A stretch of DNA of 64,000 nucleotides from an uncultured Alistipes sp. (GTDB taxonomy: Bacteria > Bacteroidota > Bacteroidia > Bacteroidales > Rikenellaceae): NCBI GenBank assembly GCA_944320685.1, contig CALUIK010000001.1, positions 372,001-436,000 of the forward strand, in the 5' to 3' direction. Numbering within the stretch: position 1 is the stretch's first letter; the number at the start of each line of letters is the position of its first letter. Made by a program: the position numbers and the translations under genes. This document shows positions 1 to 64,000 of this stretch, in pieces. Below the pieces are notes generated by a model. The model saw only the letters and a program-made list of their open reading frames with translations, had not been told where the DNA came from and did no database searches.

Positions 1-206
1 ACATCCTCGGCCTGCGCGACGAGAAGGCCGCCGGCGCCTCTGGCAGCGACATGGTGCCCCGACTCGTCGAAACGCTGCTCGACATACGGCAAAAGGCCAA
101 GGCCGCAAAGGATTGGGCCGCGTCGGACGCCATACGCGACCGCCTCACCGAGATAGGCATCCGCGTCAAGGACCGCAAGGACGGCGTCGACTGGGAGATA
201 GAATAA
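1..206 (+). CDS. cysS: Cysteinyl-tRNA synthetase, C-terminal fragment
   Basis: The 5' part lies outside the window; the visible frame gives 67 residues ending in a TAA stop. The tail carries the typical CysRS C-terminal helical region (KDWAASDAIRDRL, then VKDRKDGVDWEIE), which helps bind the anticodon stem of tRNA-Cys. The enzyme charges tRNA-Cys with cysteine in the cytoplasm. Identification rests only on this tail, but the AsDaIRDrL...GvxvkDxkdGxxWe pattern is characteristic. The next gene starts 48 bases downstream on the same strand. Confidence 0.88.
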   Translation, partial: ILGLRDEKAAGASGSDMVPRLVETLLDIRQKAKAAKDWAASDAIRDRLTEIGIRVKDRKDGVDWEIE

Positions 207-254
207 CACGGCGGGCGGCGGACAAGCCAAGCCCCCCGACAATCGCATACGGAG

Positions 255-524
255 ATGGCGGAGACGAAGAAAAAGTTCCAGTGGATACGCTACCCGGGGC
301 AGGGCCGCGGCGTGGCGTTGGGACTGCTCGTCTGCCTGACATTCGGCACGGCGCTCGAGAGCCCCGCGGCGGGAATACTCTTCGGGGTCATCCTCGGCGG
401 CGGCATCGAGGCCTCGGCCCTGCGCAAGGAGCGCCGCAGACGCCGCCACGAACTTAAAAGGGAGCGGGCGGAAAGGAGAGCCGCAGAACAGGGGGCCGCG
501 GAGACAGGAAGCAAGAAGAGTTGA
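255..524 (+). CDS. Small two-helix membrane protein, unknown function
   Basis: A protein of 89 residues starting at an ATG. Residues about 19-53 are hydrophobic and glycine-rich and could form two short membrane helices or a hairpin (GVALGLLVCLTFG, then AAGILFGVILGGG). The C-terminal 35 residues are strongly basic and charged (KERRRRRHELKRERAERR), predicting a cytoplasmic tail. It sits between cysS and prfB with short gaps, so it may be cotranscribed with both. I do not recognise a family. The sharp amphiphilic pattern and position make a real gene likely. Confidence 0.6.
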   Translation: MAETKKKFQWIRYPGQGRGVALGLLVCLTFGTALESPAAGILFGVILGGGIEASALRKERRRRRHELKRERAERRAAEQGAAETGSKKS

Positions 525-548
525 AAACAGATCAATTCACTGCATATC

Positions 549-1659
549 ATGATTAACGAAGAACAGATTAAAGAGGCTATAAGACGACAGGATTCGTTGG
601 GGAGGTGTCTTTGACATCGCTCAGCGGAAAATAGACCTCCAGAACGAGGAGGAGAAGACACAGGACCCCGACTTTTGGAACGACGCCGAGGCAGCGCAGA
701 AGCAGTTGCGCAAGGTGGCGTCGATAAAGAGTTGGGTGGATGATTATGATGCCGTTGCCAAGGCTGTGGAGGACCTGCAGCTGATGCCCGAATTCGTCGA
801 GGCGGGTCTTACGACCGAGGCCGAGATGGACGACCACTACGCCCATACGATGGATATAATCGAAAAACTCGAACTGCGCAACATGCTGCGCAGCGAGGAG
901 GACAAGATGGGGGCCATCATGGACATCAACGCCGGCGCGGGCGGCACCGAGGCACTCGACTGGGCATCGATGCTGCTGCGCATGTATACGCGCTGGTGCG
1001 ACGCCCACGGCTACAAGTACCGCATGATGGACTATCAGGCTGGCGACGAGGTGGGCGTGAAGTCGTGCACGCTGGAGATAGAGGGCGACTATGCCTACGG
1101 CTATCTCAAGAGCGAGAACGGCGTGCACCGCATGGTGCGCCTGTCGCCTTTCAATGCCAACAACAAGCGTCAGACAACCTTCGCGTCGGTATTCGTCTCG
1201 CCTGCGGTCGACGACACCATCGAGATCAAGATCAACCCCGCCGACTGCGAGTGGGACACATACCGTTCGAGCGGCGCGGGCGGACAAAATGTCAACAAGG
1301 TGGAGACGGCGGTACGTCTGCGGTACCACGGCAAGGACCCCGACACCGGCGAGCCGGTGGAGTTCCTCATCGAGAACATGGAGACGCGCTCGCAGCTCAT
1401 GAACCGTGAGAACGCCATGCGCATCCTGCGCTCGAAGCTGTACCAGCGCGAGATGGATAAGCGGCGCGCCACGCAACAGGCCCTCGAGGCGACGAAAAAG
1501 CGCATCGAGTGGGGATCGCAGATCCGCTCATATGTCTTCGACGACCGCCGCGTCAAGGACCACCGCACGGGATACCAGACTTCGAACGTCGAGGCCGTCA
1601 TGGACGGTGACATCGACGCCTTTATAAAGGAGTACCTCATGCAGTTCGGTGGCGAATGA
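549..1659 (+). CDS. prfB: Peptide chain release factor 2 (programmed +1 frameshift)
   Basis: RF2 releases the finished peptide at UGA and UAA codons. Translation starts at the ATG at 549, reads 21 codons to an in-frame TGA at 612, and must shift +1 at CTT-TGA-C to continue from GAC at 613. The joined product is about 369 residues, normal for RF2. It contains the RF2-specific SPF anticodon-mimic tripeptide (MVRLSPFNANNK) and the catalytic GGQ loop (SSGAGGQNVNKVET). The frameshift site autoregulates RF2 level: scarce RF2 gives slow termination and more shifting. A strong inverted repeat at 1836-1879 probably ends the transcript. Confidence 0.96.
600..615 (+). promoter_or_regulatory. prfB programmed +1 frameshift site
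   Basis: GGGAGGTGTCTTTGAC contains a Shine-Dalgarno-like GGGAGG, the slippery CTT codon at 609-611 and the in-frame stop TGA at 612-614 followed by C. Spacing matches the classical bacterial RF2 site. Start codons elsewhere in the window lack Shine-Dalgarno motifs, so this internal one stands out. Confidence 0.95.
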
Positions 1660-1835
1660 CCCGTGCCGGAGACAGGCGGGCCGACGTCGCCCGAAAACGG
1701 GCGGACGGCCGTGCATAGCGGCTGGCGGACAACCGTACCTTAAGGAAGACGGAGGCGCACCGGCCGGACTGCCATAACCAAAGGCGAGAATAGGGGCGCC
1801 GCCACGCCGTACAAAGCCGTATAAATATGCATATT

Positions 1836-1879
1836 CGAAAAATGTGCCGCGCGGAGCGATTCCCGCGGCACATTTTTCG
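1836..1879 (+). terminator. Terminator hairpin downstream of prfB
   Basis: A perfect 16-base inverted repeat (arms 1836-1851 and 1864-1879) with a 12-base loop. The 5' arm begins with an A-run and the 3' arm ends with a T-run, so it could stop transcription in both directions. It is the main feature of the gap from 1660 to 2015 between prfB and the exporter gene; the rest of that gap shows nothing beyond the -7 element at 1986. Confidence 0.85.
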
Positions 1880-1985
1880 TATTCAAAGGCGCCGCCGGCA
1901 GAAAAAGACGTATATACCATGCAAAGTTCCGCATTGTCCATGCCGAAATTTTGAACGCCGCACACTCCGCACCGGTAAAATTGAG

Positions 1986-1993
1986 TACCTTTG
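1986..1993 (+). promoter_or_regulatory. Putative -7 promoter element of the exporter gene
   Basis: TACCTTTG matches the Bacteroidota -7 consensus TAnnTTTG and lies 23 bases before the ATG at 2016. No convincing -33 TTTG is found at the usual distance, so this is a half-match. Confidence 0.6.
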
Positions 1994-2015
1994 CACGTCA
2001 AAAAAAGGAATTTTC

Positions 2016-3197
2016 ATGAAACGCAATTCGTATATCTTTACACTCGCCTTCGTGGGTATGATCGCCGCCTTCGGCCCTTTCGTCACCGACTTCTACCTGC
2101 CGGCCCTGCCGGCTCTGAGCGACTACTTCGGCGCTCCCGCCTCGATGATACAGCTCTCGCTTACGGTAGGCATGATCGGTCTGGGCACGGGGCAGCTCAT
2201 CGTAGGGCCGCTGTCGGACCGCTACGGACGGCGCATGCCGCTGCTGCTGTCGCTCGCGGCCTTCGCCGCCGCCACGGCAGGGTGTCTCGTGACCGACTCG
2301 ATCGGCCGCTTCCTCCTCTACCGCTTCGTGCAGGGTCTGGCCGGCGCCGGCGGCGTGGTCATATCGCGCTCGATAGCCACCGACCTCTACGCAGGGCGCG
2401 AACTGGCACGCTTCTTCTCGGTTCTGGGCAGCGTGCAGGGCATAGTACCGGTCGCCGCACCCGTCATAGGGGGACTGCTGCTCGCCGTCACCGACTGGAA
2501 AGGCATCTTCGCCGTACTGCTCGGCATAGGCATTGCGCTGCTGGTAATGACGCTCGCCTTCCGCGAGTCGCTCGCACAGCGCAGCCGCAGTGTCGCCGCA
2601 TCGTTCAAAGGTTACGCCCCCGTGCTGCGAAACCGCCGCAGCATGCGTTACATGGGCGTGCAGGCCATGGCCATGGGCGTCATGTTCAGCTACATATCGG
2701 CCTCACCCTTCATCTTCCAGCAGCAATACGGGCTCTCGCCCGTGGCATACAGCCTCTGTTTCGGGTTCAACGCCTTCGGCATCATGGCCGGCAGCCTTCT
2801 GGTCCTGCGCAGCCGCTCAAGTGAACGGGGACTGGCCATCGGCACGCGCGGGTTCTTAGTCATGGCCTTGGCTACGGCCATAGTGCTGACACAGGGCGGC
2901 TCGGTATGGCTCATCGAGGCGTCGTTCTTCCTGCTTATGGTCATGCTCGGCACCATAATGCCCACCTCGACGACCCTCGCCTTAGAACCCTTGCGCGAAT
3001 ACTCGGGCAGCGCCTCGGCCGCACTCGGGTTCCTCTCGTTCCTCGTAGGCGGCATATGCTCGCCACTGGTGGGGATGGGAGACATGGCCGTATCGACGGC
3101 CGCCGTGATCGCCCTCTGCGCCCTCTTCACCATGCTGCTCGCACGCGGCGCCGACCATCCGCACGCCGAGATACGCACAAACGAACACCTCTCGTAA
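2016..3197 (+). CDS. Bcr/CflA-type MFS drug exporter
   Basis: A 393-residue major facilitator of the DHA1 (12-helix) type. The N-terminus shows the family pattern FGPFVTDFYLPALPAL and the loop 2-3 motif GPLSDRYGRRMPLL, followed by the motif-C-like region GSVQGIVPVAAPVIGG in helix 5. Such proteins export drugs or small metabolites (bicyclomycin, sulfonamides, cysteine) by proton antiport across the inner membrane. The ATG at 2016 was preferred to an upstream in-frame ATG at 1827, because the intervening peptide runs through the terminator hairpin and the -7 element. The substrate cannot be told from sequence. Confidence 0.9.
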   Translation: MKRNSYIFTLAFVGMIAAFGPFVTDFYLPALPALSDYFGAPASMIQLSLTVGMIGLGTGQLIVGPLSDRYGRRMPLLLSLAAFAAATAGCLVTDSIGRFLLYRFVQGLAGAGGVVISRSIATDLYAGRELARFFSVLGSVQGIVPVAAPVIGGLLLAVTDWKGIFAVLLGIGIALLVMTLAFRESLAQRSRSVAASFKGYAPVLRNRRSMRYMGVQAMAMGVMFSYISASPFIFQQQYGLSPVAYSLCFGFNAFGIMAGSLLVLRSRSSERGLAIGTRGFLVMALATAIVLTQGGSVWLIEASFFLLMVMLGTIMPTSTTLALEPLREYSGSASAALGFLSFLVGGICSPLVGMGDMAVSTAAVIALCALFTMLLARGADHPHAEIRTNEHLS

Positions 3198-3223
3198 AGA
3201 TGCCGCGCAGGCAGGACGCCATC

Positions 3224-3260
3224 GGCAGACGGACAAAAAATCCGCCTGCCGGTTGTTTTT
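3224..3260 (+). terminator. Terminator of the exporter gene
   Basis: A 10-base stem (3224-3233 with 3241-3250, one mismatch) encloses an A-rich loop and is followed by GGTTGTTTTT. It overlaps the -33 element of the next promoter. Confidence 0.6.
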
Positions 3261-3283
3261 ACGCCGAAGAAAGAGTATCTTCG
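3253..3283 (+). promoter_or_regulatory. Promoter of the NamZ-like gene
   Basis: TTG at 3253-3255, a 20-base spacer, and TATCTTCG at 3276-3283 (one change from TAnnTTTG). The ATG follows 21 bases later. Confidence 0.65.
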
Positions 3284-3304
3284 CATGTAAACATCCCGCT
3301 GAAG

Positions 3305-4495
3305 ATGAGACGAACGATACTTTTCATGATGCTTTGGCTGACAGCTGCGACATGCGCCGTACAGGCCGAAGAGACCGGTCGGAGAAAAGAGGCGACACCG
3401 GCACACGTCAGGGTGGGTGCCGAACGCACAGAGGTATACCTTCCAAAGATAGAGGGCCGTCGTGTGGCCGTACTGGCAAACCATACGGCTATGGCAGGCG
3501 GCCGCCATCTGGTCGACATGCTCTGCGACGAGGGAATCGACGTAGCGGGGATATTCTCTCCCGAACATGGGTTCCGCGGCAGCGCCGACGCCGGCGAGCA
3601 TGTCTCCAACTCGGTCGACGAAAAGACAGGCATACCCATCTGGTCGCTCTACGACGGCGGCTCGCAACGCCCTTCGGAGCAGACGATGCAGGCCTTCGAC
3701 GTGCTGCTCGTGGACATGCAGGACGTGGGGCTGCGCTTCTACACATACTACATCACGATGCTGCGCATGATGGATGCCTGCGCCGATGCCGGCCGCAAGG
3801 TGATCGTCCTCGACCGTCCCAACCCCAACGGCATGTATGTCGACGGCCCGATCCTCGACATGAAATACAAGTCGGGCGTGGGCGCGCTCCCGATACCCGT
3901 CGTACACGGCCTCACGATGGCCGAGATCGCCCTCATGGCTCGCGGCGAAGGGTGGTGCAGGCCGTGCGATCTGGAGGTGGTGCCATGCGAGGGATATACC
4001 CATCAGACGCGCTACACGCTGCCCATCGCACCGTCGCCCAACCTTCCGACACAGCACTCGATATATCTCTACCCTTCGATATGCCCCTTCGAGGGTACGG
4101 TCTGCTCGCTGGGGCGCGGCACAGAACACCCCTTCGAATGCTACGGCCACCCGGATTACCGCGACGGCGACTTCACCTTCACCCCCCGTTCGGCGGCCGG
4201 AGCGAAGAATCCGCCCCTCAAGGACAGGACCTGCCACGGCCGTGATCTGCGCGGCTTGGACGACGAGTCCGTCATCTCGGCAGGCTTCGACCTCGGGTAT
4301 GTAATCGACGCATACGGGAATCTGGAACTGGGCGAAGAGTTCTTCACCCCCATGTTCGAAAAGCTCGTAGGTGTGGATTACGTGCGCCGCATGATAATCG
4401 AAGGGCACACGGCCGACGAGATACGTGCCGTATGGCAGGAGGACGTGGAGCGGTTCCGCCAGCAGCGCCGGAAATACCTGCTATACGACGAATAG
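3305..4495 (+). CDS. namZ: Exo-beta-N-acetylmuramidase NamZ-like (DUF1343)
   Basis: A 396-residue exported protein with a signal peptide (hydrophobic residues 5-20, AVQAEE cleavage region). It carries DUF1343 hallmarks: FSPEHGFRG near residue 81, LLVDMQDVGLRFYTY, and VLDRPNPNG. NamZ enzymes remove N-acetylmuramic acid from the non-reducing end of peptidoglycan fragments in the periplasm, feeding cell-wall recycling or scavenging. It has its own promoter. Its 3' end overlaps the convergent transporter gene by 15 bases. The family assignment is firm; the exact substrate is inferred from the characterised member. Confidence 0.9.
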   Translation: MRRTILFMMLWLTAATCAVQAEETGRRKEATPAHVRVGAERTEVYLPKIEGRRVAVLANHTAMAGGRHLVDMLCDEGIDVAGIFSPEHGFRGSADAGEHVSNSVDEKTGIPIWSLYDGGSQRPSEQTMQAFDVLLVDMQDVGLRFYTYYITMLRMMDACADAGRKVIVLDRPNPNGMYVDGPILDMKYKSGVGALPIPVVHGLTMAEIALMARGEGWCRPCDLEVVPCEGYTHQTRYTLPIAPSPNLPTQHSIYLYPSICPFEGTVCSLGRGTEHPFECYGHPDYRDGDFTFTPRSAAGAKNPPLKDRTCHGRDLRGLDDESVISAGFDLGYVIDAYGNLELGEEFFTPMFEKLVGVDYVRRMIIEGHTADEIRAVWQEDVERFRQQRRKYLLYDE

Positions 4496-5038
4496 CGTCG
4501 GGACGTAGTAGATTGCTATGCCGGCAACGGCCGAGAGCACGATAAGCAGGATCGGGTTGACCTTGCGCACCGAGCCTGCCATGGTGGCGGCAAAAAGCAC
4601 CCAGCTCCATGCGTCTATAAAACTGTGACCGTCCTCCGACGATGGGAATATGAGCAGCAGCGCCGCTGCCCCGATCATACCGATCACGACGGGGCGCATG
4701 CCCGCGATTATACCTTTCACGTAACGGTTGCGCCGCAGCGAGAGAAAGAAACGCGTGATGAGGATCATAAGCGTCAGCGCCGGCAGACATACCGCCACCG
4801 TCGCCACCACGGCCCCCCAGAACCCCGCGACAGTATATCCGACATACGTGGCCGAATTGATGGCTATGGGGCCGGGCGTCATCTGCGACACGGCGACAAT
4901 GTCGGCGAACTCGGCATTCGACATCCATGCGTTCTGTACCACCACCTCGTTCTGTATGAGCGAGAGCATGGCATAACCGCCGCCGAAACCGAAGAAGCCT
5001 ATCTTCAGGTAGCTGTAAAACAGTTGCAGGTAGATCAT
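4481..5038 (-). CDS. Chromate-type transporter, second half-subunit
   Basis: A 185-residue ChrA-family half protein (PF02417). It has the signature FFGFGGGYAMLSLIQNEVV near the N-terminus and the conserved SQMTPGPIAINSATYVGY, followed by five or so hydrophobic helices. Two such halves act as one chromate/sulfate-like anion exporter in the inner membrane. The ATG at 5038 overlaps the stop of the upstream half by four bases (ATGA), so translation is probably coupled. The 3' end overlaps the convergent namZ end by 15 bases. Real substrates of these two-gene systems are often unknown. Confidence 0.88.
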   Translation of the reverse strand: MIYLQLFYSYLKIGFFGFGGGYAMLSLIQNEVVVQNAWMSNAEFADIVAVSQMTPGPIAINSATYVGYTVAGFWGAVVATVAVCLPALTLMILITRFFLSLRRNRYVKGIIAGMRPVVIGMIGAAALLLIFPSSEDGHSFIDAWSWVLFAATMAGSVRKVNPILLIVLSAVAGIAIYYVPTLFVV

Positions 5039-5577
5039 CGGCCCACCTCCTTTCTGCGCAGGGCCACCCACAAGGCCCCCGCCGCCGCTCCGGCCACGAG
5101 CAGGTAGACGGGCGAAATACCGAAATGCCACACCACTACGGCCACGGCCGCGGCTACGCCAATCAGTGTCCAATGCATGCCTTTGACAAAGCCTGCAATA
5201 GGGGCTATTATCAGCGCCACCACAGCGGGCCGCATGCCCTTGAACGCCGCGTCGACGACGGCGTTATGGCGTATCGAGGCGAAGAACACCGCCAAAAGGA
5301 GTATCACCGTGAATGCCGGCACTACAACCCCTGCCAAAGCCGTAACGGCACCGCGGTAACCGTAGAGCTTGTATCCCACGAATACCGACGTGTTGAGCGA
5401 TATCGGCCCGGGCGCCGACTGCGCCAATGTCAGCAGGTCGAGGAAGTCGCGCTCCTCGATCCAGCCGCGGTTGCGGATCACCTCGTTCTGTATGATTGGT
5501 ATCATGGCATAGCCGCCCCCGAAAGTGAACAGTCCGATCTTGAAGAACGACCAGAAAAGTTCCAGATATCTGTTCAT
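5035..5577 (-). CDS. Chromate-type transporter, first half-subunit
   Basis: A 180-residue ChrA-family half protein with LFTFGGGYAMIPIIQNEVI and the motif AQSAPGPISLNTSVFVGY. It is homologous to the next gene, with which it forms the usual split pair of oppositely oriented halves. The start at 5577 has only 23 bases before the methyltransferase gene end at 5601, so all three leftward genes, including the methyltransferase, may form one transcript. It ends in ATGA overlap with its partner. Confidence 0.88.
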   Translation of the reverse strand: MNRYLELFWSFFKIGLFTFGGGYAMIPIIQNEVIRNRGWIEERDFLDLLTLAQSAPGPISLNTSVFVGYKLYGYRGAVTALAGVVVPAFTVILLLAVFFASIRHNAVVDAAFKGMRPAVVALIIAPIAGFVKGMHWTLIGVAAAVAVVVWHFGISPVYLLVAGAAAGALWVALRRKEVGR

Positions 5578-5600
5578 CGCTTGCGTGATTTAAAAGAACG

Positions 5601-6485
5601 TTACCGCTGCATGCGACAGAAGGTCCCGAGAGGCAGGCGCTTGCCAGCCCTGTCCGCGAAACACAACTCGCCGTACTCGTACTCACCCGCCCCGAAACAC
5701 TGCCGAAGGGCCGTATGCGCCACCACGGGAGAGAGCCCCATCGAATAGAGGTTCAGCACCACGAACCCGCGGCTGTCGAGCAGTTCGGAGCAGCACTCCA
5801 GCATCTCGAGGATATTCTCCTCCAGTACCCATTTCTCGCCGGCCGCGCCGCGCCCGTATGCCGGCGGGTCAAGTATTATGCCGTCGTAACGGCGGCCGCG
5901 CCGCACTTCGCGGCGCACATATTTCAAGGCATCCTCCACGACCCAGCGTATATCCTTCAGGCCGCTCGCCTCCATATTCCCGCGCGCCCATGTCACCACC
6001 TGCCGCACCGAATCCACATGGGTCACGCGTGCCCCCGCGGCACATGCCGCCAGCGACGCACCCCCCGTATAGGCAAATAGGTTCAGCACCTCGGCCGCTC
6101 TGCCGCTCGCGCATATGCGCGAGACATGGTCGTATATGTAGTCCCAGTTGGCCGCCTGCTCGGGGAAGAGTCCCACATGCTTGAACGATGTAGGCACAAG
6201 GCGCATACACAGACACATCTCTCCGCGCCTGTACTCTATCGGCCATCCCTGAGCCATGCATCCGTCGCGGAAGGCCCAGCGGCCGCGTTCGTCGCCGCCT
6301 GCGCCAGTGAGACGCGTGAAGATGCCGTCGGCAAGGCGGTCCCACTCCGCCGCGTCGAGCGTCTTGCCCCATACGGCCTGCGGTTCGGGACGCCGCAGCA
6401 CATATCGGCCGAAACGTTCGAGTTTCTCCGAGCCGCCCGAGTCGAGCAATTCGTATGCGGCAAAATCGGGTGTCAGAATATCCAT
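5601..6485 (-). CDS. Class I SAM-dependent methyltransferase, RlmI/RlmK-like
   Basis: A 294-residue protein similar to the catalytic part of COG1092 23S rRNA cytosine/guanine methyltransferases. The SAM-binding loop is VLNLFAYTGGASLAACAAGARVTHVDSV (shown in part: NLFAYTGGAS), and motif IV is DPPAYGRG. The stop lies 20 bases before the next gene on the same strand. The usual N-terminal PUA domain of RlmI is absent, as in other Bacteroidota members. An RNA substrate is likely but the target nucleotide is not deducible. Confidence 0.82.
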   Translation of the reverse strand: MDILTPDFAAYELLDSGGSEKLERFGRYVLRRPEPQAVWGKTLDAAEWDRLADGIFTRLTGAGGDERGRWAFRDGCMAQGWPIEYRRGEMCLCMRLVPTSFKHVGLFPEQAANWDYIYDHVSRICASGRAAEVLNLFAYTGGASLAACAAGARVTHVDSVRQVVTWARGNMEASGLKDIRWVVEDALKYVRREVRRGRRYDGIILDPPAYGRGAAGEKWVLEENILEMLECCSELLDSRGFVVLNLYSMGLSPVVAHTALRQCFGAGEYEYGELCFADRAGKRLPLGTFCRMQR

Positions 6486-6505
6486 ATCCTACAATACTTT
6501 TCGAA

Positions 6506-8332
6506 TCATCTCTTGTGCGCCGCGCCACAGTCCACAAGCGACATGACGCACCGATCGCAGTCGAACTGCAGGCGGTAACGCGACGTACCGTGGCACAGGT
6601 ACAGATCGCCCCGCAGCGTCGGATGTCCGCGCAGGCATTCGCCTATCTCGCGGCGGATACAGTAGCTCGACGCCATGACGCGCTCCCCTGCCGTCGCCGC
6701 GGCGCACTCAAGCGCCGGCTCTATCTCTACGGCGCCATGCCGGCGGTAGAACTCCGCCGCCATACGGTTGGTGACGTTCTCCCAGCGGCTCACACGCCCG
6801 CGCGGATAGCGCGCCATACCGTCGTCCTCAATGACCGTATGCGGCCGCGGCCGCGACATGCGCGCCTGCAACAGAGCATCAAGCCCCCCGCGCCGCACCT
6901 CCGCCAGAAGCGACGCCGGCGCAAAGATACAGGCTCCATCGACAAGCACTTCGTCCATACGGAATACCGTACCACCGCACTTGCGCATAACTCGCCTTAC
7001 AGTCTCCGCCATATCAACCGTGCCCGTCGCCGCCGACAGCACGGCCGGACGCCGCACGCGCGCCTCGACACCCTCCTCGTCCGTCAGGTGCAGTTCCACG
7101 CCACTGACAGATATAGCCACACGGGCCCGTACACCTATCGTACGGTGCGTACGGCTGCGGTCCACCGCCTGCGCAAAACGGTGGTCGTAATTGCGGTATA
7201 TCTCCGCCCCGACCACGATGCCCGCCATGCGGTTCGGCTCGACCGTCGCGCCATCTACACGGTTCACGTTCGTACCGGCGGCACCCGCAGCCGAGACAGC
7301 GCAAATGCCGTCGCCCGCCGACAGCACGGCCGCGCCCTCCATACGGAAACCGCCCCGTACGAGACCCGTGACACGGCCCACGTACTCGCCCACGGCCTTC
7401 GGCGTATCGAACGACGCCACGCCGCGGCATTTGCCGTCGAACATATACTCCGTCGCCCCGCGCGTAAAACTCTTCGACGGGTCGGGCGCGAACTCCCGCT
7501 CCGTACGGCCGAAAGAGGAGCGGCGGAAATCCGCCCCGCGCCGCGACAGTATCCCGTCCAGCCGGTCACGGTAGTACGAGACCACGTTCTTTATGTACCG
7601 CAAATCCTTCAGCCTCCCCTCGATCTTGAATGAGGTGACGCCCGCATCCATCAGCTCCTCCAGCCGCTGCGAGAGATCCATGTCGCGCACCGACAGCAGA
7701 TGCCTGCCGGCGATTACGGTACGTCCCGCCCCGTCGACAAGGTCATAGGGCAGGCGGCACGGCTGCGAGCACTCGCCGCGGTTGCCGCTGCGGGCGGACA
7801 TCGACCGCGACAGGAAACAGCGCCCGCTGTATCCCACACATATCGCCCCGTGCACGAAACACTCCAGTTCGACGTTCCGTGCCGCACGCCGTATACCGCG
7901 TATGTCGTCGATCGAAAGGGCGCGCTCAAGGATGATACGGGCGAAACCGCACCCTTCCAGAAAAACGGCATCCTCGGCCGTCATGCACCCCGCCTGCGTC
8001 GAGGCATGCAGTTCGACATGCAGATCCATCGCCCGCAGGGCCATGTCCTGCACGATCAACGCATCAACGCCGGCAGCAACCAACTCCCGCGCCGCGGCCT
8101 CCGCCGCAGCAAGCTCATCGTCGAAAATAACCGTATTGAGCGCCGCATAGAGCCGCGCCCCGTAACGGTGGGCATACTCGGCGGCGCGCGCGACATCTTC
8201 GGCGCTGTTGGCGGCGGCACGGCGCGCCCCGAAGCGCGCGCCGCCCATATAGACGGCATCGGCGCCGTGGTCGATGGCAGCTATCGCGGCCTCGAGATCC
8301 TTCGCTGGGGCCAACAGTTCGATCTTTCGCAT
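6506..8332 (-). CDS. Peptidase U32 family protein, RlhA-like
   Basis: A 608-residue protein beginning with the family N-terminus KIELLAPAKDLEAAIAAIDHGADAVYMGG and carrying the U32 signature ELECFVHGAICVGYSGRC around residue 155. RlhA of E. coli, a member of this family, is needed for 5-hydroxycytidine formation in 23S rRNA; other members act in ubiquinone or tRNA hydroxylation rather than proteolysis. Cysteines in SGRCFLSR and RGECSQPCRLPY probably ligate an iron-sulfur cluster. The length with a C-terminal extension fits the RlhA/YdcP group. It has its own -7 element and lies after the nrdDG terminator. Confidence 0.85.
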   Translation of the reverse strand: MRKIELLAPAKDLEAAIAAIDHGADAVYMGGARFGARRAAANSAEDVARAAEYAHRYGARLYAALNTVIFDDELAAAEAAARELVAAGVDALIVQDMALRAMDLHVELHASTQAGCMTAEDAVFLEGCGFARIILERALSIDDIRGIRRAARNVELECFVHGAICVGYSGRCFLSRSMSARSGNRGECSQPCRLPYDLVDGAGRTVIAGRHLLSVRDMDLSQRLEELMDAGVTSFKIEGRLKDLRYIKNVVSYYRDRLDGILSRRGADFRRSSFGRTEREFAPDPSKSFTRGATEYMFDGKCRGVASFDTPKAVGEYVGRVTGLVRGGFRMEGAAVLSAGDGICAVSAAGAAGTNVNRVDGATVEPNRMAGIVVGAEIYRNYDHRFAQAVDRSRTHRTIGVRARVAISVSGVELHLTDEEGVEARVRRPAVLSAATGTVDMAETVRRVMRKCGGTVFRMDEVLVDGACIFAPASLLAEVRRGGLDALLQARMSRPRPHTVIEDDGMARYPRGRVSRWENVTNRMAAEFYRRHGAVEIEPALECAAATAGERVMASSYCIRREIGECLRGHPTLRGDLYLCHGTSRYRLQFDCDRCVMSLVDCGAAHKR

Positions 8333-8352
8333 GACATGCGGTTTCTATCCCG

Positions 8353-8360
8353 CAAAGATA
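8353..8360 (-). promoter_or_regulatory. Putative -7 element of the U32 gene
   Basis: TATCTTTG on the minus strand, 20 bases before the ATG at 8332. No -33 TTTG at normal spacing was found. Confidence 0.55.
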
Positions 8361-8393
8361 CTCACATTTGTCCGGATTGGCATGCGCCCCGGC

Positions 8394-8434
8394 AAAAAAA
8401 GGCGGTGCGGCGTAGTCGCAATACGTCGCACCGC
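8394..8434 (-). terminator. nrdDG terminator
   Basis: On the minus strand a 13-base stem (8434-8422 with 8414-8402, one mismatch) is followed by a run of seven T (8400-8394). It lies 25 bases after the nrdG stop. Confidence 0.85.
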
Positions 8435-8459
8435 ATCCCCACAACCCGAGGCCCCGGCC

Positions 8460-8927
8460 TCAACGGCGGCGGAAACGGTATGTTATATCCTCCATCGCGC
8501 CGCCGCGCCCGACACGGTACATGCGCTGGTTCGTATCGGGCGACGACAGAGGTCCGCGCGAGGCGACATACGGCCCCAGCTTGATATAGTCGAACGCCCC
8601 GGGATCAATGCCCTCCGGCAGTGCCTGACGGCCCGAATACCACCCTACACGCAACTGCGGCGCCAGCTGCCGCACCTCCGCCGCAAGGTGTGCAATCCCC
8701 TGCGGGTCGCCGTCGCCGCCCATGAAGCAGAGACATGTAACGCCCATGCCGTAACGCTCCAGAAGCGCCGCCAGAGCGTCGCGGTCGAGCCTCTCGCCCA
8801 CATTCTCACGCAGGTGTGGGCTGTGGCACCCCTCGCAACGGTTCGGACACCCGGTGATGTTCACCGCCAGCGTCACCTCGTCGGGGATCTCGGCGAAAAC
8901 GATGTCGAAGTTATAATATCTGATCAT
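8460..8927 (-). CDS. nrdG: Anaerobic ribonucleotide reductase activase
   Basis: A 155-residue radical SAM enzyme. The cluster motif is CPNRCEGC (CX3CX2C) at about residues 27-34, followed by H, and GGDGDPQG is the SAM-contacting region. It uses a 4Fe-4S cluster and SAM to generate the glycyl radical on NrdD. The start overlaps the nrdD stop by 17 bases, consistent with coupled expression. Length is usual for NrdG. A terminator follows. Confidence 0.95.
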   Translation of the reverse strand: MIRYYNFDIVFAEIPDEVTLAVNITGCPNRCEGCHSPHLRENVGERLDRDALAALLERYGMGVTCLCFMGGDGDPQGIAHLAAEVRQLAPQLRVGWYSGRQALPEGIDPGAFDYIKLGPYVASRGPLSSPDTNQRMYRVGRGGAMEDITYRFRRR

Positions 8928-11070
8928 TTGCGGCGGCTATACCCTGCTCGCACGTCAGGTAGACGGCATTGCCCGCAGGCTTCATCTTCGCATAGTAACG
9001 GCGTGCGGCCTCCTTCTGGCGTGCGGCCGAGAAGTTGGAGATACGCTTCATGTAACCGATCACACGGGTCAGGTAGTCCACATTGCGCGAGTGGCACTCG
9101 GGGCACTCCTGAAGGTAACGCTTGTCGATATGGCCGCACTCGTTGCATACCGTATTCGGGATATTGAACGTAAAGTAGTTGCACCCCTCCTTCGCCGCCA
9201 CGCGCAGCAGCTGGCGGTACTGTTCGTACGAAAGGTGGTCTTCGAGGTTCATATGCAGCGCCGAGCCGCCAGTCAGATGCTCGATATAGCGGTGGCCGTG
9301 CAGGCGGAACTTGTCCAGCACATTGAGCGATTCGTCCTCCACGACATAGAAATATGAGTTGTAGCAGTCGCGCGGCACGGCATAGCCGTCCTCACGGTCC
9401 CACTTGGCGTGCTTGACGCCCACATTTTCGGCGGGAATCATCTCGCAGTTGAACATCAGCTCCTTCGTGCGGTACCTGCGGTTGTACTTCTCGACGAGGC
9501 CCAGCACCTCCTGCACGAACGAGGCATACTCGTCGTTATCGTCGATGCGCATGCCGAGAAACTCCGCAGCCTCGACAAGGCCGTTCACCCCCACCGTGAG
9601 GTACTGGCGCGAGAGATTGATGTAGCCCGCATCGAACAGGGGCAGCATCCCTTTCGCCTGCAGGTTCTTAAGATTCTCATTATAGGCCGTCTGCACCTTG
9701 TGGACCAGATCCACCACATCGGCCAGATAGGTCATGTAGTGCATGTTGTTCTTCACGGCGTACTGTATGCAGCGGTTGAGATTTATCGTGAGCACGCTCT
9801 TCGAACCGGTCGAGACGCCGCCGGCGCCGAGCGTATAGCTGAAGCCGTTGTCCTGAATCTCGTTGCGCAGGCGGCAGCAGCTCGACAGCGAGTCGGCGTT
9901 GTCGCTTATGTAGGTGAAGAACGAATGGCCCTCGGCATACATTTCGGCCGTGAAGCCGCCCCATTCGGTATCCATCACATCTCCATCCTTGGTAAGCAGG
10001 GCCATAGTCTCGACGGGGAATGTGAGCACGGCGCGCGTGCGTTCGCTGTTGAACCACCTCATGAAACGCTTTTGCAGCCAGCTCAGGGACTCCCAATGCG
10101 GGCGCGACCCGTCGGGGAAGACGAACTCGCCGAAGAGGCTCTCGAAATAGTAGCGGTCGTAGTAGGCCACGTTCCAGAAGACGGCTTGGAAGTTGCGCGC
10201 GCCTGTGGGCTGGTTAATCGAGTAGACGATCTGCTCGAAGCAGTCGGTGATGACCTTGTCTATTGTGCGGCGTTTCTTCGACAGGTCGACTACCTCGTCG
10301 GCACGTCGGTAATAATCCTCGCCGTACTCCTTCTCGATAAAATAGTTCATGTACATCAGGAACTCGGGCGTGGCGCACGCGCCGCTCAACATGCTCGAAA
10401 CGATGAAGACCATATTGACGAAACCGCCGCAGAACGACTTGAGGTTTGTCGGGCGCGTCGAGTTGCCGCCGATCGAGAGCGTGCCGTTCAACAGCCACGG
10501 ATACATCGTGATCGAGGCGCAGTAGTTGGCCATCGAGGTCTCGTCGTTCTTGTATATGAAATGGTTGTTGAGCAGGTAGAGATATTTGTCCGCCAGCTCC
10601 TTGCCGTACATCTCCTTGATGCGGTCGGTAAGCAGGCGGCGGTTCAGGCGGATGAAGTTCTGCTTCGGCAACTCGCCTATGAGCGTAGCGATATTCTTGT
10701 TTTCGACATTGGCATTGGCGTCGTACTTGCTGCCCGTGGCGGGGTTCGAGGCGTCGCAGTAGTTTATGAGAAACTCGAGCTTCTCGCGGTCCTCGCGGTC
10801 CTCGGTATGCTTCTGACGGTAGAGCATGTAGCTCTTGGCCACGGCGAAATAATGCTCGGCCATGAGCGCCACCTCGACCTGATTCTGTATCTCCTCGACG
10901 TTCATGCCGTCCGAGACGTGCACGCGGCTCAGCACCGAGATGAGATCCTCGTCGGTAGCATAGCCCCCGACGGCGAGAAAGGCCTTGCGCACGGCCCGTT
11001 TGATCTTTTCGACGGAGAAGACCTCGCGCTTCCCGTCACGCTTGACGATGTAGAGTTCCGATGTTCCCAT
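8911..11070 (-). CDS. nrdD: Anaerobic (class III) ribonucleoside-triphosphate reductase
   Basis: A 719-residue protein that reduces ribonucleotides to deoxyribonucleotides without oxygen, using a glycyl radical and formate as reductant. Residues about 5-95 are an ATP-cone allosteric domain (YIVKRDGKREVFSVEKIKRAV). Near the C-terminus four cysteines (about 642, 645, 656, 659 in CNECG and CPECH) bind structural zinc, and the radical glycine is about residue 672 in TRVIGYMKR. The ATG at 11070 was chosen over an upstream non-homologous extension. A cobalamin riboswitch and a strong promoter precede it, so it is probably repressed when B12 is plentiful. Confidence 0.96.
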   Translation of the reverse strand: MGTSELYIVKRDGKREVFSVEKIKRAVRKAFLAVGGYATDEDLISVLSRVHVSDGMNVEEIQNQVEVALMAEHYFAVAKSYMLYRQKHTEDREDREKLEFLINYCDASNPATGSKYDANANVENKNIATLIGELPKQNFIRLNRRLLTDRIKEMYGKELADKYLYLLNNHFIYKNDETSMANYCASITMYPWLLNGTLSIGGNSTRPTNLKSFCGGFVNMVFIVSSMLSGACATPEFLMYMNYFIEKEYGEDYYRRADEVVDLSKKRRTIDKVITDCFEQIVYSINQPTGARNFQAVFWNVAYYDRYYFESLFGEFVFPDGSRPHWESLSWLQKRFMRWFNSERTRAVLTFPVETMALLTKDGDVMDTEWGGFTAEMYAEGHSFFTYISDNADSLSSCCRLRNEIQDNGFSYTLGAGGVSTGSKSVLTINLNRCIQYAVKNNMHYMTYLADVVDLVHKVQTAYNENLKNLQAKGMLPLFDAGYINLSRQYLTVGVNGLVEAAEFLGMRIDDNDEYASFVQEVLGLVEKYNRRYRTKELMFNCEMIPAENVGVKHAKWDREDGYAVPRDCYNSYFYVVEDESLNVLDKFRLHGHRYIEHLTGGSALHMNLEDHLSYEQYRQLLRVAAKEGCNYFTFNIPNTVCNECGHIDKRYLQECPECHSRNVDYLTRVIGYMKRISNFSAARQKEAARRYYAKMKPAGNAVYLTCEQGIAAANDQIL

Positions 11071-11230
11071 ATCACTGTATTTTAATCTCCAATATCCGTA
11101 ATTAGGGGGGGGGCAAACCGCCCCCGCTTCCTTGGCTCGATGCCCGAAAGCGACCGTTGCAATGCAAAAAAATCCGAAAAAAAATGTAGTTGCCGCATCC
11201 CTCATGTCCCGAAGGGCGATACGCGCCGCC

Positions 11231-11398
11231 GCAGAGGCAGGTCTTCTGACTCGTCCCCGACCGCACTCCTTCCCGCCCGACGGGCAGTGGCTCAGATTGT
11301 ACGGCCGAAAAAAAGGGACTCACAGCTACGGGCATAGTCGCGGTCTTGCACCGCGTTCCCTTTTGATTCCGCGCCGGCTGCAGCCGGCAGGAAACCTC
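11231..11398 (-). ncRNA. Cobalamin (B12) riboswitch upstream of nrdD
   Basis: On the minus strand the sequence runs through the conserved cobalamin-riboswitch blocks in order: AAAGGGAACGCGGTGCAAG, then GCCCGTAGCTGTGAG, then GAGCCACTGCCCGTCGGG, then GGGAAGG, and finally GAGTCAGAAGACCTGCCT (the B12-box region). The element begins a few bases after the predicted transcription start at about 11400 and ends about 160 bases before the nrdD ATG. Between it and the gene are a T-run (minus strand, around 11184-11166) and a G/C-run hairpin at 11104-11126, either of which could be the expression platform. Confidence 0.93.
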
Positions 11399-11406
11399 GT
11401 GCATGA

Positions 11407-11438
11407 CAAATGTAGATATGATTTTCGCATGGGCACAA
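11407..11438 (-). promoter_or_regulatory. Promoter of the riboswitch-nrdDG transcript
   Basis: Minus strand: TTG at 11438-11436, a 21-base spacer, and TACATTTG at 11414-11407. It lies just upstream of the riboswitch. Confidence 0.8.
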
Positions 11439-11526
11439 GACACCCGCGCCATTTAATGAACAAAATATGAACAAAAGCAAAATAACCGTCGCAGGCGCCG
11501 TTCTGCGGCGGTTTTCACCGGCCCCC

Positions 11527-11567
11527 AAAAAAAGCGTCCGGCCCGCCTCCTTCAAAAGGCGGGCCGG
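11527..11567 (-). terminator. Terminator of the RND efflux operon
   Basis: Minus strand: perfect 10-base G/C stem (11567-11558 with 11547-11538) followed within four bases by seven T (11533-11527). Confidence 0.88.
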
Positions 11568-11589
11568 AGGTCATATCCGGAAGTCGCGG

Positions 11590-12978
11590 CTACACCTCGT
11601 CCTCCTCCGTCTGCCAGCCGCCGCCCAAAGCCTTATACAGCTCTACCAAAGCCACATACTCCGCCAGCACAGCCTCGTTCACCTCGATCTGCGCATCGAA
11701 GAAGCTACGCTCGGCATCCAAAAAATCGATATATCTGATCTCGCCCGAGATATACTGCAGCTGCGTCAGTTCGACATACTTGCGCGACGCTTCGCGCAGG
11801 TTGCGTTTCAACTCCGCCGAGCGGCTGGCGCTGCGGTATGCGACGATGGCGTCGTTCACCTCGCGGAATGCCGTCAGCACCTTCTGCTCGTAACCCAGAC
11901 GCACGGCATCGTATGCCGCCATAGCCGCGCGGTATTTCGCACGCTTGGCCCCGAACGAGAAGATGGAGCCCGCCAACTGTCCCGACAGGTACGAGAATGG
12001 CGACTCGATAAGCCCCTTCAGATCGTTATTCTCAACACCTCCCGTAACCGTAAACCGCAGCCGCGGGAAACGGTCCGCATAGGCAATCCCGACATCGGCC
12101 ATGGCGGCCCTAAGTTCCTCTTCGGCCTGACGTATATCGGGACGGCGCTGCAGCAACGTCGAAGGCAGTCCCACGCCTCTGTCTTCGGGCATGGGCGCAT
12201 CAAGCGAGTCGGCACGCTCGACATTCGAGGGATATCCTCCCGCCAAAACCGATATCTCGTTCTCTTTCTGCGTTATCGCCATCTCCAGATCGGGGATCAG
12301 CGCCGCCGAGCGCGCAAGCTCCACCTTGGCCTGCTGGTACGGGGTCTCCGAGGTCACACCACCCTCGAAACGCAGCTCCGCCTGCTCAAGGCTCTCCTCG
12401 CGCGCCGCAACCGTACGGCGCACGATGTCGAGTTCCTGATCGAGGGCCACCAGTTCGAAATACGCCTTTGCCACCTGCGCGATAAGGGTCATACGCATAG
12501 AGCGCGCCCCCTCCACCGACGCGAGATACTCCGCCAGAGCCCTGCGTTTGGCCCAGCGCAGGTTGCCCCACAGGTCGGCCTCCCAGCTAACCGTGGCCTT
12601 TATGCTCAACGAGGGATCTACCGAACTCTCCTCGCCATGATAGTCGTTCGTCTCGCGGTCGGCTAACAGCAGGCCGCTCACCGACGGCAGGCGTGCCGCC
12701 TTGTCTATACGGTAGAGTTCCGCCATGCGGCGTACGTTGGCCTCCGCCGTAAGCATGTCCTTGTTGCGGTCGAGCGTGCGGCGTATAAGGTTGCAGAGTG
12801 TCGAGTCGGCATACACCTCCCACCACTCCAGATCGGCCATGGTGAGCGAGTCGACGGCGCCGGCCGCAATCGTCTCCGGCAGATTCAGATCGGGAGCCTG
12901 ACACCGTTTCTGTATCGAGCAGCCGCCCAGCCATACTGCCGCGGCCACGGCCGCGGTCAACAGCGTTGCACGTTTCAT
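11590..12978 (-). CDS. RND efflux outer-membrane lipoprotein (TolC/OprM type)
   Basis: A 462-residue outer-membrane factor of the NodT/OprM family. The N-terminus is a lipoprotein signal with the lipobox LGGC (Cys20). Two OEP repeats follow, with typical segments such as DLWGNLRWAKRRALAEYLAS and RRPDIRQAEEELRAAMADVGIAYADRFP. It forms the trimeric channel that carries substrates through the outer membrane for the adjacent pump. The start overlaps the pump stop by four bases (ATGA). It is the last gene of the operon, before a strong terminator. Confidence 0.93.
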   Translation of the reverse strand: MKRATLLTAAVAAAVWLGGCSIQKRCQAPDLNLPETIAAGAVDSLTMADLEWWEVYADSTLCNLIRRTLDRNKDMLTAEANVRRMAELYRIDKAARLPSVSGLLLADRETNDYHGEESSVDPSLSIKATVSWEADLWGNLRWAKRRALAEYLASVEGARSMRMTLIAQVAKAYFELVALDQELDIVRRTVAAREESLEQAELRFEGGVTSETPYQQAKVELARSAALIPDLEMAITQKENEISVLAGGYPSNVERADSLDAPMPEDRGVGLPSTLLQRRPDIRQAEEELRAAMADVGIAYADRFPRLRFTVTGGVENNDLKGLIESPFSYLSGQLAGSIFSFGAKRAKYRAAMAAYDAVRLGYEQKVLTAFREVNDAIVAYRSASRSAELKRNLREASRKYVELTQLQYISGEIRYIDFLDAERSFFDAQIEVNEAVLAEYVALVELYKALGGGWQTEEDEV

Positions 12979-15900
12979 CTCTTGATTTTTTTTGTTTTCA
13001 ACTTATACACCCATACGAAGAAGAGCGGCACATAGACTATACCCACCGTAATGGCCACCAGCATGCCGAAGAAGACGCCAGTACCGATACTCTGGCGGCT
13101 TGCCGAACCCGGACCGCTGGCAAAGACGAGCGGCAGGATGCCGAGAATGAACGCCAGCGAGGTCATCACGATGGGACGGAAACGCAGCCGCGCCGCCATG
13201 ATCACGGCCTCGACGGCCTCGCGGCCCTTCTCGACCTCCTCCTTTGCGAACTCGACGATAAGGATGGCATTCTTGGCCACCAGACCTACCAGCATCACCA
13301 GCCCTATCTGGAAATAGACGTTGTTCTCCAGACCACAGGCCCAGTTGCCGACATAAGCCCCTATACCCGCTATTGGCAGCGACAGCAGCACCGCAATGGG
13401 TATCGACCAGCTCTCGTACTGCGCCGCGAGGAAGAGGAAGACGAAGAGGAAAGCCAGCGCCAGCACCACTCCAGTCTGGCCGCCGACATGCTTCTCCTGA
13501 TACGACAGGCCGCTCCACTCGATGCCGATGGACTGCGGCAATTTCGTGCGCGCGATATGCTCGAGGATGGCCATTGCCTGACCCGAACTGTATCCCTGCG
13601 CCGCCTCGCCCGAGATGGTAGCCGAGTTGAACATGTTGAAACGCCGCATGGTACCCGGCCCCGTCGTATAGGATGTGGTTCCGAGCGCCGTTATGGGGAC
13701 CATCGCCCCGTCCTTGCTCCGCACGAAGAACAGGCCCAGATTCGACTGGTGAGCACGGTATGAGGCGTCGGCTTGGATATAGACGCGGTAGATACGGTTG
13801 AACATGTTGAAATCGTTGACATAGACCGAGCCGGTAAAGGTCTTGACCGTAGAGAATATGTCCGACATGGGCACGCCCATCATCTGCGCCTTGTCGCGGT
13901 CGACGTCGAAGTACAACTGCGGGATATCGTTCTGCAACGACGACGAGAGGCGTGTCAGTTCGGGTCGCAGCGAGGCATAGTGAATCAGCGTATCGGCCGC
14001 GCGCTGCAAGTCGCTGTATGTGGCGTCGCCGCGCGCCTCAAGCACCATCTCGAAACCGCCCGACGTTCCCAGGCCCGGGATCACGGGCGGCGTGCTGAGA
14101 AAGGCCTTGCACTCGGGATAGCTCTCCAGCTCCCGACGCACGGTCTCCATAACGTCGCGTATGTCATCCGTCTTGCGCTCCTCCCACGGCTTGAGCATCA
14201 CCGTGAGCTGGCTGCGCGACTGGTTAGTGCCCACACGGGGGCTCGATCCCGTCACGTTGAGCACATACTCTATATCCTCGCACGACATGAGGTATTTCAT
14301 GGCACGGTCCGTCACCTCTCGCGTACGTTCGAGCGTAGCGCCCTCGGGCAGCTCCAGTTCGACCGTGAAGTAACCCTGATCCTCCTGCGGCAGGAAACTC
14401 TGCGGCGCGACCTTATTGAGCAGCCACAGGGCTATGAGCGCCATGCCGAAGGCCGCCACCATACGGCGCCAGTGCGCCAGTCCGCGGCGGATCATGCGCT
14501 CATAGAAACGGGTTCCGTCGCCCAGCCACTTGTTTATGCGCGTAAAGAGACGGTTCTTGGGCTTGCCCGAGTCGGGGCGCAGGATTATGGCGCACAGCGC
14601 GGGGCTGAGCGTCAACGCCACGAACGTCGAGATAAGCACCGACACGGCGATAGTTATGGTAAACTGCCGGTACAGCTGCCCCGTAATGCCGGAAAGGAAG
14701 CTCACCGGAACGAACACGGCACACAGCACCAGCGACGTGGCGATGATGGCACTGCCCAGACCGCCCATCGCCTTCTTCGTGGCCTCATACGGCGACAGAT
14801 GCTCCTCGTTCATGATACGTTCGACATTCTCGACCACAACGATGGCGTCGTCAACGACGATACCGATGGCCAGAATCAGTCCCAGCAGTGTCATCATGTT
14901 GAGCGAGAAACCGAAGGCGAGCATCACGCCGAAGGTTCCGATCAGCGAGATGGGCACCGCTATGACGGGGATGAGCGTGGCGCGCCAGTTCTGCAGCGAG
15001 AGGAACACCACGAGAATAACCAGCAGCAGCGCCTCGAAGAGCGTATGGTAAACCTCCTCGATCGACTGCGAGATATACGAGGTCATATCGAAGGGTATCT
15101 CGTAAGATATTCCCTCCGGAAAACTGCGGCTTATCTCCTGCATCGCCTCACGCACCGACTGCGCCACCTCGATGGCATTGGCTCCGGGGAGCATGTTGAC
15201 GTTGAGTACGGCGGCATTGCCGCCGTTGATACCGCTCTCGGTGTTGTACGACTGCGCTTCGAGCGATATGTGGGCCACGTCGCGAAGGCGTATGAGCGAT
15301 CCGTCGGGATTGGCTCTGACGACTATATCCTCGAACTCGGCAACCGATGACAGACGCCCCTGCGCGATGATCGGGATCGTCACGTCAAGATCGTTCATGG
15401 GCTGCTGCCCGAGCACGCCGGCCGCCGACTCGCGGTTCTGGTCCTTAAGGACATTCTGCAGGTCCTTCACCGTCAGTCCGAAGCTGGCCAGACGGTCTGG
15501 CTGGACCCATATCTGCATGGCGTAGTAGCGGCTGCCCACGTTCGAGACGCTGCCCACGCCCTTCACGCGGCGCAGCATGTCGACGACATTGAGCGTTGCG
15601 AAGTTGCTGAGGTATATCTCGTCGAACTTCGGGTCGTTCGACAGCAGCGTGATGGTCATCAGGCGGCTCGACGACTGTTTCTCCACCGAGATGCCGTTCT
15701 GCACCACTTCGGCCGGCAGTCGCGCCTCGGCCTGCTTCACGCGGTTCTGTATCTCTACGGCCGCCAGATCGGGGTCGGTCGATATGTCGAACGTCACCGT
15801 AAGGGAGAAGCCGCCCGAGTTGCTGCTCGTCGACTCCATGTACAACATGCCCGGCACGCCGTTCAACTCCTGCTCTATGGGGGTTGCCACGGCCTGCGTC

Positions 15901-16073
15901 ACAGTCTGGGCGCTGGCGCCCGGATACGATGCCGATACCTTCACCACGGGAGGAATGATCTGCGGATACTGGTCCACCGGCAGCAACAGCAGGCCCAGCG
16001 TACCCACGATCACGATCACGATGGAGATAACCGTGGAGAATATCGGGCGATCTATAAAGAAATCGGATTTCAT
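12975..16073 (-). CDS. RND multidrug efflux pump (AcrB/HAE1 type)
   Basis: A 1032-residue inner-membrane pump with the HAE1 layout: first helix at residues 10-30 (FSTVISIVIVIVGTLGLLLLP), porter loops, helices 2-7 from about 340, a second periplasmic region and helices 8-12. The proton-relay pair of aspartates is visible in AIGIVVDDAIVVVENVERIM near residue 406. It exports drugs, bile salts or other amphiphiles by proton antiport. The gap to the adaptor gene is 12 bases and its stop overlaps the next ATG, so the three genes form one operon. Substrate specificity is not deducible. Confidence 0.95.
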   Translation of the reverse strand: MKSDFFIDRPIFSTVISIVIVIVGTLGLLLLPVDQYPQIIPPVVKVSASYPGASAQTVTQAVATPIEQELNGVPGMLYMESTSSNSGGFSLTVTFDISTDPDLAAVEIQNRVKQAEARLPAEVVQNGISVEKQSSSRLMTITLLSNDPKFDEIYLSNFATLNVVDMLRRVKGVGSVSNVGSRYYAMQIWVQPDRLASFGLTVKDLQNVLKDQNRESAAGVLGQQPMNDLDVTIPIIAQGRLSSVAEFEDIVVRANPDGSLIRLRDVAHISLEAQSYNTESGINGGNAAVLNVNMLPGANAIEVAQSVREAMQEISRSFPEGISYEIPFDMTSYISQSIEEVYHTLFEALLLVILVVFLSLQNWRATLIPVIAVPISLIGTFGVMLAFGFSLNMMTLLGLILAIGIVVDDAIVVVENVERIMNEEHLSPYEATKKAMGGLGSAIIATSLVLCAVFVPVSFLSGITGQLYRQFTITIAVSVLISTFVALTLSPALCAIILRPDSGKPKNRLFTRINKWLGDGTRFYERMIRRGLAHWRRMVAAFGMALIALWLLNKVAPQSFLPQEDQGYFTVELELPEGATLERTREVTDRAMKYLMSCEDIEYVLNVTGSSPRVGTNQSRSQLTVMLKPWEERKTDDIRDVMETVRRELESYPECKAFLSTPPVIPGLGTSGGFEMVLEARGDATYSDLQRAADTLIHYASLRPELTRLSSSLQNDIPQLYFDVDRDKAQMMGVPMSDIFSTVKTFTGSVYVNDFNMFNRIYRVYIQADASYRAHQSNLGLFFVRSKDGAMVPITALGTTSYTTGPGTMRRFNMFNSATISGEAAQGYSSGQAMAILEHIARTKLPQSIGIEWSGLSYQEKHVGGQTGVVLALAFLFVFLFLAAQYESWSIPIAVLLSLPIAGIGAYVGNWACGLENNVYFQIGLVMLVGLVAKNAILIVEFAKEEVEKGREAVEAVIMAARLRFRPIVMTSLAFILGILPLVFASGPGSASRQSIGTGVFFGMLVAITVGIVYVPLFFVWVYKLKTKKIKR

Positions 16074-16085
16074 GCCTTCTCGGTT

Positions 16086-17471
16086 TTATTGCTTTGTGCT
16101 GTCGCTCTTCTGCACGGCGGGGGCATTTCCGGCGGCCGGCACCGCCTTCACGCTGTCGGCCTCGGGCGCCGCAGAGGCGGCACCTTCCGTCTGCGCGGAA
16201 TCCGCAGCGCCGGAGCTGCCCGCAGATATGTCCTGCACGCTGTCAGCCCTGTTCAGCAGCGGCAGGGCACGGTCTCCATGCGAGAGTTTGTGGTAACCCT
16301 CCGTCACTATGTATTCACCCGGGACGAGGCCTCGCTCGACAATAGTCCTGTTGTTGACCTCGGGCCCGAGCTCTATCATACGCCTCTCGGCCGTACTGTC
16401 GGGACGTATGACGAAGACATACGCGCCGCCCTTCTCGATTATGATAGCTTTGGTAGGCACGACCGTGGCATTCTCACGTACGTCGAGCAGCACGCGCACC
16501 TTGGCGAACTGTCCGGGCAACAGCACATGGTCGGGGTTGGGCATCTCGGCCCGCACCGAGAACGTTCCCGTATTCGGATCCACCTGCGGATCGGCAAAAT
16601 CCACCGATCCGCGCATCGGGTATTCGGTATTGTCGGCAAGGCGCACCGTCACATAGGGGTTCCACTTGCGTGTGGTGTCGCGCTGGCCGAAATTGACGTT
16701 TCGGGCCTTGCTGCGCAGGTAGTCGATCTCGGTCATGCTGAAGTCGATAAGCACCGTGTCGCTCTTGACCACAGTAGCCAGCAGCGACTGTCCGTTGGGG
16801 CTCACCAAAGTACCTATATCGACATTGCGCTCCGAAACATACCCCGATATCGGAGAACTGACCGTCGTATACCCCAACGCCGTCTCGGCCTGCGTAAGGT
16901 CGGCCTCGCTCATTGCCACATCGGCCGTAGCGCTCTCCGAGGCGGCGATGGCATTGTCCAGATCGAGCTGGCTGGCCGCCTTGTTCTCATAGAGCGGACG
17001 GATGCGGTTCAGGTCGCGTTCGGCCTTCAACGCCAGCGCTTTGTCCTTGTTTAGCTGCGCACGGGCCTTGTTTACGCGCGCACGATAGAGTTTGGGGTCG
17101 ATGATGAACAACGGCTGGTTCTTCTTCACATAGGTACCCTCTTCGAAGAGCATCTTTTCGAGGAAGCCCTCGACACGGGCGCGGATCTCGACAAACTGCT
17201 GGGCACGGATACGGCCCACATAATCACCGTAGATCTCCATATCGGATGTATCCACCGGCTCCACCTCCACGATCGGGTATACGGGTTGCGGAGGCGCCGG
17301 TTTCAACAGCCAATAGAGGCCGCCCGCTATCACCGCGGCGGCGACGGCGATCGTTATCCACGTACGGCGAGAAAAACGACGGATCCTACGACCCGCCGCA
17401 CCTCCTAAATGTATCGTGCGACGGCCTGCCTCGACCGCGCAGTGTTCGATTTTTTCTCGTGATATTCGCAT
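16086..17471 (-). CDS. RND periplasmic adaptor (AcrA/MexA type)
   Basis: A 461-residue membrane-fusion protein. After an unusually basic cytoplasmic N-terminus (residues 1-37, many Arg) comes one membrane anchor (WITIAVAAAVIAGGLYWLL). The lipoyl halves flank a helical hairpin (GRIRAQQFVEIRARVEGFLEK... and VSSPISGYVSERNVDIGTLV), and the beta-barrel has DPQVDPNTGTFSVRAEMPNP. It bridges pump and channel. The C-terminal 55 residues are a low-complexity A/S/D-rich tail beyond the usual domain end. No lipobox is present, so it is membrane-anchored rather than lipidated. Confidence 0.93.
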   Translation of the reverse strand: MRISREKIEHCAVEAGRRTIHLGGAAGRRIRRFSRRTWITIAVAAAVIAGGLYWLLKPAPPQPVYPIVEVEPVDTSDMEIYGDYVGRIRAQQFVEIRARVEGFLEKMLFEEGTYVKKNQPLFIIDPKLYRARVNKARAQLNKDKALALKAERDLNRIRPLYENKAASQLDLDNAIAASESATADVAMSEADLTQAETALGYTTVSSPISGYVSERNVDIGTLVSPNGQSLLATVVKSDTVLIDFSMTEIDYLRSKARNVNFGQRDTTRKWNPYVTVRLADNTEYPMRGSVDFADPQVDPNTGTFSVRAEMPNPDHVLLPGQFAKVRVLLDVRENATVVPTKAIIIEKGGAYVFVIRPDSTAERRMIELGPEVNNRTIVERGLVPGEYIVTEGYHKLSHGDRALPLLNRADSVQDISAGSSGAADSAQTEGAASAAPEADSVKAVPAAGNAPAVQKSDSTKQ

Positions 17472-17536
17472 ATCTGATCAATTATGCACCATAGCGTTCC
17501 GAAATCTAACGCAATACGGCAGCCAATTATTGGGGG

Positions 17537-17544
17537 CAAAAGTA
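17537..17544 (-). promoter_or_regulatory. Putative -7 element of the efflux operon
   Basis: TACTTTTG on the minus strand, 66 bases before the adaptor ATG. The spacer region upstream lacks a clear TTTG, which fits a regulated promoter. The gap 17472-17685 shows nothing else recognisable. Confidence 0.5.
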
Positions 17545-17685
17545 CAATTTTTCCGGAAAAATGAATGTTAACGCCATATTATTTTACATCACCCGCAGGT
17601 CGAAAAGGCATGCCGGCCGCCGTGCGGTCCGTTGCAGACACGCGGAACGCTTCCGCAACGCTTCGGCGCACGCCTGCAGAGATGT

Positions 17686-18378
17686 TTACGCCCTCAATTT
17701 GTACCCTACACCCCGCAGACTCACGATCTCGACCGACGGATCCTCTGCCAGATGCCGCCGCAGACGCGAAATGAACACATTGAGGCTGCGGAGGTTGAAG
17801 AACGTATCATCGCCCCACACTTCGCGCAGAAGGGCCGTAGACGTGACCGTCTCGCCGCGGCGGCGGCACAGGTAAGCCAGCACATCGGCCTCGCGGCCCG
17901 ACAGCACCGACTCGCGGCCGCCGATACGAAGCGTACGGTGCTCGGCATCGAACTCATAGCGCCCCAGCGCGAAGAGCGTCTCTGTCACACGCGGTTCGTG
18001 CAAACGCCCGGCAAGAGCCTTCACGCGCACGATCAGCTCTTCTATTGCGAAGGGTTTCCGCAGGAAATCGTTGCCCCCGATCTCGAATCCCAGCACCACA
18101 TCCTCCGTGGCCGAACGCGCCGTAAGGAAGAGCACCGGCATCCCGAAACCCTCCTCGCGCAGGCGGCGCACCAATGTATAGCCGTCCATATGCGGCATCA
18201 TGATATCGGTCACCAACACGTCGGGACACGCACGGCGCACCGCCTCGATAGCCTCGCACCCGTCGTATGCGACAGCCACCTCGAACCCTCGGTCGCCGAG
18301 CGTATCGGCCAGAATCTCGGCCAACATCCGCTCGTCCTCGACGAGCAGTATGCGTATTTCACCTCTGTTTTCCGTCAT
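17686..18378 (-). CDS. OmpR-family response regulator
   Basis: A 230-residue two-domain regulator. The receiver domain has the acidic pair in LLVEDERML, the phospho-acceptor Asp in VLVTDIMMPHMDGYT (about residue 56), the Thr in LFLTARSA and Lys in LRKPFAIEEL. The C-terminal winged-helix DNA-binding domain ends RLRRHLAEDPSVEIVSLRGVGYKL. The ATG at 18378 was taken instead of an upstream TTG. It overlaps the kinase gene by 20 bases. Gene order (kinase, regulator, then adaptor-pump-channel on the same strand) suggests it controls the RND operon, which is inference. Confidence 0.92.
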   Translation of the reverse strand: MTENRGEIRILLVEDERMLAEILADTLGDRGFEVAVAYDGCEAIEAVRRACPDVLVTDIMMPHMDGYTLVRRLREEGFGMPVLFLTARSATEDVVLGFEIGGNDFLRKPFAIEELIVRVKALAGRLHEPRVTETLFALGRYEFDAEHRTLRIGGRESVLSGREADVLAYLCRRRGETVTSTALLREVWGDDTFFNLRSLNVFISRLRRHLAEDPSVEIVSLRGVGYKLRA

Positions 18379-19627
18379 CGGGCAATACAACTGTTATGAC
18401 AGTACCCTCCCCTGCGCGGCTGCGCGCCGTGATACGGCCGCCGTGACGCTCCACCACACAACGGGCGTAATAGAGCCCCAACCCGTAGCCGCGCACACGC
18501 TGCACGTCTCCCGTCGGGACACGGTAGAATTTCTCGAATATGTGTTCCAGCGCTTTCGCCTCGATACCGATGCCGTTGTCAGACACCTCGACCTCGACGG
18601 CGCTCTTCGCACCGTGCCGCACCCTGCGCGCCGCGACAGCTATACGCACATCGGCGCCAGAATACTTGACCGCATTGTCGAGGAGCGTCGATACGACGTT
18701 CGACAGATGGAAACGGTCGCCGTAAACATCCATGTCGTCCGCCACGTCGAACGAGAACTCGATCCGCTTATCCGCGACAGCATACTTCGCCGCCGCCTGC
18801 TCCACCACGGGACGCAGCGCAAAACGCTCCGCATGCAGCCGCATATGCTCCTGCTCGGCCACCGAGACGGCAAGGATATGTTCCACCATCGACGAAAGCT
18901 GCGAGAGCTGCGCCGCCACGATGTCCGCATAACGCGCCCGCCGCACGGGGTCCGCTCCCGCCGGAAAGTTGCGCAGGGCGTCATTGGCGGCGACCGCCAC
19001 GGCAATGGGGGTCTTCAGTTCATGGGTTATGTTGCGTGTCAAGTCGCGCCGCATCTCCCCGAGGCTTTTCTGACGGAACATCGTCCGCAACAGCAACGCC
19101 AAGACACAGCACATAAGCACCACTATCGCCGCAGACGGCACCACCACGCCCCACATCTCGCCCCACATCTCTCCTACGGGGACAGACACCGTGACCCTCA
19201 ACGCCAGACGCCCCCCGTCGTCGATGTCGATCTCCGAGACGGCGGGATGCGCTATTGCGGCCACGTCACCGCGGCGCATCACGATACGGTCGCCGTCGGC
19301 GCGGTCTACCACCTCGGCGCAGTATGGCTGCAACGTCCCTGTTTCAAGCATGTTGGCCGTGAAGTACAACCCGAAGTCATCGAGGTCGACATTCACGTCA
19401 TCCGCCGTGACGCGACCAAAGGGATCGGTACGGAAGGCCTCATAGACGCTCTTGTATGCGGCTGACTCCACACGGCTGCGGAACGCCTCGACAGCATCGC
19501 GGTAGATACGCCACGCCCACACGCACTGCACCGCCGCCAGCAGCGTCAGCGACGCCACCGCAGCAAGCGATACGTTGCGGAACATCCGGCGTGTCATCTC
19601 CCTGCTCTTACTATCGGCCATTTCCAT
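18359..19627 (-). CDS. Sensor histidine kinase
   Basis: A membrane kinase of about 422 residues. A helix at residues ~18-38 and another near 165-190 (VPSAAIVVLMCCVLALLL) flank a periplasmic sensor of about 130 residues. The HisKA H-box is NITHELKTPIAVAV (His about 202) and the ATPase has DNAVKYS, DNGIGIEAK and GYGLGLYYARCVVERHGG. A promoter -7 element ends only seven bases before the ATG at 19627, so the first plausible starts are the ATGs at 19627 or 19621 and the message may be nearly leaderless. It probably phosphorylates the overlapping response regulator. Confidence 0.9.
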   Translation of the reverse strand: MEMADSKSREMTRRMFRNVSLAAVASLTLLAAVQCVWAWRIYRDAVEAFRSRVESAAYKSVYEAFRTDPFGRVTADDVNVDLDDFGLYFTANMLETGTLQPYCAEVVDRADGDRIVMRRGDVAAIAHPAVSEIDIDDGGRLALRVTVSVPVGEMWGEMWGVVVPSAAIVVLMCCVLALLLRTMFRQKSLGEMRRDLTRNITHELKTPIAVAVAANDALRNFPAGADPVRRARYADIVAAQLSQLSSMVEHILAVSVAEQEHMRLHAERFALRPVVEQAAAKYAVADKRIEFSFDVADDMDVYGDRFHLSNVVSTLLDNAVKYSGADVRIAVAARRVRHGAKSAVEVEVSDNGIGIEAKALEHIFEKFYRVPTGDVQRVRGYGLGLYYARCVVERHGGRITARSRAGEGTVITVVLPDDGKQR

Positions 19628-19633
19628 CTGCTG

Positions 19634-19666
19634 CAAAGGTAATCATTTCGACGGCAACCTTTTCAA
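19634..19666 (-). promoter_or_regulatory. Promoter of the two-component pair
   Basis: Minus strand: TTG at 19666-19664, a 22-base spacer and TACCTTTG at 19641-19634, directly before the kinase start. Confidence 0.7.
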
Positions 19667-19727
19667 CCGTTAACAATTCTTAACATTTCAAGGCCACACC
19701 ATCGGCTCCAAATCGCACGGCGTTTCA

Positions 19728-19735
19728 TATATTTG
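19728..19735 (+). promoter_or_regulatory. Putative -7 element of the plug-domain gene
   Basis: TATATTTG, 24 bases before the ATG at 19760. No -33 TTTG at the usual distance. Confidence 0.55.
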
Positions 19736-19759
19736 CATCAGGATCAAAACCCTGTTGTC

Positions 19760-20632
19760 ATGAAACATAGAACATACGCCATCGCAGCCGCGATAACGGC
19801 CATCGTAATTGCCTCAGCGACAGCGGCCACGGCACAGGAGCCGTCCGAAAGCCTTGCCGGCGCCACCGTCCATACCGGCGGCCATGCAACACCGACATAC
19901 GCGAAACAGTCCCGCCAAGAGTTCGCCCTCAACAGCGGCATACGCGACAACGACATAATAATCATCGACGGCCGGATATCGGCTCTGGCCGACATGCAGG
20001 CGCTCAAGCCCGAGCAGATAAGGGAATTCACGGCTTTCAGGATGGGGAAAACACATTTGTGGAGGGTCGCGACATTAAAGGATACGCACGACGGCGGCCA
20101 TGCAGCTCCCATCATTCTGGTCAACGGTCTTGAGGTCGACAGCCTGCAGCAGATACGTCAGAAATATGTCAGCTCGGCGAAAGCCCTGATGCCCGAGAAA
20201 GCTGTGGAGATATACGGCGAACAGGGCAGTAACGGTGCAATACTCTTCACCCTGCACGAGACCTGCGACGGCAAGCCCATAACCATGCAAGAGGTACTTT
20301 CGGGTTACGAATGGGGGGAAACCGCCCCCGCCGCCAAGCCTGCAGGGCCTGACACGGTCCAAATCCGGATAAGCGACATCTCCTCGACGGCCACGCCCGC
20401 AAAGGCCGCACAGCCTCTCACACTCGGCCGCGCGGAGGGCGACGAGACCATATACCTGATACCCGACCTGAACAAGATCAGGCCCGGAGACATAGCCTCG
20501 GTCACGGTATTCAAGGACAAGAGCGCCCACACGTTCGACATCTACGGCGACACCTCGGGCGGCGTGCTCCTTGTCACCTTCAAGAAAGGGCGCATACCCC
20601 TACCGGCGGTAGTCGAGACCGGAAAAAGGTAA
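19760..20632 (+). CDS. Secreted protein with two TonB-plug-like segments, no barrel
   Basis: A 290-residue protein with a signal peptide (residues 1-25, ending ATAATAQE). Two segments resemble the plug of SusC/TonB-dependent receptors: residues ~70-170 end in EKAVEIYGEQGSNGAILFTL, and residues ~225-280 contain IASVTVFKDKSAHTFDIYGDTSGGVLLVTFKKG. These match the receptor pattern IYGxxGxxGvilItTK. No beta-barrel or TonB box follows, so it is not a transporter. Such modules occur in Bacteroidota signalling and envelope proteins. Function is unknown; a protein-interaction role in the periplasm is a guess. Confidence 0.75.
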   Translation: MKHRTYAIAAAITAIVIASATAATAQEPSESLAGATVHTGGHATPTYAKQSRQEFALNSGIRDNDIIIIDGRISALADMQALKPEQIREFTAFRMGKTHLWRVATLKDTHDGGHAAPIILVNGLEVDSLQQIRQKYVSSAKALMPEKAVEIYGEQGSNGAILFTLHETCDGKPITMQEVLSGYEWGETAPAAKPAGPDTVQIRISDISSTATPAKAAQPLTLGRAEGDETIYLIPDLNKIRPGDIASVTVFKDKSAHTFDIYGDTSGGVLLVTFKKGRIPLPAVVETGKR

Positions 20633-20657
20633 CCGGCCACGACGTTCATTATACCCC

Positions 20658-20688
20658 AATGGCCGGAATGCGCTGCATTCCGGCCATT
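20658..20688 (+). terminator. Hairpin downstream of the plug-domain gene
   Basis: A perfect 14-base inverted repeat (20658-20671 with 20675-20688) with a very short loop, between two convergent genes. The following T-run is weak. Confidence 0.7.
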
Positions 20689-20715
20689 TCATTGGAGAAG
20701 CGTATCTGCCTGGCG

Positions 20716-20756
20716 CAAAAAAGATGGCCGCGCACATCCCGAGGACGCGCGCGGCC
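20716..20756 (-). terminator. gdhA terminator
   Basis: Minus strand: ten-base G/C stem (20756-20747 with 20735-20726, one mismatch) followed by T-run 20722-20717. It lies 25 bases after the gdhA stop. Confidence 0.75.
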
Positions 20757-20780
20757 GCTGACGAATACTTATAATACGGA

Positions 20781-22136
20781 CTAAACGATTCCCTGTGCGA
20801 GCATGGCGTCGGCCACGGTCATGAAGCCCGCGATATTGGCGCCCTTCACGTAGTTGATATAGCCGTCGGGCTCGGTACCGTACTCGACACAGACGGCGTG
20901 TATCTTGCTCATTATGTCGTGCAGCTTGGCGTCCACCTCCTCGGCGCTCCACTTCAGACGCATAGAGTTCTGCGTCATCTCAAGGCCCGACGTGGCAACA
21001 CCGCCGGCGTTCGACGCCTTGCCCGGCGAGTAAAGCAGCTTCGCCTTCTGGAAGACAGCGATAGCCTCAGGCGTAGAGGGCATGTTGGCACCCTCGACAA
21101 CGCACTTGCAGCCGTTGGCAACCAGTTTGGCGGCATCCTCGCCGTCGAGTTCGTTCTGCGTGGCGCACGGCATGGCGATGTCACACTTCACGCCCCACGG
21201 ACGCTCGCCCTCGAAATACCGGGCCGTAGGATACTTCACCGCATACTCGCGGATGCGGCCGCGAAGCATGTTCTTCAACTCGAACACATATTGCAGCTTC
21301 TCGCTGTCGATGCCGTCGGGATCGTAAACATAACCGTTCGAATCCGACATCGTTAGCACGCGGGCGCCCAGCGCGATGGCCTTCTCTGCGGCATACTGCG
21401 CCACGTTACCCGAGCCCGAGATAACCACATCCTTGCCCTTGTACGAATCGCCGCGCGTGGCCAGCATCGCCTCACCGAAGTAGCAGGCGCCGTAGCCCGT
21501 AGCCTCGGGACGGATCAGCGAGCCGCCGAACGTAAGGCCCTTGCCGGTGAGCGTGCCCGAGAACTCGTTGCGCAGGCGCTTGTATTGTCCGAACATGTAG
21601 CCGACCTCGCGGCCGCCGACACCGATATCACCCGCGGGCACATCGGTATCCTGACCTATGTGGCGCTGAAGTTCGGTCATGAAACTTTGGCAGAAACGCA
21701 TGATCTCCATATCGGACTTGCCTTTGGGATTGAAGTCCGAGCCGCCCTTGCCGCCGCCCATGGGCAGCGTCGTCAACGCATTCTTGAATGTCTGCTCGAA
21801 GGCAAGGAACTTCAGGATGCTCAGGTTCACGCTCGCATGGAAACGGATACCGCCCTTGTAGGGGCCTATGGCGCTGTTCATCTGGACGCGGTAACCCTTG
21901 TTTATCATGATTTCGCCCGCATCGTTCACCCACGGCACACGGAACATGACCACGCGCTCGGGTTCCACGATACGCTCCAGAATCTTCATCTTTATCAACT
22001 GGGGATTTTCCAAAACGTAGGGAGCGACACTCTCTACAACCTCGCGGACAGCCTGATGGAACTCCACCTCGCCCGGGTTCTTTGCCATCACGTCGGCCAT
22101 GAAGCGGTCGACGTACTCTTTCACTGACATGTTCAT
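20781..22136 (-). CDS. gdhA: Glutamate dehydrogenase (NADP-type, hexameric)
   Basis: A 451-residue enzyme that interconverts 2-oxoglutarate plus ammonia and glutamate, the main ammonia-assimilation route in many Bacteroidales. Visible family landmarks are PYKGGIRFHASVNLSILKFLAFEQTFKNAL with the catalytic-region PMGGGKGGSDFNPKGKSD, DVPAGDIGVGGREVGYMFGQYK, and the nucleotide-binding VVISGSGNVAQYAAEKAIALGA. The ATG at 22136 is used; 22130 is possible. A -7 element and an AT-rich region with repeats lie upstream. Coenzyme preference is inferred from overall similarity. Confidence 0.95.
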   Translation of the reverse strand: MNMSVKEYVDRFMADVMAKNPGEVEFHQAVREVVESVAPYVLENPQLIKMKILERIVEPERVVMFRVPWVNDAGEIMINKGYRVQMNSAIGPYKGGIRFHASVNLSILKFLAFEQTFKNALTTLPMGGGKGGSDFNPKGKSDMEIMRFCQSFMTELQRHIGQDTDVPAGDIGVGGREVGYMFGQYKRLRNEFSGTLTGKGLTFGGSLIRPEATGYGACYFGEAMLATRGDSYKGKDVVISGSGNVAQYAAEKAIALGARVLTMSDSNGYVYDPDGIDSEKLQYVFELKNMLRGRIREYAVKYPTARYFEGERPWGVKCDIAMPCATQNELDGEDAAKLVANGCKCVVEGANMPSTPEAIAVFQKAKLLYSPGKASNAGGVATSGLEMTQNSMRLKWSAEEVDAKLHDIMSKIHAVCVEYGTEPDGYINYVKGANIAGFMTVADAMLAQGIV

Positions 22137-22167
22137 ATTCGTAGACAATTAATAGTGAGAACTGCCA

Positions 22168-22175
22168 CAAAGTTA
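22168..22175 (-). promoter_or_regulatory. Putative -7 element of gdhA
   Basis: TAACTTTG on the minus strand, 31 bases before the ATG at 22136, with AT-rich DNA upstream but no clear TTTG at -33. Confidence 0.55.
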
Positions 22176-22300
22176 ATAAAAAATATTATTAACACACATC
22201 TTATACAGATAAAAATCGCATTTTCCCGCATATATATGCATAAATATCCCTTTTTCGCATAAAAATACGGCATAAATATCGCGCTAAATATACTTACAAT
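22176..22300. other. AT-rich region with GCATAAA repeats upstream of gdhA
   Basis: This stretch is far richer in A and T than its surroundings. It holds a perfect palindrome GCATATATATGC (22228-22239) and three near-identical ten-mers: GCATAAATAT at 22238 and 22270 and GCATAAAAAT at 22257. It may be the control region of gdhA. From 22300 to 22529 I see no gene and no clear signal. Confidence 0.45.
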
Positions 22301-22529
22301 CCGTAACCTAAGTATGGATGCCTATGCAAAATACGCATTCCGGCCGCCTCTGCCGCCGACGAATCGTCGTCATATGCCGCACATGCGGCGGCGTGTTCCA
22401 CGCAACCATCCCGCATGAACGCACGACGCCAGAATCGCGAATGCAGGGCAATGTACCCCCGCAACCTCCGTGCGGCCGGCTCCGGCATATTACTGACTGA
22501 TACCGAAGAGATATTTGCCCGACATGTAT

Positions 22530-22537
22530 TATATTTG
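22530..22537 (+). promoter_or_regulatory. Putative -7 element of the nitroreductase gene
   Basis: TATATTTG; the ATG is 137 bases downstream, implying a leader of about 130 bases in which no ORF or clear riboswitch was recognised. Confidence 0.5.
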
Positions 22538-22674
22538 CATCAAGCCTGCAGCACTCTGCCGCAAGGTGCGCTGCGCACAACGGCGCAAGGCAAAGACATC
22601 ACGGCGCACCGGCAATGCAATCCGCAGCCGGAACTGCCGCATGCGGGCGACATACAAACAAAAACGATAAGGGT

Positions 22675-23208
22675 ATGGATTTTTCGGAATTGGTAAAGGT
22701 GCGCCAAAGCGACCGCCGCTACACTTCGCGGGAGGTCGAGGAGGAAAAGATCGGCCAATGCATCGAGGCGGCACGCCTCGCCCCTTCGGCCTGCAATTCA
22801 CAGCCGTGGCGCTTCGTCGTTGTCGACGACGCTGCGCTGCGCTCGGAAATAGCCGACGCCGCAGCAAGTATGGGCATGAACGGCTTTACGGCGCAGGCAC
22901 CGGTAATCGTTGCGGTCGTGCTCGAGAAGATGAGCCTCACGGCCGCCATCGGCAGCGTCATACGCGACAAGGAGTTCTCGCTGCTCGACGTGGGCATCGC
23001 CGTAAGTCACTTCACGCTTCAGGCCGCAGACTTGGGTTTGGGAACATGTATAATAGGATGGTTCAACGAACGGCGCGTACGCAAGGCCCTGGGTATACCG
23101 CGCGGCAAACGGATACCGCTGCTCATAACGCTCGGATACCCCGAAGGCCCCACGCGCCGCAAGTCGCGCAAGACGACAGCGGAAATGAGCAGCCACAACC
23201 GTTACTGA
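22675..23208 (+). CDS. Nitroreductase family FMN protein
   Basis: A 177-residue member of the nitroreductase fold. The FMN-binding start KVRQSDRRYTSREVEEEKIGQCIEAARLAPSACNSQPWRFVVV is characteristic (RQS.R.y..., SacNsQPW). A mid-region DVGIAVSHFTLQAADLGLGTCIIGWF follows and the end has LLITLGYPEG. Such enzymes reduce flavins, nitro compounds or quinones with NAD(P)H. It is shorter than NfsB-type enzymes, as is usual in anaerobes. The physiological substrate is unknown. Confidence 0.88.
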   Translation: MDFSELVKVRQSDRRYTSREVEEEKIGQCIEAARLAPSACNSQPWRFVVVDDAALRSEIADAAASMGMNGFTAQAPVIVAVVLEKMSLTAAIGSVIRDKEFSLLDVGIAVSHFTLQAADLGLGTCIIGWFNERRVRKALGIPRGKRIPLLITLGYPEGPTRRKSRKTTAEMSSHNRY

Positions 23209-23260
23209 CCGCAGCCGGAACGCCGCGCGCAACCGGGTAGAAGACATCCAACACATATGC

Positions 23261-23276
23261 GCCGGAATATTCCGGC
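23261..23276. terminator. Palindrome between nitroreductase and HU genes
   Basis: GCCGGAATATTCCGGC is a perfect 16-base palindrome in the gap between the convergent genes. It could act as a shared transcription end, though no T-run follows. Confidence 0.4.
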
Positions 23277-23307
23277 ACGCACCCTGCAACAGGCGGCAGA
23301 CAGACGG

Positions 23308-23604
23308 CTACGCCTCCAGCTCATCACCCGCAGCCTCGTAGCCCGAATCGACATCGATGCGGGAACGGAAACGCACGGTGCGGCGCGGGGCGATCTTCAC
23401 CGCAGCGCCCGTACGAGGATTGCGCCCGATGCGCGCGGCTGACAACGCCACGGAAAAGACGCCGAAACCCGATATTACCACTTTCTCGCCGCAGCGCAAC
23501 TTATCCACCGATATTTTGAACAACGACTCTACGATTTTCTTGACTTCATTCTTCGGCATGGCCATCTCTTTCGCGACGGCTTCGATCAATTGAGATTTGT
23601 TCAT
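23308..23604 (-). CDS. HU-family DNA-binding protein
   Basis: A 98-residue nucleoid protein of the HU/IHF family. It has the dimerisation helices (NKSQLIEAVAKEMAMPKNEVKKIVESLF), the GEKVVISGFGVF strand, and the DNA-bending arm with RIGRNPRTGAAVKI, followed by RTVRFRSR. The C-terminal 15 residues are an acidic extension (DVDSGYEAAGDELEA) beyond canonical HU. It binds and bends DNA without strong sequence specificity. It is convergent with the nitroreductase gene. Confidence 0.93.
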   Translation of the reverse strand: MNKSQLIEAVAKEMAMPKNEVKKIVESLFKISVDKLRCGEKVVISGFGVFSVALSAARIGRNPRTGAAVKIAPRRTVRFRSRIDVDSGYEAAGDELEA

Positions 23605-23741
23605 ACTATTGGGATGCTAAGGGTTATCTTTCTGATTTATATAGTAAAATTAATCTTTTTTTTCGTAACTGCAAACATTTGAACCATTTTTTGCGGTAGA
23701 ACAGTCCGCATGCGCGATCACGCAAAAAACAACGTGAAAAA

Positions 23742-23773
23742 TTTGGAGGAATCGAAAATCTGTCATACTTTTG
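23742..23773 (+). promoter_or_regulatory. Promoter of tRNA-Ser
   Basis: TTTG at 23742-23745, a 20-base spacer and TACTTTTG at 23766-23773; the tRNA begins six bases later, at about the expected start point. Confidence 0.82.
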
Positions 23774-23778
23774 CACCC

Positions 23779-23863
23779 GGAAAGGTGGCAGAGTGGTCGA
23801 ATGCGCCGGTCTTGAAAACCGATGAGCTGAGAGGCTCCGGGGGTTCGAATCCCTCCCTTTCCG
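23779..23863 (+). tRNA. tRNA-Ser (anticodon UGA)
   Basis: An 85-base class II tRNA with acceptor GGAAAGG/CCTTTCC, anticodon loop CTTGAAA (TGA), a long variable arm (GAGCTGAGAGGCTC) and T-arm GGGGGTTCGAATCCCTC. It reads UCA and related serine codons. A terminator follows directly. Confidence 0.95.
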
Positions 23864-23868
23864 CAAGG

Positions 23869-23905
23869 AAAAATCCCGACAGAGACAGCCTGTCGGGATT
23901 TTTTC
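23869..23905 (+). terminator. tRNA-Ser terminator
   Basis: An 11-base stem (23871-23881 with 23891-23901) with loop of nine and a T-run of six at the 3' side. Confidence 0.88.
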
Positions 23906-24014
23906 TGCCCGTACCGGAAACCGGATGCAACCGTCGGCCCGCCACGCCGCAGCACATTATGGCCTCCGGCGGCGAAAAAAACAGCCGCGAAATGTTTTTT
24001 TGCATATAAATCAC

Positions 24015-24022
24015 TATTTTTG
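24015..24022 (+). promoter_or_regulatory. Putative -7 element of the methyltransferase gene
   Basis: TATTTTTG, 24 bases before the ATG at 24047; no -33 at standard spacing. Confidence 0.55.
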
Positions 24023-24046
24023 CCACCGAAAAAACAGACTTCGACT

Positions 24047-24805
24047 ATGGCAATGAAAAACGAAATGGAGAAGCAGGGCATATGGCTTTTCCGGTTCAGA
24101 GGCACGCTGCCCCTGATTATTCTGGTCTTGGGCGTATGCGAGTACATATTCACCCGCATCAATAACCCCGAGTTCGTCGTAAACGGCGCCCTCGCGCCGC
24201 AGATCCTCCGCTACGAAATCCTCTGTTTCGTCGTCTCGTTCATAGGTCTGGCCGTGCGTGCCTTCACCGTGGGATACACCCCCGCCAACACCTCGGGCCG
24301 CAACGTCGCCGAACAGGTCGCCGACCAACTCAACACCACGGGCCTCTACTCGCTCGTACGCAACCCGCTCTACGTAGGCAATTTCCTCATGTGGCTCGGG
24401 ATTGCGATGCTCACTATGAACCTGTGGTTCATCGTCTCGTTCGTACTCCTGTTCTGGGTATACTACGAACGCATCATATTCGCCGAAGAGCAGTTCCTAA
24501 CAAAGAAATTCGGCTCGGTATATACCGACTGGGCCGACAAGACCCCATGTTTCATCCCGCGCCTCACTGGATATGTCGCACCCAAGCTCACATTCAGCTG
24601 GAAGAAGGTGATCAAGAAGGAGAAGAACGGACTGTTGGCGCTGATCCTCGTATTCTGGCTCATGGAGGTCATAGGCGACCTTGTCACTGGAGTCACACCC
24701 CGCATCGGCGTGCTCGCCATAGCTTCGGCCGCCATGCTGGTGATATACCTCATATTGAAATACATCAAGCACAACACCACCCTGCTCGACGAGGAGGGCC
24801 GATAG
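24047..24805 (+). CDS. Membrane methyltransferase, ICMT/PEMT family
   Basis: A 252-residue protein with about five hydrophobic helices. The core LNTTGLYSLVRNPLYVGNFLMWLGIAM and, after the next helices, the downstream EEQFLTKKFGSVYTDWADKTPCFIP match the isoprenylcysteine/phospholipid methyltransferase fold, in which the RNPxY...G and E..f...G..Y..y motifs hold SAM at the membrane face. Bacteroidota homologues are uncharacterised; a lipid substrate is plausible. The ATG at 24047 (MAMKNEMEKQG) is used rather than an upstream TTG that lies inside the -7 element. C-terminal 60 residues add two more helices. Confidence 0.75.
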   Translation: MAMKNEMEKQGIWLFRFRGTLPLIILVLGVCEYIFTRINNPEFVVNGALAPQILRYEILCFVVSFIGLAVRAFTVGYTPANTSGRNVAEQVADQLNTTGLYSLVRNPLYVGNFLMWLGIAMLTMNLWFIVSFVLLFWVYYERIIFAEEQFLTKKFGSVYTDWADKTPCFIPRLTGYVAPKLTFSWKKVIKKEKNGLLALILVFWLMEVIGDLVTGVTPRIGVLAIASAAMLVIYLILKYIKHNTTLLDEEGR

Positions 24806-24878
24806 CCGTTAATGGCAAAAAAAGTATGCGGCATAAGAGAAATGCCCTCCATACTGCCGCAGCTCGGCAAAAAATCAC

Positions 24879-24886
24879 TACCTTTG
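24879..24886 (+). promoter_or_regulatory. Putative -7 element of the BNR-repeat gene
   Basis: TACCTTTG, 73 bases before the ATG at 24960. It directly abuts the inverted repeat at 24887-24917. Confidence 0.6.
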
Positions 24887-24917
24887 CAAAGCACCGCCCG
24901 AATGCAGCGGTGCTTTG
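24887..24917 (+). promoter_or_regulatory. Inverted repeat spanning the predicted transcription start
   Basis: A perfect 11-base inverted repeat, CAAAGCACCGC at 24887-24897 and GCGGTGCTTTG at 24907-24917, separated by nine bases. It begins at the last base after the -7 element, so the predicted start lies inside it. It could be an operator or a 5' stem-loop. Confidence 0.6.
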
Positions 24918-24959
24918 TCTTTATTCCACACCGAACCGGCCAAAACAAAAACTGACACC

Positions 24960-26003
24960 ATGACACGCAAAATCCTCGTCACGATAAGCCTCGCCATCCT
25001 TGCGGCCGCACTTGCCGTACCCGCCGAAGCACAGCATATAAATTACAGCGTACAAAAAATCTGGGACAACGGATCGCACTGCGCCTTCACTTCGCTCATC
25101 CGCTTCAAGGGGCGTTTCTACTGCTCCTTCCGCGAGGGCGTGACGCACATCTTCGACGAACAGGGCAACGCCGAAGGCAAGATACGCATACTCGTATCGG
25201 ACGACGGCGAGCGGTGGGAGGCCCTCCCCCTCATCGGCAAGGAGGGATACGACCTGCGCGACCCAAAGCTCTCCGTCACGCCCGACGGGCGGCTGATGGT
25301 CATCGCCGGAGGCTCGATATACCGCGAACAACGTATCGTGGGACGCATACCGCAGGTGCTCTTCTCGGAGGACGGCCGCACCTTCACCGCACCGGAGGCC
25401 GTCATCCTCGACGCCGCGGCCTCGAGCGGCACCGACTGGCTGTGGCGCGTGATGTGGGACGGGGAGACCGGCTACGGTGTAAACTACGCCATGCGCCCCG
25501 ACGGCGGCGCCGACCTGTACCTCGTCTCGACACGCGACGGCATACACTACGGCCATGTAGCCACACTCCCCCTCGACGGATTCCCCAACGAGACTACCGT
25601 ACGCATGCTCCCTGACGGGCGCATGGCCATGATGGTCCGCCGCGACAAGGGAGACACAATGGGATATTGGGGCGTAAGCGAGCCCCCCTTTACCGACTGG
25701 AAGTTCACCAAGATGGAGTTCCGCGTGGGCGGCCCCGACTTCCTTGTCCTCGGCGACGGAACAATAATAGCGGGTTCGCGCAGCTACTACATACCATCGG
25801 CATGCAAGACCGCACTGTATAAAGGCACTGCCGACGGCCGGTTCCAAGAGGTCATGCTCCTGCCTTCGGGCGGCGACACCAGCTATCCGGGTCTGCTCGT
25901 AGACGGCGACACGCTATGGGTAAGCTATTACTCGTCGCACGAGACACCCAACGCCTCGATATATCTGGCGCGCATACCCATCGCGGCACTCGGGATCAGG
26001 TGA
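24960..26003 (+). CDS. Secreted BNR-repeat (sialidase-fold) protein
   Basis: A 347-residue exported protein; the signal peptide covers residues 1-24 (LAVPAEAQ). It has Asp-box-like repeats VSDDGERWE and FSEDGRTFT and the general six-bladed propeller periodicity, e.g. DPKLSVTPDGRLMVIAGG, PNETTVRMLPDGRMAMMVRRD and PSGGDTSYPGLLVDGDTLWVSYYSSHE. The classical sialidase FRIP motif is not evident, so it may be a related glycoside hydrolase or a non-sialidase sugar-binding protein. It stands alone, with its own promoter and a terminator downstream. Confidence 0.75.
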   Translation: MTRKILVTISLAILAAALAVPAEAQHINYSVQKIWDNGSHCAFTSLIRFKGRFYCSFREGVTHIFDEQGNAEGKIRILVSDDGERWEALPLIGKEGYDLRDPKLSVTPDGRLMVIAGGSIYREQRIVGRIPQVLFSEDGRTFTAPEAVILDAAASSGTDWLWRVMWDGETGYGVNYAMRPDGGADLYLVSTRDGIHYGHVATLPLDGFPNETTVRMLPDGRMAMMVRRDKGDTMGYWGVSEPPFTDWKFTKMEFRVGGPDFLVLGDGTIIAGSRSYYIPSACKTALYKGTADGRFQEVMLLPSGGDTSYPGLLVDGDTLWVSYYSSHETPNASIYLARIPIAALGIR

Positions 26004-26042
26004 CGCCTACCAAACCTCCTTACGGAGGACCGAGCACACCAA

Positions 26043-26076
26043 GAACGGCCCCATCCACAAAGGGACGGGGCCGTTC
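26043..26076. terminator. Terminator between convergent BNR-repeat and argF' genes
   Basis: A perfect ten-base stem (26043-26052 with 26067-26076) lying between the two gene ends and usable from either side. Confidence 0.75.
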
Positions 26077-26096
26077 CTAACTTGTTACATATGGCA

Positions 26097-27059
26097 TCAC
26101 AGGCTCTCAAGCATACGCTTGAGCACCACCGTAGCCGAGATCTCGCGGTTGGCGGCCTCGGGGATCACGATCGAGCGCGGGCCCTCGATAACCTCGTCCG
26201 TAACGATCATGTTGCGGCGCACGGGCAGGCAGTGCATGAAACGGGCGTTGTTCGTCACGGCCATCTGGCGCGCCCCAACCGTCCAGTCCATGTCCATATT
26301 CAGGACCTTGCCGTAATCTTCGGGGCGTGTCACGCCCGGGCAGCTCCAGTTCTTGGCATAGACAAAATCGGCACCCTCAAAGGCTTTCATCTGGTCGTAC
26401 TCAACGCGCGCACCGCCAACGAACCGCGGGTCGAGTTCATACCCTTCGGGGTGCGTCACCACGAAGTCGACATCCGCGGCGTTCATCCACTCGGCGAACG
26501 AGTTGGGCACGGCCTGCGGCAGCGCCTTCGGGTGCGGAGCCCATGACATCACCACCTTCGGACGCTTGCGCTCCTTGTACTCCTCGATGGTGATAAGATC
26601 GGCAAAACTCTGCAACGGGTGTACTGTAGCACTTTCCATGAAGAATACGGGGCGGCCCGAATACTGTATGAACTGGTTAAGAATCTTCTCGTTGTAATCA
26701 TCCTCGCGGCTCTCGAAACGGGCGAACGAACGTACGCCTATGATGTCGCAGTAACATCCCATGACAGGGATCGCCTCCAGCAGGTGCTCGCTCTTGTCGC
26801 CGTCCATCACCACGCCGCGCTCGGTCTCGAGTTTCCACGCCCCTTGATTCACGTCGAGCACGATGACATTCATGCCGAGGTTCATCGCCGCCTTTTGCGT
26901 ACTGAGACGCGTGCGCAGGCTGTTATTGAAGAATATGAGCAGCGCTGTCCTGTTGCGGCCCAGATGCTGGTACTTGAAACGGTCGGCCTTGATCTCGAAA
27001 GCCTCGCGCAATGCACCGCCGAGATCGCCCAGATCCTTTACTCCCCTGAAAACTCTCAT
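26097..27059 (-). CDS. argF': N-succinylornithine carbamoyltransferase
   Basis: A 320-residue transcarbamylase of arginine synthesis. The carbamoyl-phosphate motif is SLRTRLSTQ, the ornithine-side loops are HPLQSFADL and HCLPVRRNM, and the proline-rich loop PHPKALPQAVPNSFAEW is typical of the acetyl/succinyl-ornithine branch. The discriminating residue is Pro about 98 in LLEAIPVMGCYCD, as in the Bacteroides fragilis succinylornithine enzyme; the acetylornithine enzyme of Xanthomonas has Glu there. The reaction makes N-succinylcitrulline in the cytoplasm. The ATG at 27059 is used instead of the preceding TTG. Confidence 0.9.
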   Translation of the reverse strand: MRVFRGVKDLGDLGGALREAFEIKADRFKYQHLGRNRTALLIFFNNSLRTRLSTQKAAMNLGMNVIVLDVNQGAWKLETERGVVMDGDKSEHLLEAIPVMGCYCDIIGVRSFARFESREDDYNEKILNQFIQYSGRPVFFMESATVHPLQSFADLITIEEYKERKRPKVVMSWAPHPKALPQAVPNSFAEWMNAADVDFVVTHPEGYELDPRFVGGARVEYDQMKAFEGADFVYAKNWSCPGVTRPEDYGKVLNMDMDWTVGARQMAVTNNARFMHCLPVRRNMIVTDEVIEGPRSIVIPEAANREISATVVLKRMLESL

Positions 27060-27132
27060 AAGCAAATCTTTTATTTATCACGCGACCGCATGGCGACCGT
27101 CCCGTGAGTGAAACATTCGAAACAAACCCCGC

Positions 27133-27174
27133 AAGAAAAAACAAAAGCGTATACAGCCGTCACTACATACGCTT
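27133..27174 (-). terminator. Terminator after tRNA-Arg
   Basis: Minus strand: eight-base stem AAGCGTAT/ATACGCTT (27174-27167 with 27152-27145) followed by the T-rich TTGTTTTTTC. An outer repeat CCCCGCAAG/CTTGCGGGG encloses it. Confidence 0.7.
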
Positions 27175-27211
27175 ACCCCCTTGCGGGGAACCTTCTCACA
27201 CTTCAAGGTCG

Positions 27212-27283
27212 TAGCTCCACCGCGACTCGAACGCGAATTTAGGGTTTAGGAAACCCTCGTTCTATCCCTTGAACTATAGAGCC
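27212..27283 (-). tRNA. tRNA-Arg (anticodon CCU)
   Basis: Minus strand 72-base cloverleaf: acceptor GGCTCTA/TGGAGCT (two G-T pairs), D-arm GTTCAAGGGATAGAAC, anticodon stem AGGGT/ACCCT with loop TTCCTAA (CCT), T-arm with GTTCGAGTC. It reads AGG. Its -7 element is part of the 90-base repeated element upstream. Confidence 0.93.
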
Positions 27284-27312
27284 ATCCGTGTGCGGCACTG
27301 CCGACACGACTG

Positions 27313-27402
27313 CAAAGATACGAAAAACCGAGAGCAGAAAAACATGCATGCCTGATTTTTCATGCCGAGGCGCATCATATCAAAGCGCGTAGCGCAAAGA
27401 TA
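27313..27402 (-). repeat. 90-bp repeated element, copy A (upstream of tRNA-Arg)
   Basis: The element begins and ends with CAAAGATA (TATCTTTG on the minus strand), 90 bases end to end. Its interior shares GAG(A/G)GCAGAAAAA, TGCCTGATTTTT, ATGCCGA, CGCATC and TCAAAG, in the same order, with copy B at 60138-60227. The inner end supplies the -7 box of tRNA-Arg. Confidence 0.8.
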
Positions 27403-27419
27403 ATGATTTTTCACATAAA

Positions 27420-28340
27420 TCACCCTTTGACCGCGGAATTCTTCGCGTGCGTGACGATGTATACGCCGCCGAAGACCATCGCCATCGATACGAGTTTCCC
27501 CAAACCGAAGGTGCCGACACCCATCGCCACCGACAGCACCGTAGCCACGATAGGCTGCACGTAGTTGTACATGCTCACCACCGTCGGCCGCAGCAGTTTC
27601 TGCCCGCCCGTGAAGAAGATATACGACACGAACGTGCCGCCGAAGACGATGAACAGAATCTCGCCCCACGCCCGCAGCGGCAGCGCGGCGTAGTCCACGG
27701 ACGATACCACAGGCCACGTAACCATAGTCACGATAACCGCGGCAAAAAGGAAAAGCCATTTCATAAGCGTCACCACGCTGTAACGGTGTATCGTATTGCT
27801 GAAGATGACCATATATAGCGCGCAGCTCACCTGCGCCGTAAAGCAGAGCGCATCGCCCAACAGACCGCCGCCGGCCAACGCCCCGCCTCCGCCCAGCACG
27901 AGCGTCACTGCTCCCGCCGCACCGACAAGGATCCCCACGAGCTTGGCGCCCGTAACCGTCTCCCTGAGGATTATGGCCGAAAAGATCATCGTGACGATAG
28001 GGAGCATGGTGGCTATGACAGTGGCGTCGATAGGCGACGTGTAGGTTACGCCGACGGTAAAGAGCACTTGGTTGAGCACGATACATAGTATGCCCGCCAC
28101 GCACAACCGCCCCAGCATCGACACCGGTACCCGTTCGCCGCCCCCGACGAAGAGCGACGTCACCCAGAAGGCCACGGCCGCACCCACGGCACGCATGTCG
28201 GCCACAGCCAGTGCCGACACGCCGAGGCTCTGAAGGTCCTTTATCATGGGGGCGTTGCAGCCCCACAATACCGCCGCGCCGAGAAGCATCAGATGCCCTC
28301 GCAGTGTTTTAAGGGTCTCTCCCGTATCCATCCCTCTCAT
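27420..28340 (-). CDS. EamA/DMT-family metabolite transporter
   Basis: A 306-residue inner-membrane protein with ten hydrophobic helices in two EamA repeats. The first repeat starts GHLMLLGAAVLWGCNAPMIKDL, with the conserved PIDATVIATMLPIVTMIFSAIILRE; the second has PLRAWGEILFIVFGGTFVSYIFF and ends VSMYNYVQPIVATVLSVAMGVGTFGLGKLVSMAMVFGGVYIV. Family members export or import amino acids, nucleosides or sugars; the substrate here is unknown. The ATG at 28340 lies 18 bases after a well-formed promoter; 28331 is an alternative start. Confidence 0.88.
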   Translation of the reverse strand: MRGMDTGETLKTLRGHLMLLGAAVLWGCNAPMIKDLQSLGVSALAVADMRAVGAAVAFWVTSLFVGGGERVPVSMLGRLCVAGILCIVLNQVLFTVGVTYTSPIDATVIATMLPIVTMIFSAIILRETVTGAKLVGILVGAAGAVTLVLGGGGALAGGGLLGDALCFTAQVSCALYMVIFSNTIHRYSVVTLMKWLFLFAAVIVTMVTWPVVSSVDYAALPLRAWGEILFIVFGGTFVSYIFFTGGQKLLRPTVVSMYNYVQPIVATVLSVAMGVGTFGLGKLVSMAMVFGGVYIVTHAKNSAVKG

Positions 28341-28358
28341 CACTTTTCGAATCGGCCG

Positions 28359-28390
28359 CAAATATACGCAAAGGTAAGTGCATAATCAAA
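28359..28390 (-). promoter_or_regulatory. Promoter of the EamA gene
   Basis: Minus strand: TTTG at 28390-28387, a 20-base spacer and TATATTTG at 28366-28359. A second -7-like TACCTTTG lies at 28376-28369. From 28391 to 28605 I see no gene or other signal. Confidence 0.78.
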
Positions 28391-28605
28391 TCGGAACCCT
28401 GTTTTTCGGATTCGATTACAGCGGACCGTATCCTAATTTTCCAGATACGGCGAACGCCGAATGCAGAGACGAACCGATAACACGGCATACGGATTTGTCC
28501 GCACCGGCAGGCATCATATATACTAAACAACGTCACGCAGCACATACGGGGCCGGAAGTTTCGACATACGCAACACAGACGTCGGGAAACCGCAACAACC
28601 CGCAC

Positions 28606-28652
28606 AAAAAGGATAGGGTCGTCCGCATTGGCGGACGACCCTATCCTTTCAT
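28606..28652 (-). terminator. Terminator of rpoBC
   Basis: A perfect 19-base stem (28608-28626 with 28631-28649) with a four-base loop, flanked by A-run and T-run, 12 bases after the rpoC stop. It is the strongest hairpin in the window. Confidence 0.95.
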
Positions 28653-28664
28653 TGTACAGCCGCA

Positions 28665-32936
<4,272 letters not shown>

Positions 32937-32976
32937 AATTTCGAAATCTTTACTTTAATTGTACCACACCTTCATC

Positions 32977-35900
32977 TTATTCGAGTTTCACCGAAAGGGC
33001 CAGACCGCGCAACTCGTGCAACAGCACGTTCATTGCCTCGGGAACTCCCGGCCTGGGCAGGTTGTCGCCCTTGACGATAGCCTCGTAAGCCTTCGCACGG
33101 CCCATCACGTCATCCGACTTGATGGTAAGTATCTCCTGAAGGATGTTGGCGGCGCCGAAGCCCTCAAGAGCCCAGACCTCCATCTCTCCGAAACGCTGGC
33201 CTCCGAACTGCGCCTTACCGCCCAGAGGCTGCTGCGTGATGAGCGAGTAGGGGCCGATCGAACGCGCGTGCATCTTGTCGTCGATCATGTGGCCCAGCTT
33301 GAGCATGTAGATAACGCCCACCGTAGCCGGCTGGTCGAACTTCTCGCCCGTACCGCCGTCATAGAGGTAGGTGCGGCCGCTGCGCGGGATACCGGCCTTG
33401 GCCGTATACTCGTTGATCTGGTCGAGCGACGCGCCGTCGAAGATCGGGGTGGCGAACTTCAGGCCCAGCTCACGGCCGGCCCATCCGAGCACGGTCTCGT
33501 AGATCTGTCCGAGGTTCATACGCGACGGTACACCCAGCGGGTTCAGGCAGATGTCGACGATCGTACCGTCCTCGAGGAACGGCATGTCCTCGTCGCGCAC
33601 GACTTTGGCTACGATGCCCTTGTTACCGTGGCGTCCCGCCATCTTGTCGCCCACCTTGAGCTTACGCTTCTTGGCGATATACACCTTAGCCATCTGGATA
33701 ACGCCCGACGTGGGGAGCTCGTCGCCGTTCGTAAGGTTGTACTTCTCGCGCTTGATGCGGGCATCGGCCCGCTTCCACTCGATGATATAGTTGTTCACGG
33801 TAGTCTCGATAAGCGAATCGAGGTGTTCGTCGCCAGTCCACCTGCAGCTCCCGAGATTCAGGTAACCCGTAACGACGCCCGTCTTCTCGTCCTTGTCGCG
33901 CATGGCTATATCCTCAAGCATCTTCTGCGAGAACTTCGTGCCCGGGGCGTAAAGCTCCACGCCGAAGTAGTCCGACACGTTGGCCACGACCTTGTTCTCG
34001 ACGAGCGTCCACAGTTTGCCTACCAGCACCTTCGTCAACTCGGCAATCTCCCCGGCGAACTTCTCGTCGAGCTGTTCGAGCTGCGCACGCTCCGCAGCCT
34101 TGCTCTTCTTCTCCTTCTGGGCATGGCTGTAGAGCTTGGTGTCGATGACCACGCCGTGCAGCGACGGCTGAGCCTTGAGCGAAGCATCCTTCACGTCGCC
34201 GGCCTTGTCGCCGAAGATCGCACGCAGCAGCTTCTCCTCCGGCGAAGGATCGCTCTCGCCCTTGGGCGTGATCTTGCCGATGAGGATGTCGCCCGGGTTA
34301 ACCTCGGCGCCGATACGTATGATACCGTTGGCATCGAGGTCCTTCGTGGCGTCCTCGCTCACGTTGGGTATGTCCGAGGTGAGTTCCTCGACACCGCGCT
34401 TGGTGTCGCGCACCTCCATGATATACTCGTCCACGTGCACCGACGTGAATATATCCTCACGCTGTATACGCTCCGATATTACGATTGCATCCTCGAAGTT
34501 GTAGCCTTTCCACGGCATGAACGCCACCTTCAGGTTGCGGCCCAGAGCCAGCTCGCCGTTCTGCGTCGAATAACCCTCCGTAAGGATCTGGCCCTTCGTA
34601 ACGTGATCGCCCGTCAATACGGTCGGCTTCAGCGTCACCGTGGTATTCTGGTTCGTACGGCGGAAACGCGGCAGCGTATAGGTCGTGACCTCGGGATCGA
34701 ACGAGCAGATGCGCTCCTCCTCCGTACGCTCGTACTTGATCTGTATTTTCGTGGCGTCGGCGAAGACAACCTCGCCCTCGCCCTCGGCGACGATCTGTAT
34801 GCGGCTGTCGATGATCATGTCCTTCTCGATGCCTGTACCCACAATGGGGGCCTCGCACGTGATAAGGGGCACGGCCTGACGCATCATGTTCGATCCCATC
34901 AGGGCACGGTTGGCATCGTCGTGCTCCAAGAAGGGGATCAGGCTGGCGGCGATCGAGGCGATCTGGTTCGGGGCCACGTCCATCAGCGTCACGTCCTTGG
35001 CCGTGACAACGGGGAAATCGGCACCTTCGCGCGCCTTGATGCGGTCGCCGTTGATGAAGTTGCCCTCGTCATCGATGGGCTCGTTCGACTGCGCCACGAC
35101 ATGGCCGTCCTCGGCCTCCGCAGAGTAGTACTTGATATGCGAGTTGTCCATGTCTACCTTTCCGTCGGAAACCGAACGGTACGGGGTCTCGATGAAGCCC
35201 ATATCCGAAATCTTGGCATAGACGCACAGCGACGAGATAAGGCCGATGTTCGGACCTTCGGGAGACTCGATCGGGCAGAGACGTCCGTAGTGCGTGTAAT
35301 GCACGTCGCGCACCTCGAATCCGGCACGGTCACGCGACAGGCCGCCCGGGCCCAGCGCCGAAAGACGGCGCTTGTGCGTGATCTCGGCCAGCGGGTTGAT
35401 TTGGTCCATGAACTGCGAGAGCTGGCTCGTACCGAAGAACGAGTTGACCACGCTCGACAGCGTCTTGGCGTTGATCAGGTCCACAGGCGTGAAGACCTCG
35501 TTGTCGCGCACGTTCATCCTCTCGCGGATGGTGCGGGCCATGCGCACGAATCCTACCGAGAACTGGTTTGCCAGCTGCTCGCCCACGGTACGTACGCGGC
35601 GGTTCGACAAGTGGTCGATGTCATCCACCTCTGCCTTCGAGTTGATGAGCTGGATGAGGTATTTGATGATCTCGATAATATCCTCGCGCGTGAGTATGCG
35701 GATCGAGGGGTCAATGTCGAGATTCAGCTTCGTGTTTATGCGGTAACGGCCGACATTGCCCAGATCGTAGCGCTTGTCCGAGAAGAAGAGCTTGTCGATG
35801 ACATCGCGGGCCGTAGCCTCATCGGGCGGCTCCGAGGCGCGCAACTGCCTGTAGATATAGACGACGGCCTCCTTTTCGGAGTTGCAGGGATCCTTCTGCA

Positions 35901-36834
35901 AGGTGTTGTATATGATCGAGAAGTCGATGCCCGACGCATTCTCCTTGTGCAGCAGGATGGTCTTGGCGCCGCTCTCTATGATGGCGTCGATATGCTCCTC
36001 CGTGAGCTCAACCTCACGGTCGACGATAACGTTGTTGCGCTCGATAGAGACAACCTCGCCGGTATCCTCGTCAACGAAGTCCTCGACCCAGCTCGAAAGC
36101 ACGCGCGCGGCCAACTTGCGGCCTACGGCCTTCTTCAGGTTGCTCTTGGTGACTTTCACCTCGTCGGCCAGGTCGAATATCTCGAGGATCTGCTGGTCGG
36201 TCTCGAAGCCTATGGCGCGCAGAAGAGTCGTGACGGGCAACTTCTTCTTACGGTCGATATAGGCGTACATCACGTTGTTGATGTCCGTAGCGAACTCTAT
36301 CCACGACCCCTTGAAAGGAATGATACGAGCCGAATAGAGTTTCGTGCCGTTTGTGTGCATGCTCTGGCCGAAGAATACGCCCGGCGATCGGTGCAACTGC
36401 GATACGATGACGCGCTCTGCCCCGTTGAAGACGAACGTACCGCGCTCGGTCATGTAGGGTATAGTGCCGAAATAGACGTCCTGAACCACGACGCCGAAAT
36501 CCTCGTGCTCGTCGTCGGTGCAATACAGCTTCAGTTTCGCCTTCAGGGGCACGCTGTATGTGAGACCGCGCTCGAGACACTCCTCAATCGAGTAACGGGG
36601 CGGGTCGATATAGTAGTCGATGAACTCCAGAACGAAGTTGTTCCGGGTGTCGGTAATGGGAAAATTCTCCTGAAACACTTTGTAGAGGCCCTCGTTCTTG
36701 CGGTTCTCGGCCGTAGTGTCCATCTGGAAAAAATCGCGGAATGATTTAAGCTGTACCTCCAGCAGGTCGGGATAGGGAACCCTGTTCTTGACCGTAGAGA
36801 AGCTAATTCTTTGTTGTTGTTTTGATGTGGACAT
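32977..36834 (-). CDS. rpoB: DNA-directed RNA polymerase subunit beta
   Basis: A 1285-residue subunit. The rifampicin-binding segment [47 protein letters not shown] lies near residues 460-505 (key residues Q, D, H, R and S of the wild-type susceptible form are intact: [22 protein letters not shown]). The C-terminal [48 protein letters not shown] is typical (shown as separate motifs: [29 protein letters not shown]). It is preceded by the L7/L12 terminator and a leader with a small palindrome at 36868-36883. Confidence 0.99.
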
Positions 36835-36867
36835 CTTAAATCAGTTTTGTTGAAGTGTGAGTACTCA

Positions 36868-36883
36868 CGGGGTGCGCACCCCG
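36868..36883 (-). other. G/C palindrome in the rpoB leader
   Basis: CGGGGTGCGCACCCCG is a perfect 16-base palindrome 34 bases before the rpoB ATG, in the 240-base gap after rplL. It could form a small leader hairpin. No separate promoter was recognised in this gap. Confidence 0.4.
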
Positions 36884-37003
36884 AAAAACGGGATTCTCTT
36901 TATCCCGCTAATACCCTCAGTGCAAGTACCATACACATTGAGAGCATCATAAAATCCCAAAGCACGGGCACAGCTCCGACGGCACTCCCGAACTTTAGAC
37001 CAG

Positions 37004-37043
37004 AAAAGGTATAGGGCTTACACCGTCGTGTAAGCTCTATACC
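37004..37043 (-). terminator. Attenuator/terminator after rplL
   Basis: Minus strand: 16-base stem (37043-37028 with 37023-37008, one G-T-type mismatch), four-base loop, then TTTTCTGG. It sits between rplL and rpoB, where partial termination sets the ratio of ribosomal protein to polymerase in many bacteria. Confidence 0.78.
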
Positions 37044-37074
37044 CGAGTTGTCTGAAACTTTATAAGCAAAGTAA

Positions 37075-37449
37075 CTACTTAACCTCAACTTCAGCACCAG
37101 CCTCCTCAAGAGTAGCCTTTACAGACTCGGCCTCCTCCTTTGAAACGCCCTCCTTGACGGCCTTGGGAGCACCGTCTACCAGAGCCTTGGCATCGCCCAG
37201 CGAAAGGCCTGCGATATCCTTAACGGCCTTGATAACCTGAAGCTTTGCCTGACCTGCGTTAACCAGAATCACATCGAACGTGCTCTTCTCGGCAACGGCG
37301 GCCTCACCTGCTGCGGCAGGTGCAGCGACTGCTACAGCGGCAGCAGCCGGCTCGATACCATACTCCTCCTTGAGGATAGTAGCCAATTCATTTACCTCCT
37401 TAACTGTCAAATTTACCAATTCTTCAGCTAATACCTTTACATCTGCCAT
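37075..37449 (-). CDS. rplL: 50S ribosomal protein L7/L12
   Basis: A 124-residue stalk protein. The N-terminal dimerisation part ([26 protein letters not shown]), an alanine-rich hinge ([17 protein letters not shown]) and the C-terminal factor-binding domain (KIRVIKAVRE-equivalent [32 protein letters not shown]) are all complete. It recruits translation factors to the ribosome. The gap to rplJ is 38 bases and a terminator follows. Confidence 0.98.
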
Positions 37450-37487
37450 AGTTGTATAACTTTTTTTAAATTTTGTTTTTGTTTTGA

Positions 37488-38012
37488 TTAATTGTTTCTC
37501 TCTTCGAGTGCCTTCACTAAGCCGGCAATCTTCTGACCCGCATTAGCCTGCAATGCGGAAATAACATTCTTCGCCGGAGATTGCAGCAGCGATACGATGT
37601 CGCCGATGAGCTCCTCGCGGCTCTTGATGTTGCAAAGCGTCTCGATCTGATTGTCGCCCACATATACGCACCCCTCGACATACGCAGCCTTCAGTACGGG
37701 CTTGTCGCATGACTTGCGGAACTCCTTTATAACTACGGCGGGCGCCTTACCCGTTTCGGCGAACATCACCGAAGTAGAACCCTCGAGCACTCCGACCAGC
37801 TCGGCCTCGGCCTTCTCGGCACGCTCCAGAGCCTTGGTCAACAGCGTATTCTTTACAACGACCAACTTGATGCCGTTCTCGAAGCACTTGCGGCGCAGCG
37901 AGGCGGTCTGCTCGGCGTTCAAAGACTCGATGTTGGTAATGTAGAAGTGAGGGTACTGATTGAGCTGCTCCGTAAGACCGTTGATCACGGCCAGTTTCTC
38001 TTCTCTTGTCAT
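37488..38012 (-). CDS. rplJ: 50S ribosomal protein L10
   Basis: A 174-residue stalk-base protein ([40 protein letters not shown]). It anchors L7/L12 dimers through its C-terminal helix and in many bacteria represses its own operon at the mRNA leader. It lies 18 bases after rplA and 38 bases before rplL, in the standard order. Confidence 0.97.
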
Positions 38013-38030
38013 ATCGTTATCCTCCTTCCT

Positions 38031-38729
38031 TTACTTGGTTTCTACTGATTTGGGATCGATCTGCAAACCGGGGCTCATTGTCGTCGAGAGATATATGCTC
38101 AACACATACGCGCCCTTGGCTGCAGACGGCTTCAGCTTGATGATAGTGTTTATGACCTCCTTGGCATTGTCTACAATCTGCTCGGGAGTGAACGAGATCT
38201 TGCCGACAGAGGTGTGGATGATACCGTACTTGTCGACCTTGAAGTCGATCTTTCCGGCCTTGACCTCCGTAACGGCCTTGGCTATATCCATCGTAACGGT
38301 ACCCGTCTTGGGGTTCGGCATAAGGCCACGAGGACCGAGGATGCGACCCAGAGCACCTACCTTGCCCATTACGTTCGGAGTACAAATGATTACGTCTACG
38401 TCGGTCCAACCGCTCTTGATCTTATCGACATACTCGTCCAGACCTACATAATCGGCACCGGCTGCGGTGGCCTCGGCCTCCTTCTCGGGAGTACAGAGAA
38501 CCAGCACGCGAACCGTCTTGCCCGTACCGTGGGGCAGCGTAACAACGCCGCGCACCATCTGGTTGGCCTTACGAGGATCGACGCCCAGACGAACGTCGAC
38601 GTCTACCGAAGCATCAAATTTCGTAAAGGTAATTTCCTTCAGAAGAGATGCCGCCTCGGAAAGTTTGTATGCCTTGTGGGGCTCGACCTTTGCGTAGGCT
38701 GCTTTTTGATTTTTTGTCAACTTGCTCAT
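38031..38729 (-). CDS. rplA: 50S ribosomal protein L1
   Basis: A 232-residue protein with L1 landmarks [34 protein letters not shown] and [20 protein letters not shown]. It forms the mobile L1 stalk near the E site and often autoregulates the L11-L1 message. It follows rplK by 13 bases. Confidence 0.98.
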
Positions 38730-38742
38730 CTCGTAACTTTAA

Positions 38743-39183
38743 TTACTTGTTAGGAAATTCCCCCACTACGCTGATACCCATACTGCGCGCAGTACCGGCA
38801 ACCATACGCATTGCGGCTTCGATGGTGAAACAGTTAAGATCCGGCATCTTGTCTTCGGCGATAGCCTTGACCTGATCCCACGTGACCTCGGCCACCTTGT
38901 TACGGTTGGGCTGGGCAGATCCGCTCTTGATCTTGGCTGCTTCCTTGAGCTGGATGGCTACGGGCGGCTGTTTTACAACAAAGTCGAACGACTTATCGCT
39001 ATAAACTGTAATGATGACTGGAAGAACCTTGCCCGCCTTGTCTTGGGTACGTGCGTTGAACTGCTTGCAGAAGTCCATAATGTTGACTCCCTTGGAACCC
39101 AACGCAGGGCCGACCGGAGGCGAAGGATTGGCAGCACCACCTTTGATCTGCAATTTGATAAATGCAGCAACCTCTTTTGCCAT
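38743..39183 (-). CDS. rplK: 50S ribosomal protein L11
   Basis: A 146-residue protein starting [42 protein letters not shown], which is the proline-rich, thiostrepton-region N-domain ([15 protein letters not shown]). The C-domain binds 23S rRNA. It lies 16 bases after nusG. Confidence 0.98.
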
Positions 39184-39199
39184 AATTTTCCTTGGTTAA

Positions 39200-39760
39200 T
39201 TATTCTTTTTCAACTTGCATAAAGCTCAACTCCATAGGAGTCTTGCGGCCGAAAATCTTCACAGAGACCGTAAGTTTCTTGCGCTCGTTGTCGACTGCCT
39301 CAATAGTACCTTGGAAGCTTGAGAAAGGACCGTCCGTAACCTTGACGATCTCGCCGACAACGAAAGGAACCTCGTTCTCTTCGTCCTGCGCGCTGAGTTC
39401 ATCGACACGGCCGAGGATGCGGCTCACCTCCTGTGGACGCAGAGGCGTAGCTATCATCTTGCGGCTGTCCTCCTTGGTATCGCCGAGGAATCCCAGCACA
39501 TTGGGTGTATTGCGAATGATAATCGGTATCTGTCCTACAAAAGCTGCCTCTATCAACACGTAACCCGGGTAAGACACCCTCTCTTTCGAGATCTTCTTAC
39601 CGTTGCGAATGGTATATACCTTCTCCGAAGGGATGAGTATCTGCGAGATGTACTCCTCTAAATGGTTGTGGCGAACCTCGGACTCGATATACTCCTTGAC
39701 CTTCTGCTCCTTACCGCCTATTGTGCGGATGACATACCACTCTTTCTTAATTTCGCCCAT
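39200..39760 (-). CDS. nusG: Transcription termination/antitermination factor NusG
   Basis: A 186-residue factor. The NGN domain includes WYVIRTIGGKEQKVKEYI and VSYPGYVLIEA; the C-terminal KOW is VVGEIVKVTDGPFSSFQGTIEAVD. It binds RNA polymerase and modulates pausing, Rho and coupling to translation. Position between secE and rplK marks it as the housekeeping NusG, not a capsule-specific UpxY paralogue. The ATG at 39760 is used rather than an upstream TTG. Confidence 0.97.
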   Translation of the reverse strand: MGEIKKEWYVIRTIGGKEQKVKEYIESEVRHNHLEEYISQILIPSEKVYTIRNGKKISKERVSYPGYVLIEAAFVGQIPIIIRNTPNVLGFLGDTKEDSRKMIATPLRPQEVSRILGRVDELSAQDEENEVPFVVGEIVKVTDGPFSSFQGTIEAVDNERKKLTVSVKIFGRKTPMELSFMQVEKE

Positions 39761-39778
39761 CGTTCCTTGAAAAAACAA

Positions 39779-39976
39779 TTAACGACCAAAATTTCCCAAC
39801 GTGTCGTAGATTGCAGCCATGATGTTCTCGAATGAGATGTCCATGACCAAGACCACAAGCGCAAAAATGACCGAAGCCACCATGACTACGATCGTTGAAT
39901 TCTGCAACTGTGCGAATGACGGCCATGACACCTTATGAACGAGCTCGTTATAGGATTCTTTTACGTAATTGAACAT
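39779..39976 (-). CDS. secE: Preprotein translocase subunit SecE
   Basis: A 65-residue single-helix protein (YVKESYNELVHKVSWPSFAQLQNSTIVVMVASVIFALVVLVMD). The amphipathic VSWPSxxxLxxST segment followed by one membrane helix is diagnostic. It clamps SecY in the translocon. It lies 20 bases after tRNA-Trp and 18 before nusG. Confidence 0.96.
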   Translation of the reverse strand: MFNYVKESYNELVHKVSWPSFAQLQNSTIVVMVASVIFALVVLVMDISFENIMAAIYDTLGNFGR

Positions 39977-39996
39977 GACGTTATTCCTTTAATTTG

Positions 39997-40067
39997 CAGG
40001 AGCAGAGAGATTCGAACTCCCATCAACGGTTTTGGAGACCGCTATTCTACCCTTGAACTATGCTCCT
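39997..40067 (-). tRNA. tRNA-Trp (anticodon CCA)
   Basis: Minus strand 71-base cloverleaf: acceptor AGGAGCA/TGCTCCT, anticodon stem GCGGT/ACCGT with loop CTCCAAA, T-arm GGAGTTCGAATCTCTC. It sits between tuf and secE as in many bacteria. Confidence 0.95.
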
Positions 40068-40071
40068 AATA

Positions 40072-40096
40072 AGAGGCGGCCCGAGAGGCCGCCTCT
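40072..40096 (-). terminator. Hairpin between tuf and tRNA-Trp
   Basis: A ten-base stem, AGAGGCGGCC at 40072-40081 and GGCCGCCTCT at 40087-40096, with a five-base loop and weak T-rich flank. It may be a partial terminator or a processing site. Confidence 0.6.
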
Positions 40097-40110
40097 CCTC
40101 TATTCGATTA

Positions 40111-41295
<1,185 letters not shown>

Positions 41296-41420
41296 AGTAT
41301 TAGTAAGTATTTAAGTTAAAAATTACTCTTTCATTTGCCGGCAAGGTCATCCTTTTTGCAGACAAACGGGTAACACGCTCCCGCAACCCCTTGCGTAGAG
41401 AAACGTGCTACCGTCTCTTG

Positions 41421-41493
41421 AGCGGAAGACGAGGCTCAAACTCGCGACCCTTAGCTTGGAAGGCTAATGCTCTATCAACTGAGCTACTTCCGC
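41421..41493 (-). tRNA. tRNA-Gly (anticodon UCC)
   Basis: Minus strand 73-base cloverleaf: acceptor GCGGAAG/CTTCCGC, D-arm GCTCAGTTGATAGAGC, anticodon loop CTTCCAA, T-arm with GTTTGAGCC in place of the usual GTTCGAGCC (C56 position appears as T). Confidence 0.93.
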
Positions 41494-41564
41494 AAAAACA
41501 AACCGAATCAGAGCATGCATATTTCATTTGTCAATGACATTGCAACCCCGATCGGTCCAGTCAG

Positions 41565-41647
41565 TGGGAAGAGATGGATTCGAACCACCGAAGGCATACG
41601 CCAGCAGATTTACAGTCTGCCCCATTTGGCCACTCTGGTATCTTCCC
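41565..41647 (-). tRNA. tRNA-Tyr (anticodon GUA)
   Basis: Minus strand 83-base class II tRNA: acceptor GGGAAGA/TCTTCCC, anticodon loop CTGTAAA, long variable arm (TGGCGTATGCCTTC), T-arm GGTTCGAATCC. Confidence 0.95.
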
Positions 41648-41686
41648 ATTATTTCGCAGTCAAAATGTCTTTCGGCACGCCGCCAG

Positions 41687-41760
41687 AGCCGATGGAGGGA
41701 TTCGAACCCCCGACCAGCTGATTACAAATCAGCTGCTCTGGCCAACTGAGCTACATCGGC
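41687..41760 (-). tRNA. tRNA-Thr (anticodon UGU)
   Basis: Minus strand 74-base cloverleaf: acceptor GCCGATG/CATCGGC, D-arm GCTCAGTTGGCCAGAGC, anticodon loop TTTGTAA, T-arm GGGGGTTCGAATCCCTC. It is first in the tRNA-tuf transcript. Confidence 0.95.
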
Positions 41761-41780
41761 ATTTCAACCGCTTCGGGATG

Positions 41781-41811
41781 CAAAGATAGGGAGAATTTTT
41801 CAATTTGCAAA
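41781..41811 (-). promoter_or_regulatory. Promoter of the tRNA-tuf transcript
   Basis: Minus strand: TTTG at 41811-41808, a 19-base spacer and TATCTTTG at 41788-41781. From 41812 to 42070 no gene is visible; an ORF on the plus strand there is the shadow of the next gene. Confidence 0.83.
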
Positions 41812-42070
41812 TTTGCCGTCCTTTTTTTGACCACGTCGGCAAACTTTTCTCACCATATGCTCCGCATTGCTCATTCAAAGAACCGTCCGACTTTCACGCG
41901 CCCGCATACGGGACGGGAAAATCGACTGCAAATATAAGCACTTTCCACAAATTAAAAAACAAAGAGGCGGTTTTTTTATATTTATAACAGGAAAAAACCG
42001 TCTCTTCGACTATACCTTATTATATAAAGGCTCGCGGCCGCACCTGCCATGCCTGCGCCCCAAACTCCTA

Positions 42071-42574
42071 TCAGAATCGCAGGCCGACCTTTATACCGCC
42101 TTCCGACGACTCGAAATTGACCGCCACATATACGCCGAAAACCAAACGCCGATACACGCAGCCGATGCCTCCGCCCACCATCGGGCGTGCATAGAAACGG
42201 TTGCGGGCATCGCGGGGGCCGGGCCACTCCATCATGCCCTGCACGCCTCCCTGAAGGTTAAGGTAGGGGCAGAACCGTTTGTCAGGCGTAAGGTAGAGTT
42301 TCACATCCGCAAAGCCCGCCAGCCCCGCGGCATTCATCTTGCGCTGCACCTCCTCCGAGGTGATGCTCTGACCGTGATATGTGGCACGCACGCCGCCGCC
42401 GACGAAGAACGTCGGCGAGAAACGCCGGCCGTGCACCGTTTCGACCATTGCGAAAGAGTTGTCACGATAGACAAGACCGCCTATGCTCAACTCGCCCTCA
42501 TAATCCTCCCGACCCTGAGCCTGTGCCGCCGTGACAAACATGACGGTCGCAAACAATAACAGAATCCTCCGCAT
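42071..42574 (-). CDS. Small outer-membrane beta-barrel protein
   Basis: A 167-residue exported protein with signal peptide MRRILLLFATVMFVTAAQAQ. The mature part alternates hydrophobic and polar residues in strands with glycine turns (FVGGGVRATYHG, FADVKLYLTPDKRF, YLNLQGGVQG, ARPMVGGGIGCVYRRLVFGVYVAVNFESSEGGIKVGLRF) and ends in an aromatic residue (F), the usual beta-barrel signal. Function is unknown; it resembles small porin-like/OmpX-sized proteins. Its own promoter lies 64 bases upstream. Confidence 0.8.
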   Translation of the reverse strand: MRRILLLFATVMFVTAAQAQGREDYEGELSIGGLVYRDNSFAMVETVHGRRFSPTFFVGGGVRATYHGQSITSEEVQRKMNAAGLAGFADVKLYLTPDKRFCPYLNLQGGVQGMMEWPGPRDARNRFYARPMVGGGIGCVYRRLVFGVYVAVNFESSEGGIKVGLRF

Positions 42575-42637
42575 AATCTACGAATTTTGTCGATATACCA
42601 CTCTCGGCAACCGTAAACCGGCAGCCGCAACACAAAA

Positions 42638-42669
42638 CAAATATAGTGAAAGTCGAGAACAGAGACAAA
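42638..42669 (-). promoter_or_regulatory. Promoter of the small barrel gene
   Basis: Minus strand: TTTG at 42669-42666, a 20-base spacer and TATATTTG at 42645-42638. Confidence 0.8.
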
Positions 42670-42857
42670 TCGAAAACACGGTTTTCAGATTCGGCTTTGT
42701 CGGGACGCACCTCATATTATCCAAATATAGGGATAAAAATCCGAAATACGGCAAACAGGGGAAGATAATTGGGCAACGACAGGAACGGGGACGTTGCGGC
42801 CGCACTGCGGGCACGCAGCAGAAACGGCACGGCATACGCACGTCGCGCCCAAGCGTA

Positions 42858-44177
42858 CTATTCCGAGAACACACCTACCGACATCGCCCCAAGCGCAACC
42901 AGCGCAACCATCACGCCGAAGACGACCATGAGATAGACGCCGTACATCACGAGCGACCTGAATGCCGTGCGCACCCATCCGTAACCGTATAGGCGGTGGA
43001 AGGCGGCTATCATATACAATTGGAACAATGCAGCAGGTATCAGCACGACATGCCAACCCTGCACACCGCACCATACGCCCATCACGATGGCCAGCGTTAT
43101 CAGCAGCAGCAACACCGAGTGTACATGCAACGCCATAACGAAGTGGGCCATGTAGCGCAGGCGGCGGAACGACAATTGCAGCAGCAACGCGAAAAAAGGG
43201 ATCAACAACAGCACTACAAGCGGCAGCCACTTCGACATCCACCCCATCATCCCCGAATAGATCATCTCGTTGCGCAGGCGTTCCGACTCGTGCGCATGTA
43301 GAGCCTCGGGCGGGCAGTCGGCATCACTGCGGCTCCAGTAGACCGAGTCTCCGGGCAGACACACCAGCAACTCCCTGTCTATGAGCAGCGACGGTACCTC
43401 CGCCAGAAGAGTATCACTCCCCGCCCCCTCGTCGTATATCGTAACCAGAGAGTCGAGCCCCTCGAATGTCTCGCGCGCCGAAGCGACCCACACCCTCTCG
43501 CGTTCGTCCAAGCCTATCTCGCGCGCCACCTCAGGCAGCAGTTTCTGCACCGTCGAGTCGCGCAAGTCGGCCAGCGTCGCCACCGGCGTCACGCCGGCCT
43601 CGTCCATCTTGCCGTATAGCGATCCGGCATCGGGCACGCAGAAGAACACGAAGGTGAAGAATAGCACAGAGAGGAACATGAAGAGGCGCAGCGGATGGAC
43701 ATAGGAGTTTATCTTGCCGGCGTTGAACTCCTGCGTCAGGAATCCCGGGCGGCGCACCAGAAGCCACAGCGTCTGCCACACCTTGCTGTCGAACTGGTAT
43801 ACGTTCTCGAAATACTGCTTCACATATTTCCAGAAAGGCTGTTCGATGTCGAGGGCATATTGGCCGCAGCGATGGCAGTACATACCCACAAGCCTCTCGC
43901 CGCAATTCTTGCAGTGCGTATACGCGGGCACGCTCTTGCGGCGTATGCGACGCACCCGTTCGTACTCCAGCCGCCGGCCCAGCTCCTGACGGCGCCGGCG
44001 GGCATTGCGCCGCACAGCAGCCCGCATACGGCTGAAGGCCCCGCCGCAAGCGGCACGGTCTCGGTCCGGCGCCGCAGGCTCCGCGGCCTCGGGTCTACCT
44101 GCGGCAGCGTCCATCGCCGCCGTTTCCTCCACGACAGTCCCGGTGCTCCCCTCCTCGTTATTGTCGATATTTTGCAC
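42858..44177 (-). CDS. DUF3667 zinc-ribbon membrane protein
   Basis: A 439-residue protein. After a charged N-terminus (residues 1-85, Arg/Ala/Glu-rich) comes the zinc ribbon CKNCGERLVGMYCHRCGQ and the DUF3667 core (YVKQYFENVYQFDSKVWQTLWLLVRRPGFLTQEF). Five membrane helices follow, one before and four after a periplasmic region of about 140 residues. The start is a GTG at 44177; an ATG at 44114 would give a shorter protein. DUF3667 proteins are common in Bacteroidota and uncharacterised. It lies downstream of the L31 terminator and has no clear promoter. Confidence 0.8.
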   Translation of the reverse strand: MQNIDNNEEGSTGTVVEETAAMDAAAGRPEAAEPAAPDRDRAACGGAFSRMRAAVRRNARRRRQELGRRLEYERVRRIRRKSVPAYTHCKNCGERLVGMYCHRCGQYALDIEQPFWKYVKQYFENVYQFDSKVWQTLWLLVRRPGFLTQEFNAGKINSYVHPLRLFMFLSVLFFTFVFFCVPDAGSLYGKMDEAGVTPVATLADLRDSTVQKLLPEVAREIGLDERERVWVASARETFEGLDSLVTIYDEGAGSDTLLAEVPSLLIDRELLVCLPGDSVYWSRSDADCPPEALHAHESERLRNEMIYSGMMGWMSKWLPLVVLLLIPFFALLLQLSFRRLRYMAHFVMALHVHSVLLLLITLAIVMGVWCGVQGWHVVLIPAALFQLYMIAAFHRLYGYGWVRTAFRSLVMYGVYLMVVFGVMVALVALGAMSVGVFSE

Positions 44178-44217
44178 TCGATACCTTTTACAATATGCGG
44201 CACGCAGGCCGCACCGG

Positions 44218-44251
44218 CAAAAAAAGCCGCCCGCCGTAAATGCGGCGGGCG
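44218..44251 (-). terminator. L31 gene terminator
   Basis: Minus strand: perfect nine-base G/C stem (44251-44243 with 44236-44228) followed by seven T. Confidence 0.88.
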
Positions 44252-44304
44252 AATCTCCTGCAACGGGGCGTTGCGCTGTTTCTCACGCGAAGGCGCCGCC
44301 TCCG

Positions 44305-44568
44305 TTACTTGTTCTTCTTATCGTAACGTTTTGCGTAACGGCTCATAAACTTATCCACACGGCCTGCGGTATCCACCAACTTCATCTTACCCGTATAGAA
44401 AGGGTGCGACGTGTTAGAGATTTCCATCTTATACACAGGATAGGTTTCGCCGTTCACTTCGATGGTCTCCTTTGTCGAAACGGCGGACCGACACAAAAAC
44501 ACGTGGTCGTTCGACATGTCCTTGAACGCCACCAAACGATAATTCTCCGGATGAATTCCCTTTTTCAT
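44305..44568 (-). CDS. rpmE2: 50S ribosomal protein L31, type B
   Basis: An 87-residue type B L31 (MKKGIHPENYRLVAFKDMSN... SHPFYTGKMKLVDTAGRVDKFMSRYAK). The zinc-binding CxxC pair of type A L31 is absent, which defines the zinc-free form. It is a monocistronic unit with its own promoter and terminator. Confidence 0.96.
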   Translation of the reverse strand: MKKGIHPENYRLVAFKDMSNDHVFLCRSAVSTKETIEVNGETYPVYKMEISNTSHPFYTGKMKLVDTAGRVDKFMSRYAKRYDKKNK

Positions 44569-44605
44569 TTCGTTTTTGTTTTTGATTGTTATTGCTTAAG
44601 CGGGA

Positions 44606-44636
44606 CAAAGGTACGAATTTATTTTCAACAACCAAC
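44606..44636 (-). promoter_or_regulatory. Promoter of the L31 gene
   Basis: Minus strand: TTG at 44636-44634, a 20-base spacer and TACCTTTG at 44613-44606. Confidence 0.8.
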
Positions 44637-44771
44637 TCCGCCGCGCAAAAAATTGTCACACCGGCATGTTTCAGGGCGTTTCCTCCCTCTTTTCGGGGGT
44701 GTTCCGAATGTTACGCGGCACATGCCTCTCGATTTTCCGTACCGAAAATTTCTTTTTCCGATTTTTTGTTC

Positions 44772-44779
44772 TATCTTTG
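44772..44779 (+). promoter_or_regulatory. Putative -7 element of tRNA(CAU)
   Basis: TATCTTTG, 36 bases before the tRNA; the -33 region is T-rich but has no TTTG at standard spacing. Confidence 0.55.
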
Positions 44780-44815
44780 CAGTCGCAAATCGGTCGCCGC
44801 GCGCGTCCATTGTGC

Positions 44816-44889
44816 GGGCCCATAGCTCAGTTGGTCAGAGCAGCGGACTCATAATCCGAAGGTCGGGGGATCATGCCCCTCTGGGCCCA
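44816..44889 (+). tRNA. tRNA with CAU anticodon (elongator Met or Ile2)
   Basis: A 74-base cloverleaf: acceptor GGGCCCA/TGGGCCC, D-arm GCTCAGTTGGTCAGAGC, anticodon stem CGGA/TCCG with loop CTCATAA, T-arm GGGGG-ATCATGC-CCCTC. The T-loop is unusual: A and T stand where T54 and A58 are expected. First acceptor base pairs are normal, so it is not the initiator. Met versus lysidine-modified Ile2 cannot be decided by eye. Confidence 0.9.
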
Positions 44890-44890
44890 C

Positions 44891-44927
44891 AAAATAAGGT
44901 CATCGTTTGTCGATGACCTTATTTTTT
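44891..44927 (+). terminator. Terminator after tRNA(CAU)
   Basis: A 15-base stem (44891-44905 with 44911-44925), five-base loop and T-run. Confidence 0.88.
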
Positions 44928-44990
44928 CCGTCCTTCCATTCGCCACGCCATCGCCGGCCCCATCGGGCCGCTGACAGACGGGCCGCAGGC

Positions 44991-45710
44991 CTAATCCTTA
45001 AGCAGGTAATCAACCGAAGTCACCACGCGCACAGTCTTGATGTAAGGCGTATTGGCGTCGCGGTCCGAAATCGAGAACTGCCCTTGGTTGGCACGCTTGA
45101 TCTTGCCCAGACGGCTCTCCGAGTCACGGGCGAACTTCTCTGCCGCAATACGGGCGTTGCGCGTGGCCTCCTCGATCATGACGGGCTTGATCTCATTGAG
45201 CGACTGCGACGTATAAAGGAACTGCGTACGGTAGCGGTAGTCGTCGCCGCTGCCGACAGCGATGCCTTGGCGCAGCAGGTCTCCCTGACGCGACATGAGA
45301 TCCACCACAAGATCCACCTTGTCGGTAGAGACCGTAAGCACCGAGGTGACGTTGAAGCGGTACTTCACCCCCTGCGACACATAGCGTTCGGCATCCATAT
45401 CTACCACCTCGGCGGGCGATACGGTTATCTCATCCTCGGCAATGCCGTTTGAGACGAGGAACGACACGATCTTGGAGTTGTTGTTCTCGATGGTGTTATA
45501 GAGCGAGGCCACATCGTTGCCCGCCAACTTGTATACCAAGGGCCATATGACCCTGTCGGCCTTCACCTCCTTCTCCGAGAGGCCTTTCACGGATACCACG
45601 CGGTCACTGTCCTTGAAATGGACCACCCCGCGGTAGAGCAGCCAGCCTGCGATGACGATACCCGCCGCCAATATGGCCGCCGCGGCTACCGATTTTCCTG
45701 ATTTTTCCAT
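44991..45710 (-). CDS. SIMPL-domain (DUF541) membrane-anchored protein
   Basis: A 239-residue protein. An N-terminal anchor (residues 8-29, VAAAAILAAGIVIAGWLLYRGVV) is followed by a SIMPL domain: VVSVKGLSEKEVKADRVIWPLVY, then repeated KIVSFLVSNGIAEDEI and ending ISDRDANTPYIKTVRVVTSVDYLL. Proteins of this kind include the oxidative-stress protein YggE and vertebrate SIMPL, and form oligomeric periplasmic assemblies; function is unclear. It is monocistronic by layout. Confidence 0.88.
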   Translation of the reverse strand: MEKSGKSVAAAAILAAGIVIAGWLLYRGVVHFKDSDRVVSVKGLSEKEVKADRVIWPLVYKLAGNDVASLYNTIENNNSKIVSFLVSNGIAEDEITVSPAEVVDMDAERYVSQGVKYRFNVTSVLTVSTDKVDLVVDLMSRQGDLLRQGIAVGSGDDYRYRTQFLYTSQSLNEIKPVMIEEATRNARIAAEKFARDSESRLGKIKRANQGQFSISDRDANTPYIKTVRVVTSVDYLLKD

Positions 45711-45867
45711 AATCGAGCGTATTTTGAATTAGGTTCTCCCTTCATCGGGCCAGCCGTCCGTACCGGACGACGTCCATTTCCGCTGCTCCCCGATCGCATA
45801 TTTACCGCGGCATTGCGGTCTCACGCAAACTGCCGCGCACCGCTGCAAGGCCCATGCGCCACCTCGG

Positions 45868-46299
45868 CTAATCGGCCACGCGCGAGAGGGTCAAGCGGTA
45901 TGTGGTCGAGGTGTTTTCGTCGATATACTCCAGCGACATAGCACCTTCGGTGATACCCACGATTCGGGCTAAAAGTATGGAGTACTGATCCTCGTCGTGT
46001 ATGCCAGTCATACTGAGGTAATGCATCTTTTCATCGAAATCGAACGCAACGGTCCAATACGTAGATGTGAAGTATCCGCGCCAATTGTTATCGAGCTGCA
46101 TTGTCATGTCGGCTTTGAGGACGAATTCGTCTCCGTCGACGAAATACTTTTTGTCGGGCAGTTCGGGGAAGACGCTGTCAACATGCCACCGGCCCAGCAT
46201 CAGATCGACATAATTGTTATCCTGTTTTGTTTTACATGACGTGAGCGACATTACAGCCGCACAAGCCGCCAGAGAAAAAAACATCAAAAATCTTTTCAT
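45868..46299 (-). CDS. Lipoprotein of unknown function
   Basis: A 143-residue lipoprotein with signal KRFLMFFSLAACAAVMSLTSC (lipobox LTSC). The mature part is a small beta-rich domain with the segment MLGRWHVDSVFPELPDKKYFVDGDEFVLKADMTMQ, reminiscent of lipocalin-like Bacteroidota lipoproteins. The ATG at 46299 is used instead of a TTG two codons earlier. It has its own promoter, and a 20-base palindrome sits directly upstream of the -33 element. Confidence 0.78.
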   Translation of the reverse strand: MKRFLMFFSLAACAAVMSLTSCKTKQDNNYVDLMLGRWHVDSVFPELPDKKYFVDGDEFVLKADMTMQLDNNWRGYFTSTYWTVAFDFDEKMHYLSMTGIHDEDQYSILLARIVGITEGAMSLEYIDENTSTTYRLTLSRVAD

Positions 46300-46323
46300 A
46301 TACAATAGAACCTGTTATCGGGG

Positions 46324-46354
46324 CAAAAATATACATTTTTATCATAACGTCAAA
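46324..46354 (-). promoter_or_regulatory. Promoter of the lipoprotein gene
   Basis: Minus strand: TTTTG ending at 46351, a 19-base spacer and TATTTTTG at 46331-46324. Confidence 0.78.
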
Positions 46355-46355
46355 A

Positions 46356-46375
46356 TGCCGCATACGTATGCGGCA
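46356..46375. promoter_or_regulatory. 20-base perfect palindrome next to a promoter
   Basis: TGCCGCATACGTATGCGGCA is its own reverse complement. It lies immediately upstream of the -33 element of the lipoprotein promoter and 95 bases after the sialidase stop. It may be an operator or the sialidase terminator (TTTT follows on the minus strand). Confidence 0.55.
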
Positions 46376-46470
46376 GCGGTCTCCACGCCATCATTATAAC
46401 GCCGCGATATGGACGATTATTGCCCTTAGTGGGACATGACCGGCACATGAGCATGCGGCCGCAGATGACA

Positions 46471-47610
46471 TCACAGACAGTCTCGCTCCACCCGTTCGAA
46501 AACGATCCTCTCATACGGAGACTTAGCGCCAGTTTCGTAAAGCACGCCTACACCGCCGCCGCGCAGCAGAGTCATGTCGGAATATGCCGCCGGGCCCTCT
46601 GTCAGCACCGTACAGGTGTTCCACGTACGTCCCGCATCGTCGCTGCGCCGCAACGTGAGCCGCTCGCGCCGCCGTGACGCCGGATTGCAGAAATATATCC
46701 TGCGGGCGGCTCCGCCGCGATACGAACGGGCCAGCAACACGCCTTGGCATACAGGTTCCACGAGCGCCGTATCGCGCCGCATCGGCGAGATGCTTGCGCC
46801 GCCGTCGGAACTAACGGCCGTATGACGCGCAAAACGGCCCTCGCCCTGCTGCCAGCGGGTGTTAACCACAATATCGCCGCCGCGCACCTCCGCCACTGTC
46901 GTCTCATTGCCGCCGTCGGCGACGGCCCCTATGTGCCATGTACGGCCGCCGTCGTCGGAATATATCAGATGGGCGTTGTATTTCGGGGCGCCCTCCACAG
47001 TCACCGCATGGTCGCACGGCACCACTATGCGGCCGCGGTACGGCCGCGACGACAGTTGTATCGCATGACACGGGCCTGTCGCATACCACGTCCATGACGG
47101 CAGTTTCACCTCGCTTGTTATCTCCCGCGGCACACTCCACGTCTTCCCGTCATCGTGCGATTCGCATACGAAAACACGGCGGGAATCAGCCGAACGCCCG
47201 TAAAGTATATCCGTTTCGCTATCATCGCCGCGGTTCCATGACATAACAAGCACGATACGTCCGTCGAGACGGTCCACCACGGGTACGGGGTTAGAACACG
47301 TATTGCCGCCGTCGTCCCATACGACCTCCATTTCGCCCCACGTACGGCCGTCGTCCGACGAACGCCGCACGACTATATCGATATCGCCGGCATCCGAGGC
47401 CCCGTACCGGCGCCCCTCGGCGAAGGCAAGGAGCGTTCCGTCCGCACAACGCGCCACGGCCGGAATACGGAACGTATCGTAGCCTTCCATGCCGCATTCG
47501 TACACGACAACACTGCAGCGACCATCCGATCCGCTACCGCCATCCGCCCCGATGTACGGAGAGGCAAGCCAAACATATGCCGCGAGCAGCGCCGGCACCA
47601 TCATTCCCAT
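46471..47610 (-). CDS. Exo-alpha-sialidase (GH33)
   Basis: A 379-residue secreted sialidase. The FRIP motif is YDTFRIPAV near residue 45. Four Asp-boxes are present: RSSDDGRTW, SHDDGKTW, YSDDGGRTW and RSDDAGRTW. The catalytic arginines fall in FRIP and in downstream segments such as NTRWQQGEGRFARHTAVSSDG, and the acidic nucleophile partner region is present (GDIDIVVRRSSDD). It cleaves terminal sialic acid from host glycans. The N-terminus is a hydrophobic export signal (VPALLAAYVWLAS). No other sialic-acid genes are adjacent. Confidence 0.9.
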   Translation of the reverse strand: MGMMVPALLAAYVWLASPYIGADGGSGSDGRCSVVVYECGMEGYDTFRIPAVARCADGTLLAFAEGRRYGASDAGDIDIVVRRSSDDGRTWGEMEVVWDDGGNTCSNPVPVVDRLDGRIVLVMSWNRGDDSETDILYGRSADSRRVFVCESHDDGKTWSVPREITSEVKLPSWTWYATGPCHAIQLSSRPYRGRIVVPCDHAVTVEGAPKYNAHLIYSDDGGRTWHIGAVADGGNETTVAEVRGGDIVVNTRWQQGEGRFARHTAVSSDGGASISPMRRDTALVEPVCQGVLLARSYRGGAARRIYFCNPASRRRERLTLRRSDDAGRTWNTCTVLTEGPAAYSDMTLLRGGGVGVLYETGAKSPYERIVFERVERDCL

Positions 47611-47701
47611 ATCCGAATTATATTTTTACCGTATGTAAAACGCGCGCCCGTCCGTAACGCCCCTCCGGCCCGCAGGACATGACAAGCGACATATCGATAT
47701 G

Positions 47702-49261
47702 CTACAATGCGTTTATCTCATCATTGAGCCATGCAAGACGGTTGTTCAGACGCGATACCATGCGCGACACCGCCGCATCGTACGAGAGCGACTGGTCGCC
47801 GTTGGGGCCGACGTTGTTCTGCCACATCGTCCAGTCGAGGTCGGCCGACTTCTTCAGTTCCTTGCTCTTCTTGGAGATATAGCCGCCTGCAGCCGCAAAG
47901 ACGGGATAAAGAACCTTCCAACGCTCCTTGAGCAGCGCGCGGAACTCCGGATCCTCGAACAGGCGCGGATACCACAGATAGTTGCGGCAATGCCATCCGG
48001 TATCCTGCGTGAAGGTGAGCCAGTCGTAATCCCACATGGGGCCTGCGCAGAGTTTGCCGCCGCGGTCCTTATAGATATATGTGCTCTTCGGGTGCAGCCA
48101 TTCATAGTGGTATATCAGCTCCGATATAAGGTATATGTCAGCGAAGGAGAGTATGTCGATATAATTCTTGTAGCCCTTTTCGGGGTCGAGCCAGTCGTCG
48201 CTGTAAAGCACCCTTTCGGCCTCGTTGAAGTAGTTGCGTATATATATGAACTGCGGCGAACCTATGTCATCGGCGTCCGGTGTATTGATGTTCACCGGAA
48301 AACCCTTCATCTCCGAGCGGAATTTGTTCACCTCGTCGTAATATGTATCCAGCTCGAGGATGTATCCGCCCGAAATATCGTCATCCTCTGCCATCTCCGC
48401 ATAAGGCGGCATCTCGTTTATGGCGAGACGGTTCTCGTCTATGCGGATCTGCTCGCACAGGTAATAGCAGCCCTTGTGCTCGCCATTCACGAACAGCTCG
48501 ACAAAGACCCCGTGCGGCGTCCACGCCAGCGCACTGCGCTGACCCAGATAGAAGGCCACATCGTTGCGCAGCAGCGTGCGGTCGACATAGTTGGCCAACA
48601 GCACCCATCGTTTGTGTTCGGGCATGCCGAGCACCGCGGTGCGTTTCCCGAACTTGAACTTATACGGCTTCTTGGGATAACCCCATGTCGAGTTGCCGCG
48701 GCCCGCGATCTCTATGTCGGCAGTGGACAGGTCGTCGTATCCTGTCCCGCCGTCTATGGCTATCGTGGCCTTGCGCCAATCATCCTTGCTCGTTATTGGC
48801 AGGCCGCTCGACGTCCTGATCGAGACCACAGGCAGGCCCGTGAAGGGGAAATCGAGTTCGACCACATATTCGGCAGCCTCGCCGTTTACATTCTCCACCC
48901 TGTAAGTCACGGGTTTGCTGAAATCGACACGCGAGACACCGCTCCACTGCCTGACACCGTTCACATATGCAGTCTGATCATCGGGCAGGGTAAAAGTGGG
49001 CGTAAGGGTGCACGACCCGTCGACCAACGGGGTCGAGCCCTCGATAGAGCCGGTTATGAGATGTTTTACGGCATCTATACGGCATGTCATATTCGACGTC
49101 ATGCGCGGGTTGTTGCGCGTATCGAACCAGAACCTCTCGATGGCAGGGGGCTCGGCATCGGGATCCACAATCCTGACCCCATCGTCCGTCCCCGCTTTGC
49201 CGCATCCCGCCAGCGACATGACCACAGCGAGGAGCGCCGATGCTACAAATATTCTTCGCAT
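47702..49261 (-). CDS. CotH-like kinase-fold lipoprotein
   Basis: A 519-residue lipoprotein (signal MRRIFVASALLAVVMSLAGC). After an N-terminal beta domain (residues ~25-140) comes the CotH domain (PF08757) with IEIAGRGNSTWGYPKKPYKFKFGKR, HKRWVLLANYVDRTLLRNDVAFYLG, YYLCEQIRIDENR and GYILELDTYYDEVN, then MWDYDWLTF. CotH proteins resemble protein kinases; the spore-coat CotH phosphorylates proteins outside the cytoplasm. In Bacteroidota the role is unknown, possibly surface phosphorylation. The ATG at 49261 was chosen because the longer frame begins in divergent upstream DNA. Confidence 0.85.
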   Translation of the reverse strand: MRRIFVASALLAVVMSLAGCGKAGTDDGVRIVDPDAEPPAIERFWFDTRNNPRMTSNMTCRIDAVKHLITGSIEGSTPLVDGSCTLTPTFTLPDDQTAYVNGVRQWSGVSRVDFSKPVTYRVENVNGEAAEYVVELDFPFTGLPVVSIRTSSGLPITSKDDWRKATIAIDGGTGYDDLSTADIEIAGRGNSTWGYPKKPYKFKFGKRTAVLGMPEHKRWVLLANYVDRTLLRNDVAFYLGQRSALAWTPHGVFVELFVNGEHKGCYYLCEQIRIDENRLAINEMPPYAEMAEDDDISGGYILELDTYYDEVNKFRSEMKGFPVNINTPDADDIGSPQFIYIRNYFNEAERVLYSDDWLDPEKGYKNYIDILSFADIYLISELIYHYEWLHPKSTYIYKDRGGKLCAGPMWDYDWLTFTQDTGWHCRNYLWYPRLFEDPEFRALLKERWKVLYPVFAAAGGYISKKSKELKKSADLDWTMWQNNVGPNGDQSLSYDAAVSRMVSRLNNRLAWLNDEINAL

Positions 49262-49433
49262 AGATATGATAACCTGTTGCTTTACCGCCGTCTCCGATAC
49301 AACATATAGGCGGAGGCACGGATGTAACCGTTTTGCAATATACGAAAAAAAAAGAAAAAACACCCTCGCCGATGCAAGATTCCGCGCCTTGCGCGATTTA
49401 ACAGGTAGAACAAACCCCAAAAACTCGGAAATT

Positions 49434-50234
49434 ATGAAAAGCATAAGATTGTTTATCGGTGCCGTCGGGCTCGTCATATCGGCTCTGGCGCTCCATTCGT
49501 GCAACGACAACGAATACTACGACTACGGGTATCTGCGCCCCACGGCTCTGGTAACGGTACGTCCGCAGGCCGACGGCACATTCTTCATGCAGCTCGACGA
49601 CTTCTCGGTCCTATACCCCGAGAACATGAGCGAGTCGCCCTTCGGCGACAAGGAGGTGCGCGCGCTGGTCAACTACACCGTCAACGCTTCGGATAAGGAT
49701 ACCCGCACGGTATACGCCAATGTCCACGTCAACTGGATCGACAGCATCCGCACCAAGATGCCCGTCGCGGATCTGGGCGAAGAGAATAATGTGGTCGAGT
49801 ACGGCAACGACCCCATCGAGATCGTACGCGACTGGGTCACCGTAGCCGAAGACGGATATCTCACGCTGCGCATACGCACCCGCTGGGGACAGCGCTGCAC
49901 GCCCCATGTCATCAACCTCGTCGGGGGCGTCAATCCCGAGAACCCCTACGAGTTCGACCTGCACCACGACGCCAACGGCGACGAGTACGGCGAGATGGGC
50001 GACGCCCTTATAGCCTTCAACCTCAACGACCTGCCGCGCAGCGAAGGCGACAGGGTCACCATCAAGCTCAATTGGCGCTCGTTCTCCGGATACAAGAACA
50101 CGGAATTCACGCTGCGCCTGCGCCCCGCAGACGGCGATACGGGCGGCGTTGACGGTGACGGCGATACGGGCGACGACACGGGCAGCGGCGAACTCGACCC
50201 CGCGAGCGTTGCCTACAGCCGATATGTCGAATAG
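49434..50234 (+). CDS. NigD-like lipoprotein
   Basis: A 266-residue lipoprotein (signal KSIRLFIGAVGLVISALALHSC). The body matches the NigD-like family of Bacteroidota: GYLRPTALVTVRPQADGTFFMQLDDFSVLYPENM, then VHVNWIDSIRTKMP and YLTLRIRTRWG. Family members include nigD of a bacteriocin-type cluster but most have no assigned role. The last 35 residues are a repetitive Gly/Asp tail (GDTGGVDGDGDTGDDTGSG). It is divergent from the CotH-like gene and upstream of the sigma factor, with no clear promoter. Confidence 0.82.
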   Translation: MKSIRLFIGAVGLVISALALHSCNDNEYYDYGYLRPTALVTVRPQADGTFFMQLDDFSVLYPENMSESPFGDKEVRALVNYTVNASDKDTRTVYANVHVNWIDSIRTKMPVADLGEENNVVEYGNDPIEIVRDWVTVAEDGYLTLRIRTRWGQRCTPHVINLVGGVNPENPYEFDLHHDANGDEYGEMGDALIAFNLNDLPRSEGDRVTIKLNWRSFSGYKNTEFTLRLRPADGDTGGVDGDGDTGDDTGSGELDPASVAYSRYVE

Positions 50235-50387
50235 CAAGTAGAGTACCGGCCGCATACAACAACCGAGGCAGGAAATACGTTTATATGCCGGCGGCCGGCA
50301 GAGGCTGCAGTACGGATGCGGCGAGGTACCACAGGGGTATCTGCGCCGCATCATGCCGCGCAAGTGCGGCACAGCTACCACGCATAG

Positions 50388-50957
50388 ATGACAAACAACG
50401 CGACACCTAACGAAGAGCAGATACTCCGACTCGCACAGAGCGGCGATACGACGGCCATGAAATCGTTGTACTGCCGCCATGTGAGGTACCTGACAGCCGT
50501 ATGCTCGCGCTACATAGCGCTCGACGACGACGTGAAGGATGTCATGCAGGAGGCGTTCCTGCGTATCTTCTCCTCGCTCCGCCGCTTCGAATACAGGGGC
50601 GATGGGTCGTTCAGGGCTTGGATGTCACGCATCGTCGTAAACGAGTCGCTGAAACATATACGCCGCGGCCAACGCCTCGATACGGTCGAACTGAAACAGG
50701 AACAAATGAATACCGCCGACGAAGAACCTCAATCCGAGGATATTCCCGCCGAGATACTGCACGCGATGATACGCAGTCTGCCGTCGGGATACCGTACCGT
50801 ATTCAACCTCTATGTCATGGAACAAAAGAGCCATAAGGAGATAGCCGAGCTGCTCGACATCAGCGAGAGCACCTCGGCCTCGCAGTTGCATCGCGCCAAG
50901 GCCTTGCTGGCCGATAAGATAAAAGTGTACAGAACCGCAAACGCCGCATCACGATGA
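50388..50957 (+). CDS. ECF RNA polymerase sigma factor
   Basis: A 189-residue sigma-70 family factor with region 2 (AMKSLYCRHVRYLTAVCSRYIALDDDVKDVMQEAFLRIFSSLRRFEYRGDGSFRAWMSRIVVNESL) and region 4 (IRSLPSGYRTVFNLYVMEQKSHKEIAELLDISESTSASQLHRAKALL). It directs RNA polymerase to an extracytoplasmic-stress regulon. Its stop overlaps the start of the next gene by four bases (ATGA), typical of sigma/anti-sigma pairs. The 153-base gap before it holds GC-rich inverted repeats but no recognisable housekeeping promoter, so it may transcribe itself. Confidence 0.93.
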   Translation: MTNNATPNEEQILRLAQSGDTTAMKSLYCRHVRYLTAVCSRYIALDDDVKDVMQEAFLRIFSSLRRFEYRGDGSFRAWMSRIVVNESLKHIRRGQRLDTVELKQEQMNTADEEPQSEDIPAEILHAMIRSLPSGYRTVFNLYVMEQKSHKEIAELLDISESTSASQLHRAKALLADKIKVYRTANAASR

Positions 50958-52354
50958 AAGAGTTGAGGCATAACGAAGATGATTGGCTGCACGGCATACG
51001 CGACCGTCTTGCCGACTTCGAGACCGACGCCCCCGACGGGCTGTGGGATGATATAGTCCGGCGCCTCGGCATGCCGGATACCGCCGGTAGCGAAAATTCG
51101 GAAGACGACGGCGGCGACGTTCGTGACGCAGGCTCCATAACGCAGCGGCGCATCATACCGTTGTGGGCGCGCCGCGCTGTCGCCGCAGCGGCGGCAGTTG
51201 CCGTAATACTCACTTCGGGCATAATGCTGCTGCGCGACGGCGGCACGGCAGACCCCCTGCGCAAAGTCCTGCCCGCCACCAGTGCCACAGATGCCACCGC
51301 CACCCCCATCGCGGACGCAACCCCGCCCACGGAGGCCGCCGCACCGGAGAATGCCATCCGCGGCATCAGTACCTCCGCCGTGCCCGCGGTGAGCCAAGAC
51401 AACCGGCCCGCCGTAACGAAACCCGGATCGGGTACACGGGCGGCCACCGACAAGGACAGCGACACCGCGGCGGATAACACCGCGGATACCCGTATTCCGG
51501 AAACGGCTGCATCCGACGCCACCGGCACCAAAGGACACAGTGAGACGGATACCCCGACGGCGCCAGCGGGAGAGGAGCGGCAGCGCGGCACCACCCTCCG
51601 CGAGCGTTACGCCGACACATATGCCGATGCCGCCGACCGCCGCAAGGGCAATGCGCCGCGGCACGCAGCACACGGCCTCAGGATCGGGGCATACGCTTCG
51701 GGCGGCGCCGCCGCATACGCCGTACACGGGCGCGCGAACGGGGTATCTTCCTCGATCATGGCCGCAAATGATACAAATTGGGAAGGCAGCCCGCTTCTCG
51801 GGATGCTGCTATACAACCGCGGCAAGGATACCGAGACGCGCACGCGCCACCACCAGCCGATACGTGCCGGCATCTCGTTCACCTATATGATAAACGACCG
51901 CTTCGGCCTCGAAAGCGGCCTGACATATGCCATGCTGGTGTCGGACATGCACGACGGCAGCGACAAACACTACTACGACGCCCGCCAGCGCCTGCACTAC
52001 CTCGGCATACCCCTCAACATAAAGTACGACATCGCCCGCTGGCGGCGGTTCGGTGTATACGGCTCGGCAGGCCTCCTTGCCGAACAGTGCATAGCTGGAA
52101 ACACCCACAAGGAGTACGTGCTCGACGGAAACACCTACCGCACCTCGTCCGAGGCGGTCCCGACCAAGCCGTTCCAACTCTCGGCCAACCTCTCGGCAGG
52201 CGTAAGATACGACTTTACACCTGCGGTGGGCATATACGCCGAGCCCGGCGTAAGCTACTACTTCGACGACGGCACCACGCTTGAGACCGTCTACAAGCAG
52301 CGGCCCCTGAATTTCAACCTCAACGTCGGCATCAGATTCACCGTCGGCAGGTAA
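50954..52354 (+). CDS. Dual-membrane-spanning anti-sigma-like protein (Dma type)
   Basis: A 466-residue protein of unusual layout. Residues 1-70 are a charged cytoplasmic domain with WLHGIRDRLADFETDAPDGLWDDI, residues ~73-93 a single inner-membrane helix (RRAVAAAAAVAVILTSGIMLL), residues ~95-239 a disordered Ala/Thr/Asp/Pro linker long enough to cross the periplasm, and residues ~240-466 an outer-membrane beta-barrel (LRIGAYASGG...QLSANLSAGVRYDFTPAVGIYAEPGVSYYF, ending NVGIRFTVG). It overlaps the sigma gene by four bases. Dual-membrane anti-sigma factors of this design were described in Bacteroides thetaiotaomicron; the role here is inferred. Confidence 0.82.
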   Translation: MKELRHNEDDWLHGIRDRLADFETDAPDGLWDDIVRRLGMPDTAGSENSEDDGGDVRDAGSITQRRIIPLWARRAVAAAAAVAVILTSGIMLLRDGGTADPLRKVLPATSATDATATPIADATPPTEAAAPENAIRGISTSAVPAVSQDNRPAVTKPGSGTRAATDKDSDTAADNTADTRIPETAASDATGTKGHSETDTPTAPAGEERQRGTTLRERYADTYADAADRRKGNAPRHAAHGLRIGAYASGGAAAYAVHGRANGVSSSIMAANDTNWEGSPLLGMLLYNRGKDTETRTRHHQPIRAGISFTYMINDRFGLESGLTYAMLVSDMHDGSDKHYYDARQRLHYLGIPLNIKYDIARWRRFGVYGSAGLLAEQCIAGNTHKEYVLDGNTYRTSSEAVPTKPFQLSANLSAGVRYDFTPAVGIYAEPGVSYYFDDGTTLETVYKQRPLNFNLNVGIRFTVGR

Positions 52355-52439
52355 TCCCGACAGGGTGGAGGCGCCGCGGCATACTTCGGAATGCCCCGAC
52401 TTCCGGTGGTCCTTTCCCACTATACGCTCAGGCATATAC

Positions 52440-52490
52440 ACGGCAATCGGGCGGCTGCGGATTTAGGTTCCGCGGCCGCCCGATTGCCGT
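52440..52490. terminator. Long hairpin between convergent genes
   Basis: A 16-base arm at 52440-52455 pairs perfectly with 52475-52490, extended inward by TGCGG/CCGCG. It separates the Dma-type gene and the tricorn-like gene. No T-run follows on either side, so it may act as a roadblock or with Rho. Confidence 0.6.
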
Positions 52491-52500
52491 AAACCGCCCG

Positions 52501-55500
52501 TTATCTCACAGGAAAATCGGGGATGGCGGGTTTCTCGCGCCCCTCCGCGGCAAGGCGTTCGCGCGCCACCTCTATGGCCTTGAGCAGCTGCGCATCCTCG
52601 CCCATGAAATCCTCGTAGGGGTCGTTGAATATCTCGATGTCGGGCTCCACGCCGCGGTTCTCGATGATGAACTCGCTGCCGTCGGCAGCATAGGGCGCAT
52701 ACGACGGCGTGACGATAGAGCCGCCGTCCACCGTCGGCACCATACCGCTGTACCCGACTACGCCGCCCCACGTACGGCGGCCGATGACCGTACCGAGCCT
52801 GTTGTACTTGAAGCGGTAAGGGAAGAGGTCGCCGTCCGAGGCCGAATACTCGTTCACCAGAAGCACCAGAGGCCCGACGAACGTACCCACGGGGTTGACC
52901 GACCCCTCGGTCTGGCCCGTGTGCATCGTATAGTATGTCGGCGTGCGCTGCAGGCGCTCGATGATCATGGGCGAGACATTGCCGCCGCCGTTGCCGCGGT
53001 CGTCGATTATGAGGGCGCGCTTGCCCAGCTGCGGATAGTAGTGCTTGACGAACTCGTTGAGGCCGTCGACACCCATGTCGGGGATATGGATATATCCCAC
53101 CTCACCGCCGGTCGCCTCGTTCACGAGGCGCGTGTTGCGCTCGACCCATGCGTAGTAGTTGAGCTGCGCCTCGCTTTCGAGCGGCGTCACGAGAACCTTG
53201 CGCGCACCCTCCACGGAGGGCGACGAATTGACCTCCATCTCCACCAGACGGCCGGCCTTGCCCACAAGCGTCTCGTATATGTTGGCCACATCCTTCAGCG
53301 GACGGCCGTCCACCGCGACGATATAGTCGCCCGCCTTGACATCCACCTCGGGCAACGTCAGCGGCGAGCGCGTCGCGCCGTTCCAGTTGGCGCCGCGGGT
53401 GATGCTGTCGACACGGAAATACCCGCTGCGGTCCTTGCTGAACTTCGCGCCCAGCATACCCACCTTGATCCGCTCGGCGTGGGGGCGCATGTGCAGCGAG
53501 GCGTCGTTCGAGTAGGCGTGGCCCACATTCAGTTCGCCGATCATCTCACCCACGATATAGGTGAGGTCGGTGCGGTGGCCCACGTGCGGCACCAGAACGG
53601 CATACTTGTCATGCACCGCTTTCCAGTCTACGCCATGCATATCGGGATCGTAGAAGAAGTCGCGCATGCGGCGCCACAACTCGTCGTATACCTGCCGCCA
53701 CTCCTCGCGGTAGTCGATGCGTTTCTTCAGGCCGCCGAAGTCGGCGCCCTTGTCGGGGGCCGAGACACGCCCCTGCGGGCGGTCCATCACGGCATAAGTG
53801 CCGCCGGCACGCACCAGCACCTTGTCGCCGCCGGCGATGAAGTCCACACCGACACCCAGATCGGTCTCCTCGCGTTTGTCGAGGTCGTACATCTGTGTAT
53901 TGCCGCCGCGGTTGTAGTATACCTTGTTGCCGAACATGCGTATGTTGTAGTACCGGCCAGCCGTAGAGACGGGCAGCTCGACAATGCGCGCCTCGGTGCC
54001 GTCGAAGTCGTAAACCACGCTCTCGGCTTCGGGCGCAGCCTCCGTTTTCTCCGGCGTCTTTTTCGCATCGGTTTGTGCTGCGGCGTCCTCCGTCCCGACT
54101 GCCGCCACGGCATCGTTCACGGGTTCGAAAGGGCGAGCCGCACCCTCGGCCAAAGGCAGGATGTAGAGTTTGTCCATCGACCCGTATGCATGGTTCCACT
54201 CCGTACTGCTGTATATCGGGTTGAAGGTGCGCGACGACGAGAAGAGCAGGTATTTGCCGTCTTCGCTGAAGACGGGGTTGGAACAGTTGTACCAACCGTC
54301 GGTCACGACATGTTTCTCGCCCGAAGCGATGTCGTAGACCACGATATTGTTCATCTGCTGTTCGGGGCGCACATAGACCAGATAGCGCGAATCGGGCGAG
54401 AAGGCCCCGCAGCCGAACGTCGAGACACCCGAACGCTCCACCTCGGTGGTGCGACGGGCAGCCACATCGGTTATGTTGAGCGTATTGCGTTTGTCGGTCC
54501 ACACTATGAGCTTCGAATCGGGCGACCAGCGGTAATCGAATATGTACGTGGCAATATCCTCCACAACGGGTTCGGCCCTGCCTCCCGCAACATCCTGCAC
54601 GTAGATGAGGAACTCGCCGCTGCGGTCCGACACGAAGGCCATGCGGCGGCCGTCGGGCGAATACGTGGCGTTCATCTCGCGCGCACCGCTAGTATCGGTC
54701 ATATTGTATGTCACGCCCTCCTTGACAGGCACGGAGAAGATGTCGCCGTGGGCGCACACCAGAAGCCGCTCGCCGCGGGGCGAGGCCGCAACGTCCGTCA
54801 CGTCGTCGCGCACGTCGCGCAGCTCGGTGCGCGAGTAGCTGTTGTCGTTGTCGATCTCGACCTCCACCTTGCGCTCCTCGAGCGTCTGCGTATCGAACAG
54901 GTAGATGTATCCTCCCCGCTCGTAGGCTATGGTGTTCCGCCAGATGGTGGGAAACTTGATGTCGTAATCCGCACACGATGTGACCATGCGGTGCTCCTTG
55001 GCGGCGAGGTCGTACATGTAGAGGTTCATCACGTCGTTGTCGCGGTCAGACAGGTAGAATATCCTGCCGCCGTCGGCCGTCCACATGGGGAATGTCTCCT
55101 GACGTTTCGTCGAGGTTATCTGCTCGCTGCGTTTGGTGTCGAAATCGAAGATGCGTATGTCGTCGGCCATGCCGCCCTCGTAACGTTTCCATGTGCGGAA
55201 CTCGCGGAAGACATAGTTGTATGCCAGCCGTTTGCCGTCGGGTGAGTAGGAGCAGAAACCGCCGTTGCGCAGCGGCAGCGGCTCAGGCATGCCTCCTTCC
55301 GCCGAAACGGTATACAGCTGCCCGCAGAAACTGTTGAACGACTCGCTGCGCGAACGGAACACTATACGGCTGCCGTCGGCCGTCCATCCCATCACTATGT
55401 TGTTCGGTCCCATACGGTGGCCCATCTCGTCGCCCGCGTCGCCAGTAAAGGTCAAGCGGCGCGGCTCGCCGCCCTCGGCCGGCATCACATATACCTCGGT

Positions 55501-55755
55501 ATTGCCGTCGTACTGCCCCGTGAAGGCAATGGTCTTCCCGTCGGGCGAGACGTGCGCAAAGGATTCATACCCCACATGCGAGGTGAGGCGTCGCGCCGTG
55601 CCGCCCTCGGCGGGGACACTGTAGAGGTCGCCCGCATAGGAGAATATGACCTTGTCACCCCCGTATGCAGCGAAACGCATGAGACGCGCCTCGTCTGCCG
55701 CGGCCGTTGCGGCGCAAAGCACCGCGGCCAGTGCCGTAAACATCGTTTTCTTCAT
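52501..55755 (-). CDS. Tricorn-like periplasmic serine protease (S41)
   Basis: A 1084-residue exported protease: signal peptide at 1-20, a WD40/TolB-like beta-propeller (repeated VSPDGKTIAFTGQYDG, WTADGGRIFYLSDRD, YSPDGRRMAFVSDRSGEF), a second propeller, a PDZ segment (VDVKAGDYIVAVDGRPLKDVANIYE) and a C-terminal S41 protease domain. The catalytic region is LLVNEYSASDGDLF, with Ser near 971-973, then GGVVGYSG and ENRGVEPDIEI. It degrades peptides produced by larger proteases in other systems. It is the last gene of the uronate operon; its tie to that pathway is unclear. ATG 55755 used. Confidence 0.88.
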   Translation of the reverse strand: MKKTMFTALAAVLCAATAAADEARLMRFAAYGGDKVIFSYAGDLYSVPAEGGTARRLTSHVGYESFAHVSPDGKTIAFTGQYDGNTEVYVMPAEGGEPRRLTFTGDAGDEMGHRMGPNNIVMGWTADGSRIVFRSRSESFNSFCGQLYTVSAEGGMPEPLPLRNGGFCSYSPDGKRLAYNYVFREFRTWKRYEGGMADDIRIFDFDTKRSEQITSTKRQETFPMWTADGGRIFYLSDRDNDVMNLYMYDLAAKEHRMVTSCADYDIKFPTIWRNTIAYERGGYIYLFDTQTLEERKVEVEIDNDNSYSRTELRDVRDDVTDVAASPRGERLLVCAHGDIFSVPVKEGVTYNMTDTSGAREMNATYSPDGRRMAFVSDRSGEFLIYVQDVAGGRAEPVVEDIATYIFDYRWSPDSKLIVWTDKRNTLNITDVAARRTTEVERSGVSTFGCGAFSPDSRYLVYVRPEQQMNNIVVYDIASGEKHVVTDGWYNCSNPVFSEDGKYLLFSSSRTFNPIYSSTEWNHAYGSMDKLYILPLAEGAARPFEPVNDAVAAVGTEDAAAQTDAKKTPEKTEAAPEAESVVYDFDGTEARIVELPVSTAGRYYNIRMFGNKVYYNRGGNTQMYDLDKREETDLGVGVDFIAGGDKVLVRAGGTYAVMDRPQGRVSAPDKGADFGGLKKRIDYREEWRQVYDELWRRMRDFFYDPDMHGVDWKAVHDKYAVLVPHVGHRTDLTYIVGEMIGELNVGHAYSNDASLHMRPHAERIKVGMLGAKFSKDRSGYFRVDSITRGANWNGATRSPLTLPEVDVKAGDYIVAVDGRPLKDVANIYETLVGKAGRLVEMEVNSSPSVEGARKVLVTPLESEAQLNYYAWVERNTRLVNEATGGEVGYIHIPDMGVDGLNEFVKHYYPQLGKRALIIDDRGNGGGNVSPMIIERLQRTPTYYTMHTGQTEGSVNPVGTFVGPLVLLVNEYSASDGDLFPYRFKYNRLGTVIGRRTWGGVVGYSGMVPTVDGGSIVTPSYAPYAADGSEFIIENRGVEPDIEIFNDPYEDFMGEDAQLLKAIEVARERLAAEGREKPAIPDFPVR

Positions 55756-55800
55756 TATCGTACTTTTTTCGGGTTTCACTCACAGTGCTGCGCCTGCCCT

Positions 55801-56913
55801 TCAGCGGCGGCGCAGCGTCACTTTCAGCGGCGCGGCCGCACGGAGGCTCTCCTCGCGGACGATCCGCTCCCACTCCTGCGCGCCGCTCATGCCGCCCTGG
55901 CTCCATGCCGAGCCGTTCCGCATGCGTATACGCTCACCTGCCGCGACACGTCCCTTGACGAGGATGTGCCCGTCGGCCTCCGTGACCGCGCCGCCACCTT
56001 CGAGTACCACGCCCAGCATGATGTCGCCGTCACGCACGGGATCCGCCGAATCGGACGCGGCTTCCATCACGACGGCATAGCCGTCGCCCGAGGCTTTCGA
56101 CCGCACGTCGTGCAGCACAATGCCCGCAGCGACCTCCATCTCACCGTCGAAACCGTCGAACATATACTCCTGCACCGAGAACCGCGTGTTGGCGTCGAGC
56201 CATATGCGGCGCGTCATGGTCACGTTGCGGTCGCCCACCTTGACAGGTGAATAGGTGAACTCGGCCATCGTCCGCACAGGGCCGTTGGCCGTACACCGCT
56301 GCGTGGCGTAGTTGCCCGAGAGCACCACACGCCCGTCAGCCATAGGCGCCAACGCCCCGCCGCCGAGCGTCGAGGCCACCTTGTAGCAATCCATGCCCTC
56401 GCCGTAGTTGTGGTGGTAGTCGTTCTTGCCGTACCACTCGTTTATCACCAGCCGCGGCGTGGACTTGACCCACACGTCGACACCCTGCGTCTTCGGGTCC
56501 TCCAGTGCAGGGCCGTAGATACGGTATGCCACCATGTTGTTCTCCCACGCATAGTCGTCGGCCCGCTCCGGAACGTAACGCCCGTACGCCTGCGTCTCGT
56601 ACGCCTCGCGCCGGCCTGCCGCTATGCGGTACTCGGCGCTGCCGCCCGCCACCACGGTAGCTTGGAAGAGCAGCGTCTCGGGCTCGCCGGCTTCGTCGAA
56701 AATCACCTGTGAAGGCTCTTGCGCTCCGTTAGGCGCCGTCACCACCACATTGTCGGGCGTAACGCCCGCACGCCGCAGCTCATCCCATGCGATCTCCACG
56801 GTCTCCTTCTCTCGCGGCAGCCCCGAGGCGTTCTCCACCACGGCCACCATGCCCCCGCCCTTGCCGCAGGCGGCAAGCGCCAGCAGGGACAGAATATATA
56901 TCGTCTTCCTCAT
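55801..56913 (-). CDS. DUF4861 lipoprotein
   Basis: A 370-residue lipoprotein (MRKTIYILSLLALAACGKGG, lipobox LAAC). The DUF4861 family occurs beside polysaccharide-lyase and uronate genes in Bacteroidota; here it follows kduI-kduD. Characteristic stretches are ENMVAYRIYGPAL-type WENNMVAYRIYGPAL, VDVWVKSTPRLVINEWYGKNDYHHNYGEGMDCYKV (shown in parts) and GDIMLGVVLEGG. It may help degrade or bind uronic-acid-rich glycans, but no enzyme activity can be assigned from sequence alone. Confidence 0.82.
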   Translation of the reverse strand: MRKTIYILSLLALAACGKGGGMVAVVENASGLPREKETVEIAWDELRRAGVTPDNVVVTAPNGAQEPSQVIFDEAGEPETLLFQATVVAGGSAEYRIAAGRREAYETQAYGRYVPERADDYAWENNMVAYRIYGPALEDPKTQGVDVWVKSTPRLVINEWYGKNDYHHNYGEGMDCYKVASTLGGGALAPMADGRVVLSGNYATQRCTANGPVRTMAEFTYSPVKVGDRNVTMTRRIWLDANTRFSVQEYMFDGFDGEMEVAAGIVLHDVRSKASGDGYAVVMEAASDSADPVRDGDIMLGVVLEGGGAVTEADGHILVKGRVAAGERIRMRNGSAWSQGGMSGAQEWERIVREESLRAAAPLKVTLRRR

Positions 56914-56953
56914 CTCTATTCCTTTCTTTATGTCCGGATTATAAACTGCGCCG

Positions 56954-57745
56954 TCACGGCTGCCTGCCTATGTATGCGAGGATGCCGCCGTCGACATAGA
57001 GTATATGCCCGTTGACGAAGTCCGACGCCGCCGAAGCGAGGAACACCGCCGGCCCCATCAGATCCTCGGGCGTACCCCACCGTTCGGCGGGGGTCTTCGC
57101 CACGATAAACGAATCGAACGGGTGGCGCGACCCGTCGGCCTGACGCTCGCGCAGGGGTGCCGTCTGCGGCGTGGCTATATACCCGGGGCCCAGACCGTTG
57201 CACTGTATGTTGTAACGCCCGTACTCCGAGGCTATGTTGCGCGTAAGCATCTTCAACCCGCCCTTGGCCGCGGCATAGGCCGAGACCGTCTCGCGCCCCA
57301 GTTCCGACATCATCGAGCAGACGTTGATTATCTTGCCGCCGCCCTTGGCTATCATGCCGGGGATAACGGCCTTGGCCATGACAAATGGGGCCGTGAGGTC
57401 TATGTCGACGACCTCGCGGAACTCCGCCGCCGACATCTCGTGCATCGGGATGCGCCTGATGATGCCGGCATTGTTCACCAGAATATCCACCGTGCCCAGT
57501 TCCGCCGCTATCGAGGCGACCATCTCCGCCACCTGCCCCTCCTGCGTCACGTCACAAATATATCCGCGCACATCGATGCCCTTGGCCGCATACGCCGCCA
57601 AAGCCTCATCCATATGCCGCTGCGAACGGCAGTTGAACGCTATCTTGGCCCCCGCTCCCGCCAGAGCCTCAGCTATGGCGAAGCCTATGCCATAGGCCGC
57701 GCCCGTGACGAGCGCGACTTTGCCTTTCAATGAAAAATCAACCAT
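56954..57745 (-). CDS. kduD: 2-dehydro-3-deoxy-D-gluconate 5-dehydrogenase
   Basis: A 263-residue short-chain dehydrogenase. The nucleotide-binding loop is TGAAYGIGFAIAEA, NNAGIIRR is conserved, and the catalytic Tyr/Lys are in SAYAAAKGG. KduD reduces 3-deoxy-D-glycero-2,5-hexodiulosonate to KDG with NAD(P)H, the second step after KduI. Its neighbours kduI and uxaC confirm this pathway. ATG at 57745 was chosen (MVDFSLKGKVALVTG). Gap to kduI is 55 bases. Confidence 0.92.
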   Translation of the reverse strand: MVDFSLKGKVALVTGAAYGIGFAIAEALAGAGAKIAFNCRSQRHMDEALAAYAAKGIDVRGYICDVTQEGQVAEMVASIAAELGTVDILVNNAGIIRRIPMHEMSAAEFREVVDIDLTAPFVMAKAVIPGMIAKGGGKIINVCSMMSELGRETVSAYAAAKGGLKMLTRNIASEYGRYNIQCNGLGPGYIATPQTAPLRERQADGSRHPFDSFIVAKTPAERWGTPEDLMGPAVFLASAASDFVNGHILYVDGGILAYIGRQP

Positions 57746-57800
57746 ATTCTCTCCGTTAGGGCGGGCCGAAGCCCGCATTAGACATCGTTTTACCGTACCG

Positions 57801-58643
57801 TTACCGCAGATCCGTTATGGCGAAAAAGTCCTGATCGCCGTAGTCGAGGTTCTCGCCGCCCATACCCCATATAAAGGTGTAGTTGTGCGTGGCGGCGGCA
57901 CTGTGGATCGACCACTCCGGCGACAGCACGGCCTGCTCGCCCCGCATCCATATGTGGCGCGTCTCATGCGGCTCGCCCATCATGTGGCACACGGCCTGAT
58001 CCTCGGGCACCTCGAAGTAGAAGTACGCCTCCATGCGGCGCGAATGTATATGCGCCGGCATGGTGTTCCACACGCTGCCCGGAGCCAGTTCCGTCATACC
58101 CATCTGCAGGCGGCAGGTAGGCAGCACCTGACTTACGATCATCTTGTTTATGTCGCGCTCGTTGGAGCCTTCGAGCGACCCCATGTGAGCCACCACGGCG
58201 TCCGCCTTGGTGATCTTGCGGTCGGGGTATGTACAGTGCGCCCCTACCGAGTTGAAATAGAACTTGGCCGGAGCCGAGGCGTCGTCGCTCTCGAACGTGA
58301 CCTCGCGGTCACCCATGCCGAGGTAGAGCGCCTCCTTATACCCGAGACGGTACACCTCGCCGCCGGCACGCACCGTGCCCTCGCCCCCGACGTTGAAGAT
58401 GCCCATCTCGCGGCGCGTGAGGAATAAGGGGGCCTTGAGCGGGTCTATGGCCTCAAGCGGCAGCGCCTCCGCCACAGGCATGGCGCCGCCCACGACCATG
58501 CGGTCGTACATAGAATATACCATGTTGACCTCATCGGCGGCAAAGAGCCGCTCGATCAGGAAGTCACGACGCAGACGACCCGTGTCGTATGCCTTGGCGT
58601 CGGCCGGATGTGCGGCATAGCGCACTTCATAATTGGTTTTCAT
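57801..58643 (-). CDS. kduI: 5-dehydro-4-deoxy-D-glucuronate isomerase
   Basis: A 280-residue cupin isomerase (4-deoxy-L-threo-5-hexulose uronate ketol-isomerase). The start TNYEVRYAAHPADAKAYDTGRLRRDFLI is typical, and zinc ligands lie in MPAHIHSRRMEAYFYFEV and in the C-terminal His region (SPEWSIHSAAATHNYTFIWGMGGEN). It converts 5-keto-4-deoxyuronate from unsaturated uronides to the open diulosonate form for KduD. Length is as in other Gram-negatives. Confidence 0.95.
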   Translation of the reverse strand: MKTNYEVRYAAHPADAKAYDTGRLRRDFLIERLFAADEVNMVYSMYDRMVVGGAMPVAEALPLEAIDPLKAPLFLTRREMGIFNVGGEGTVRAGGEVYRLGYKEALYLGMGDREVTFESDDASAPAKFYFNSVGAHCTYPDRKITKADAVVAHMGSLEGSNERDINKMIVSQVLPTCRLQMGMTELAPGSVWNTMPAHIHSRRMEAYFYFEVPEDQAVCHMMGEPHETRHIWMRGEQAVLSPEWSIHSAAATHNYTFIWGMGGENLDYGDQDFFAITDLR

Positions 58644-58679
58644 GTCGCAATATTCGTTAATCGGTCATAACGCGCCGCT

Positions 58680-60083
58680 TCAGAAACCGAAGTAGCGCTT
58701 CGCGTTGTTGTATGATATATCCTCCACCATGCGCCCGAGGAACTCCATCTCGCCGGCAGGTAGCAGGCCCGCCTCGACATCGGCACCGATCAGGTTACAG
58801 AGCGTGCGGCGGAAATACTCGTGGCGCGGGTAGCTCAGGAAACTGCGCGAATCGGTGAGCATGCCCACAAAGCGGCTCAACAGCCCCAGAAGCGAGAGGG
58901 CGTTCATCTGGCGCTCCATGCCGTCTTTCTGATCGAGGAACCACCAGCCCGACCCGAACTGTATCTTGCCGGCTGTCTCGCCGTCTTGGAAGTTGCCGAT
59001 CATGGTGGCAACCATCTCGTTGTCGCGCGGGTTGAGGTTGTAGAGTATGGTCTTGGCGAGTTTGCCCTGCGCGTCTAGGCGGTCGAGGAAACGGGCCATA
59101 TTCTTGGCCAGCGTGAAGTCGCCGATCGAGTCGAAGCCCGTGTCGGGCCCTATCGAGGCCATCATGCGCGAGTTGTTGTTGCGGATGACGCCGAAGTGGT
59201 ACTGCTGCGTCCATCCCGTCTCCCAGTCCATGACGGCCATCTCGACAAGCATGGCGCTCTTATAGATGCGGCGCTCCCCGTCCGTGAGTTCTGCCCCGCC
59301 GTAAACCTTGGCGAATGCGGCCTCTGCCTGCTGCGGCGTATAGTCATCGGCGTAGAACTCCTCGATACCGTGGTCGCTCAAGCGGCAGCCGGCGCTCTCG
59401 AAGAAACGGTGGCGCGCACGCAGGGCATCCAGCAGCGTGGCAAATGAGCGTATCTCCACCCCCGACACCTCGGCCAGACGGTCTACATAGGCGCGGAACG
59501 CGGCGGGATTCTCCACGGCCATGGCCTTGTCGGGACGCCATGCCGGCAACACGCGGCAGCCGAAGTCCGCCTCGCGGCAGATACGGTGGTACTCGAGCGA
59601 ATCGACCGGATCATCCGTTGTGCATACCACCTCGACGTTATAACGGCGCATAAGGCCGCGCGCCGAATATTCGGGCCGTGCGAGCAGTTCGTTGCAATGG
59701 TCGTATATCTCGCGTGCCGTGGCAGGGCCCAACAGCTTCTCCACGCCGAAGGCTGTCTTCAACTCGAGGTGCGTCCAATGGTACAATGGGTTGCGCATGG
59801 TATAAGGCACCGTTTCGGCCCACTTCTCGAAACGCTCCCAATCCGAGGCGTCGCCCGTACAGTAACGCTCCGCCACGCCGTTCGTACGCATGGCGCGCCA
59901 CTTGTAGTGGTCCCCGTCGAGCCACACCTCCGCAAGGCTGCGGAAACGGTGGTCCTCGGCGATATACCGCGGGTCGAGGTGGCAGTGGTAGTCTATGATC
60001 GGCATCTTGGCCGCATGGTCGTGGTAAAGGCGTCGAGCCGTTTCGCTCTGCAAGAGAAAATCTTCGTCATTAAACTTTTTCAT
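58680..60083 (-). CDS. uxaC: Glucuronate isomerase
   Basis: A 467-residue amidohydrolase-fold uronate isomerase. The metal-ligand motif is PIIDYHCHLDPR (HxH), followed by YHWTHLELKTAFG, QYHFGVIRNNNSRM with GPDTGFDSIGD, and ends GRMVEDISYNNAKRYFGF. It converts D-glucuronate to D-fructuronate and galacturonate to tagaturonate. The ATG at 60083 was preferred to an upstream GTG. It is the first gene of the operon and is followed by kduI after 36 bases; the enzymes for fructuronate to KDG are not in the window. Confidence 0.96.
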   Translation of the reverse strand: MKKFNDEDFLLQSETARRLYHDHAAKMPIIDYHCHLDPRYIAEDHRFRSLAEVWLDGDHYKWRAMRTNGVAERYCTGDASDWERFEKWAETVPYTMRNPLYHWTHLELKTAFGVEKLLGPATAREIYDHCNELLARPEYSARGLMRRYNVEVVCTTDDPVDSLEYHRICREADFGCRVLPAWRPDKAMAVENPAAFRAYVDRLAEVSGVEIRSFATLLDALRARHRFFESAGCRLSDHGIEEFYADDYTPQQAEAAFAKVYGGAELTDGERRIYKSAMLVEMAVMDWETGWTQQYHFGVIRNNNSRMMASIGPDTGFDSIGDFTLAKNMARFLDRLDAQGKLAKTILYNLNPRDNEMVATMIGNFQDGETAGKIQFGSGWWFLDQKDGMERQMNALSLLGLLSRFVGMLTDSRSFLSYPRHEYFRRTLCNLIGADVEAGLLPAGEMEFLGRMVEDISYNNAKRYFGF

Positions 60084-60137
60084 AATATCTGGCACAAAAA
60101 GTTATAAAGAGGCATACCTGCTTTCAGGGACGATATA

Positions 60138-60227
60138 CAAAGATAGCAAAAGGTGAGGGCAGAAAAAACAGGCTTGCCTGATTTTTTTATGCCGAACCGC
60201 ATCCTGTCAAAGGCAAAGCCAAAGATA
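60138..60227 (-). repeat. 90-bp repeated element, copy B (leader of the uronate operon)
   Basis: Starts and ends with CAAAGATA, 90 bases long, like copy A at 27313-27402, with the same ordered interior blocks. Immediately beyond the outer end a further 18 bases of the outer promoter region (AAAAGGTGAGGGCAGAA) repeat the sequence just inside the inner end, so the element also carries a local direct repeat. Confidence 0.78.
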
Positions 60228-60251
60228 CGAAAAGGTGAGGGCAGAAGCAAA
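60220..60251 (-). promoter_or_regulatory. Promoter of the uxaC-kduI-kduD operon
   Basis: Minus strand: TTTG at 60251-60248, a 20-base spacer and TATCTTTG at 60227-60220. A second -7-like TATCTTTG occurs at 60145-60138, nearer the gene, without a good -33. From 60252 to 60388 no other feature is evident. Confidence 0.75.
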
Positions 60252-60388
60252 TGAAAAATCCCGTTTTCGAATGGCGGCACCACACCCTGCAGCGGGGTCG
60301 CCGCGTCCGAATCAGGTGAAGCCCCTCCGCCGCCGCGGGATTTCAACTTCACCTGCGGCATTTCTTTCGGAATAAGGTTTTGTTTTCA

Positions 60389-60396
60389 TACATTTG
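60389..60396 (+). promoter_or_regulatory. Putative -7 element of the NlpE-like gene
   Basis: TACATTTG, 87 bases before the ATG at 60483; no -33 at standard spacing. Confidence 0.5.
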
Positions 60397-60482
60397 CGCG
60401 TAGAATGAATGCAACGCGGCGTCCGCCATCGCCCAAGCCCTCATCCTGACAACAACCGCAACAGAACCGATTTATACAAACC

Positions 60483-60935
60483 ATGATCAGAAAGCATCTA
60501 TGTCTGGCCGCATGCGCCCTATGCCTGTACGCATGCGGCGGAAACAGCGGCCGCACTGCCCAAGAAGCCCGGGAAAACACCCCCGCAGCCAATGCGGCCG
60601 ACGACGGCCACAATGCCGAAAATGCACTCGACTACACGGGAACATACGAAGGCACCATACCGGCCGCCGACTGTCCGGGCATCAACGTAAGCGTGGAACT
60701 GCACGCCGACAACACTTTCGAGTGCCGTTACGACTACATGGAACGGGATGCCTCCTTCGAGTTCAAAGGCAGCTACCGCATCGAGAAGAACCTGCTCACG
60801 GCCGTAAGCGAGAGGTCTGACACCACGTATTACAAGGTGGAAGAGAACAGGCTTCGCCAGCTCGACTCCGAAAAGCAGCCCATCCCCGGAAAGGCGGGAG
60901 AGATGTATGTACTGACGAAACAGGCCTCGCGATAG
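60483..60935 (+). CDS. NlpE-like lipoprotein
   Basis: A 150-residue lipoprotein (lipobox LYAC, from KHLCLAACALCLYACGGNSG). Residues ~50-145 resemble the N-terminal domain of NlpE: YTGTYEGTIPAADCPGINVSVELHADNTFECRYDYMERDASFEFKGSYRI (partial). NlpE in E. coli senses surface contact and copper and signals through CpxA. Here the usual CxxC reads AADC, so the first cysteine is missing, and the C-terminal NlpE domain is absent. Function is unknown; the fold assignment is moderate. Confidence 0.78.
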   Translation: MIRKHLCLAACALCLYACGGNSGRTAQEARENTPAANAADDGHNAENALDYTGTYEGTIPAADCPGINVSVELHADNTFECRYDYMERDASFEFKGSYRIEKNLLTAVSERSDTTYYKVEENRLRQLDSEKQPIPGKAGEMYVLTKQASR

Positions 60936-61016
60936 TTTCCCCGCCCTGACAGCCACGGCCATAAACAGCCAGACGGCCGGCGCTCATGGCAAACAGTCCC
61001 GAAAAGAGGATTTTCA

Positions 61017-61048
61017 TTTGCCGTTGCGCACGATAATTATTACATTTG
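61017..61048 (+). promoter_or_regulatory. Promoter of the DUF3127 gene
   Basis: TTTG at 61017-61020, a 20-base spacer and TACATTTG at 61041-61048, 26 bases before the ATG. A textbook match to the Bacteroidota consensus. Confidence 0.85.
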
Positions 61049-61074
61049 CATGTAAAACAAAAAAATCTCGCATT

Positions 61075-61437
61075 ATGGAATTCGAAGGAGTAGTATACAA
61101 GATAATGCCCCCGACCAAAGGCGTATCGGCCCGCGGCGAGTGGCAGCGTCAGGAGGTGATATTCGAAATGCCGCAGGAGTTCTCACGCAAGGTGTGCGTG
61201 ACATTCTTCAACAAGGAATCGGAGGTGGCCCGTCTGAAAGAGGGCGCGGCATACACCGTGTCGGTCAATATCGAGTCGCGCGAATACAACGGCCGCTGGT
61301 ACACCGACGTGCGGGCATGGCGCATACAGCCCAAACAGGAGGCCGCACCGGCTCCGGCGCCCGAAATGCCCCCTTTGGGAGACGAACCTCCATACACGGC
61401 ATCCGCCTCGGCCGAGGTGGACGACCTGCCGTTCTGA
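61075..61437 (+). CDS. DUF3127 protein with SSB-like acidic tail
   Basis: A 120-residue OB-fold-like protein of DUF3127: MEFEGVVYKIMPPTKGVSARGEWQRQEVIFEMPQEFSRKVCVTFFN, then YTVSVNIESREYNGRWYTDVRAWRI. After a Pro/Ala-rich linker (residues ~85-113) it ends VDDLPF, closely resembling the DDDIPF tip of single-stranded-DNA-binding protein, which docks many repair proteins. A role in DNA metabolism is plausible but not shown. The ATG at 61075 fits the strong promoter; the longer frame would start within it. Confidence 0.85.
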   Translation: MEFEGVVYKIMPPTKGVSARGEWQRQEVIFEMPQEFSRKVCVTFFNKESEVARLKEGAAYTVSVNIESREYNGRWYTDVRAWRIQPKQEAAPAPAPEMPPLGDEPPYTASASAEVDDLPF

Positions 61438-61529
61438 CGCCTCCGCCGCAGACACGGCCGACGAGCCGCGGTCCGCATTGACCGCGGCTCGTTCCGTACC
61501 CGGCACCGGCCGGAAGGCGATTCCTGCCG

Positions 61530-62261
61530 TCAGCGTAAGATCTGCAGTTTCACCCCGAACGAAAAATAGAATATGTCAGAGAGGGCAAGCGAACGGTTGC
61601 CGCATTTGGCTATTATATCCAGATCGTTGGCCGCCAGCTCGTAATAGACGGTTATGCCGCGCAGGGCCGAATCGCCGCGCAACAGGCAGGTCACCCGCTG
61701 CCCCACACAGACGTATGCCCGCAGTCGGGAAGTGAACCCGTAATATATATCGCCCGGATAACGGTCGGGCTCACGTACCCAATAATCCTCGCCCGAGATC
61801 ATGTTCACATATATGCCGCACGTAAGCGGCTCCAGAGCGATTCTTCCGGATATATTGATGCTCCACGGAATATAGCTCTGCCGAACGGTGAAGGTGGCAT
61901 GGGTACGGTCGGAATAGGCCTTCGGCAGGAACCCCGTCATGAGATCGGTCTCCCAGCGGCAGCGGCGGCCGTAGTCCCAGCCCACTCCCGCCGACATGAG
62001 CCCCATGCCTCCGGCATACTGCACCTTCACATGCGTCGGTATCATCCTCTCCCACCCCTCATACCCGCGATGGACGCGGCGGTCGAGCCGCCGGCGTTCC
62101 CCACGGATACGGTCGCACGCTTCGGCACACGCACCCTCTACCGCCGTCGACACGACAGTATCGGCGTTGCAGAGCAGGCTTGACGCTTGCGCCGTTGCCG
62201 CCGCCATACAAAACACCGCCGCGAGCATGCATGCCCTAGAACCCAACCCTCTCGCATTCAT
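61530..62261 (-). CDS. DUF3575-like outer-membrane protein
   Basis: A 243-residue exported protein with signal peptide (CMLAAVFCMAAATAQASS). The mature part has barrel-like strands, e.g. VKVQYAGGMGLMSAGVGWDYGRRCRWETDLMTGFLP, and ends YFSFGVKLQILR. The pattern KVQYAGxxGxxSxGxGWDYG matches Bacteroidota outer-membrane proteins of the DUF3575 type; assignment is moderate. Its start overlaps the end of the phosphoesterase gene by 26 bases, so the two are translationally linked. Confidence 0.7.
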   Translation of the reverse strand: MNARGLGSRACMLAAVFCMAAATAQASSLLCNADTVVSTAVEGACAEACDRIRGERRRLDRRVHRGYEGWERMIPTHVKVQYAGGMGLMSAGVGWDYGRRCRWETDLMTGFLPKAYSDRTHATFTVRQSYIPWSINISGRIALEPLTCGIYVNMISGEDYWVREPDRYPGDIYYGFTSRLRAYVCVGQRVTCLLRGDSALRGITVYYELAANDLDIIAKCGNRSLALSDIFYFSFGVKLQILR

Positions 62262-63036
62262 AGCCGTCGTCGTTCAACGTGAAAAGCAGATAACTGCGTT
62301 TGGCGATATTCTCGCACCCGTAATAAAGCACGCCGTCGTCGAACGGCTCCGCCACATCGTAGGTATGACTGTGGCCGTTGACGCAGAACTGCAACTGCGG
62401 CAAGTTGCTTACCGCATATTCGAACACACGCGCCACATTATTGTCGAACTGCTCGGTGAACGGGCGCGCATGCATCACCACAACACTCTTATCGGCCTCG
62501 GGCGGGAACTCCAGAAACTGTTTCTCAAGAAACCCGAAGTCGGGGACAGGTTTGTCGCGGTCGAACTCCAGCGCATTGGTATTTATACACACGAACCTGA
62601 CATTGCCGGCCGTAAAGGCGAAATCGAAATCCCCGAACATATCCTCGAATATATCCTCGCCCGTGGCAAGACAATCATGGTTGCCTATAACGACGGCATA
62701 CGGCACGTCGAGACGGCCGAGGATGTCACGCATGCGCTCGAACTCGGACTTCATGCCGAAGTCGGCCATATCGCCGGCATGCAGCACGAAATCCAGATCG
62801 CCGCGGCCGTTCAGCGCGGCCACGGCATCGGATGTCTCGTCGTACCACCGCTGCGTGTCACTGATGACGGCGAAGCGTATCTCACGCCGCCCCGCCGTCG
62901 CCGCCTCGATACGGGCGATATTTCGGGCATTGATCCCCACCGCGCCGTGTATGCGCGTGTCATAGGGGTGATAGTCGACCTGACACGCAGCCAGCAGCGC
63001 GGACGTACATACCGCTACACAGTTTACTATACGCAT
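62236..63036 (-). CDS. Calcineurin-like phosphoesterase lipoprotein
   Basis: A 266-residue lipoprotein (MRIVNCVAVCTSALLAAC, Cys18). Metallophosphatase motifs appear in order: VISDTQRWYDETSDAV, VLHAGDMADFG, VIGNHDCL, VVVMHARPF and VNGHSHTYDV, which bind two metals. Family members hydrolyse phosphate esters or diesters outside the cell. The start at 63036 avoids a longer frame lacking a signal peptide. It lies in tandem with the next phosphoesterase, separated by a terminator. Confidence 0.88.
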   Translation of the reverse strand: MRIVNCVAVCTSALLAACQVDYHPYDTRIHGAVGINARNIARIEAATAGRREIRFAVISDTQRWYDETSDAVAALNGRGDLDFVLHAGDMADFGMKSEFERMRDILGRLDVPYAVVIGNHDCLATGEDIFEDMFGDFDFAFTAGNVRFVCINTNALEFDRDKPVPDFGFLEKQFLEFPPEADKSVVVMHARPFTEQFDNNVARVFEYAVSNLPQLQFCVNGHSHTYDVAEPFDDGVLYYGCENIAKRSYLLFTLNDDGYECERVGF

Positions 63037-63221
63037 ATCCGCCTTTCCGGTTTCTCTGACAATGGGCCGCAGCACGGCTACGCCCCGCAGGGTTACGACC
63101 GCCGCACGCGTTCCAAGTGCAATATATGCAAAATATTCCCACGTACTGCAGCCGCAGGCCGCACATAGTACCAACGGGCCACTTTATGCGACCTTTATCC
63201 CGCCGGATACTTCACGGCGGC

Positions 63222-63267
63222 AAAAACAGTCTCGGGAAACCGCCCGCCGGACTGTTCCCCGAGACTG
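63222..63267 (-). terminator. Terminator of the edge phosphoesterase gene
   Basis: Minus strand: ten-base stem (63267-63258 with 63236-63227) followed by TTTTTGCC. Confidence 0.75.
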
Positions 63268-63285
63268 CGCCCTCCCGATCCTCCG

Positions 63286-64000
63286 TCAGCGGCGCTTGAC
63301 AGCCACCTCGTGGCGGTGCACCGCCTTGCCTGTGGCATCGACCACGTCGATGGCGATACGCGACGGCGTAACCTCTATATCGAGCCTCTCATCGTTCGAA
63401 TTTATCAGTACGGGGAAATCGTTGCCCCGCTCGCCGCGCTCCACGAAATCGTACAGGTGAAGGTGACCGCTCAGCATAATGTCCACACCCGCCTCGTTGA
63501 GCAGCGGCACGAACAGGCGCATGATCTCGCGGCTGCCATGCCAGCCGCCGGTTTCGGGCGGCACGTGAAGGAATACTATGCGCACCGCCGCCGAACGGAA
63601 GGCATCGTCCTGCAATGTCCGACGCAGCCATTCGGCCTCGCGCTCACGATAGGCATCGTAGGCCGCAAGGCCCCCGTACTCAATATCACTGTCGGGTTTG
63701 TCCTCGCCGCAGTCGAGGACCAGGAAGGCCGCGGGGCCGTGGCGGAACATGTAATACGGCTTGCCCGAGGTGTTGGGAAAGAGATTCATGAACTCGACCG
63801 ACGCGGCGCCGCGCGTCTCATGGTTGCCGCGTACGGCGACTATCGGCGTATCCGCAGCGAAAAGCTCCGACGCCAGCGTCAGATAGGCCTCCTGCTGCTG
63901 TTCGATCGAGGCCATCAAGTTGGACATGTCGCCGTTGAAAGCCACGAAATCGACGCCGCGCTTCGTGACATCAGCCGTCAGGGCCCTGAATATGGAGTCG
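63286..64000 (-). CDS. Calcineurin-like phosphoesterase, 5' end beyond window
   Basis: The visible part (about 238 residues, frame open to the window edge) begins DSIFRALTADVTKRGVDFVAFNGDMSNLM and contains VAVRGNHETRGAASVEF, LHVPPETGGWHG and LSGHLHLYDFVERG, the metallophosphatase NHE and GHxH motifs. The GDM motif shows that the N-terminal metal site lies partly outside. It is related to, but not the same as, the neighbouring lipoprotein. Likely secreted; the N-terminus is not visible. Confidence 0.85.
   Translation of the reverse strand, partial: DSIFRALTADVTKRGVDFVAFNGDMSNLMASIEQQQEAYLTLASELFAADTPIVAVRGNHETRGAASVEFMNLFPNTSGKPYYMFRHGPAAFLVLDCGEDKPDSDIEYGGLAAYDAYREREAEWLRRTLQDDAFRSAAVRIVFLHVPPETGGWHGSREIMRLFVPLLNEAGVDIMLSGHLHLYDFVERGERGNDFPVLINSNDERLDIEVTPSRIAIDVVDATGKAVHRHEVAVKRR

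Follow-up and report, generated by a model that had tools for sequence, protein, structure and literature searches.

A probable NigD-Das-Dma operon in an uncultured Alistipes sp., with a promoter-like motif that recurs among its relatives

Overview

We found that an ECF sigma factor gene in the window (the whole 64,000-nucleotide stretch analysed, from the contig CALUIK010000001.1 of an uncultured Alistipes sp.) overlaps by four bases with the gene of a predicted envelope-spanning anti-sigma factor, and that this Das/Dma-type pair very probably forms one self-transcribed operon with a nigD-like gene upstream. The best reading of the locus is a self-regulated NigD-Das-Dma operon that answers outer-membrane stress. 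Both the kind of regulator and a link to NigD are already known, and pairs of this kind have been published as Dma/Das and as EcfO/Reo. To this the present analysis adds that NigD-Das-Dma recurs widely outside Bacteroides, along with a motif, a small predicted regulon and a division into two groups. These results bear on two questions in the Bacteroidota, namely how cells sense the state of their outer membrane and what role the widespread NigD lipoproteins play. Because gene order and motif recur, NigD can be connected directly with the Das/Dma switch in many relatives that are not Bacteroides. The regulon predicted in this way is small (NigD, Das, Dma and one DUF4840 lipoprotein), with a short DNA site as a handle.

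Organization of the locus

The first-pass annotation had described an ECF sigma factor coupled to a dual-membrane anti-sigma factor with likeness to Dma. The pair was borne out by Pfam sigma domains and by a modelled helix and barrel, and the layout agrees with the four-part description of Dma proteins given in PMC13088901, while the nigD gene and the promoter-like site had been overlooked. The features, in window coordinates, are as follows.

49373..49400, + strand: promoter-like site, TGCAAGATT-N12-CGATTTA, a likely target of the operon's own sigma factor (motif from the comparison of nigD upstream regions)
49434..50234, + strand: nigD-like lipoprotein gene, 266 aa, with a lipobox-like LHSC followed by an acidic NDNEYYD
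50388..50957, + strand: ECF sigma factor gene (Das-like), 189 aa (Pfam Sigma70_r2 and Sigma70_r4_2)
50954..50957, + strand: ATGA, in which the sigma stop codon and the anti-sigma start codon overlap (sequence)
50954..52354, + strand: Dma-like anti-sigma gene, its product predicted to extend as a single chain from the cytoplasm into the outer membrane
50975..51073, + strand: N-domain, residues 8-40, predicted to bind sigma (alignment of 32 sequences; joined model of a relative)
51161..51235, + strand: predicted inner-membrane helix, residues 70-94 (AlphaFold2; hydropathy)
51236..51664, + strand: disordered linker rich in Ala, Thr, Asp and Pro, residues 95-237 (pLDDT below 50; identity among relatives near the shuffled level)
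51665..52351, + strand: outer-membrane beta-barrel, residues 238-466 (model and alignment)

The ATGA overlap was already remarked on in the first-pass annotation, and comparably tight sigma/anti-sigma junctions occur in many relatives. The nigD product exceeds the curated cut-offs of both Pfam families, with 113.1 bits (cut-off 22.6; 1e-32) for NigD_C PF17415 and 59.1 bits (cut-off 24.3; 4.7e-16) for NigD_N PF12667, and its lipobox-like motif marks it as a candidate surface lipoprotein. A divergent gene for a CotH-kinase-type lipoprotein (47702-49261, - strand) lies upstream of nigD, with the promoter-like site in the gap between the two, and a gene for a Tricorn-type protease with PDZ and S41 domains (52501-55779, - strand) converges with dma.

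The closest named loci (L019, L020 and L021) belong to records that bear the label uncultured Alistipes or Alistipes sp., L019 having 86% identity over its sequenced part only. The host genome encodes one Dma-like protein. A search of 36 further genomes from this genus gave matches in 8, and the system is therefore patchy within the genus, although many of those genomes are incomplete.

Architecture of the Dma-like protein

AlphaFold2 placed the barrel and the inner-membrane helix almost exactly where they had been proposed from the letters (residues 240-466 and 73-93). The best 19-residue mean hydropathy of the helix is 2.4, and it is followed in the model of the whole Dma-like protein by 143 residues with pLDDT below 50. 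In the alignment of 32 sequences, E23, P27 and L30 of the N-domain are invariant and W11 and W31 nearly so; the long first loop of the barrel, modelled with low confidence, carries the invariant residues W276, P280, L282, G283 and N288. A search of solved structures by sequence alone gave no match up to an E of 1. Among the 25 NCBIfam matches listed, only the ECF superfamily model TIGR02937 exceeded its cut-off and none was named ECF21; a TDE1717-type barrel was rejected, its match falling far under the cut-off.

Sigma binding was modelled in a relative, with sigma factor and N-domain joined into one chain, and the resulting model was confident (pLDDT 87.7, pTM 0.78). The N-domain blocks reached pLDDT 80-96 in this chain, compared with 48-65 in the model of the window's whole Dma-like protein without sigma. 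The joined model links two proteins of another species across a 3-residue bridge and had a deeper alignment than the whole-Dma model, which may account for part of the gain. From this model we predict that the N-domain holds the sigma factor. The relative's modelled sigma resembles the anti-sigma-bound forms in SigW/RsiW and CnrH/CnrY (rmsd 5.6 over 153 and 6.1 over 150, respectively), with RpoE/NepR at 5.3 over 142, and fits RNA-polymerase-bound sigmaE worse than any of these (25.9 over 154). However, SigG1, which is listed without an anti-sigma partner, fits equally well (4.8 over 142), and sigmaE/RseA ranks first by Z yet superposes badly (14.6 over 159), so the compact shape of sigma is no proof of inhibition. 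To our knowledge, RsiW, CnrY and RseA do not run on into an outer-membrane barrel.

Among 400 random pairs drawn from 89 dereplicated proteins, identity was 0.21 in the linker (shuffled 0.197), 0.432 in the N-domain and 0.409 in the barrel, and by sequence the linker behaves like a spacer. Its length in the 89 proteins ranges from 94 to 177 residues (mean 130.6, sd 15.4). Special selection on this length, as for a conserved ruler, was rejected: the range is no tighter than plain indel drift, and we make no such claim because the short cytoplasmic linker (20.8 residues, sd 6.3) scales as drift predicts, with the square root of length. By way of illustration only, 143 residues across a gap of 20-25 nm would exert a computed pull of approximately 7-10 pN if the persistence length is 0.5 nm, as we assume.

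The protein could instead be an ordinary inner-membrane anti-sigma factor that is cut by proteases, its barrel being a signal-receiving cap clipped before or during assembly and not a standing tether. The linker, which lacks conserved sequence, would be easy to cut, and for most ECF anti-sigma factors cleavage is the known means of release. We nevertheless consider this account fairly unlikely. The barrel appears to be more than decoration, since it is conserved about as well as the N-domain and has invariant residues in its first loop, and the Reo protein of P. vulgatus is described as spanning all compartments (PMC13114119). Both observations are still compatible with cleavage as the step that releases sigma.

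Recurrence of nigD beside the sigma/Dma pair

To follow the gene order among relatives, we surveyed 121 loci (80 titled, 40 from other genomes, and the window), using profiles derived from the window genes together with the sequences they matched. The sigma gene adjoins a Dma-like barrel gene in 116 of them; the five without an adjacent pair, namely L019 at a contig end, L145, L154, L160 and the fusion L169, were dropped. A nigD gene adjoins 74 of the 116 pairs, lying upstream on the same strand in 57, upstream and divergent in 13 and downstream in four. After removal of two identical rows among the 57, the same-strand count is 55 of 114 and the total 72 of 114. An initial set of 96 loci, each with both sigma and Dma, had given 56 same-strand upstream, 5 upstream divergent, 1 downstream and 34 not found. 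The 42 pairs of the enlarged survey beside which no nigD was found comprise 17 from Chryseobacterium, 13 from a distant paralog group and 12 from the window's larger clade, a few of the last having NigD matches too weak to count; NigD is therefore not required in every Das/Dma system.

At the level of genomes, NigD was present in 42 of 53 Bacteroidales genomes with a strong Dma match versus 31 of the 242 others (295 in all, identical for the NigD and Dma searches; Fisher 4e-21), a comparison that ignores shared ancestry and uses a Dma cut-off (E<=1e-19) chosen after the list was seen. A nigD-like gene immediately follows the pair in L149, L165 and L166 (genus g26, same family), whose NigD matches are distant, and in L174. 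The host genome itself holds two further NigD-like genes (G000:C7:118253 and G000:C6:100803; L100 and L101), and the promoter motif was looked for before these two genes and not found.

A promoter-like motif upstream of nigD and the predicted regulon

Comparison of the regions upstream of nigD gave the consensus TGCAAG[AG]TT[TC], followed after mostly 10-11 bases by [CGT]G[AG]TTTA; in the window, the first base of the site is 61 bases from the nigD ATG. When 47 dereplicated same-strand loci were each scored as held-out data in a five-fold scheme, 42 sites came out above the 99% line of dinucleotide shuffles and 34 of the 47 above the best of 1880 shuffles, leaving five loci under the motif threshold. 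The controls gave 0 of 47 on the reversed strand and 0 of 43 in the stretch between nigD and sigma, and the site thus lies before nigD and not before the sigma gene. An earlier control with mononucleotide shuffles had put 54 of 56 loci, five of them divergent, over its 99% line. In L043, which has no adjoining nigD, a good motif match stands directly before sigma. Taken together, the TGCAAG-type site is likely the promoter used by the sigma factor of its own operon.

Within the window, the pattern matches only at its position before nigD. In the whole host genome, the pattern without mismatches matched only this site, as often as the reversed control pattern (one match). When the pattern was fixed at the window's spacing and up to two mismatches were allowed, there were two matches and no control match; with spacing one base shorter, the host genome had no match. 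The second match (C10:21408) ends 40 or 67 bases, depending on the choice of ATG, before an ORF for a DUF4840 lipoprotein, whose gene is predicted from these sequences to be one further target of the sigma factor. In the numbering of this locus (L202; G000:C10), the motif has two mismatches and spans 1501-1528, and the ORF, running from 1569 or 1596 to 2216, encodes a lipobox followed by SDDD. Across nine genomes, the exact same-strand pattern matched in only two, the window's genome and G057, and exact patterns therefore miss most of the sites found by the weight matrix. The match in G057 is at a place other than that genome's nigD operon and does not precede a NigD gene, one control match occurred in G093, and none of the five other nigD-first genomes tested had the exact pattern at its own operon.

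The extent of this regulon also bears on the idea that the barrel senses a surface ligand such as a glycan and so controls polysaccharide use instead of responding to outer-membrane stress. The opposite strand does carry a gene for a sialidase-like BNR-repeat protein some 3 kb upstream of the operon, and glycan sensing is hypothesised for Dma2 by the authors of PMC13088901. We judge it distinctly unlikely here, given that no SusC/SusD-type gene was present among the five neighbours scanned and that, beyond NigD, the predicted regulon adds one DUF4840 lipoprotein.

Comparison with known systems and proposed mechanism

According to PMC13088901, Dma1, Dma2 and Dma3 of B. thetaiotaomicron are proteins of this kind. 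As described there, Das1/Dma1 and Das2/Dma2 share with the window an N-terminal anti-sigma domain, one helix, a long disordered tether, a C-terminal barrel and an adjacent ECF sigma factor. NigD1 is linked to Dma1 in that species, where the extra vesicles of a dma1 mutant depend on NigD1, and in the window nigD stands beside the pair. The differences, as far as that source describes them, are that B. thetaiotaomicron has three named Dma proteins whereas the host genome has one; that the operon partner of Dma2 besides das2 is BT_1557, whereas nigD is likely the first gene of the operon here; and that the vesicle link is known for Dma1 of B. thetaiotaomicron, while the window locus is known from its sequence. 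In Dma3, the sigma domain is fused to the rest (PMC13088901). In such fusions a single polypeptide comprises the sigma domain, a membrane helix and the barrel, whereas the window has two proteins and a distinct N-domain. Natural Dma3-like fusions were also seen in P0121 (541 aa) and L169 (553 aa; 4266-5924, - strand). As models of the complex, the natural fusions were rejected, because P0121 has no N-domain evident by eye between sigma and the membrane helix and P0122 is cut.

The EcfO/Reo systems of B. fragilis and P. vulgatus are likewise of the same kind and layout (PMC9308784, PMC13114119). In P. vulgatus, these papers describe that loss of reo or exposure to the toxin BcpT, thought by the authors to stress the envelope, induces a regulon including three nigD genes, the toxin also inducing the sigma gene. 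One of the three carries a locus number, M0N98_03762, that adjoins those of ecfO and reo (03761 and 03760), much as nigD adjoins the pair in the window. An EcfO motif is said to have been identified (PMC7366714).

On the preferred reading of a NigD-Das-Dma operon that answers outer-membrane stress, BAM would insert the barrel into the outer membrane, with the chain still anchored in the inner membrane, and the N-domain, as predicted from the model of a relative, would keep hold of the sigma factor. Damage to the outer membrane or failed barrel assembly would loosen this hold, as suggested by EcfO/Reo of P. vulgatus (PMC9308784), with either cleavage or pulling as the release step. Free sigma would read the TGCAAG-type site at 49373-49400 (the motif being observed and its use presumed), leading to more NigD, sigma and Dma. 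By analogy with its counterparts in P. vulgatus and B. thetaiotaomicron, NigD would travel to the outer membrane and assist in protecting or shedding it, and fresh Dma would switch the system off. A bolder version, which we hold to be doubtful, treats NigD as the sensor's other half. This surface lipoprotein, a product of the same operon, would dock on the long first loop of the Dma barrel and tune the hold on sigma; the operon would thereby gauge the outer membrane by way of a NigD-Dma complex and close its own feedback, with the unconserved, entropically stretched linker serving as a mechanical tether and no protease cascade involved.

A sister group with divergent nigD

Sigma and barrel sequences were joined for 114 loci (398 columns), and their midpoint-rooted tree splits the same-strand loci, in which the window stands beside the Alistipes loci L021 and L020, from the divergent loci, with group support of 0.41 and 0.38. 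Among the divergent loci are one from a Phocaeicola record (L092) and others from four genomes that share the window's genus. The window falls outside the group of L092, a placement to be read with this weak support and in a tree that includes no verified ecfO-reo sequence. L092, at most a candidate ecfO-reo locus, has a divergent nigD and belongs to the group with TGCAGT-type sites, whereas the window belongs to the group with a same-strand nigD and a TGCAAG-type site.

In the 13 divergent loci, a TGCAGT- or CGCAGT-type site points towards sigma in 11, towards nigD in 10 and both ways in nine, with L138 the one locus in which the fixed pattern finds a site in neither direction. These sites also speak to the possibility that nigD adjoins the pair by chance and is under its own control, which we regard as highly improbable: the distance between nigD and sigma does vary, from overlap to several hundred bases, the two other host NigD genes are without the motif and 42 pairs are without an adjoining nigD, but nigD stays adjacent in three different arrangements, and the motif precedes nigD in same-strand loci, with none in the nigD-sigma gap, and faces both ways in most divergent ones.

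A stricter TGCAGT-type pattern gave 26 matches in 10 of the 13 genomes searched and none for the reversed-pattern control. Seven of these matches lie before a sigma gene, six before a NigD gene, 11 before other genes (seven of which look lipoprotein-like by eye) and two before no ORF of at least 60 aa. Sister-group sites were also seen before genes for a lipocalin-like lipoprotein (L175), what we take to be a serpin-like lipoprotein (L200), a set of related Trp/Gly-rich lipoproteins (L182, L184 and L191) and a small barrel-like protein under its Pfam cut-off (L197). Across L175-L200, a wider envelope regulon is possible.

The matching but different site of the sister group provides a built-in specificity contrast. 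In the DNA-reading helix of region 4, the position of the window's S161 is S or N in 52 of 55 same-strand sigma factors versus K in 11 of 13 divergent ones. This exchange goes along with the change of site from AAG to AGT, a suggestive correspondence drawn from two groups only.
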